This document shows, piece after piece, positions 1 to 34,585 of a stretch of 34,585 bases of DNA. The DNA comes from Candidatus Mediterraneibacter surreyensis (GTDB lineage Bacteria > Bacillota > Clostridia > Lachnospirales > Lachnospiraceae). The stretch's first letter is position 1. Every line of letters starts with the position of its first letter. A program made the position numbers and the translations under genes. The stretch spans positions 1 through 34,585 of the forward strand of contig DWYB01000049.1 of the NCBI GenBank assembly GCA_019118885.1. The letters are read 5' to 3'. The notes under the pieces are model-generated. The model was not told where the DNA came from and did no database searches. It worked only from the letters and a program-made list of their open reading frames with translations.

Positions 1-951
1 AGGATTAGTACAATTGGATACGTAGGAAAACAGGGTATCAAGAATATCTGGAGGAACAAGATGTTTTCACTCGCATCCATTGCGACGATGTCAGCTTGTA
101 TCTTCCTGTTTGGATTATTTTTCTCGATTCTCGTAAACTTCCAGTATATTATAAGATCTGCCGAAGAGGGTGTTGCCATCACGGTATTCTTTGATGAAGA
201 TGCAACCGATGAGCAGAAGCAGGAGATTGGTGAGCAGCTTCAAAACCATGAGGGTGTGGCGAAAGTAAAATATGTCTCTGCAGATGAAGCCTGGAAAGAA
301 TTCCAGAAAGAGTACTTTGGAGACAATCCGGAACTGGCGGAAGGATTCAAAGATGACAATCCACTGGCTAGTTCTGATAACTATGAAGTATATATGGAGA
401 CGATAGACAATGCCAATCAGAGTCTGATGGCAAGAAGCCGTTCGCTTTCGGAGACCCAGAACGAACTGGTGAAGTTTGCACAAGGGCTGGATGGAGTTCG
501 CGAGGTAAACAAGTCGGACGTAGTCGCAAATACACTTTCCAGTGTAAATACGTTGGTAGCTATTATATCAATTGCAATTATTATCATACTGCTTGGTGTG
601 TCGATCTTCCTGATCAGTAATACTGTTACGATGGGTATTTCTGTTCGTAAGGAGGAGATTGCAATCATGAAATATATTGGCGCCAAGGACTTCGTGGTCC
701 GATCGCCATTTGTGATCGAAGGTCTGATCATTGGTGTATTCGGCGCTGCCATACCGCTGACTTTATTGTACTTCCTGTATGATAAGGCGGTAGAGTATAT
801 TATGAAAAAGTTCACTATTTTACAGAATATCATTGATTTCCTGCCGGTAGGAACTGTATATCAGATACTGCTTCCGGTTGGTCTTATCATGGGAATCGGC
901 ATCGGATTCCTTGGAAGTTTCTTCACTGTACGCAAACATCTGAAAGTGTGA
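1..951 (+). CDS. ftsX: Cell division protein FtsX, 5'-truncated by window edge
   Basis: FtsX is the membrane half of the FtsEX ABC-type complex, which controls septal peptidoglycan hydrolases in Firmicutes. Frame 1 is open from base 1: the first 20 codons (RISTIGYVGKQGIKNIWRNK) are the typical FtsX amino terminus, so the ATG at 61 is internal and the true start lies just upstream. After that lead-in come a membrane segment (SIATMSACIFLFGLFFSILV), an extracellular domain of about 150 residues, and three more membrane segments near the carboxy end. The conserved juxtamembrane motif EEIAIMKYIGAKDFVVRSPF of the FtsX/MacB permease fold is present. The ending ...VRKHLKV is typical. FtsE would be expected immediately upstream, outside the window. 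The family call is secure. Confidence 0.96.
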   Translation, partial: RISTIGYVGKQGIKNIWRNKMFSLASIATMSACIFLFGLFFSILVNFQYIIRSAEEGVAITVFFDEDATDEQKQEIGEQLQNHEGVAKVKYVSADEAWKEFQKEYFGDNPELAEGFKDDNPLASSDNYEVYMETIDNANQSLMARSRSLSETQNELVKFAQGLDGVREVNKSDVVANTLSSVNTLVAIISIAIIIILLGVSIFLISNTVTMGISVRKEEIAIMKYIGAKDFVVRSPFVIEGLIIGVFGAAIPLTLLYFLYDKAVEYIMKKFTILQNIIDFLPVGTVYQILLPVGLIMGIGIGFLGSFFTVRKHLKV

Positions 952-1020
952 TAAAGAGGATGTTACGTTACAGTAACCATTGAGGAATATAATACCGCGT
1001 TATATGCGGATGAGGAACGA

Positions 1021-1063
1021 GGGAGGACAAAGTGGAGAAGATACAGCCGCTTTGTCCTCCCTT
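1021..1063 (+). terminator. Hairpin between ftsX and the S41 protease
   Basis: A 12-bp perfect inverted repeat, GGGAGGACAAAG (1021-1032) with CTTTGTCCTCCC (1050-1061) and a 17-nt loop, is followed by a weak AT-rich run (TTTATATAA). It could act as a leaky intrinsic terminator or mRNA-stabilising hairpin for ftsX. The U-tract is poor, so termination is uncertain. Confidence 0.55.
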
Positions 1064-1125
1064 TATATAATACGGCAGATATTCCCGTTAGAACAGATGC
1101 ATAGTTAAATATCAGTGGAGGCAGG

Positions 1126-2421
1126 ATGGACATGGATTGGGATAGAGACACGAAAAAAGTTGATCAGAGTGAAAACAGCGGGGCTGAAAATGGAGTAAAA
1201 CGTCCTGAAAGCAGGAAAACAGGTGGAGGAAGGTTTAGCGCCGGCGTTCTTACAGGCGTCCTTGCCGCGGTACTTATTATGTGCGGCGTATGGGGAGCCT
1301 GGCGGATAATTTCCAATGTAAGGGGAGGAGATTATACATCCGAAAATGTATCCGAGTCAGACGTGGATGACAAACTGGATCTCATCAGCAGTCTGATCGA
1401 AGAGTATTATTTGTATGAGGATGATATTGACAAGCAAGATCTGATAGATGGCATTTACTCTGGCTATGCGGATGCGTTGGGCGATCCGTATACAGAATAT
1501 TATGACGAAGAAGATACAGAGGCTCTTTACGAGTCCACAAGTGGTGAGTACTCCGGGATCGGAGCAACAATGTCACAGAGTCTGGACAGCGGTGAGATCA
1601 CGATAAGCAATGTTTATGAAAACTCTCCAGCGGATAAAGCCGGCATGAAAGAGGGCGATATAATCTATCAGGTGGATGACCATTCTGTGTCAGGTCAGGA
1701 TCTTGAGACAGTGGTATCCTGGATCAAAGGAGAACAGGGAACGGATGTAGTCATCCATGTGCTGAGAAACGGAGAGAAGCTGGAACTGACAGCCACCCGT
1801 GATATCATCGAAGTGCAGACAGTCAGCAGTGAAATGAAAGATAACCAGATCGGATATATAGCGGTGAGCGAGTTTGACAGCGTGACATATGACCAGTTTA
1901 AAGATGCGCTTAATGATCTTGAGTCACAGGGGATGCAAGGGCTTGTTATTGATCTGAGAGGAAATCCGGGAGGCAGCCTGTCGACCGTGACAGATATGCT
2001 GAAACTTCTTTTGCCGAAGGGAACGATCGTATCGACAAAAGATAAGTACGGTAATACCGAAGAGATTACCTGTGATGGAAAGAATGAGTTTACAAAGCCT
2101 TTGGCTGTTCTTGTAAATCAGTACAGTGCGAGTTCTTCGGAAATATTCAGCGGAGCGATACAGGATTACGGCACGGGAACTATTGTCGGTATGACAACAT
2201 ACGGGAAAGGCGTAGTACAGCAGCTCATGGATCTGGGTGACGGAACATGTCTGAAAGTCACCATTGCAGAGTATTATACCCCCAGCGGCAGAAGTATCAA
2301 CGGAACAGGTGTGGAGCCGGATGTGGAAGTAGAATACGAATATGACAAGAATAATCCGGAAGCCGATAACCAGCTTGAAAAAGCGCTGGAAGTCGTGAGC
2401 GGAGAACTGAAACAGGAGTAA
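1126..2421 (+). CDS. S41 family carboxy-terminal processing peptidase (CtpA/CtpB-like) with PDZ domain
   Basis: This is a membrane-anchored serine protease that trims or degrades extracytoplasmic proteins. The 431-aa protein has a charged cytoplasmic lead, one membrane segment at about residues 39-58, a linker, a PDZ domain at about 150-225 and the S41 catalytic fold. Ser336 (in SASSSEI), Lys361 (in YGKG) and Gln365 have the same spacing as the Ser-Lys-Gln triad of B. subtilis CtpB (25 and 4 residues apart), so it should be active. GGAGG at 1117-1121 serves ATG 1126; an in-frame ATG at 1132 has more ordinary spacing and cannot be excluded. A C-terminal peptidase gene near ftsEX is common in clostridia and suits a role in envelope or division turnover. 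Confidence 0.93.
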   Translation: MDMDWDRDTKKVDQSENSGAENGVKRPESRKTGGGRFSAGVLTGVLAAVLIMCGVWGAWRIISNVRGGDYTSENVSESDVDDKLDLISSLIEEYYLYEDDIDKQDLIDGIYSGYADALGDPYTEYYDEEDTEALYESTSGEYSGIGATMSQSLDSGEITISNVYENSPADKAGMKEGDIIYQVDDHSVSGQDLETVVSWIKGEQGTDVVIHVLRNGEKLELTATRDIIEVQTVSSEMKDNQIGYIAVSEFDSVTYDQFKDALNDLESQGMQGLVIDLRGNPGGSLSTVTDMLKLLLPKGTIVSTKDKYGNTEEITCDGKNEFTKPLAVLVNQYSASSSEIFSGAIQDYGTGTIVGMTTYGKGVVQQLMDLGDGTCLKVTIAEYYTPSGRSINGTGVEPDVEVEYEYDKNNPEADNQLEKALEVVSGELKQE

Positions 2422-2538
2422 TGTTTCTGATTGAATTTGATGAAAGGATTATCTCTTTGTCAATGCGAAATCAGAAGAAAATAGTGGATTGTACTCTGAT
2501 AAATGCAAGATTGGAATATTAAACCTGCAAAAAAGGGC

Positions 2539-2567
2539 TTGCAATTTAAAATATGATGTGATATTAT
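2539..2567 (+). promoter_or_regulatory. Sigma-A promoter of the T-box/aspS-gatCAB operon
   Basis: TTGCAA (2539-2544), a 17-nt spacer and TATTAT (2562-2567) form a good sigma-A promoter. The predicted start near 2574 is just ahead of the T-box leader. The stretch 2422-2538 before it shows no gene and no clear terminator for the upstream protease. Confidence 0.75.
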
Positions 2568-2573
2568 TGAAAA

Positions 2574-2931
2574 CATATTTTAACAGACTAAAGTGTTAAA
2601 ATTGATAAAGGCAATGAACAAGACTCTGATTTTCAGAAACTGACAGGAAGCAGGCGTCACCGACTGAGAGCGCCGGACAGCGGAGAAGATCAAGGGAACA
2701 CTTGGGAGCTGACCGTTCGAACAACTGTGAGCATATCATAAAAGTAGGGCGGTACGTGGAGCATACGTTACATGCAAAGAGTGGAACCCTGATCACTTGG
2801 TGAGGTTCTTTCGAACCTAGAGAGCAAGAACTTCCGAAGATCACTTGGGTGAGGGTTCAATGCGGGTGGTACCGCGGATTTTATCTTGATAATTTCCGTC
2901 CCGGGATACTTAAGTATCCCGGGACTTTTTT
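2574..2931 (+). promoter_or_regulatory. T-box riboswitch leader, probable Asn (AAC) specifier
   Basis: The conserved T-box core TGCGGGTGGTACCGCGG lies at 2861-2877, with the tRNA-acceptor-binding bulge TGGT at 2867-2870, and an intrinsic terminator follows at 2898-2931. Upstream is a long Stem I region with the usual GGGAGC-type segment (2704-2709) just 3' of the specifier loop. By position relative to that segment the specifier reads AAC (2697-2699) followed by a purine, which is an Asn codon. This fits the downstream non-discriminating AspRS plus GatCAB, which make Asn-tRNA(Asn). The overlapping triplet GAA (2696-2698) is a Glu codon. Uncharged tRNA would stabilise the antiterminator and switch the operon on. 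The T-box call is very secure; the specifier is my manual alignment and is less so. Confidence 0.93.
2898..2931 (+). terminator. T-box intrinsic terminator
   Basis: A perfect palindrome, GTCCCGGGATACTT (2898-2911) with AAGTATCCCGGGAC (2912-2925), is followed by six T (2926-2931). The first bases (GTCCC) are the usual 3' partner of the T-box antiterminator region, so this is the regulated terminator. Confidence 0.93.
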
Positions 2932-2957
2932 ATTTCTCCGGGATACAGCATCTGAAA

Positions 2958-3121
2958 GTACCAGTTCAGCCATCTGCTGACAGCAGACGGATTTATGCTT
3001 GCATAAGAATCCGGCGGCTGACAGCCAGATGTGTTGAGCGCCTGTACATGAACAAAGCAGCGACGCAGTCGCAGTAAGCACGCTAGTGCGGCTTTGTGAA
3101 TGGCGCGGGCTGAACGGGTAC
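2958..3121 (+). other. Highly structured 164-nt leader insert between T-box terminator and aspS
   Basis: Nested inverted repeats fill this stretch. The closing helix is GTACC..TTCAGCC (2958-2971) with GGCTGAA..GGTAC (3108-3121), 12 bp with a 2x2 internal loop. Inside are ATCTG/CAGAT (2972-2976/3026-3030), two small hairpins sharing a GAC loop (2974-2986 and 3016-3026), and a long hairpin CGGATT..AATCCG (2988-3013). A second arm is GCGCC/GGCGC (3038-3042/3102-3106) leading to ACAAAGC/GCTTTGT (3052-3058/3091-3097), which closes a three-way junction with hairpins at 3060-3072 and 3078-3089. It carries no start codon with a good ribosome binding site and no U-tract. It is not part of a normal T-box. 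It may be a palindromic intergenic repeat inserted into the leader or a second RNA element. Confidence 0.6.
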
Positions 3122-3174
3122 TGTGATATTATGTCGTAAGAAACACGGCATAACAGGGGAAAGGAGAAAGAAAA

Positions 3175-4506
3175 ATGGAACTGGTAAAAGGAGTAAAGAA
3201 AACAGAAACTTTGGAACTTGCAGATCTGCTTAAGGAAGATGTGAAAGGGCAGACAGTTAAGGTAAACGGAGCTGTTCACACAATCCGTGACATGGGTACG
3301 GTTGCTTTTGTGATCCTCAGAAAACGCGGCGGCCTTGTACAGTGTGTGTATGAGAAAGGTGTGTCAGGTTTTGATATCAAGGATGTAAAAGAAGCTGCCA
3401 CAGTAGAGGTTACAGGCATTGTAGCGGAATCAGAGAAAGCTCCTCACGGCATTGAGGTCCGTCTGAGAGGAATCCGCATCTTAAGCGAGCCGGCGGCGCC
3501 CATGCCTCTGCCGATCGCAAAATGGAAGCTGAACACCTCACTTGAGGCAAAGCTGAACTATCGTCCGATTTCTCTGAGGAACTTAAGGGAGAGAGCAAGA
3601 TTCCGGATTCAGGAAGGACTTGTAAGAGGATTCCGCGATTTCCTTTACGGAGAGGGATTTACAGAGATCCACACGCCGAAGATCGGCGCCAAGAGTGCTG
3701 AGGGCGGTGCAAACCTGTTCCGTCTGGAGTATTTCCACCGGCCGGCGATCCTGCAGCAGAGCCCCCAGTTCTACAAACAGATGATGGTCGGGGTATTTGA
3801 CAGAGTATTTGAGACAGCCCCGGTATTCCGTGCGGAGAAACATAATACAAAACGTCATCTGAACGAATATACAAGCCTTGACTTTGAGATGGGATACATC
3901 GACGGGTTTGAGGATGTGATGGCGATGGAGACCGGATATCTCCAGTATACGATGAAACTTCTTGAGAAAGAGTATGCGGATGAGATCAGGATACTCGGGA
4001 TTGAAATCCCGAAGACAGAAGATATCCCGGCAGTACGTTTCGATGAGATCAAGAAACTCGTATCGGAGGAGTACGGACGTAAAATCAGAAGTCCGTATGA
4101 TCTGGAACCGGAAGAGGAAGTGCTGATCAGCAGATACGCAAAGGAAAAATGGGATGCGGATTTCGTGTTCGTCACACATTATCCGTCAAGGAAGCGTCCG
4201 TTCTATGCGATGGACGATCCGGCAGATCCGACATATACGCTGAGTTTTGATCTTCTGTTCAGAGGGATGGAGATCACGACAGGAGGACAGCGTATCCATG
4301 ATTACGAGAGTCTGCTTGCCAAGATGGAGCAGCGCGGCATGACAGAAGAAGGCATGGAGCAGTATCTGAGCACATTCAAATACGGCATGCCGCCTCACGG
4401 CGGACTGGGAATCGGACTGGAACGTCTGACAATGAAACTGACAGGGGATGACAATGTCCGTGAGACGACATTGTTCCCGAGAGATATGAGCAGACTGGAA
4501 CCATAA
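3175..4506 (+). CDS. aspS: Archaeal-type aspartyl-tRNA synthetase, probably non-discriminating (Asp/Asn)
   Basis: This class II synthetase charges Asp onto tRNA(Asp) and, if non-discriminating, onto tRNA(Asn) for later amidation by GatCAB. At 443 aa it is the short archaeal/eukaryal form without the bacterial GAD insertion (bacterial AspRS is near 590 aa). An OB-fold anticodon-binding domain (about 16-105) precedes the catalytic core with motif 2 (FRAEKHNTKRHLNE, 218-231) and motif 3 (GLGIGLERLT). His35 and Pro90 in the OB-fold sit where, as I recall from the family literature, non-discriminating archaeal-type enzymes have His and Pro and discriminating ones Trp and Lys. AAAGGAG at 3160-3166 places ATG 3175. 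It is first in the operon aspS-gatC-gatA-gatB and under T-box control. A separate bacterial-type AspRS is likely elsewhere in the genome. Confidence 0.93.
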   Translation: MELVKGVKKTETLELADLLKEDVKGQTVKVNGAVHTIRDMGTVAFVILRKRGGLVQCVYEKGVSGFDIKDVKEAATVEVTGIVAESEKAPHGIEVRLRGIRILSEPAAPMPLPIAKWKLNTSLEAKLNYRPISLRNLRERARFRIQEGLVRGFRDFLYGEGFTEIHTPKIGAKSAEGGANLFRLEYFHRPAILQQSPQFYKQMMVGVFDRVFETAPVFRAEKHNTKRHLNEYTSLDFEMGYIDGFEDVMAMETGYLQYTMKLLEKEYADEIRILGIEIPKTEDIPAVRFDEIKKLVSEEYGRKIRSPYDLEPEEEVLISRYAKEKWDADFVFVTHYPSRKRPFYAMDDPADPTYTLSFDLLFRGMEITTGGQRIHDYESLLAKMEQRGMTEEGMEQYLSTFKYGMPPHGGLGIGLERLTMKLTGDDNVRETTLFPRDMSRLEP

Positions 4507-4544
4507 GGCAGTAAGTACACAGATCGGAGAAAGGAGAGACGGTC

Positions 4545-4838
4545 ATGGCAAACAAGATATCAGACGAAACCATCGAGTATGTCGGAATTCTGGCGAAGCT
4601 CGAGTTATCAGATACAGAAAAAGAAGCTGCGAAAGCTGACATGGAGAAGATGCTGGACTATATTGATACACTGAATGAACTGGATACATCGGGAATCGAG
4701 CCGATGTCCCATGTATTTCCGGTAAATAATGTATTTCGTGAGGATGTGGTGACAAACGGCGACGGCAGGGAAGAGACTCTGGCGAACGCACCGCAGAGAA
4801 AAGAGGATACCTTTGAAGTGCCGAGAACAATCGGCTGA
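4545..4838 (+). CDS. gatC: Asp-tRNA(Asn)/Glu-tRNA(Gln) amidotransferase subunit C
   Basis: GatC is the small belt subunit that wraps GatA and GatB in the heterotrimeric amidotransferase. The protein has 97 aa, the normal length, with the typical opening ISDETIEYVGILAKLELSD, the central helix ending in LDYIDTLNELDTSGIEPM, and the family ending REETLANAPQRKEDTFEVPR. AAGGAG at 4531-4536 lies 8 nt before the ATG. It follows aspS by 38 nt and precedes gatA by 36 nt, clearly in the same operon. Confidence 0.97.
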   Translation: MANKISDETIEYVGILAKLELSDTEKEAAKADMEKMLDYIDTLNELDTSGIEPMSHVFPVNNVFREDVVTNGDGREETLANAPQRKEDTFEVPRTIG

Positions 4839-4874
4839 GACAGAGCGGATCATGACAGAAAGGCGGCATAGATT

Positions 4875-6368
4875 ATGGAAATATTAGAACTTACAGCCCT
4901 GGAGCTGGGGAAAAAGATAAAAGCCGGCGAGATCACGGTGAGAGAAGCTGTTCAGGCAGCGATTGACCGTGCAAAGGAAGCTGAGCCGGTGATCAACAGT
5001 TACGTGACGCTGGACGAGGCAGGAGCATTTGCGCAGGCGGAAGAGATCCAGAAAAAGATCGATGCAGGCGAACTGACCGGACCGCTGGCAGGCGTACCTG
5101 TTGCAATAAAGGATAATATGTGTATCAAAGGACAGCTTACGACATGCAGTTCTAAGATACTTTCAAATTTCAAACCTGCGTATACTGCTGAGGCGGTGGA
5201 AAATTTAAAGAAAGCCGGTGTAGTGATTATCGGAAAGACAAACATGGATGAATTTGCCATGGGAAGCACTACCGAGACGTCCTATTACGGACCGACCAGA
5301 AACCCGCACAACACAGCGCATGTGCCCGGCGGTTCCTCCGGCGGCTCCTGCGCGGCGGTAGCGGCGGGGGAATGTTTTGGCGCACTCGGGTCGGATACGG
5401 GCGGTTCCATCAGACAGCCCAGTTCTTTCTGCGGTGTGGTTGGTCTGAAGCCGACCTACGGAACAGTTTCCAGATACGGACTGGTTGCTTACGGATCGTC
5501 GCTGGATCAGATCGGGCCTATTGCGAAAGATGTGTCTGACTGCGCGGCCTTTCTCGAGGCAATCGCATCCCATGATCCGAAAGACAGTACATCTATAGAC
5601 AGGGATGACTATGATTTTACAAGCGCTCTTGAGAATAATGTAAAAGGCCTGAAGATCGGTATACCGAAAGACTATATGGGAGACGGTCTTGATCCGGAAG
5701 TAAGAAAGGCGGTCCTGCGGGCGGCAAAAGTACTGGAAGAAAATGGCGCGGTTGTTGAGACATTTAATCTGGGACTTGTGAAATATGCGATTCCGGCATA
5801 TTATACGATCGCTTCTGCGGAGGCCAGCTCGAACCTGGAACGCTTCGACGGCGTAAAATACGGCTATCGGACAGAGGAATACGAGGGGCTTCACAACATG
5901 TATAAGAAGACCCGTTCCGAGGGATTCGGTCCGGAAGTAAAACGCCGCATCATGCTCGGCTCATTTGTGCTTAGCTCCGGATATTATGATGCGTATTATC
6001 TGAAAGCTCTCCGCACAAAAGCGCTGATCAAAAAGGAATTTGATAAAGCATTTGAGTATTATGATATTATTCTGGGACCGGCAGCGCCGACGACAGCTCC
6101 CGAGCTGGGAAAAAGTCTGAGCGATCCGCTGAAGATGTATCTTGGAGATATTTATACGATCTCGGTGAATCTTGCAGGTCTTCCGGGAATGACAGTACCG
6201 GTAGGAAAGGATGAAAACGGCCTTCCTATCGGAATGCAGCTGATCGGAAATGCATTTGAGGAGAAAACGCTGATCCGGGCGGCATACACTTATGAATGCG
6301 CGACAGGGAAACAGTATGAAACAATGGCGGATATCAGTAAAGCAGCTGCAGAAAAGGAGGTGCGCTAG
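4875..6368 (+). CDS. gatA: Asp-tRNA(Asn)/Glu-tRNA(Gln) amidotransferase subunit A
   Basis: GatA is the glutaminase subunit: it releases ammonia from glutamine and channels it to GatB. This is an amidase-signature protein of 497 aa, full length. The Ser-cisSer-Lys triad is intact: Lys79 (in VAIKDN), Ser154 (in PGGSSGGS) and Ser178 (in SDTGGSIRQ), at the same numbers as in characterised bacterial GatA. The ribosome binding site upstream of ATG 4875 is weak (AGGCGG at 4861-4866), which suggests translational coupling or lower initiation than its neighbours. The stop is 2 nt before gatB. Confidence 0.98.
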   Translation: MEILELTALELGKKIKAGEITVREAVQAAIDRAKEAEPVINSYVTLDEAGAFAQAEEIQKKIDAGELTGPLAGVPVAIKDNMCIKGQLTTCSSKILSNFKPAYTAEAVENLKKAGVVIIGKTNMDEFAMGSTTETSYYGPTRNPHNTAHVPGGSSGGSCAAVAAGECFGALGSDTGGSIRQPSSFCGVVGLKPTYGTVSRYGLVAYGSSLDQIGPIAKDVSDCAAFLEAIASHDPKDSTSIDRDDYDFTSALENNVKGLKIGIPKDYMGDGLDPEVRKAVLRAAKVLEENGAVVETFNLGLVKYAIPAYYTIASAEASSNLERFDGVKYGYRTEEYEGLHNMYKKTRSEGFGPEVKRRIMLGSFVLSSGYYDAYYLKALRTKALIKKEFDKAFEYYDIILGPAAPTTAPELGKSLSDPLKMYLGDIYTISVNLAGLPGMTVPVGKDENGLPIGMQLIGNAFEEKTLIRAAYTYECATGKQYETMADISKAAAEKEVR

Positions 6369-6370
6369 TC

Positions 6371-7807
6371 ATGTCAAAACAGTATGAGACAGTCATCGGA
6401 CTTGAAGTCCATATCGAGCTGGCAACGAAGACAAAGATCTTCTGCGGATGCAGCACGGAGTTCGGAAGCGCGCCGAATACCCATACCTGTCCGGTGTGCA
6501 CGGGTATGCCCGGATCACTTCCGGTGCTTAATAAACAGGTGGTAGAGTATGCCATGGCGCTCGGACTTGCCACAAATTGTAAGATTACACAGGTGTGTAA
6601 ATTCGACCGGAAGAATTATTTCTATCCGGATAACCCGCAGAACTACCAGATCTCCCAGCTCTATCTTCCGATCGCGAGAGACGGATATGTGGAGATTGAT
6701 ACGCAGACGGGAAAGAAAAAAGTCCGCATTCATGAGATGCATATGGAAGAGGATGCGGGAAAACTGGTTCACGACGAGTGGGATGATACTTCCCTTGTAG
6801 ATTACAACCGAAGCGGCGTTCCCCTTGTGGAAATCGTCTCCGAACCGGATATGCGATCTGCTGACGAGGTGATCGCGTATCTGGAGAAGCTGCGCATGAC
6901 CGCGCAGTATCTGGGTGTGTCAGACTGTAAGCTCCAGGAAGGCTCTATGAGGGCGGATGTGAACCTGTCTGTCCGTGAAGTCGGATCGGGGACTTTTGGT
7001 ACAAGAACCGAGATGAAAAACCTGAACTCATTCAAGGCTATCGCCCATGCCATTGAGGGTGAACGGCAGAGACAGATCGAACTTCTCGAAGAAGGAAAAG
7101 AAGTTATTCAGGAGACAAGAAGATGGGATGACAATAAGGAACATTCCTATGCGATGCGTTCCAAGGAGGACGCGCAGGATTATCGTTATTTCCCGGAGCC
7201 GGATCTTGTGCCGATCGTGATAAGCGACGAGTGGATCGCAAAGATCAAAGCGCGCCAGCCGGAACTTCGTCCCGAGAAGCTGGAGCGATACAAGAAGGAA
7301 TTTGACATTCCGGAATATGATGCTGAGCTTATTACAGAGTCAAAGAAAGTGGCGGATCTCTTCGAGGCAACGGTCGAACTGTGCGGGAAGCCGAAGAAAG
7401 CGGCAAACTGGATCATGGGAGATATGTTCCGCCTGATGAAAGAAAAGGGCATGGAACCGGAAGACCTGAAATTTTCACCGGAGCATCTGGCGAAGCTCAT
7501 TGAGATGACTGATGCGGGAACCATCAGTGCCGCTGTTGCGAGAAAAGTTTTCGAACAGATCTTTACCGATGATGTGGATCCGGAGAAATATGTGGAAGAA
7601 AACGGACTTAAGACAGTGAACGACGAGGGCGCTATCAAAGAAGTAGTCGGGAAAGTCCTTGCAGATAATCCGCAGGCAGTTGCAGATTATAAGGGAGGCA
7701 AGCAGAAAGCTTTCGGAGCACTCATGGGACAGAGCATGAGAGCACTGAAAGGAAAAGCCGATCCGGTCGCTGTGACAAAGATGATAAAAGAGATGCTGGA
7801 ACAGTAA
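6371..7807 (+). CDS. gatB: Asp-tRNA(Asn)/Glu-tRNA(Gln) amidotransferase subunit B
   Basis: GatB phosphorylates the misacylated Asp or Glu on tRNA and completes amidation with ammonia from GatA. The 478-aa protein opens with YETVIGLEVHIELAT, a family signature, and carries four zinc-ligand cysteines (Cys25, Cys27, Cys40, Cys43). The cradle domain, a helical domain and the tRNA-binding YqeY-like tail (about 330-478, ending ALKGKADPVAVTKMIKEML) are all present. GGAGG at 6356-6360 within the end of gatA serves ATG 6371. It is the last gene of the operon, followed at once by a strong terminator. Confidence 0.98.
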   Translation: MSKQYETVIGLEVHIELATKTKIFCGCSTEFGSAPNTHTCPVCTGMPGSLPVLNKQVVEYAMALGLATNCKITQVCKFDRKNYFYPDNPQNYQISQLYLPIARDGYVEIDTQTGKKKVRIHEMHMEEDAGKLVHDEWDDTSLVDYNRSGVPLVEIVSEPDMRSADEVIAYLEKLRMTAQYLGVSDCKLQEGSMRADVNLSVREVGSGTFGTRTEMKNLNSFKAIAHAIEGERQRQIELLEEGKEVIQETRRWDDNKEHSYAMRSKEDAQDYRYFPEPDLVPIVISDEWIAKIKARQPELRPEKLERYKKEFDIPEYDAELITESKKVADLFEATVELCGKPKKAANWIMGDMFRLMKEKGMEPEDLKFSPEHLAKLIEMTDAGTISAAVARKVFEQIFTDDVDPEKYVEENGLKTVNDEGAIKEVVGKVLADNPQAVADYKGGKQKAFGALMGQSMRALKGKADPVAVTKMIKEMLEQ

Positions 7808-7828
7808 AAGTTCCAGTGGGATAAATAA

Positions 7829-7872
7829 AAGGTCTGCCATCCCATTTAACGGTGTGGCAGACCTTAACTTTT
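7829..7872. terminator. Bidirectional terminator between gatB and the Rpn-like gene
   Basis: An 11-bp stem AAGGTCTGCCA (7829-7839) with TGGCAGACCTT (7855-7865) is followed on the plus strand by AACTTTTTT. On the minus strand the downstream side is also T-rich. It separates two convergent genes and abuts the stop of the minus-strand gene. Confidence 0.88.
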
Positions 7873-8748
7873 TTATTCAAGGATTTCATTTACCTGTTCT
7901 AAAGAAATACCGCATTTCTCTGCAATTGCAGCGGGCTGAAAGCCTTGAGCCGAGAGCTTAAATACCTGCTTGGCAAGGGTGATTCCTTCGGAACGCCCCT
8001 CAGAACGACCTTCCGAGCGTCCGATCTGAATCCCCTCAGACTTTCCCTGGGCATTCGCTTCCTGTAATTCTTCTGATAATAATTCTTTTAAAGCATCGCA
8101 CATTTTTCGTTCAACCTCCATTTCTTTCCAGTTTGCACGTGTGATCAAATCCATGACAGCTTCATAGTCTTTTGAGTGTTTATGTTTTTCATATCTGGCA
8201 ACGAGACTGCGGATCTCAGTACCTGCTTTTAAGTCGGTGCGGAGATTTTGCAGCCAATAGTTTTCTTTTTCCGATAGTTTCGGTGTAAGCAAAAGCTGCA
8301 TCGGGATGGGATCACCTTTCAGATAATAGATTCCGTTACCCTTATCTTCTATAATGATTCCCCGCACATTTATAAGATGCCGGAACATTTCTCTGGGATA
8401 ATGGCTGCATACAAATGTGATCGTGAGCGTTTCCGGATCGATTTCTTTTACTTTGTCTGTGTCGGATTGATACAGGCAGGCATAGGCGTAAACTTTGTAA
8501 AAGTCATTGATACTCAGGTAATCGTCCGGGGATTTGTATTCTATGATATTGTGTTCTCTGAATATCTGGCCGATTGATTTTCGTATCGGAATATTTTTTA
8601 TCTTTTTGATCAAAAGGACATCCATCTGCAGCGGTTTTTTACCCAGAAGATATTCCTCGTGCATTTCCAGATATTTCATCTCATCCTGCAAGGTGATGCG
8701 CAGGGCGGCACTGAAGGCAGGATGCCATTGTAGTTTTGTTTTATCCAT
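7873..8748 (-). CDS. Rpn-like PD-(D/E)XK nuclease / transposase_31-type protein
   Basis: The 291-aa protein resembles the Rpn (recombination-promoting nuclease) and related PD-(D/E)XK proteins abundant in gut Firmicutes. Asp43 in QMDVLLIKK and the Glu70-Tyr-Lys72 pair in NIIEYKSPDDY fit the D...ExK nuclease core. A helical middle region follows, then a polar stretch with SEG/RSEG repeats at about residues 237-254 (GRSEGRSEGRSEG) and a short helix-turn-helix-like tail (264-290, FKLSAQGFQPAAIAEKCGIS...). AAGGAG on the minus strand (8753-8759 region) supports ATG at 8748. In E. coli Rpn proteins are DNA endonucleases linked to RecA-independent recombination; whether this one acts so is inference. 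No transposase, inverted repeats or target duplication are visible around it. Confidence 0.7.
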   Translation of the reverse strand: MDKTKLQWHPAFSAALRITLQDEMKYLEMHEEYLLGKKPLQMDVLLIKKIKNIPIRKSIGQIFREHNIIEYKSPDDYLSINDFYKVYAYACLYQSDTDKVKEIDPETLTITFVCSHYPREMFRHLINVRGIIIEDKGNGIYYLKGDPIPMQLLLTPKLSEKENYWLQNLRTDLKAGTEIRSLVARYEKHKHSKDYEAVMDLITRANWKEMEVERKMCDALKELLSEELQEANAQGKSEGIQIGRSEGRSEGRSEGITLAKQVFKLSAQGFQPAAIAEKCGISLEQVNEILE

Positions 8749-9080
8749 ATGTTCTCCTTAAGTATAATACGATAAGTTTCTTTTGCGCAATAATCCGATG
8801 ATTATTCTTCACATTATTTAGTATTCAATGGCATCACTCCGTTTCTTTGTTTGGATAAATTACTGCTGTGAGATACGCTCCGAAAGCGGAGCAAAGAATA
8901 AAGATACTTTAACTGAAAATCCTGAATGGAATTTCCCACATAAACCCTCACCCTGCTTTTGAGAAGCAGGTAAAGACAGAATAGCACAGACGGCATCCGG
9001 ACACAAGGGGAAATTGTCTTATATCAGATGCCGTCTTAAACGATCCGTTTTATGAAAATATATTATAGTAAAAAAGCGGG
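8749..9080. other. Gene-free interval with three hairpins
   Basis: No credible gene lies in these 332 bases. Three hairpins are visible: GCTCCG/CGGAGC (8877-8892), CCTGCTT/AAGCAGG (8952-8970), and AGACGGCATC/GATGCCGTCT (8988-8997/9027-9036) with further pairing inside. The last lies downstream of the minus-strand aminotransferase gene and could end its transcript, though its U-tract is poor. Confidence 0.5.
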
Positions 9081-10607
9081 TTACAATTGCTGTTTATAGT
9101 AACTGAAGAAATCAGCAATCTTCCCTGTTGCCTCTTTCAGCACCTCGATCCGGGGCAGATAAACCACGCGGAAATGATCCGGCTGTTCCCAGTTGAAACC
9201 GCCGCCGTGGATCAGGAGAATCTTTTTATCCCGGAGAAGATCAAGGGCAAACTGTTCGTCGTTCGTAATATTGAACCTTTTTACATCGATCTTCGGGAAG
9301 ATGTAGAAAGCAGCTTTTGGTTTCACAGCGCTGATGCCGGGGATATCGGTCAGTGCTTTGTAAATATAATCCCTCTGTTCGCGGACGCGTCCGCCTGGTT
9401 CGATATAGCCATGCACGCTCTGATGGCCGCCCAGCGCTGTCTGGACAATGGACTGCGCCGGGACGTTGGAGCAGAGCCGCATATTTGAGAGCATTTTAAG
9501 TCCTTCGATGTAATCTTTCGCGACTTTCTTGTTCCCGCTTAAGATCATCCAGCCGATGCGGAATCCCGCGATCATATGTGACTTGGACAGACCGCTGAAT
9601 GTGATACAGAAGAGATCCGGCGCAAGGGAAGCAATGGAAATGTGTTCTTCATCATCCATTACCAGCCTGTCATAAATTTCATCGGAAAAGATGATGAGCT
9701 GATGTTCTCTTGCCACATCGACGATTTTCTGAAGCACTTCTTTCGGATACAGCGCTCCGGTCGGGTTGTTGGGGTTGATGATAACGATGGCTTTCGTCCG
9801 GTCGGTGATCTTTCTGCGGATGTCGTCAATATCAGGATACCATTCCGACTGTTCATCACAAATATAATGCACAGCCTTTCCGCCGGCCAGTGTCGCACAG
9901 GCGGTCCACAGCGGATAATCCGGAGAGGGGATCAGGATCTCATCCCCGTCATCCAGCAGTGCTGACATACAGATGTTGATCAGTTCGCTGACACCGTTTC
10001 CGGTGTAGATATCCTCGATTGCGATGTTCGGGATGCCTTTCAGCTGTGCGTACTGCATGATTGCTTTTCTTGCGGAAAAAAGGCCCTGCGCATTGGAATA
10101 GCCTTCACATTCCGTCAATTGCTGCCGCATATCGTAGATAACTTCGTCCGGTGTGCGGAAACCGAACGGAGCGGGATTGCCGATGTTCAATTTCAGGATC
10201 TGCGTGCCGGATTCTTCCATCCGTGCAGCTTCATCGACAACCGGACCTCTTACATCGTATAAGACATTGTCGAGTTTTGAAGATTTTTTAAAAGTTCTCA
10301 TTTTTCTGTCCCCCATAACAGTATTATTTCTATGAATTGTGTGGATGCTGTTGCCTGAATCGCCGGCAGCAGCCTGTGCGTCTGCGGGTTCATCGCCCCG
10401 TAGCCAGTCTGCATCGACCTGAAGTGTATCTGCAAGAAAATGCAGGATATCGGGTCTTGGAAGAGTCTTGCCGCTTACATACTGGCTGATGTGGCTTTTG
10501 CCCAGCTTGACGCCATGTTCAGAAGCTGCACGGATCAGATCCACCTGCTTTTTCCCCTTCTGCGCCATAGAAGTTCTGAGGCGCTCTGCGAAAATTTCTT
10601 TAGACAT
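9081..10607 (-). CDS. XRE helix-turn-helix domain fused to AlaT-like class I aminotransferase
   Basis: The 508-aa protein joins a Cro/CI-type DNA-binding domain (residues 1-70: FAERLRTSMAQKGKKQVDLI ... KLGKSHISQYVSGKTLPRPD) to a PLP aminotransferase (about 104-508) close to alanine aminotransferase AlaT/AlaA. PLP-site residues are intact: Asn281 in NPNNPTGAL, Asp309 in SDEIYD, Lys342 in SGLSKSHM, Arg350. The start at 10607 is chosen because AAGGAG (10617-10622, minus) precedes it; upstream in-frame sequence to 10775 lacks a ribosome site and covers the promoter. An internal ATG (10299-10301, residue 103), preceded by GGGGGACAG, would give a normal-length AlaT lacking the DNA-binding domain. 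It may be an amino-acid-responsive autoregulator, like MocR/PdxR in principle but with an XRE instead of a GntR domain. It is divergent from clpB. Confidence 0.88.
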   Translation of the reverse strand: MSKEIFAERLRTSMAQKGKKQVDLIRAASEHGVKLGKSHISQYVSGKTLPRPDILHFLADTLQVDADWLRGDEPADAQAAAGDSGNSIHTIHRNNTVMGDRKMRTFKKSSKLDNVLYDVRGPVVDEAARMEESGTQILKLNIGNPAPFGFRTPDEVIYDMRQQLTECEGYSNAQGLFSARKAIMQYAQLKGIPNIAIEDIYTGNGVSELINICMSALLDDGDEILIPSPDYPLWTACATLAGGKAVHYICDEQSEWYPDIDDIRRKITDRTKAIVIINPNNPTGALYPKEVLQKIVDVAREHQLIIFSDEIYDRLVMDDEEHISIASLAPDLFCITFSGLSKSHMIAGFRIGWMILSGNKKVAKDYIEGLKMLSNMRLCSNVPAQSIVQTALGGHQSVHGYIEPGGRVREQRDYIYKALTDIPGISAVKPKAAFYIFPKIDVKRFNITNDEQFALDLLRDKKILLIHGGGFNWEQPDHFRVVYLPRIEVLKEATGKIADFFSYYKQQL

Positions 10608-10637
10608 TATCTTTATCTCCTTGAATTCAAAAATAAG

Positions 10638-10739
10638 AAGTTCAATTTGCACTGATGGTACTATAACATGAAGAACAAAAAAGTTCAATATAATTGGCGA
10701 AAGTTCAAAAAAATTTTCGGTACATACTAAAAGTTCAAT
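10638..10739. repeat. Four AAGTTCAA(T) repeats, candidate operator array
   Basis: AAGTTCAAT occurs at 10638-10646, 10681-10689 and 10731-10739, and AAGTTCAAA at 10701-10709, all in the same orientation. Start-to-start spacings are 43, 20 and 30 nt, so the last three lie on one face of the helix. One overlaps the -35 of the minus-strand promoter and one lies in its transcribed leader. The fused XRE domain is the natural candidate to bind them; that is inference. Confidence 0.6.
10660..10688 (-). promoter_or_regulatory. Promoter of the HTH-aminotransferase gene
   Basis: On the minus strand TTGAAC (10688-10683), a 17-nt spacer and TATAGT (10665-10660) form a sigma-A promoter. The -35 hexamer lies inside one of the AAGTTCAAT repeats, so a protein bound to the repeat would block RNA polymerase. 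Confidence 0.7.
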
Positions 10740-10793
10740 TTTTTGTGATTTGAATGCCGGGCAAGAAACGAACATTTATAAATAAAAAATAAA

Positions 10794-10820
10794 TTAGCAC
10801 TCATATCTTGACGTGGCTAA
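10794..10820 (+). promoter_or_regulatory. Degenerate CIRCE (HrcA operator) upstream of clpB
   Basis: TTAGCACTC (10794-10802), a 9-nt spacer and CGTGGCTAA (10812-10820) match the 9-9-9 layout of CIRCE. The left arm is perfect; in the right arm only the outer GCTAA half is kept. It overlaps the clpB -35, so HrcA binding would repress. Heat-shock control of clpB by HrcA is known in some Firmicutes. Confidence 0.6.
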
Positions 10821-10836
10821 CAACTTTTGCTATATT
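10808..10836 (+). promoter_or_regulatory. Sigma-A promoter of clpB
   Basis: TTGACG (10808-10813), a 17-nt spacer and TATATT (10831-10836) give a near-consensus promoter about 110 nt before the clpB start. It is interleaved with the CIRCE-like site. Confidence 0.78.
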
Positions 10837-10946
10837 ACTACTAGAACACGAAAACAAAGTAGTGTCTGCTGATCTGCCCGCCGCAATGGGACAGAGTTAT
10901 GAATCCGGGCGATATCGGGCAGACTTCATTGAAGGAGGGAACAGCC

Positions 10947-13559
10947 ATGAATATTAATAAATTTACACAGAATTCATTACAGGCTGTACAGAACTGCGAG
11001 AAGATCGCCGCAGATAACGGCAATCAGGAACTGGCTCAGGAGCATCTGCTCTATGCGCTGCTGACGCAGGACGACAGTCTGATTTTAAAATTGCTTGAAA
11101 AAATGAGTATCCAGGGACAGCTCTTCATCAACAGTGTGGAGCAGATGATCGGTAAGCGGCCGAAAGTCCAGGGCGGTCAGGCTTACGTGGGACAGGATCT
11201 CAACAATGTCCTCATCCATGCAGAGGATGAGGCGAAACAGATGGGAGACGAGTATGTGTCCGTCGAGCACCTGTTCCTTGCCCTGTTAAAATATGCAAGT
11301 AAAGATATGAAACAGCTTTTCCGTGAGTATGGAATCAGCCGTGAGGGATTCCTGCACGCGCTTTCTACGGTGCGGGGAAACCAGCGGGTGACCAGTGATA
11401 ATCCGGAGGCGACCTATGATACTTTAAATAAATACGGACAGGATCTTGTAGAGCGCGCAAGAGAGCAGAAGCTTGATCCGGTCATCGGCCGTGATGAGGA
11501 GATCCGTAATGTGATCCGGATCCTTTCCCGTAAGACGAAGAACAACCCGGTGCTGATTGGTGAACCCGGCGTCGGTAAAACGGCAGTCGTAGAAGGGCTG
11601 GCGCAGCGTATCGTCAGCGGAGATGTACCGGAAGGCCTGAAAGAAAAGACGATCTTTTCTCTTGATATGGGAGCTCTTGTCGCCGGTGCGAAATACCGGG
11701 GCGAGTTTGAGGAACGTCTGAAAGCGGTACTTGAGGAAGTGAAGAACAGTGACGGTAAGATCATCCTGTTTATCGATGAGTTGCACACGATTGTTGGTGC
11801 GGGCAAGACAGACGGCGCCATGGACGCCGGCAATATGTTAAAGCCTATGCTGGCGAGAGGCGAGCTGCACTGTATCGGCGCTACAACGCTGGATGAATAC
11901 CGTGAATATATTGAGAAAGACGCGGCTCTGGAACGTCGTTTCCAGCCGGTCATGGTAGACGAGCCGACAGTGGAGGATGCGATTTCCATCCTGCGTGGTC
12001 TGAAAGAACGCTATGAAGTATTCCATGGAGTAAAGATCACGGACAGCGCGCTTGTTGCGGCAGCCACTCTTTCGAACCGTTATATCTCTGACCGTTTCCT
12101 GCCGGATAAGGCTATCGACCTTGTAGATGAGGCATGTGCCCTGATCAAGACAGAGCTTGACTCCATGCCGACGGAACTGGATGAGCTGAGACGTAAGGTT
12201 ATGCAGCTCGAGATCGAGGAGTCGGCGCTCAAGAAAGAGGAAGACCGTCTGAGCAAAGAGCGTCTGGAACATCTGCAGGAAGAACTGGCTGACTTAAAAG
12301 AGCAGTACGCGAATAAGAAAGTACAGTGGGAGAATGAGAAGAAATCCGTTGAACGGGTTCAGAAGATCCGTGAGGAGATCGAGCAGGTCAACAAAGACAT
12401 CCAGAAAGCCCAGAGAGAGTATGATCTGAACAAAGCTGCCGAATTACAGTACGGCAGACTGCCTCAGCTCCAGAAACAACTGGAAGAAGAGGAAGAGAAG
12501 GTAAAAGCAAAGGATCTTTCCCTTGTCCATGAGGCGGTTACTGAGGATGAGATCGCGCGTATCGTTTCACGCTGGACAGGAATACCGGTAGCAAAACTGA
12601 ACGAGAGCGAGAGAAATAAGACTCTTCATCTTGCTGATGAGCTGCACAAACGTGTGGTTGGTCAGGATGAAGGTGTTGAACTCGTAACAGAAGCAATCAT
12701 CCGTTCCAAAGCGGGAATCAAGGATCCGAGCAAACCGATCGGTTCGTTCCTGTTCTTAGGACCTACCGGAGTCGGTAAGACAGAGCTCGCTAAAGCACTG
12801 GCGCAGAGCCTGTTCGATGATGAGAACAATATGGTGCGTATTGATATGAGTGAGTACATGGAGAAATATTCCGTGTCCCGTCTGATCGGAGCGCCGCCGG
12901 GATATGTAGGATACGATGAAGGCGGACAGCTTACGGAGGCAGTCCGGAGAAAACCGTATTCTGTTGTGCTTTTCGATGAAGTTGAAAAAGCGCATCCGGA
13001 CGTATTTAACGTACTGCTTCAGGTGCTTGACGACGGACGTATCACAGACTCTCAGGGAAGAACCGTGGACTTTAAGAATACGATTCTGATCATGACGTCT
13101 AATATCGGGGCAAGCTATCTGCTGGAAGGCATCCATGATGACGGCTCTATAGACGAACAGAGTCAGGAGATGGTCATGAACGACCTGAAAGCCCACTTCA
13201 GACCGGAATTCCTGAACCGTCTGGATGAAATAATTATGTTCAAGCCATTGACGAAACAGAATATCCGTGCCATTATTGACTTACTGATAGCAGATGTCAA
13301 CAAACGGCTGGCGGAGAAAGAGCTGACCATCGAACTGACAGATGCAGCAAAAGACTTCGTAGTAGAAGGCGGCTACGACCCGATGTACGGTGCAAGACCG
13401 CTGAAGAGATATCTGCAGAAGAATGTTGAGACGCTGGCGGCAAGACTGATCCTTGCCGGAAATGTTGGCAGGGAAGATACGATCCTGATCGATGCGAAAG
13501 ATGGAAAACTGACAGCAGAAGTGAAAGGTCAGGTCGTTGCAACGGAGACCGTTTCCTGA
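10947..13559 (+). CDS. clpB: ATP-dependent chaperone ClpB
   Basis: ClpB is a hexameric AAA+ disaggregase that works with DnaK to recover proteins from aggregates. The 870-aa protein has the Clp N domain (1-145), NBD1 with Walker A GEPGVGKT at 205-212 and Walker B FIDELHT, the long coiled-coil M domain (about 400-525) that distinguishes ClpB from ClpA/ClpC, and NBD2 with Walker A GPTGVGKT at 605-612. The start is ATG 10947, with AAGGAGG at 10932-10938 and the standard opening [14 protein letters not shown]; an in-frame ATG at 10899 would add 16 residues without a ribosome site. A CIRCE-like site and sigma-A promoter lie upstream. dinB follows 32 nt later and may be co-transcribed. Confidence 0.98.
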
Positions 13560-13591
13560 TGCCGAAGCCGGCGTGAAAGGACGATATTCGG

Positions 13592-14809
13592 ATGGCACCC
13601 ATCATCTTTCATATAGATGTAAATTCAGCATATTTAAGCTGGACTGCAGTGGAACAACTGAAAAACGGAGCCGTAGTGGATCTGCGCGAGATACCGGCGA
13701 TCATCGGCGGGGACCAGAAATCCCGCCATGGCGTGGTGCTCGCAAAATCCCCTGCGGCGAAACGATATGGCATCCGCACGGGGGAACCTGTTGCGAATGC
13801 CTTTCGTAAGTGCCCGAATCTTGCAATGTATCCCCCGGATCACAAAATGTACCGGGAGAAGAGCAGGAGACTGATGGAGTACCTTCGGACATTTACGAAA
13901 GAGATCGAACAGGTGAGCGTAGACGAGTGTTACATGGATTTCACAGGAATTGCAGACCGGTGGAATTCTCCTGTGGACGGGGCGGTGGAGATAAAAGACG
14001 GAATAAAGGAGCGTTTTGGCTTTACCGTGAATATCGGAATCTCTACAAATAAACTTCTGGCGAAGATGGCTTCTGACTTTGAGAAGCCTGACCGGATTCA
14101 TACGCTCTATCCCGAGGAGATAAAGGAGAAGATGTGGCCGCTGCCTATCGGTGAACTCTACATGGCGGGGAAATCCAGCGTAGAGGTACTGAAAAAATTA
14201 GAAATCAATACGATAGGTGATCTGGCACAGGCGGACTTGAAGCTGATCATGCTCCATCTGAAGAGCCACGGGAAGATGTTGTGGGAATTTGCCAACGGCA
14301 TCGGAACTTCGGTAGTCCAGTCAGAGCCGGATGAGGCGAAAGGAATCGGAAATTCCACAACTCTCAGTGAAGACGCAGCGACAATGGAGGAAATCCGGCC
14401 GGTATTTGAGCGGCTTGCGCAGAGTGTAGGAGGACGGCTTAAGAAAGCGGAAAAGAAAGCCGGTATGGTCAGCATGGAGATCAAATATTACGATTTCCGG
14501 ACGGTGTCTCATCAGATACAGCTGGATAAGCCGGCCAATGATCCGGAAGTGCTCAAAGAGACTGCCTGCAGCCTGTTCCTTGAAGTGTGGAGCGGGGAGC
14601 CGGTGCGGCTGCTGGGAATCCGGACTTCCAAGCTTATCGATGAAGCAGCGCCGGAACAGCTCTCTATCTTTGATATCGAGATACCGAAAGAACCGGATGA
14701 GAAACATAAACGGCTGAAGAAAGCCATGGATGAGATTAACGGAAGATTTGGGGATGGCGCTGTCATGAAAGCTAGCCTGATGCCGAAGAAACCGCATGAT
14801 AAAGGTTAA
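13592..14809 (+). CDS. dinB: Y-family DNA polymerase (DinB/Pol IV-like)
   Basis: This is a translesion polymerase that copies damaged DNA with low fidelity. The 405-aa protein has the metal-binding carboxylates Asp9 (in FHIDVNSAY) and Asp111-Glu112 (in SVDECYMD), palm and thumb with GISTNKLLAKMAS, and a beta-clamp-binding peptide QLSIFD at 356-361 near the carboxy end. Tyr14, five residues after Asp9, is in the steric-gate position, a Tyr rather than the Phe of E. coli Pol IV. AAAGGA near 13576-13581 supports ATG 13592. No LexA box is evident in the short gap after clpB, so expression from the clpB transcript is possible. Confidence 0.92.
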   Translation: MAPIIFHIDVNSAYLSWTAVEQLKNGAVVDLREIPAIIGGDQKSRHGVVLAKSPAAKRYGIRTGEPVANAFRKCPNLAMYPPDHKMYREKSRRLMEYLRTFTKEIEQVSVDECYMDFTGIADRWNSPVDGAVEIKDGIKERFGFTVNIGISTNKLLAKMASDFEKPDRIHTLYPEEIKEKMWPLPIGELYMAGKSSVEVLKKLEINTIGDLAQADLKLIMLHLKSHGKMLWEFANGIGTSVVQSEPDEAKGIGNSTTLSEDAATMEEIRPVFERLAQSVGGRLKKAEKKAGMVSMEIKYYDFRTVSHQIQLDKPANDPEVLKETACSLFLEVWSGEPVRLLGIRTSKLIDEAAPEQLSIFDIEIPKEPDEKHKRLKKAMDEINGRFGDGAVMKASLMPKKPHDKG

Positions 14810-14826
14810 GTGGGGAATATATTGAG

Positions 14827-15840
14827 ATGAAAGAGAAAAATTATAATCTGGAACTGGTCAGGATGGTGTCTTTCGTTCTGGTCATAGCAATCCACGTAAG
14901 CAACTATTTCTGCCGGGCTTTCGGTGAGATCCCTCAGGGAGAATATCTCTTTTCGCTTGTGATCGACACAGTGGCAAGGCTCAGCGTGCCCTGTTTTTTT
15001 ATGATATCCGGAGCGCTGCTGCTGGGGAGAGAAGAACCTCTTCACAAACATGTCAGACGTCTGATCCGTTTCCTGACAGCTCTGATTGTATGGAGTGTGA
15101 TTTACTATCTGTGGAATACTTTCTATATGGGAACATCTTATGATTTAAAGGAGATTCTTTATGTGCCGACAGAAGCACATCTATGGTATCTGTATGCCAT
15201 GATCCCGATCTATCTTGTGCTTCCTTTCCTGCAGGTAATGTGCCGGCATATGAATCTCAGACTGGAACAGGCATTTCTCGTTGTGACAACAGGAGCGGTA
15301 CTGATGAATTACGGACTGTGGCTGTTCGGAGCAGAGGCTTACTATGATCTGCCGCTTGTCGGAGACAGAATCTACGCTTATTATGTATTTCTTGGATACT
15401 ATATTTATAAGTACAGGCGTCATATCCGCCTGAGCCAGAGGACTGCGATGATCATCTGTCTCATAAGCCTTGCAGCGGCCTTTGGAACAACATGGGGAGT
15501 GACAGAAATGTATGGAAGGCACTACGAAGGAGTGCTGACCTATGCATGCCCGTTCATTGCACTGGCTTCCGCCATGTTTTTCCTGTTCATGCTGCGCCTT
15601 GGAAATGCGCATATCAGACCGGGAGAACGGGCCAAAAAAGTGATCGACCTGTTCTGCGGATGTTCCTTTGGCATCTATCTGATCCATATTTTGTTTCTCG
15701 ATAACTACAAGAAATATATGGAGCCGTATGACCTGTCTGCCTGGATCGCAGTGCCCGGACTGATCATAGTGATCGCGATTGTATCTTTTGCCTGCATATG
15801 GATCATACGCAGAACAAAAATCGGGAGGAAGATCACATAA
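14827..15840 (+). CDS. Membrane acyltransferase (acyltransferase-3 family, OafA/WecH type)
   Basis: The 337-aa protein is a multi-pass membrane acyltransferase of the PF01757 type, which transfers acetyl or other acyl groups to surface polysaccharide or lipid acceptors. It shows about ten hydrophobic segments, a His in the first one (LVIAIHVSNYF) and the family motif ARLSVPCFFMISGALLL at about residues 50-66. The carboxy end is basic (IIRRTKIGRKIT), as usual for the cytoplasmic tail. The start at 14827 has only a weak ribosome site (GGGGAA at 14812-14817) and is 17 nt after dinB. The acceptor cannot be told from the sequence. Confidence 0.88.
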   Translation: MKEKNYNLELVRMVSFVLVIAIHVSNYFCRAFGEIPQGEYLFSLVIDTVARLSVPCFFMISGALLLGREEPLHKHVRRLIRFLTALIVWSVIYYLWNTFYMGTSYDLKEILYVPTEAHLWYLYAMIPIYLVLPFLQVMCRHMNLRLEQAFLVVTTGAVLMNYGLWLFGAEAYYDLPLVGDRIYAYYVFLGYYIYKYRRHIRLSQRTAMIICLISLAAAFGTTWGVTEMYGRHYEGVLTYACPFIALASAMFFLFMLRLGNAHIRPGERAKKVIDLFCGCSFGIYLIHILFLDNYKKYMEPYDLSAWIAVPGLIIVIAIVSFACIWIIRRTKIGRKIT

Positions 15841-15899
15841 GCTTTTCCGGAATCTGACAAATAAACACGAATCTTAAGAAATTCTTTGGAATCTTATAT
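15841..15899. other. Spacer after the acyltransferase gene with a single copy of the AAACACGAAT motif
   Basis: AAACACGAAT at 15863-15872 is the reverse complement of ATTCGTGTTT, the core found at the ends of the structured elements at 22143-22935 and 32322-33006. No partner copy is seen nearby. The rest of this short spacer shows nothing I can name. Confidence 0.45.
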
Positions 15900-15955
15900 C
15901 AGCCCCCTTTAGATTTACAGGATATCCTGTAATCATGAAAGGGGGCTGTATTTTT
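15900..15955 (+). terminator. Strong hairpin with U-tract ending at the dedA start codon
   Basis: CAGCCCCCTTT (15900-15910) pairs with AAAGGGGGCTG (15938-15948), and the interior continues as a second near-perfect palindrome (TACAGGATATCCTGTA, 15915-15930 region). TATTTTTT follows directly and runs into the dedA ATG at 15957. It is a convincing terminator for the acyltransferase transcript, and it also buries the only purine-rich ribosome site of dedA (AAAGGGGG). Confidence 0.85.
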
Positions 15956-15956
15956 T

Positions 15957-16466
15957 ATGAACATATCTGAACTTACCCATTATTTTCTCCAATACGGTGC
16001 TTTTTTCATTTATCTGATCGTACTGTTGGAATATCTGAATCTTCCGGGTTTTCCCGCCGGCGTTATCATGCCGCTTGCCGGAATCTGGGCAGCGCAGGGA
16101 GAGATCAGTTTTCCGGTTGTAATGATACTGACGGTGGCGGCGGGACTTACCGGGAGCTGGGCGCTCTACCTGCTGGGGAGATACGGCGGAAACAAGGTGC
16201 TCGGTTTTTATTTCAGGAAATTTCCGAAACATCAGCCTGTGATTGAAGAAAAGATGAGCTATCTGAGAGAGAAAGGTTGTATCGGCGTATTTGTGAGTAA
16301 ACTTCTTCCCATGGTGCGCACCCTCATCTCGATCCCGGCAGGTATGGTGAAAATGGATTTCGCCAAATATACAGTGAGTTCCGTGTGCGGCATATTCTTA
16401 TGGAATCTGACATTTGTCGGAGCAGGATATTTTTTCGGCGATGCGGCCATTAATTTCTTTACGTAG
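15957..16466 (+). CDS. DedA family membrane protein (SNARE-associated/VTT fold)
   Basis: DedA proteins are inner-membrane transporters or flippases; characterised members recycle undecaprenyl phosphate or phosphatidylethanolamine, or act in drug and ion tolerance. The 169-aa protein shows the family order: an amphipathic start (LTHYFLQYGAFFIYLIVLLE), NLPGFPAGVIMPLAGIWA, and the basic motif VSKLLPMVRTLISIPAGMVKM with the conserved Arg. The start is M1 because homologues begin similarly, although the ribosome site is inside a hairpin. It lies 15 nt before a lipid-type glycosyltransferase, so a role in lipid-linked precursor movement is plausible. Confidence 0.9.
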   Translation: MNISELTHYFLQYGAFFIYLIVLLEYLNLPGFPAGVIMPLAGIWAAQGEISFPVVMILTVAAGLTGSWALYLLGRYGGNKVLGFYFRKFPKHQPVIEEKMSYLREKGCIGVFVSKLLPMVRTLISIPAGMVKMDFAKYTVSSVCGIFLWNLTFVGAGYFFGDAAINFFT

Positions 16467-16481
16467 GAGAGGGGAGCAATT

Positions 16482-17777
16482 ATGAAGATAGCAATGCTTA
16501 CGAATAATTACAGGCCCTTTGTGGGCGGTGTGCCGATTTCGGTGGAGCGGCAGGCGCAGGAGCTGATAAAGCTGGGACATCAGGTGACAGTATTTGCTCC
16601 GATGTATGAAAGTGAGGAGAAAGAGCAGGCCGAAAGTTTCCGGGAAAAGATACTGGAAGAGGATAAGAAGGCGCCGGAACGGGTGGTGCGGTATCGTTCG
16701 CAGAAGAGAAAGATGGACAACGGGATGGTGTACCCGGGGATTTATCCTGCAGAGATATTAGCTGTGTTTGAAAGAGAAAGGTTCGACTGCATTCATGTGC
16801 ATCATCCTATGTTTGTCGGACCGTGGGCATTGTGGCTGGGAAGAAAATACGGGATTCCGGTCATCTATACATATCACACGAGATATGAGGATTATCTCCA
16901 CTATCTTCCATATTTCCGGATCAATGAGAGGAGCACTGCTGTTAAGAAAAAGATAGTGGAGCTGGCGCAGAACAAAGTGATCCCATCCTACATGAGATGG
17001 TTCTGCAACAGGTGTGATCTTGTGCTTGCACCGTCAGCGGGAATGCAGCAGATGATTCGAGGATATGGAGTGAATACGCCGATCGCCATATTCCCTACCG
17101 GACTGGACGGTTCATTTTTCATAAGAAATGTCAGACGATCAAAGGAGATCCGCGAACAATACGGAAAAGGAAAGCGTCATCTTCTTGTCACGGTATCAAG
17201 GCTGGAAAAAGAAAAAAACTACGGATTTCTCCTGCGGGGAATCGCGGAGCTTAAACAGGAAATAGAGGATGATTTTCATCTGCTGATCATAGGAGACGGC
17301 AGCCAGAAGGCAGAACTGAAAGTAAGAGCGTCCATCCTGGGCATACAGGATGAGGTGACCTTTGCGGGAAATGTGCCAAATGATCAGGTAAAAGATTATC
17401 TGAACGCATCGGATCTCTTCCTGTTTGCGTCGAAATCAGAGACTCAGGGAATTGTTCTGGCAGAGGCGATGGCAGCGGGAACACCGGTCGTGGCAGTGCA
17501 TGCGATAGGCGCGGATGATATTATCGAAGACGGCGTGAATGGATTCCTGACAGAGGAGAGGGAAGAAGAGTGGGCCGCAAAAGCGGCCGAGGCGCTGAAA
17601 GACAATACGAACAGCAGAATGAAGAGCGCAGCGCTTATCTCTGCCGAAAATTACCGGTCCTCAAGACTTGCCATCTATGAGGAGATGCTCTACAATCAAT
17701 GTGGATTCAGGAAAGGAGAAAGACTTTATGAGGATGAAGAAGATCACAGAGAACGCTCTGCAATCGCTCTTCACTAA
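16482..17777 (+). CDS. GT4 family glycosyltransferase, probable diacylglycerol glycosyltransferase
   Basis: The 431-aa protein is a GT-B retaining glycosyltransferase. It has the N-terminal acceptor domain with the opening MKIAMLTNNYRPFVGGV and the segment HVHHPMFVGPWAL ... YTYHTRYEDYLHY, which is typical of the alpha-monoglucosyldiacylglycerol synthase branch, then the donor domain with VSRLEKEKN and the EX7E motif Glu320...Glu328 (ETQGIVLAE). It most likely adds a hexose to diacylglycerol on the cytoplasmic face of the membrane. GGAG before ATG 16482 is clear. Its last 17 codons overlap the next gene by 50 nt, and the tail (RKGERLYEDEEDHRERSAIA...) reads through the next gene's ribosome site, so the carboxy end may be a recent extension. 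Confidence 0.87.
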   Translation: MKIAMLTNNYRPFVGGVPISVERQAQELIKLGHQVTVFAPMYESEEKEQAESFREKILEEDKKAPERVVRYRSQKRKMDNGMVYPGIYPAEILAVFERERFDCIHVHHPMFVGPWALWLGRKYGIPVIYTYHTRYEDYLHYLPYFRINERSTAVKKKIVELAQNKVIPSYMRWFCNRCDLVLAPSAGMQQMIRGYGVNTPIAIFPTGLDGSFFIRNVRRSKEIREQYGKGKRHLLVTVSRLEKEKNYGFLLRGIAELKQEIEDDFHLLIIGDGSQKAELKVRASILGIQDEVTFAGNVPNDQVKDYLNASDLFLFASKSETQGIVLAEAMAAGTPVVAVHAIGADDIIEDGVNGFLTEEREEEWAAKAAEALKDNTNSRMKSAALISAENYRSSRLAIYEEMLYNQCGFRKGERLYEDEEDHRERSAIALH

Positions 17778-18387
17778 TTATCTGCGCTGGATCGAGAGGA
17801 CAGTGACGATCCGGTGGGATGAAGAGAACAGCTATGGAGACAGTCAGATATTCGGGTTCTGGCATGAGGACAGCTTTTTCATGAATCTGGTCCTTGAGAA
17901 ACTGGCATGTAAGACAACACCGGTAGATGTGATCGTGACTGCGGATACTCGCGGAAATTATATAGAAAATATGGTGAAAAGATGCGGGGGAAATGCACTG
18001 CGAGTGCCGGATGGGTTCAAAGCGTTTTCAGCGCTGAAAAAGATCGTTCAGGATTCCTATGAAAAAACACATTCTATCGCTGTTGCGCTGGACGGACCGC
18101 TGGGACCCAGACACGAGCCGAAGAAACTGGCGTTCTACTTATCGGAACATGCGGAAGAAGATTTTGTAGGCATCAGCCTTTCTTATTCTTCCTGCCTGCG
18201 TCTGAAGCATAGATGGGATAAATACGTGATCCCGCTGCCGTATACGACCGTCACAGTGGCAGTTAAAAATTACGGCGTGGTAAAGAAGAGCCGGATACCG
18301 GAGCTGCCCGTATCGGCGCAGGAATCCGTTTATTCAGATAAAGAAAAGAGAGAAGAGGAGACATCATGGAGACTAACAATATATTGA
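17728..18387 (+). CDS. DUF374-like lysophospholipid acyltransferase family protein
   Basis: The 219-aa protein resembles the DUF374 branch of the LPLAT superfamily: IFGFWHEDSFF (41-51), TADTRGNYIENMVKRCGG (71-88) and ALDGPLGPRHEPKK (120-133) match the three conserved blocks of that family. Members are thought to transfer acyl chains to lipid or lipid-linked sugar acceptors; the substrate here is unknown. The start at 17728 is chosen because AAAGGAG (17712-17718) lies 9 nt before it; an in-frame ATG at 17668 lies inside the glycosyltransferase without a ribosome site. It overlaps the upstream gene by 50 nt and the response regulator by 22 nt, so translation is probably coupled. Confidence 0.75.
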   Translation: MRMKKITENALQSLFTNYLRWIERTVTIRWDEENSYGDSQIFGFWHEDSFFMNLVLEKLACKTTPVDVIVTADTRGNYIENMVKRCGGNALRVPDGFKAFSALKKIVQDSYEKTHSIAVALDGPLGPRHEPKKLAFYLSEHAEEDFVGISLSYSSCLRLKHRWDKYVIPLPYTTVTVAVKNYGVVKKSRIPELPVSAQESVYSDKEKREEETSWRLTIY

Positions 18388-19064
18388 TCGTAGAAGATGA
18401 CAAGGAGATTCGGGAGGGCGTCCAGATCTACCTGCAGAGTCAGGGATATAAAGTTTTTCAGGCGGCGGACGGCATTGAAGGACTGGAGATCATTGACAGG
18501 GAAGATATTCATCTGGCTATCGTAGATATTATGATGCCCAGAATGGACGGTATCCGCATGACGATGAAATTAAGAGAAAAACATGATTTCCCGGTGATCA
18601 TGCTGTCGGCAAAATCCGAGGAAGTGGATAAGATCACGGGCTTAAATATCGGGGCGGATGATTATGTGACAAAGCCGTTTACGCCTATGGAACTGATGGC
18701 GAGGGTGAATTCCCAGCTCCGGCGTTACCGGAAGTTTCTGGAGAAACTGACGCCTCAGGAAAATGTGCATGTGATCGGAGGTCTGGAGATCAACGAGGAT
18801 GCAGTGGAAGTGACGATGGACGGAAAACCGGTGAAACTTACGCCTATTGAGTACAAGATACTTCTCCTTCTGGCTAAGAATCCGGGCAGGGTATTCTCAT
18901 CCGAGGAGATCTATGAGCGCGTATGGCAGGAGAAAGCCATCAATACCGACACGATCATGGTGCATGTGAGAAACATAAGAGAAAAGATTGAATTGGATCC
19001 AAAGAATCCGAAATATTTAAAGGTGGTGTGGGGAGTTGGATACAAAATCGAAAAACAGCCGTAA
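18366..19064 (+). CDS. OmpR/PhoB-type response regulator
   Basis: The 232-aa protein has a receiver domain (1-115) with the acidic pocket Asp11-Asp12, phospho-acceptor Asp54 (in AIVDIMMPRMDG), Ser in MLSAKSEE and Lys in VTKPFTPMEL, followed by a winged-helix DNA-binding domain (about 135-230) with LTPIEYKILLLLAKNPGRVF and the recognition segment TDTIMVHVRNIREKIE. GAAGAGGAG just before ATG 18366 is the ribosome site. It overlaps the following kinase by 29 nt, marking them as a cognate pair. The VanR/RegX3-like pattern suggests an envelope signal. Confidence 0.95.
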   Translation: METNNILIVEDDKEIREGVQIYLQSQGYKVFQAADGIEGLEIIDREDIHLAIVDIMMPRMDGIRMTMKLREKHDFPVIMLSAKSEEVDKITGLNIGADDYVTKPFTPMELMARVNSQLRRYRKFLEKLTPQENVHVIGGLEINEDAVEVTMDGKPVKLTPIEYKILLLLAKNPGRVFSSEEIYERVWQEKAINTDTIMVHVRNIREKIELDPKNPKYLKVVWGVGYKIEKQP

Positions 19065-21306
19065 GGCAGGTATTATTGTAGTCGTTATATTACTCAGCAT
19101 CTGTTCTCTGATCATGATGTCTCAGTATGACGGGATGAAGTATGAGATGGACAGCGCTAATTCTGAGGCTACAGAAGATGCCGAGGCGCCTGTACCTTAT
19201 ACAAGTGCCCTCTCATCTATCAGCAGGGATCTGGCTGAGGGAAATTATCTTCTCTATAATGAATATGCCGATGAGACGGATCCGGCAGAGGTGCTGGATG
19301 AATACGGGCAGAGAAACTTTGAGCTGGCAAAAAAGTATTTCGATTATGCGGTGTTTGACAGTGAAGGACAGCAGCTTCTAAAAAATGTGGATGAGGAGAC
19401 TGCAGAGAGACTACAGATGAACAGCGAGGAAGATGCAGGCTATGCATTCCGGGCCCATTATGACTTTTCGGAAAACGGGGAACTCTCTTCTGTCCAGGTC
19501 GACGGAACAGCGTTAAGTCCAGAGGAAGAATACAGTCTGGAATCGGATTATGTGACTTCTGCCCAGGAGGTGGAATATGGTGAGGAGATTTCAAGTATTG
19601 CGGAGCCAAAAGGCATTACTGTCATCTATGGGATGAGTCAGGAATATCTGAATGTGTTTACAGAGGCATACGCAGAGGACAATTGGGAAGATGATTCTGT
19701 TCCATATTACAGTGTGCGGGATACTCTCCGCTACAGTGATACACTGGATCCCCTGTGCTGGGTAGTGATTGCCGCAGCCCTGCTTCTTCCGGCCAGGAGA
19801 AAGCTGGATATCAGTGAGATGAAGCTGTTTGATGTACCGTTTGAAGTTCCGATTCTTGTGTGGCTGTTCATATATATTACCTATTTGAATGCACTTCCGG
19901 CAAGAATTGTAGATCAGACAGTGGAGAACAGTCTGCTTCCGGGAATGGGGCACGGTATGGAGATTATTGCGGCGATTATTAACTTCGCAATGTGGTTTTT
20001 CGTTTTCGGACTGGTATTCTGGAGCGTGACTTCCCTTCGGGCAATGATCCGCATGAAAGGCGCGTACTGGCGTGACAGGACACTGACAATGAAGTTGATC
20101 CGCCATTACCGCGGCCGGGGGACAGAGAGCGACGAGGAGATGGTGAGAAAGGCAGGCGGCATCCTGAAGAGAATTAAGGCATTCTTCGCAAAACAATATG
20201 ACGCGCTGCAGCATATTGATTTCCGTGAGAAGACGAACCGGACGATCTTAAAGATCGTGATCGTCAATTATATCATCCTGGCCAGCGTATGTTTCCTCTG
20301 GTATTATGGAACACTGGCGCTGATCATTTACTCTGTGATCCTGTTTTTCTTCCTGAAAAAATATGTGAAAGATCTGCAGGAGAAATACAAGCTTCTGTTG
20401 AAGTCCACAAATCAGCTGGCGGAAGGTCATCTGGACGTGCCTATCGAGGGAGACGTCGGTCTGTTCAACCCGATGCAGGACGAGCTGAAAAAGATTCAGA
20501 AGGGCTTCAAGAAAGCAGTGGAAGAAGAGGTTAAAAACGAGAGGATGAAGACAGAACTGGTAACGAATGTATCCCATGATCTGCGGACCCCTCTGACAGC
20601 GATCATCACATACACTGATCTTTTGAAAAATGAGAAGGACGAAGAAAAGAGGAAAGAGTACATCGATGTGCTCGAAAGAAAATCCCTGCGTCTGAAAGTG
20701 CTGATCGAAGATCTTTTTGAGATCAGTAAGGCGGCAAGCAAGAGCGTTGTCATGCACTATATGAAAGTGGATATTGTGGATCTTATAAAACAGGTCGGGC
20801 TGGAGAATGACAGCAAAATCAAAGAGGCGAATCTTGACTTCCGCTGGAAGCTGCCGGAACATAAGCTTGTCATGTGGCTGGACAGCCAGAAGACATACCG
20901 CATTTTTGAGAATCTGATCGTCAATATCACGAAATATGCGATGCCCCATACCCGGGTCTATATAGAGATGACAGAACAGGAAAATGATGTACACATTTCC
21001 ATGAAAAATGTCTCAGCAGCAGAGCTGAACTTTGATACCGAGGAGATTACAGATCGTTTTGTCCGGGGAGATGTTTCGAGAAATACGGAGGGTTCCGGAC
21101 TTGGTCTTGCGATCGCCAAGAGTTTTATCGAACTGCAGCACGGTACGTTGAAGATATCTACGGAGGCCGATCTGTTCAAAGCGGATATTACGCTGCCGAA
21201 GCTTGATATCCCGCCGGAGGAAGAACAGAGGCAGCAGGCTGAGAAAGAGGCTGAGGCAGCCGGAGAGCGGGGAGCGGCAGATGCCGAAGGGGCTGCGCAG
21301 GCATAG
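19036..21306 (+). CDS. Membrane sensor histidine kinase, partner of the upstream regulator
   Basis: The 756-aa protein probably starts at TTG 19036, inside the response-regulator gene, with AGGTGG at 19021-19026. A first membrane segment (about 11-31) is followed by an extracytoplasmic domain of about 200 residues rich in Asp and Glu, then four or more membrane segments (about 238-252, 270-290, 307-333, 404-443), a HAMP-like linker, HisKA with phospho-acceptor His514 (VSHDLRTPLTAIITYTDLL) and an HATPase domain with Asn630 (in NLIVNITKYAM) and GSGLGLAIAK. The multi-pass arrangement between sensor and HAMP is unusual for a simple VanS-type kinase. The tail is an Ala/Glu-rich extension. It ends the five-gene overlapping run that begins with dedA. 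Confidence 0.93.
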   Translation: MDTKSKNSRKAGIIVVVILLSICSLIMMSQYDGMKYEMDSANSEATEDAEAPVPYTSALSSISRDLAEGNYLLYNEYADETDPAEVLDEYGQRNFELAKKYFDYAVFDSEGQQLLKNVDEETAERLQMNSEEDAGYAFRAHYDFSENGELSSVQVDGTALSPEEEYSLESDYVTSAQEVEYGEEISSIAEPKGITVIYGMSQEYLNVFTEAYAEDNWEDDSVPYYSVRDTLRYSDTLDPLCWVVIAAALLLPARRKLDISEMKLFDVPFEVPILVWLFIYITYLNALPARIVDQTVENSLLPGMGHGMEIIAAIINFAMWFFVFGLVFWSVTSLRAMIRMKGAYWRDRTLTMKLIRHYRGRGTESDEEMVRKAGGILKRIKAFFAKQYDALQHIDFREKTNRTILKIVIVNYIILASVCFLWYYGTLALIIYSVILFFFLKKYVKDLQEKYKLLLKSTNQLAEGHLDVPIEGDVGLFNPMQDELKKIQKGFKKAVEEEVKNERMKTELVTNVSHDLRTPLTAIITYTDLLKNEKDEEKRKEYIDVLERKSLRLKVLIEDLFEISKAASKSVVMHYMKVDIVDLIKQVGLENDSKIKEANLDFRWKLPEHKLVMWLDSQKTYRIFENLIVNITKYAMPHTRVYIEMTEQENDVHISMKNVSAAELNFDTEEITDRFVRGDVSRNTEGSGLGLAIAKSFIELQHGTLKISTEADLFKADITLPKLDIPPEEEQRQQAEKEAEAAGERGAADAEGAAQA

Positions 21307-21340
21307 AATAAAAAGTAACACGATATCTGATTGGTGTAAA

Positions 21341-21374
21341 GAATCCCGGCAGGGGAGTTACTCTGCCGGGATTT
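21341..21374 (+). terminator. Intrinsic terminator after the sensor kinase
   Basis: AATCCCGGCAG (21341-21351) pairs with CTGCCGGGATT (21362-21372), with a 10-nt loop and TTTT. It closes the dedA-to-kinase transcription unit. Confidence 0.88.
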
Positions 21375-21375
21375 T

Positions 21376-21384
21376 ATGGTACAA
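21376..21384 (+). promoter_or_regulatory. Extended -10 promoter of the AIM24-family gene
   Basis: TGGTACAAT (TGN plus TACAAT at 21379-21384) is a good extended -10; the -35 region is poor. Between it and the gene is a hairpin in which GCGAT/ATCGC (21413-21425) is extended by flanking CATTTTC and GAAAAAATG. Confidence 0.5.
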
Positions 21385-21461
21385 TGACTGCATATAGCGG
21401 CGATTCATTTTCCGCGATGGCATCGCAGCAGAAAAAATGATAGGGAAAAGGAGAAAAAAGT

Positions 21462-22142
21462 ATGAAGTATGAGATTAAAGGAAACGAACTGCCGGTAGTG
21501 ATCTGCTATCTGGAAAACGGAGAAACTATGATTACAGAGCGCGGTTCTATGAGCTGGATGTCACCGAATATGAAGATGGAGACAACTTCAAACGGCGGGA
21601 TCGGGAAAGCACTGGGCAGGATGTTCGCCGGGGAGGCGCTTTTCCAGAACCGGTATACGGCACAGGGCGGCAACGGGATGATCGCGTTCGCTTCCAGTTT
21701 TCCCGGACAGATCAGACCATGGGAGATCGGCCCGGGCAATGAAGTAATTGTTCAGAAATCCGGTTTCCTTGCGGCCGAAGAAAGTGTAGAACTGTCTGTT
21801 TTCTTCCAGAAAAAGCTTGGAGCAGGCTTATTTGGCGGAGAGGGATTTATCATGCAGAGACTTTCCGGACAGGGAATGGCGTTCCTTGAATTTGACGGAC
21901 ATGTGGTGGAATACAATCTGCAGCCGGGGCAGCAGATCGTAATCGACACCGGATATCTGGCGGCAATGGATGCAACCTGCCAGATGGATATCAAGAGCGT
22001 GCCTGGGCTTAAGAACATGGTATTCGGCGGAGAAGGAATCTTTAATACCATTATCACCGGACCGGGCCGGGTGTGGCTGCAGACAATGCCGCTTTCGGGC
22101 GTTGCGGCGGAGATAATGAAATTCATGCCGTCCACAAAATAA
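21462..22142 (+). CDS. AIM24 family protein (TIGR00266-like)
   Basis: The 226-aa protein matches the bacterial AIM24/TIGR00266 family: a compact beta-rich fold with conserved Gly-rich turns (SWMSPNMKMETTSNGGIGKALGRMF cut here as GGIGKALGRMF, GLFGGEGFIMQRL, VFGGEGIFNTIITGPGRVWL). The family is widespread in Firmicutes and its biochemical role is not settled; the yeast homologue affects mitochondrial inner-membrane organisation. No signal peptide or membrane segment is visible. AAAAGGAG precedes ATG 21462. It is transcribed alone, from its own extended -10, and its stop codon directly abuts the structured element at 22143. Confidence 0.88.
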   Translation: MKYEIKGNELPVVICYLENGETMITERGSMSWMSPNMKMETTSNGGIGKALGRMFAGEALFQNRYTAQGGNGMIAFASSFPGQIRPWEIGPGNEVIVQKSGFLAAEESVELSVFFQKKLGAGLFGGEGFIMQRLSGQGMAFLEFDGHVVEYNLQPGQQIVIDTGYLAAMDATCQMDIKSVPGLKNMVFGGEGIFNTIITGPGRVWLQTMPLSGVAAEIMKFMPSTK

Positions 22143-22935
22143 AAAGTTGTGTTTGTCGGACTGAATGCCGATGATATAAGGTACGAAAACAGACGGAGAT
22201 GAGGTACGGGAATACTTCTTTGAGATGACCGGCATGTGCTTCAGGCTCCGCTCCATAATCTGAGAAAAATTAAAGGGTCTGAAATCTGATTAAAGACAAA
22301 GCCGCAAAATGAATAACTCGCCTTCGGCTCAAACAATCCATTTTGCGGCTTAACATCAGCTTCCAGACCCTTAACTTTTTCTAGCAGATTATTCCGAAGT
22401 CGCCTTCTTCACATACCGATCATCTCTTTTCAAGTCTTCCTGCACCCCATTTCCGTCCGTTTTCTACTTCATCGAATCCGGCAGTCATTTCGACAAAACT
22501 GAAAGTGGAAGAAACCGGCTGAAATTGGGACATAGTCGATAAAGTTGACTCTTACGATCAATTTCTAGTAAATCCGTGATTGTCGGAGAGACATTTCCGA
22601 TTGGATGAGTGCAGAAAATCAGTCGAATACAGCCCTTTTGATGAACCTTGCGAGACGTGCGGGGAGGGGGCTGACGGTGACTGTGGAGGAGAATTAGATA
22701 TAGTTAAAGCCTGTGGTGCGGCGTTGATCAGGGAAAGGAGGTTGTTTGAACGAAGTGTGTTCTTCCTTTCCCTGATCGCTTTTAGTCGTATCGCAGGATT
22801 GTTACTATATCTTATGCTCTGTAACCGGAGCCGGAAGCATCCCTCCCCGCACGTCCCGGATACGTGAGTCAACCCACTGTATCCGATTGATTTTCGGACA
22901 ATTTATCATAGAATATCACTCCGACAAACACGAAT
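22143..22935. other. Structured intergenic element B: terminal inverted repeats and nested hairpins
   Basis: No convincing gene occupies these 793 bases. The ends are inverted repeats: GTGTTTGTCGGA (22149-22160) and TCCGACAAACAC (22920-22931), the right one extending into the exact motif AAACACGAAT (22926-22935). Inside, the right half is nested: ATTGTC/GACAAT (22579/22897), a perfect 15-bp GC-rich helix (22654-22668/22841-22855), AGATATAGT/ACTATATCT (22696/22804) and a perfect 14-bp hairpin GATCAGGGAAAGGA (22726-22739/22764-22777). The left half holds a long terminator-like hairpin (22263-22382) and a stem CTGAATGCCG (22161-22170). Element A at 32322-33006 has the same end core and layout. 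Nature unknown: a MITE-like or palindromic repeat, or a long structured RNA. Confidence 0.65.
22263..22382. terminator. Long bidirectional terminator-like hairpin inside element B
   Basis: The outer stem (22263-22281 with 22364-22382, 19 positions, two mismatches) has A-rich and T-rich outer ends. The inner stem is a perfect 13 bp, AAGCCGCAAAATG (22299-22311) with CATTTTGCGGCTT (22339-22351), and the loop contains GCC-TTC-GGC. It would stop transcription from the AIM24 gene and also from the opposite side. Confidence 0.75.
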
Positions 22936-22948
22936 TATACAAAAATCC

Positions 22949-22977
22949 TGTTGTGGCGGCAGATTTCATGATAGAAT
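22949..22977 (+). promoter_or_regulatory. Probable promoter of the moxR operon
   Basis: TGTTGT (22949-22954), a 17-nt spacer and TAGAAT (22972-22977), with TGA directly before the -10, form an extended -10 promoter. It lies immediately right of element B. Confidence 0.55.
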
Positions 22978-23047
22978 GTACGCAGAAGCGGCAAAACGGA
23001 CTTTGTTGTCTGCTTTACGCCGGTTTACGCAGAAAAGGAGGGTGAGT

Positions 23048-23998
23048 ATGCCGGAGAGAAGATATGACGCACAGGCTGTGATAAATGAGGTGGAAAAAGC
23101 AGTTGTAGGCAAGAGAGATGTGCTGATGAAGATCATGACAGCGATCCTTGCCGGAGGACACATATTGATAGAGGATATACCGGGAACGGGAAAGACAACC
23201 ATGGCGCTTGCATTTTCGAAGGCTATGAGTCTGAAAGCACAGAGAGTGCAGTTTACGCCGGATGTACTGCCTTCGGATCTGACGGGATTTACGGTTTACC
23301 GGAAAGAGACGGGAAAGTTTGTGTATCAGCCGGGAGCTGTTATGTGCAATCTGCTTCTTGCCGATGAGATCAACAGGACATCTCCAAAGACTCAGTCCGC
23401 TCTGCTGGAAGTTATGGAGGAACAGCAGGTTACAGTGGATGGAGTAACAAGAAAAACAGGGGAGCCGTTTATCGTGATCGCCACGGAGAATCCGGCGGGG
23501 TCCGCCGGAACCCAGCTTTTGCCGGAGTCTCAGCTTGATCGGTTTATGATCTGTGTCAGTATGGGGTATCCTACTGTTGAGGAAGAGATGGAGATCATGA
23601 GAAGGAGTCAGGCGGAAGACCGGACAGAGGGAATCGTTCCCGTCCTTGATGCTCCCACATTGCTTGAGATGATCAGAGATGCCAGAGAGATCTTCATGCA
23701 TGATAAAATATGCCGATATATCGCCGAACTGGCAAAGGCCACAAGGGAAAATGAATGGACGGAGCTGGGGTTAAGCCCGAGAGGAACGGTGGCGCTGACT
23801 GCTATGGCGAAGGCGTGCGCGTATCTGAAAGGCCGTGCCTATGTAGTGCCCTCTGATGTGGAAGAGGTCTTCCCCTGTGTGGCGGCTCACAGAATTATCC
23901 TAAACATGAAAGCTAAGGTGGGGCATATAAAGGTCGAAGAGACGATCAGGCAGATCCTGGAAAATACAGAGAAACCCGCAATCAGGAACAGGCGGTAA
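23048..23998 (+). CDS. MoxR-type AAA+ ATPase
   Basis: MoxR ATPases act as chaperones or remodelers, usually encoded with DUF58 and transglutaminase proteins. The 316-aa protein has Walker A in EDIPGTGKTTMALAF (about residues 38-52), Walker B LLADEINRTSPKTQSALLEV, sensor 1 IATENPAGSAGTQLLPE and the downstream lid domain (LSPRGTVALTAMAKA). ATG 23048 is chosen because AAGGAGG (23035-23041) lies 6 nt before it; the in-frame ATG at 22976 overlaps the promoter -10. Next is DUF58, 5 nt away. Confidence 0.93.
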   Translation: MPERRYDAQAVINEVEKAVVGKRDVLMKIMTAILAGGHILIEDIPGTGKTTMALAFSKAMSLKAQRVQFTPDVLPSDLTGFTVYRKETGKFVYQPGAVMCNLLLADEINRTSPKTQSALLEVMEEQQVTVDGVTRKTGEPFIVIATENPAGSAGTQLLPESQLDRFMICVSMGYPTVEEEMEIMRRSQAEDRTEGIVPVLDAPTLLEMIRDAREIFMHDKICRYIAELAKATRENEWTELGLSPRGTVALTAMAKACAYLKGRAYVVPSDVEEVFPCVAAHRIILNMKAKVGHIKVEETIRQILENTEKPAIRNRR

Positions 23999-24003
23999 AG
24001 ACT

Positions 24004-25059
24004 ATGATAAGAAGAACAGCAGGATATTTGGCGGTGCTTCTGGCTACGATATATTTGTTCTTTATGTATGATGCGCCGGCCCTTTCCGGCATACTGGTAT
24101 TTTTTCTGATCTATCCGGTTGTCTCCGCTGCTTATCTCGCGGCTGCGGGGAGAAAGGCGGTTCCGGTGCCTGACCGGATCCCGCCGCTGGGGGAGAAGAA
24201 TAAGGAGATAAAGGCGGGGATATCGCTTAGAAACATTTCTGCCAGGGTAAGCCTGCGGTATGAGTGCGTGATGGAAATAAGAGACGGAAGCGGGAGAAAA
24301 TGCGGGAAGAAACGTTCCCGCGGGATGCTTTTGCCGGGAGCGGAAGATACTGCATGGTTCGTATTTGAGACAGACCGGTGCGGGATAATGGAGATTGGCA
24401 TTGACTGTGTGAAGATCTATGATTTCCTGGGGATCTTTTACAGGAAAGTAAAGTGGAAGAAAACGGCCCGGATCAAGATCATGCCGGACTTTGAGCTTAT
24501 GCCTCTGGAAATCACACGGAAAACGAGAGAATTTCAGGCGGATGCGCAGGAATTCTCACAGCAGCGGAGGGGTGATGATCCGTCGGAGATCTATCAGGTC
24601 AGGGAATACCGGGAGAGGGATTCCTTAAAAGACATTCACTGGAAACTGAGCGCGAGGGAAGAGGAACTGATGGTAAAAGAGAGGGGATTTCCGCTGGGGT
24701 GTGTAATCCTGATCTATATTGATTACCGGAAAACGAAACAATCTGCGGATGGATTTTCAAAAATGCTGGAGACTGCTGCTTCACTGTCTGTTACTTTGAC
24801 AGAAGAAAAATGTATCCATATGGCGGCATGGTATGAGGAGAAAAACGAACGAATCGTCAGATGGAGAATCTCAGATGAGGAGAGCACCTGTGATATGATC
24901 TGGAATCTTTTGGAAATACAGCCGTATCAGGACGTGCAGAAGGAAAGAGTATGCTATGACGATACATTCCGGGGCCGGGAATTTGCCTGCGTTGTGACGA
25001 TAGACGGAAACGGAAGAATGAAAAAAGACGGAGAGACGTTTGAGTTCCTCAGACTGTGA
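24004..25059 (+). CDS. DUF58 domain membrane protein
   Basis: The 351-aa protein has two hydrophobic segments near the amino end (about 8-23 and 27-47), a beta-rich extracellular-like region and the DUF58 signature GDDPSEIYQVREYRERDSLK...HWKLSAREEEL at about 195-222, followed by a vWA-like domain (VILIYIDYRK). DUF58 proteins are typical partners of MoxR ATPases; their molecular activity is not firmly known. It is translated from a start 5 nt after moxR, and the stop is 45 nt before the transglutaminase gene. Confidence 0.9.
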   Translation: MIRRTAGYLAVLLATIYLFFMYDAPALSGILVFFLIYPVVSAAYLAAAGRKAVPVPDRIPPLGEKNKEIKAGISLRNISARVSLRYECVMEIRDGSGRKCGKKRSRGMLLPGAEDTAWFVFETDRCGIMEIGIDCVKIYDFLGIFYRKVKWKKTARIKIMPDFELMPLEITRKTREFQADAQEFSQQRRGDDPSEIYQVREYRERDSLKDIHWKLSAREEELMVKERGFPLGCVILIYIDYRKTKQSADGFSKMLETAASLSVTLTEEKCIHMAAWYEEKNERIVRWRISDEESTCDMIWNLLEIQPYQDVQKERVCYDDTFRGREFACVVTIDGNGRMKKDGETFEFLRL

Positions 25060-25104
25060 CAGGGCAGCAGAGAAACCGGCGGGGCAAAGACAGGAGAGAG
25101 GGAG

Positions 25105-27144
25105 ATGAAAAAAAGCCGTTCGGGGATAAAGATATATCGGACCTTACCGTCCGAGAGAAAGAGGAGCAGGGTCAGTCTGCCCTTTTTCTGTTTTCAGACA
25201 GGAGTGCTGTGCCTTTTAATGATCCTGTGGTGGAATGCATTCCTGGATGTTTTTGCCATGCCCTTCGATAAAGTCCGGCTGTATGGGTGCACTGCTGCGG
25301 TGATCCTTTTGTTAGGAGTGTCTGAAAGAAGATTTGGGTGGAAAGCAGGAGTGGCAGGACTCGTGGCAGCGGCGGCAATCCTATGGTATAACCGGGATAT
25401 TGTTGTTGAACTATACAACTGGACTGTGGAAAATCATGAGGTCGTGCTCCATGGTTATACTTCCGGCGAAGCGTCTTTTAGTTATATTGCCGTGCTGTTT
25501 ACCATTCCTGTTCTGAATGTGTTGTTGTCTGTGCAGAGAAGCGGCAGAGGAAAAGGCTGGGCGGGTATTATCCTATGTGCGCCTTTTATCGCGTCCGCCT
25601 GTGCCGGAGTATTTCAGACGGTTCTGCCGGCATGGATGCTTGTGATGGCGGCAACGGCATATTTTGTGACTGCCGTACCATATGACAGAGTAAGTTCCGG
25701 GAACAGGATATTTCTGTGGAAGTATGCTGTCCTGTCTTTCCTGGCGTGCATCGTTCTGGGAGGTCTGTCATATGGAACAGGGCGATTTCTGGATGCGGGA
25801 AGAAAAACAGAAGACAGCTTTTATTTTCAGGCAAGAGGAGCAATCAGATCGGAAGTGATCGGAAGGGTGGAAGATGTGCTTTACGGTTCGCCGCAGAAAG
25901 AACCGAATGCCGCCGATACTGAAGAAACCGCGGAAGAAACGGAGATGGAAGACAACGTTTTTGAAAATCCGTCTTATGCGGACGAATTTGGAACGGAGGA
26001 TCAGGATGATCTTACAGGAATTGAGCGTGAAACATGGGCGGGAGAGCTGTCAATAGCAGAGAGCGGAATGACAGATCTGAACAGTCTTGCGCGTTTTGAG
26101 CCTTCGGAAGGTGAGCCCGGAACGATCTCAGTGGAAGAGAGACCTGAGGGTACGGTATACCGTGCCCAAAGCTGGGGATACAACTATATAGATAATTCCT
26201 GGATCATGTCCGATACACCGCCGTCTGAAGAAGAGAGTCTGCTTTTCCCGCTGGATATCTATAACACACTGTCAGATTTATGTAGCTGGAATGTAGATTC
26301 CTTAGAGGAAGTGAGCCGGAACATCAGCAGGGAGCTTTCTGAACGCGCCGTGTATGACACGAACCCGGGAGCGGTACCGGCAGGCAAAGAGTTCCTGGAA
26401 TACTTTCTGTTTGAGAACCATAAAGGATTCTGCGTTCATTTTGCAACGGCTGCCACGCTGATGTACCGGTACTGCGGGTATTCCGCAAGATATGTGGAAG
26501 GATACGCCGTGCCGGCGTCTGCATTTCATCAGAATGAATCCGGAGAATATGAAGCTCAGGTCACTGGTGCGATGGGGCACGCGTGGTGTCAGGTATATAA
26601 TGAGCAGACTGGTGAATGGCTGGATATGGAACATACGCCTCCTGCGCCGGACGACGCCTCCGGACAGCCGCCTGCCGCAAGCATCCGGGATGAGATGACT
26701 GTCAGGGAAAGGATCATGTATGATATATTCCCTGTTCTGATTCCGGTATGCTTTGCAGTCGCTCTGTGTGTAATTCTTTTCTTCGGTCAGGCGGCAGTGC
26801 GGACAGCAGGACGGAAACAGCGGTTCCGGAAGAAAAAAGGCGGAGAGGGCATAAGGGAGATGTATGATGCTGTCATTAAGACTGCCGTTTATCAGGGAAT
26901 GAAGATCAAAGATCCCCTCAGAGAAGGTATTTCAGAAGAACTGTATACGGAATATCCCGAGATTGAGGCAGAAGAGTGGGAGTGGATGTATAAATGTGTG
27001 ATGGAGAGCATGTTTTATCATCTCGGCGATGAGAAGGATACATGGGCTAAAATGCGGGGATTTTACAGAAAATTCAGGGAAAATGCTGTCAGTCGGATGA
27101 GCCGGGGAGAAAGATGGCGCTATAAATATGTTCTATGTCTGTAA
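25105..27144 (+). CDS. Transglutaminase-like membrane protein
   Basis: The 679-aa protein has about six membrane segments in its first 230 residues, an extracytoplasmic region with an acidic linker (about 270-320), a transglutaminase-like cysteine-protease core and one further membrane segment (about 541-563) before a cytoplasmic tail. The catalytic triad is visible: Cys443 in KGFCVHFATAATLM, His492 in GHAWCQVY and Asp507 in WLDMEHTPP. This is the TgpA/YebA-like architecture that accompanies MoxR and DUF58. AGGAG at 25092-25096 serves ATG 25105. The function is probably envelope protein processing or crosslinking; the substrate is unknown. Confidence 0.9.
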   Translation: MKKSRSGIKIYRTLPSERKRSRVSLPFFCFQTGVLCLLMILWWNAFLDVFAMPFDKVRLYGCTAAVILLLGVSERRFGWKAGVAGLVAAAAILWYNRDIVVELYNWTVENHEVVLHGYTSGEASFSYIAVLFTIPVLNVLLSVQRSGRGKGWAGIILCAPFIASACAGVFQTVLPAWMLVMAATAYFVTAVPYDRVSSGNRIFLWKYAVLSFLACIVLGGLSYGTGRFLDAGRKTEDSFYFQARGAIRSEVIGRVEDVLYGSPQKEPNAADTEETAEETEMEDNVFENPSYADEFGTEDQDDLTGIERETWAGELSIAESGMTDLNSLARFEPSEGEPGTISVEERPEGTVYRAQSWGYNYIDNSWIMSDTPPSEEESLLFPLDIYNTLSDLCSWNVDSLEEVSRNISRELSERAVYDTNPGAVPAGKEFLEYFLFENHKGFCVHFATAATLMYRYCGYSARYVEGYAVPASAFHQNESGEYEAQVTGAMGHAWCQVYNEQTGEWLDMEHTPPAPDDASGQPPAASIRDEMTVRERIMYDIFPVLIPVCFAVALCVILFFGQAAVRTAGRKQRFRKKKGGEGIREMYDAVIKTAVYQGMKIKDPLREGISEELYTEYPEIEAEEWEWMYKCVMESMFYHLGDEKDTWAKMRGFYRKFRENAVSRMSRGERWRYKYVLCL

Positions 27145-27170
27145 ATAAACCGGTAAAACAGGATGAAAAC

Positions 27171-27212
27171 GGAACACAGCAAAAAATGGATTTTACTGCG
27201 TTCCTTTTTTTT
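27171..27212 (+). terminator. Intrinsic terminator of the moxR operon
   Basis: GGAACACAGCAAAA (27171-27184) pairs with TTTTACTGCGTTCC (27191-27204) with two mismatches, followed by eight T (27205-27212). It separates convergent transcription from hydG. Confidence 0.88.
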
Positions 27213-27224
27213 CAGTCCGGCCGA

Positions 27225-28646
27225 TCAGAAGCGGAAATCTCTTCGGTTATCCTGTTCGATCAGTCTTAAATTCTCAAGTACAACAGCCCGTGCCTTTTCA
27301 TTCGGTACGTTGAGCACTTCTTTGTCGATCAGTTTGTCACCGATTGCTTTTGTCTCGGGTGACGCGTAATCCATCAGATACTCTTTGAGCGTCATAAGTG
27401 CATTGGGATGGCAGCAGTTCTGGATCTGGCCGCTCTTGCACAGCGACATGAACCGGTCGCCGGTGCGTCCCTCGCGGTAGCATGCGGTACAGAAGCTGGG
27501 GATGTAGCCCATCTCCATGAGCCAGCGAACGACTTCATCCAGCGTACGGTTGTCGCTGACGTCAAACTGTTCGGACTTCTCATCCTCCGGCTCCGGCTCA
27601 TAGTAGCCGCCAACGCTTGTTCTGGAACCGCCGCTGATCTGGGAGATACCAAGGTGAAGGACACGCTCTCTTGTCTTCTGGCTCTCTCTGGTGGAGATGA
27701 TCATGCCGGTGTATGGAACTGCGATGCGGATGCAGGCAACGATCTTGGCAAATGTGTCGTCGTCGATGCCGTTGTCGAAATCATCCGGATTGATGTCGTC
27801 CGCATGTTTCAGTCTGGGCACGCTGATCGTATGCGGACCTACGCCAAATGCTGCTTCCAGATGCTCTGCGTGCATCAGAAGCCCTGCAAATTCATAGCGG
27901 TATTTGTCCAGCCCGAAGAGAACGCCTAAGCCTACGTCATCGATGCCGCCCTCCATGGCGCGGTCCATGGCCTCTGTATGGTAGTTGTAATCATGCTTCG
28001 GCCCTGTCGGGTGAAGCTCCAGATAACTCTCCTTGTGATAAGTCTCCTGAAACAGGATGTAGGTACCGATCCCGGCTTCCTTGAGGAGACGGTAATTGTC
28101 AACAGTGGTCGCTGCAATGTTGATATTTACACGTCGGATAGCTCCGTTTTTGTGCTTGATACTGTAGATTGTCTCAATGGATTCCAGATAGTAATCCATC
28201 GTATTTCTCACCGGATCCTCGCCGGCTTCCAGAGCAAGACGCTTGTGTCCCATGTCCTGAAGAGCGATAACTTCTCTTCTGATATCCTCCTGTGAGAGCT
28301 GTTTTCTCGGGATATGCTTGTTCTTTGCATGGTACGGGCAGTAGGTGCAGCCGTTGATGCAGTAGTTGGACAGGTACAGGGGTGCGAACATTACGATGCG
28401 GTTGCCGTAAAAGTCCTTTTTTATCTGTTCCGCTAACTTGTAGATCTCCTGATTTTTCTCTTCGATAGGACAGGCAAGAAGTACGGATGCTTCCCTGTGT
28501 GAGAGCCCCTTTCTCTTTTTCGCTTTCTCGATGATGGAATCGATGAGCTCGACATTTTCTTTGTTCTCGTCTGCGTAGGCGAGCGTCTCGAGGATTTCCT
28601 CATGGTTGATAAAATCATCTGCACATTTTGAATTTACGTCATACAT
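27225..28646 (-). CDS. hydG: [FeFe]-hydrogenase maturase HydG (tyrosine lyase)
   Basis: HydG is a radical SAM enzyme that cleaves tyrosine to give the CO and CN ligands of the H-cluster. The 473-aa protein carries the SAM cluster motif CX3CX2C (Cys96, Cys100, Cys103 in NYCINGCTYCPYH) and the second cluster motif CX2CX22C at the carboxy end (Cys386, Cys389, Cys412), exactly the HydG pattern and absent from ThiH. AGGAGG on the minus strand just upstream supports ATG 28646. It lies 28 nt after hydE. The presence of these maturases implies an [FeFe] hydrogenase and H2 metabolism in this organism; hydF and hydA are not in this window. Confidence 0.98.
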   Translation of the reverse strand: MYDVNSKCADDFINHEEILETLAYADENKENVELIDSIIEKAKKRKGLSHREASVLLACPIEEKNQEIYKLAEQIKKDFYGNRIVMFAPLYLSNYCINGCTYCPYHAKNKHIPRKQLSQEDIRREVIALQDMGHKRLALEAGEDPVRNTMDYYLESIETIYSIKHKNGAIRRVNINIAATTVDNYRLLKEAGIGTYILFQETYHKESYLELHPTGPKHDYNYHTEAMDRAMEGGIDDVGLGVLFGLDKYRYEFAGLLMHAEHLEAAFGVGPHTISVPRLKHADDINPDDFDNGIDDDTFAKIVACIRIAVPYTGMIISTRESQKTRERVLHLGISQISGGSRTSVGGYYEPEPEDEKSEQFDVSDNRTLDEVVRWLMEMGYIPSFCTACYREGRTGDRFMSLCKSGQIQNCCHPNALMTLKEYLMDYASPETKAIGDKLIDKEVLNVPNEKARAVVLENLRLIEQDNRRDFRF

Positions 28647-28674
28647 TGTATTGTCCTCCTTTTGTAAAAGTTAA

Positions 28675-29742
28675 TTATATGTTTAATGAGTCGCCGCGGC
28701 TGACCGCGATATGGTAACCGATTTTTTCCATCCGGCCTTTCAGATGATTCAGGCTCTCGGCGGCTTCGTCTCCGGTACAGATCTTATTGTCGTAGAGAAG
28801 ATATTTCTCCCGCACCTGTATAGGAGAGAGATTCGGCATAACGACATTTGCCCCTGCGAGAATCCCCTTTTCCCTGCCATCAGGATCGATGGTACCGAGC
28901 GCAGTAGTGGCAGGAAGAAGTACGCGGGGAAGAAGAAGCCGGATCAGACCGAGCATAAAAAGCGTCAGTTCTACTGTTCCGCCGGGAGCATCTGCAAAAG
29001 GGGTATCATGGTGCGGAACAAAAGGACCGATCCCCACCATCTGGGGGTTCAGCCTGGCTAGGAAAAGCATGTCGTCCGCCAGGTTTTCCGGTGTCTGGAA
29101 GGGCGCTCCTACCATGAATCCGGTTCCTACCTGATATCCGATCTTCTTCAGATCCCACAGGCATTTCTTTCGATGAGAGGAACTCATCTGCGGGGGATGG
29201 AGCCTGCTGTAATGATCTCCGTCATAAGTCTCGTGGCGGAGCAGATACCGGTTGGCTCCTGCTTCGTAAAGCCGTTGATAGCTTTGGCGGGAACGTTCTC
29301 CTACTGAGAGGGTTATAGCACAGTCGGGGAAACTGTTTCGTATTTCCGAAATGACGTCGCAGAGTCTCTCATCCGTGAACCATCCGTCCTCGCCGCCCTG
29401 GAGTACAAATGTACGAAAGCCCAGTTCATAACCTTGATCACAGCAGCAGAGGATGTCTTCTTTTGAGAGCCGATAGCGCTGCGCGTTTGTATTGCTTTTG
29501 CGAATGCCGCAATAATAACAGTCATTCTTACAATAGTTGGTAAATTCGATCAGCCCGCGGATATAGACGTCGTGTCCGTAGTGCTGGATCCGTACCGCCC
29601 TTGCCAGCTCAAAGAGATATTCAGCGGCTGCGGGAGTGCGCTCACGTATGAGCTCGACCCATTCGCCGCGCTTCAGCTTTCGGGTCAGGCAGAGCTTGTC
29701 GATCAGCGCTTTTATTTTTTGTTCTCTCTCACCTGGCGTCAT
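28675..29742 (-). CDS. hydE: [FeFe]-hydrogenase maturase HydE
   Basis: HydE is the radical SAM maturase that acts on an iron-cysteine-CO/CN intermediate on the way to the diiron subcluster. The 355-aa protein has the SAM motif CX3CX2C at Cys71, Cys75 and Cys78 (FTNYCKNDCYYCGIRKSN), then GFRTFVLQGGEDGWFTDE and LRHETYDGDHYSRLHP, all characteristic of HydE rather than BioB. Its start overlaps the preceding 82-aa gene by 4 nt (translational coupling). Confidence 0.97.
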   Translation of the reverse strand: MTPGEREQKIKALIDKLCLTRKLKRGEWVELIRERTPAAAEYLFELARAVRIQHYGHDVYIRGLIEFTNYCKNDCYYCGIRKSNTNAQRYRLSKEDILCCCDQGYELGFRTFVLQGGEDGWFTDERLCDVISEIRNSFPDCAITLSVGERSRQSYQRLYEAGANRYLLRHETYDGDHYSRLHPPQMSSSHRKKCLWDLKKIGYQVGTGFMVGAPFQTPENLADDMLFLARLNPQMVGIGPFVPHHDTPFADAPGGTVELTLFMLGLIRLLLPRVLLPATTALGTIDPDGREKGILAGANVVMPNLSPIQVREKYLLYDNKICTGDEAAESLNHLKGRMEKIGYHIAVSRGDSLNI

Positions 29743-29987
29743 ATATTTTTCCCATAGATCGTTTTTGTGCTGACGCCGGGCAGCATCCCCAATTTGCCTG
29801 ACAGAGCACTTATGATATTATTTGGCGCATCCATGGCTATACTTATGACATGGATGCCTTTTTCCCGGTATGGGATTCCCATTCTGCCGATCACATAATC
29901 CCCGTACTCGCTCAGCAGATGATTCAGCTCATCGACAGAATCCCTTGATTCGAGGATGATGCCGATGAGAGCGATTCTTGTCTCCAT
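29739..29987 (-). CDS. TM1266-family iron-only hydrogenase system regulator
   Basis: The 82-aa protein has a single ACT/NikR-like ferredoxin fold: METRIALIGIILESRDSVDE, then DYVIGRMGIPYREKGIHVIS and the ending SGKLGMLPGVSTKTIYGKN. This matches the small TM1266-type putative regulators encoded beside hydE, hydF and hydG in clostridia. It is probably a ligand-sensing domain without its own DNA-binding part. AAAGGAGG on the minus strand (29992-29999 region) supports ATG 29987. It is the first gene of the unit. Confidence 0.9.
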   Translation of the reverse strand: METRIALIGIILESRDSVDELNHLLSEYGDYVIGRMGIPYREKGIHVISIAMDAPNNIISALSGKLGMLPGVSTKTIYGKNI

Positions 29988-30069
29988 GAAAACCTCCTTT
30001 TCCGGCTGCAGAGTCCGTCAAATGTCCACGCATGCAGGTCTGTGATCCGCCTGCCGGGCTTATTCGCGT

Positions 30070-30095
30070 AAAAATGGCGCCTTTACGGCGCCATA
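30070..30095 (-). terminator. Attenuator terminator in the hyd leader
   Basis: Read on the minus strand, TATGGCGCC (30095-30087), a GTAAA loop and GGCGCCA (30081-30075) are followed by five T (30074-30070). It lies 83 nt before the first gene of the unit, so full-length transcripts must read through it. Confidence 0.82.
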
Positions 30096-30196
30096 ATATC
30101 AAAAGTAAAGAGGGATTTCCCTCTGTAGCACTTCCGGTATGCGCGCCTTATTGCTCAGGACATATAGTTACAGCCTTTGCAGTCAGAACGTTTGTC
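30070..30196 (-). promoter_or_regulatory. Structured leader with attenuator ahead of the hyd genes (candidate riboswitch)
   Basis: Between a minus-strand promoter and the hyd genes lies a leader of about 200 nt. Its 5' half has a stem CTGTA/TACAG enclosing TATGTCCT...AGG...CATA (plus-strand 30122-30173 region) and then the hairpin AGAGGGA/TCCCTCT (30109-30124). A strong intrinsic terminator follows (30070-30095). The 5' half segment GGCGCGCATA (minus strand; 30147-30138) can pair with TATGGCGCC (30095-30087), the left arm of the terminator, and so would form an antiterminator. Mutually exclusive aptamer-like and antiterminator pairings are the hallmark of a transcriptional riboswitch. I do not recognise the class. 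The plus strand of this interval contains only the acylphosphatase promoter. Confidence 0.6.
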
Positions 30197-30202
30197 TCAA
30201 CC

Positions 30203-30231
30203 AGTATAACATGACGCCGCTCAGGATACAA
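30203..30231 (-). promoter_or_regulatory. Promoter of the hyd maturation unit
   Basis: On the minus strand TTGTAT (30231-30226), a 17-nt spacer and TATACT (30208-30203) give a good sigma-A promoter, with a start near 30196. Confidence 0.72.
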
Positions 30232-30241
30232 GAATCACTGA

Positions 30242-30270
30242 TTGATTTTCTTTTGCCCTCGGGCTACAAT
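30242..30270 (+). promoter_or_regulatory. Promoter of the acylphosphatase-proC-trxB unit
   Basis: TTGATT (30242-30247), a 17-nt spacer and TACAAT (30265-30270) form a near-consensus promoter just before the AGGAGG of the acylphosphatase gene. Confidence 0.8.
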
Positions 30271-30290
30271 AGGGAAAGGAGGAAACAGCT

Positions 30291-30563
30291 ATGTCAGAAG
30301 TAAGAAAACATATTGTATTTCACGGAAGAGTGCAGGGCGTAGGCTTCCGCTATACTGCAAAATATATGGCTCAATCACTTGAACTGACAGGGTGGGTGAG
30401 AAATGAGTATGACGGAACCGTCACCATGGAAGTGCAGGGCAGGGAAACGCTGATCAATAAGCTGCTTGTCAGGCTCAACCATGACAGGTTTATAACCATC
30501 GAATGGATGGACACAGAGGAAATCCCTCTCGTAGATACCGAGAGAAGCTTTTCAGTGAGATAG
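30291..30563 (+). CDS. Acylphosphatase
   Basis: Acylphosphatase hydrolyses carboxyl-phosphate bonds such as acetyl or carbamoyl phosphate. The 90-aa protein is full length with the signature GRVQGVGFRY holding the phosphate-binding Arg20, and GWVRN with catalytic Asn38. GGAAAGGAGG lies directly before the ATG. It is followed 19 nt later by proC. The cellular role of small acylphosphatases is still loosely defined. Confidence 0.95.
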   Translation: MSEVRKHIVFHGRVQGVGFRYTAKYMAQSLELTGWVRNEYDGTVTMEVQGRETLINKLLVRLNHDRFITIEWMDTEEIPLVDTERSFSVR

Positions 30564-30582
30564 AAGAGGAGAAGACAGAAAA

Positions 30583-31392
30583 ATGAAAGAAAAAAGCATG
30601 AAATTAGGATTTATCGGAACAGGAAATATGGCAGGCGCCATCATGGGCGGTATTATAAAAAACGAGATCTTCAGACCGGATGAGATCATCGGTGCGGATA
30701 TCTCCCCGGCAGGACGGGAGCGGGTGAAAGAGACTTACGGGATCCATGTGACGGACAGCAACTGCGAGGCGGCAGAGAATTCAGAAGTACTGATCCTCTC
30801 TGTAAAACCCCAGTTTTATGCAGATGCTATATCCGAGATAAAAGACTGTATCAGCGAAGAGCAGCTTATCATAACGATCGCACCGGGGAAAACGCTTGAA
30901 TGGCTGGAACAGCAGTTCACAAAGCCGGTGAAGATCGTGCGCACCATGCCGAACACCCCGGCTCTCGTAGGAGAGGGAATGACTGCAGCATGCACAAACC
31001 AGTACGTGACAGAAGAGGAAAAAGAGTATGCGCTTAAGATTCTCAGCTCTTTTGGAAAAGTGGAAGTCATACCGGAGCATCTGATCGATGCTGTAGTGGC
31101 AGTGAGCGGAAGTTCACCGGCCTATGTGTTTATGTTCATCGAGGCAATGGCGGATGCTGCCGTAGCCGAGGGAATGCCAAGGCCCCAGGCATACCAGTTT
31201 GCTGCTCAGGCGGTGTATGGAAGCGCAAAGATGGTACTGGAGACAGGAAAGCATCCAGGCGAATTAAAGGATATGGTATGCTCCCCTGCAGGAACAACCA
31301 TTGAAGCAGTGCGGGTGCTTGAGGAAAAAGGATTCCGCAGCGCCGTGATCGAAGCGATGAAAGCGTGCGCGGATGTGTCGAGAAATATGTAA
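30583..31392 (+). CDS. proC: Pyrroline-5-carboxylate reductase
   Basis: ProC reduces 1-pyrroline-5-carboxylate to proline with NAD(P)H, the last step of proline synthesis. The 269-aa protein has the Rossmann motif GFIGTGNMAGAI near the amino end, RTMPNTPALVGEGMTA in the middle, and the substrate-binding carboxy block AVSGSSPAYVFMFIEAMADA ... SPAGTTIEAVRVLEE. An in-frame ATG at 30601 (MKLGFIG) is an alternative start. A tRNA or arginine-related regulator is not visible; it is probably transcribed from the acylphosphatase promoter. Confidence 0.96.
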   Translation: MKEKSMKLGFIGTGNMAGAIMGGIIKNEIFRPDEIIGADISPAGRERVKETYGIHVTDSNCEAAENSEVLILSVKPQFYADAISEIKDCISEEQLIITIAPGKTLEWLEQQFTKPVKIVRTMPNTPALVGEGMTAACTNQYVTEEEKEYALKILSSFGKVEVIPEHLIDAVVAVSGSSPAYVFMFIEAMADAAVAEGMPRPQAYQFAAQAVYGSAKMVLETGKHPGELKDMVCSPAGTTIEAVRVLEEKGFRSAVIEAMKACADVSRNM

Positions 31393-31418
31393 AAAGCAGA
31401 AAAAGAGGATTGATAATT

Positions 31419-32324
31419 ATGTATGATATTGGAATTATAGGCGGGGGAACCGCCGGAATGACAGCGGCCATATATGGACAGCGCGCAGGAAAACAGACAG
31501 TTATCATTGAAGGCAGTACGTTCGGCGGACAGATCACCTCATCCCCCAATGTAGAAAACTATCCCGGTATTGCCAGCGTAAGCGGAAGTGAATTCTCCAT
31601 GAACCTTCTGGATCAGGCAACGAAACTGGGAGCTGAGACGGTGATGGAACAGGTGACCGGAATCCGCGACGAAGGAAAGGTAAAGGTAATCCAGACTGCG
31701 GGAAAGGAATATCCTTGCAGAAGCATCATACTTGCGACCGGGGTGACCCACCGCCATCTGGGAGTACCGAATGAAGAACGCCTGACAGGCGCAGGAGTCT
31801 CCTACTGCGCAACGTGCGACGGCATGTTCTTCCGCGGGAAAGACGTGGCTGTAGTCGGCGGCGGAAGCACAGCCCTGCAGGACGCTGAATTCCTTGCAAA
31901 TTACTGCAATAAAGTCTATCTGATCCACCGCAGGGATGAGTTCCGGGGCGAAGACAGTATCGTAAAACGCCTTGAAGGAAAAGAAAACGTAGAGTTTTTG
32001 CTGAGCATGACGGTAAAAGAAATCATCGGCGATGCCATGGTTGAGGGATTGATCCTCAATAATAAAAAAACAGGAGAGGAGTCCAGACTGTATGTCTCCG
32101 GCGTATTCATTGCCGTAGGACAGATCCCTAAGAATGAAATGTTTGCAGATACCGTAAAGCTCGACGGCAGCGGCTTCATACTTGCAGCCGAGGACTGTAT
32201 CACATCACATCCGGGAATCTTTGCCGCAGGAGACTGCCGAACAAAGGAAGTAAGACAGCTCACCACAGCGGCAGCCGACGGAGCAGTGGCAGCGCTGGCG
32301 GCGTGTAAATATATAGCGGAATAA
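31419..32324 (+). CDS. trxB: Thioredoxin reductase family FAD/NAD(P)H oxidoreductase
   Basis: The 301-aa protein is a low-molecular-weight thioredoxin reductase: FAD-binding GIIGGGTAGMTAAIYG (5-20), redox-active Cys130-Ala-Thr-Cys133 in GVSYCATCDGMF, NAD(P)H-binding VAVVGGGSTALQDA and the terminal FAD motif PGIFAAGDCRTKEVRQLTTA. It reduces thioredoxin, or possibly ferredoxin-linked partners, using NADPH. ATG 31419 fits the family opening MYDIGIIGGG and has AGAGG upstream; an in-frame start at 31365 would overlap proC. The stop codon TAA (32322-32324) is the first triplet of the terminal repeat of element A. Confidence 0.92.
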   Translation: MYDIGIIGGGTAGMTAAIYGQRAGKQTVIIEGSTFGGQITSSPNVENYPGIASVSGSEFSMNLLDQATKLGAETVMEQVTGIRDEGKVKVIQTAGKEYPCRSIILATGVTHRHLGVPNEERLTGAGVSYCATCDGMFFRGKDVAVVGGGSTALQDAEFLANYCNKVYLIHRRDEFRGEDSIVKRLEGKENVEFLLSMTVKEIIGDAMVEGLILNNKKTGEESRLYVSGVFIAVGQIPKNEMFADTVKLDGSGFILAAEDCITSHPGIFAAGDCRTKEVRQLTTAAADGAVAALAACKYIAE

Positions 32325-32459
32325 ATTCGTGTTTGTTCCAGAGATTATGTAATATTCCGGGGAGAAAATATCAGATCGATCAGCGGACGCAAAAAAAGAC
32401 GGAACTGCATCGCCATGCCGGCCCGCTCTACCTCAAAGATTTGAATGGATGTAACGGAG

Positions 32460-32869
32460 AAAGGAAATGCTCGTTCATTGGTACTCGCATTTCCTTTCTC
32501 CTAACATCCAGAACAAATGCTTTTCGGAACGCTCCTGCCTTGACGCATGGCTCACGCAGTTCCGTCTTTTTTGCTGGTTCATCCGATCGATAGATTTCCC
32601 ATCCTATAATCGCAACAATCTCTTAACAAATACTCATAGAAACGGGAAGAGGTCGGAGCTGGTCGATAACGCTCCCCTTTCTTCCCGTTTTTACGAATGT
32701 TTGTTTATAGGATACACTGTAGATAATCAGAAAATCTGACGTCTGATACGCCAGCTGAGAGAAACGGATACTGTATCAGCCATGCATTAAGGCAGGAGCG
32801 TTCCGAATACACCTGGTTTTCACTGTTAAAAAAAGGAAATGCGAGTTCCAATGAACGAACATTTCCTTT
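32460..32869. repeat. Inverted 38-nt repeats that are themselves hairpins
   Basis: Copies at 32460-32497 and 32832-32869 are reverse complements (36 of 38 positions). Each also folds on itself: the left copy lies in a 15-bp perfect stem GGAGAAAGGAAATGC (32456-32470/32487-32501), the right one in an A/T-rich AAAAAAGGAAATG stem. The loops are complementary to each other, so the copies can form two hairpins, a kissing pair or one long duplex. Confidence 0.8.
32640..32692 (+). terminator. Terminator hairpin at the centre of element A
   Basis: AAACGGGAAG (32640-32649) pairs with CTTCCCGTTT (32681-32690), with an inner GGAGC/GCTCC (32655-32659/32671-32675), and five T end at 32692. It lies at the apex of the large palindrome. 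Confidence 0.75.
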
Positions 32870-33003
32870 TTTGTTACAGGGATCCCAGGGGATGAGGAGG
32901 AGCGGGCCGGCATGGCGTTACAGTATCCGCTTCTCTCAGCGTCCGCAATTCAGACCCTGTCAGTTTTTCTGTTTTTGCTGGATCTTATATAACAAACACG
33001 AAT

Positions 33004-33504
33004 TTAATCCTGAAACATCTTCATCCCCATCCACTGTTTCATATGATCGATCATCTTCGCATCGGGCTCGATATAGATGCAGACATTTTTCTGATCCATA
33101 GGCATCATGATAGCATATGCCTTTCCGGACGGATTGCCTGAGCTGTAATCGTACACTTTATCCGGTTTATATGAGTGTAATCTCGGAGATCCTTTCGGCG
33201 CAATGATCTCTGCGCTCTGGATATCCAGATTTTTCAGCCGTTTACGTTTTGATTTGTTGTAGATAGCATCGATCTGCAGATCGTGGTTGAGTATGATATA
33301 TTCATATTCTACATTAAGCTTCGGAAAGACGAAATAATATGCAAGAACTGCCAGGATAACGGCGATCACAAATGACAGGATTCCGATAAAAGGCATCCCA
33401 AGCACTGCCACTGCCACGATCACAAGGATTATCAGGATGCGGAGCGGAAGGTCATATGGTTTTGGTCTGCGGGCTATAAGCTGTTCATATAATGCATCGT
33501 TCAT
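33004..33504 (-). CDS. Conserved hypothetical two-segment membrane protein
   Basis: The 166-aa protein has a short cytoplasmic start (NDALYEQLIARRPKPYDLPL), two adjacent membrane segments (about 21-40 and 42-60), then a beta-rich cytoplasmic domain of about 100 residues (YEYIILNHDLQIDAIYNKSK ... AYAIMMPMDQKNVCIYIEPD) that recalls bacterial PH-like domains. It resembles small Lachnospiraceae proteins of unassigned function. A ribosome site (GAAAGGAAC region) precedes ATG 33504, 2 nt after the regulator gene, so the two are co-translated. The stop codon is shared with the right terminal repeat of element A. No function can be given. Confidence 0.75.
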   Translation of the reverse strand: MNDALYEQLIARRPKPYDLPLRILIILVIVAVAVLGMPFIGILSFVIAVILAVLAYYFVFPKLNVEYEYIILNHDLQIDAIYNKSKRKRLKNLDIQSAEIIAPKGSPRLHSYKPDKVYDYSSGNPSGKAYAIMMPMDQKNVCIYIEPDAKMIDHMKQWMGMKMFQD

Positions 33505-33506
33505 AG

Positions 33507-34412
33507 TTAATGGTTCCTTTCTGATTGTAAATAATTCAGCACCATGATAGCAATCTTAAAGGTCATAGCGTCCTCGAAGAGCCGGACGTCAAGACCGGTG
33601 CGCTTCTGGATCTGTTCCAGACGGTAGATCAGCGTGTTGCGGTGCATGTGCAGCTGACGGGAGGTCTCTGCAATATTGAGATTATTCTGGAAGAACCGGT
33701 TGATCGTTCCAAGAGTCTCTTCATCGAAAGCTTCGGGCACATCATCTCCGAAGATCTCTTTGAGAAAATTCTCGCAAAGAGATACCGGGAGTTGATAGAT
33801 CAGCCTTCCGATGCCCAGTTCATTGTAGGGAAACACGGTCTGTTCCGAGTAAAAGAGTTTTCCTACTTTCAGCGCCAGGCTTGTCTCGCGGAATGCTTCC
33901 GGCAGATCGGCCAGACTCTCGAATACAAAACTGTAGGATAGCTGTACCTGGGCAAGAGCTTCTGTGTTCAGCGTATCCACGATCGTGCGGGCAATGCGCC
34001 GGCTGTCGTCCGCTTTTTCGCCGGACTTTACAGGACGCAGCAACGCAAGCGTATTCTCTGAGACAGGTACGAGATAGGCCTTGGTCTGTGAGGGAAACAT
34101 ATTTTTCAATATTTCAGCCATTGTCTCATCGATATGTCTGGACTCCAGCAGGAACAGGACTCGCTTGTCTTCCGGATTAATATGGAGACGATTCGCCCGT
34201 TCGGCAATATCGTAAGCGGGAATCCCACCGGTCATCAATCCCTGTAGAAAGTCAGTCTTATTGTATTTTTCTTTATAAGCTGTGCACAGACAGCGAATCT
34301 GATTGACCGCCTGTTCCGCCGCTTCCGGGGAATCAGCGGACACTTCCATAGAAACGCCGGTGATTCGTTTAAGTTCTGCAAGTGCCTTTGTGAGCTCCTG
34401 TGTTTGATCCAT
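33507..34412 (-). CDS. PucR/CdaR-type transcriptional regulator
   Basis: The 301-aa protein ends in the PucR/CdaR helix-turn-helix block: TINRFFQNNLNIAETSRQLH, MHRNTLIYRLEQIQKRTGLD, then ...DAMTFKIAIMVLNYL (about 240-298). The middle (about 85-200) resembles the GGDEF-like/CdaR regulatory region that precedes this domain in related regulators; the amino end is a short helical stretch. Such proteins often sense metabolites and activate catabolic or sporulation-adjacent genes. GGAGAGGAC upstream supports ATG 34412. It is the first gene of a two-gene unit with the membrane protein and lies directly behind an attenuator-like terminator. Confidence 0.88.
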   Translation of the reverse strand: MDQTQELTKALAELKRITGVSMEVSADSPEAAEQAVNQIRCLCTAYKEKYNKTDFLQGLMTGGIPAYDIAERANRLHINPEDKRVLFLLESRHIDETMAEILKNMFPSQTKAYLVPVSENTLALLRPVKSGEKADDSRRIARTIVDTLNTEALAQVQLSYSFVFESLADLPEAFRETSLALKVGKLFYSEQTVFPYNELGIGRLIYQLPVSLCENFLKEIFGDDVPEAFDEETLGTINRFFQNNLNIAETSRQLHMHRNTLIYRLEQIQKRTGLDVRLFEDAMTFKIAIMVLNYLQSERNH

Positions 34413-34436
34413 TCGTCCTCTCCGTTTTGCCTGAAT

Positions 34437-34467
34437 AAAAAGGCTGCACTCGTTACCAAGTGCAGCC
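34437..34467 (-). terminator. Terminator immediately upstream of the pucR-like gene
   Basis: On the minus strand GGCTGCACT (34467-34459), an 8-nt loop and AGTGCAGCC (34450-34442) are followed by five T (34441-34437). It ends 24 nt before the start codon, downstream of a good promoter, so it either ends a small RNA or attenuates the operon. Confidence 0.85.
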
Positions 34468-34550
34468 CCTCATATTATGATAGATAAGCGGTAAGCTTGC
34501 CGGTCAGGCTGACCAGCGGTGAATAGCATCTTTGCTGCCGCTCAGCTGCT
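34468..34550 (-). promoter_or_regulatory. Structured leader or small RNA ahead of the pucR-like gene
   Basis: On the minus strand the transcript would begin GGGATAGCAGC. GATAG...GAGCGG pairs with CCGCTT...CTATC, enclosing CAGC/GCTG and a perfect hairpin GGTCA-GCC-TGACC. The result is a junction-like fold of about 80 nt directly before the terminator. I do not recognise the family. Confidence 0.5.
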
Positions 34551-34556
34551 ATCCCA

Positions 34557-34585
34557 ATTTTAAAGCATTAGTTTGTAATCGTCAA
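34557..34585 (-). promoter_or_regulatory. Strong promoter at the right edge of the window
   Basis: On the minus strand TTGACG (34585-34580), a 17-nt spacer and TAAAAT (34562-34557) form a near-consensus sigma-A promoter, with a start near 34550. Anything further upstream is outside the window. Confidence 0.75.

Follow-up and report, generated by a model that had tools for sequence, protein, structure and literature searches.

The stretch of DNA analysed here (the window) comprises 34,585 nt of a Candidatus Mediterraneibacter surreyensis contig. Within it, two convergent genes, a Pyr_redox_2 gene whose product we take to be thioredoxin-reductase-like and a DUF6106 gene, are separated by a near-palindrome that runs from the stop codon of one gene to the stop codon of the other (Table 1). 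Its layout is that of 16-bp terminal inverted repeats enclosing two inverted hairpin modules of ∼180 nt, A and B, which flank a central hairpin. Since the element is an inverted pair of related modules, it matches its own reverse complement at ∼70%. A second element of the window starts 2 nt past the stop of an AIM24-family gene (21462–22142).

Table 1. Features of the element, its neighbouring genes and the second element of the window
Feature	Position	Strand	Remarks
Pyr_redox_2 gene, left neighbour	31365–32324	+	TAA at 32322–32324
Whole element, near-palindrome	32322–33006		685 bp; stop codon to stop codon, convergent genes
Left terminal inverted repeat, TAAATTCGTGTTTGTT	32322–32337	+	Begins with the stop codon of the + gene (first 3 bases)
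Right terminal inverted repeat	32991–33006	−	Ends with the stop codon of the − gene (last 3 bases); complementary to the left repeat at 16/16 positions
8-bp arm, GCGGACGC	32383–32390 / 32939–32946		By reading of the sequence
18-bp arm	32411–32428 / 32900–32917		By reading of the sequence
38-nt apical arm, module A	32460–32497	+	Complementary to the arm of module B at 36/38 positions
38-nt apical arm, module B	32832–32869	−
Next arm inward	32491–32560 / 32770–32839		71% over 70 nt
Module A hairpin	32392–32572	+	Conserved core 32412–32538, 146.6 bits (covariance model)
Helix closing module A	32392–32408 / 32556–32572		17/17 paired
Module B hairpin	32754–32940	−	Inverted relative to A; core 32792–32916, 125.7 bits
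Helix closing module B	32754–32775 / 32919–32940		21/22 paired
Central hairpin, AAACGGGAAGA / TCTTCCCGTTT	32640–32690		By reading; similar in aligned copies
DUF6106 gene, right neighbour, convergent	33004–33504	−	Stop at 33006–33004
Second element of the window	22145–22935 (interval 22143–22945)		Same kind of terminal repeat, left copy diverged; other hairpins

The original prediction, made from the sequence of the window, had described five nested pairs of inverted repeats, terminal repeats that begin with the stop codons of the neighbouring genes, and two helices of 17 and 21 positions that compete with the nested arrangement. All of these were recovered (Table 1). It had also proposed two alternative global folds, and both exist: the 38-nt arm of module A pairs with module B in the giant fold and with itself in the two-arm fold. 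The two are not equivalent, with the giant hairpin clearly more stable in the ten copies tested, where a three-piece fold (left, centre, right) is 42–81 kcal/mol costlier than the single fold on both strands (RNA parameters, cut points from the window copy); DNA folding parameters applied to three copies agree. The availability of both a whole-element hairpin and side-by-side hairpins follows from the inverted pairing of two hairpins, so that the dual fold needs no switch. As an RNA, the element reaches minimum free energies of −326.1 kcal/mol on the + strand (z −18.0) and −340.4 kcal/mol on the − strand (z −30.5), in each case with 0 of 20 shuffles reaching the value. It holds 58 inverted 10-mer pairs, and in a scan of the window only 12 of 339 sliding 685-bp stretches held at least 10 such pairs, seven of them starting at 31.9–32.5 kb and five at 22.2–22.6 kb. 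An ordinary terminator was rejected as a sufficient explanation of the region, which holds one terminator-like site against 0.9 expected.

A genome-wide search, which had been proposed together with the prediction, turned up many dispersed copies as well as relatives across the genus. In the source genome, where the element search returned 52 match rows, ten places carry near-full-length copies (633–688 bp aligned), the window copy included, along with several truncated ones, and the nine others are 84–90% identical to the window copy. A covariance model of the module core (127 positions, built from 35 sequences) found the core in 44 of 58 genus genomes, with modules largely paired as + then −, though solo modules occur too. 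These counts are the opposite of a unique single copy without relatives, the outcome that the prediction had set against itself. Within a family sample of 150 genomes, one per genus with the source genome included, the core was found in one of the 149 other Lachnospiraceae genera (G107, best E 3.8e-11), in a search that scored 23 candidates per genome and may miss weak relatives. In a wider collection the scan picked up 87 stretches, whose records bear the names Mediterraneibacter, Lachnoclostridium, Ruminococcus, Lachnospiraceae or Eubacteriales. A phage or plasmid origin was rejected, as the element had no match in phages and plasmids and the module pattern had 0 matches in viral contigs. 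No account of this repeat family appeared among the literature matches listed.

The base pairs of the module were analysed across the 35 sequences, in which 97.5% of 1077 cells are paired, as opposed to 78.8% in shuffles and 30–45% when the partner is slid by 1–3 columns. Cells changed on both sides number 194 versus 65.5 in shuffles, and the covariation score is 0.456 versus 0.135, with 0 of 500 shuffles reaching either value; 21 of the 31 pairs have changed on both sides. The number of further pair types was not above shuffles (204 of 500 reach the observed value), and part of the covariation is a single A/B split, with more kinds of variation in the inner stem. Across 4093 cells from 133 distinct modules, the mismatches on the modelled strand comprise 97 A·C versus 29 G·T cells, an asymmetry with p about 1e-9 under an independence that the cells do not have. 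Since G·T is the commoner of the two on the opposite strand, this suggests that the strand opposite to the modelled one is the strand that folds, which fits either single-stranded DNA or RNA.

The terminal repeat (AATTCGTGTTTGT) bounds elements with very different interiors. In the source genome, ATTYGTGTTTG has 36 matches versus 3 for a reversed control, and ATTCGTGTTTG has 96 matches versus 2 for its control in eight relatives. When the halves of 38 elements were clustered, they fell into clusters of 50, 18 and 3 halves plus five single ones, modules A and B sharing one half type; the combinations 0-0, 0-1, 1-1 and 1-2 were seen, though for L046 and L155, which are the shortest elements, the half types carry little meaning. 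In the second element of the window, half types 2 and 1 are combined, and its arms are matched at 13/16 positions. An element of 1302 bp (L244) reads as a chain of terminal-repeat/module units. The two arms of an element also tend to change together: 13 identical double changes were counted versus a permutation mean of 2.7 and a maximum of 8 in 5000, though there are 42 cells in which the arms differ.

The fit between stop codons recurs in other copies. Out of 100 element ends, 67 lie within −8 to +12 nt of the stop of a gene pointing inward, versus 232 of 1700 random intergenic positions, and elements are stop-flush at both ends in 22 of 50 cases, at one end in 23 and at neither in 5. These counts cover all 38 clustered elements (L040 with its outer ends) and 12 hand-chosen ones, take same-site elements of different species separately, and score L189 as a miss because its fetched left flank is too short for the ORF limit; an earlier count covered 34 of the 38 and omitted the L040 inner match, L078, L082 and L108. 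For an element to abut both stops, the terminator DNA that was there before must have been lost, and simple insertion does not account for such a loss.

Comparison between species, which had been suggested for strains, revealed presence and absence of elements at the same sites. For the gene pair of the window element (locus 1), 12 loci were fetched, three of them partial, and in the nine genomes with both flanks the stop-to-stop distances are 32, 221, 268, 275, 419, 456, 560, 679 and 795 nt. The terminal repeat, with small changes allowed, bounds the interval on both sides in five of these nine genomes, on the right alone in two and on neither side in two, and different species carry unrelated interiors. 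At locus 1, G002 and G046 carry relatives of the second window element, as judged by a shared half type, and so by reading does G063, whose 2.4-kb repeat-bounded element has two open reading frames without a Pfam family. Short hairpins of the form GTGTTTG-N(2-30)-CAAACAC occur at 5 places, in 5 of 58 genomes, versus 14 for the reversed-pattern control, and so are not dispersed. The 32-bp hairpin at locus 1 of G069 therefore looks like an internal deletion. At a second locus, five relatives have 13–76 nt without an element, some with ordinary-looking hairpins, and five other loci were partial. Locus 1 is a hypervariable site in some species. Its gene pair was also seen split by about 10–18 kb of other genes in G061, G057 and G068 (L191, L192, L202).

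Inverted modules can enclose genes, and the enclosed genes vary by species at the same site. At a convergent site whose flanking genes are presumably acyltransferase-like and symporter-like, what lies between the modules in L018 is a weakly CPBP-like gene, whose 19.8 bits fall short of the Pfam cut-off, and in L115 genes for a ParE toxin, a RelB antitoxin and DUF2000; L128 has the same reading frames as L115. In M. catenae (L020, 1571–8053), two inverted copies of module A, alike over the matched stretch, lie about 6 kb apart around a block of genes that we take to be ABC-transporter-like.

The source genome (G000) and that of a sister species (G049) have many element sites in common, which allowed orientations to be compared. 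Elements are inverted in place at 5 of 7 comparable sites (L028/L170, L030/L158, L035/L174, L036/L177, L037/L169) and have the same orientation at two (L027/L171 and L026/L176, the latter cut by a contig end). Remnants in G049 comprise a right half in the same orientation (L029/L180) and, at the window site, the centre only, inverted (L146); with them the count of inversions becomes 6 of 9. Eight orthologous pairs were compared: in five of them another copy matches better than the orthologue, in two the orthologue matches best and in one there is a tie. Besides repeated insertion, conversion among copies could thus account for the pattern.

Outside G052, the few elements and module pairs with room for a transposase (L189, L244; L018, L020, L101, L115, L128) contained none, and no autonomous transposon with the same ends was found among the elements read, in a genus search that was not exhaustive. 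A RAYT-like gene (68.4 bits for NCBIfam REP_Tyr_transpos, below the cut-off of 80; Y1_Tnp above its cut-off) was not supported as the mover, being neither linked to nor correlated with the modules. With every homologue at E ≤ 0.001 accepted, even where a genome has none closer than 34–44% identity, RAYT is present in 29 of 44 module-bearing and 9 of 14 module-free genomes (Fisher p = 1.0), and 0 of 18 RAYT loci have a convincing module nearby (one match at E 1.2). In 17 of these 18 loci (L226–L243) the gene was seen at the same place, without an obvious partner repeat, adjoining what we take to be a glycyl-tRNA synthetase gene. IS200-type Y1 genes were also seen. In the closed genome G052, which has 66 module matches, Rpn (Transposase_31) occurs as three copies between or beside elements (L268, L271, L278), in blocks 91–97% alike, with a fourth match in L220; among 283 fetched records, for the most part short element-flanking stretches, Rpn had no match in other genomes, and a scan of viral contigs gave no confirmed relative.

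In architecture and behaviour the element is REPIN/BIME-like at several times the scale, with MITE-like ends. A REPIN consists of two REP sequences in inverted arrangement (Bertels and Rainey 2011, PMC3116915), REPs are 20–40 bp long (PMC3733652), and a supplementary-figure legend of PMC3116915 describes a whole-element hairpin versus two side-by-side hairpins. On that description the element shares with REPINs an inverted hairpin pair foldable as one or two, compensatory changes, and an extragenic, multicopy and non-autonomous occurrence. Unlike them, it measures 685 bp with ∼180-nt modules (127 positions in the core model), carries 16-bp terminal repeats, showed no RAYT link on testing and can enclose genes; since that link was tested and not found, we do not file the element as a REPIN. 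BIMEs are described as mosaics of REPs in alternating orientation (PMC2817692), and the element likewise uses a few module types as a mosaic in alternating orientation between genes, but its modules are several times larger, have a common terminal repeat and sit flush between stop codons. With MITEs, as reviewed in PMC10969869, it has in common its non-autonomous nature, terminal inverted repeats on dispersed non-coding copies, intergenic position and stable folds, whereas neither a cognate transposase nor a consistent target duplication was found in the elements read, and the element contains two covarying hairpin modules. PMC10969869 reports inversion of the Correia element, a bacterial MITE found mostly upstream of genes; copies of the element also appear inverted, but they prefer gene 3′ ends. 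SPRITE, BOX and RUP of S. pneumoniae are described there as structured repeats between Firmicute genes that can insert into each other, with SPRITE being terminator-like (PMC10969869). The likeness to the element is that of intergenic structured repeats in Firmicutes. The three differ from it in size and architecture.

These comparisons leave several explanations to be weighed. An ordinary MITE, in which a DDE transposase would cut double-stranded DNA at AATTCGTGTTTGT with the hairpins as passengers, could account for terminal repeats common to elements with unrelated interiors, and in some copies the flanks show TA on both sides (by inspection), as for IS630-type TA duplication. However, the TA flanks are inconsistent, and no consistent target-site duplication was found at element flanks in aligned copies and 38 elements. 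IS630 transposases do lie within two element copies of G052 (L269, about 1656–3054, and L270, same position), but the two, 55% identical to each other (tblastn), lie by reading at an identical site, a CTAG bordering the nested palindromic repeat of ∼200 bp that both copies carry, and the one in L269 has its own inverted ends (CTAGTATAATCCAC / GTGGATTATACTAG), so that they look like later insertions. Such a MITE would also leave the covariation of the modules unexplained, and we regard it as unlikely. Covariation of this strength, the position at gene 3′ ends and the A·C/G·T asymmetry, as one functional single strand would give, would favour instead a functional RNA, either a bidirectional terminator or an antisense RNA located at gene ends, which recombination would have spread and homogenised. 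Yet the asymmetry fits single-stranded DNA equally and comes from cells that are not independent, and relatives hold other sequence or a 32-nt remnant at the site. Rfam gave 0 matches at gathering score and two weak, chance-like ones (E 0.16 and 0.18; 21.5 bits versus a gathering score of 73), and the region has 0 sigma-70-like promoters versus 1.4 in shuffles. The large switching RNA that had been offered as an alternative was not borne out by the same searches, and while an RNA function of the element is possible, we find this account of its origin quite improbable.

It is equally improbable, in our estimation, that no transposition takes place at present and that old copies are altered in place by ectopic gene conversion and by template switching across the palindrome. 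The flipped orientations at sites common to G000 and G049, the better match to another copy in 5 of 8 orthologous pairs, and the recombined flanks of L175, where left flanks from two distinct G000 sites are brought together, are what such a process would leave. Against it stand the unrelated interiors of different species at one site and the pair L035/L174, 99.3% identical when inverted between flanks of only 87% and 92%. A further thought, which we would call doubtful, is that stop-to-stop cassettes are involved, in which the terminal repeats hold fixed convergent-gene sites and a new hairpin-recognising enzyme exchanges and inverts structured halves, and even genes, between species; if an enzyme does exchange genes between inverted modules, this would explain a class of hypervariable convergent intergenic sites.

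The reading that we favour, and consider probable from comparison of the sequences, is that the element is a mobile but non-autonomous palindrome with the build of a giant REPIN/BIME. A mobile palindromic element had been foreseen by the original prediction, and the dispersed copies, common terminal repeats, presence or absence at sites between species and the 99.3% pair appear to support it well, as far as genome sequences can. Its unit joins a terminal repeat (AATTCGTGTTTGT) to a covarying hairpin module, and a back-to-back inverted pair of such units gives the 685-bp element; either half can be replaced by other modules, and genes can lie between two modules in inverted orientation. Single-stranded DNA recognition has been proposed for REPINs and is known for the ends of IS200/IS605. 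A trans-acting enzyme may similarly recognise the hairpins and terminal repeats of the element, probably in single-stranded DNA. Gene 3′ ends would be harmless places to insert, and for that reason would either be hit or retain their insertions under selection. The long symmetry could let the element flip in place and keep its arms matched, by template switching or inter-copy conversion.

On this reading the REPIN/BIME idea extends, in a gut genus, to hairpins that are much larger and is tied to a precise genomic position, the last base of genes. An enzyme that moves the element, if there is one, would insert precisely and harmlessly at gene ends. The genome may also be rearranged at element copies, as the joined flanks of L175 would indicate unless that contig is an assembly error. 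Outside the genus, distant relatives of the modules were observed in G107 (L279–L282).
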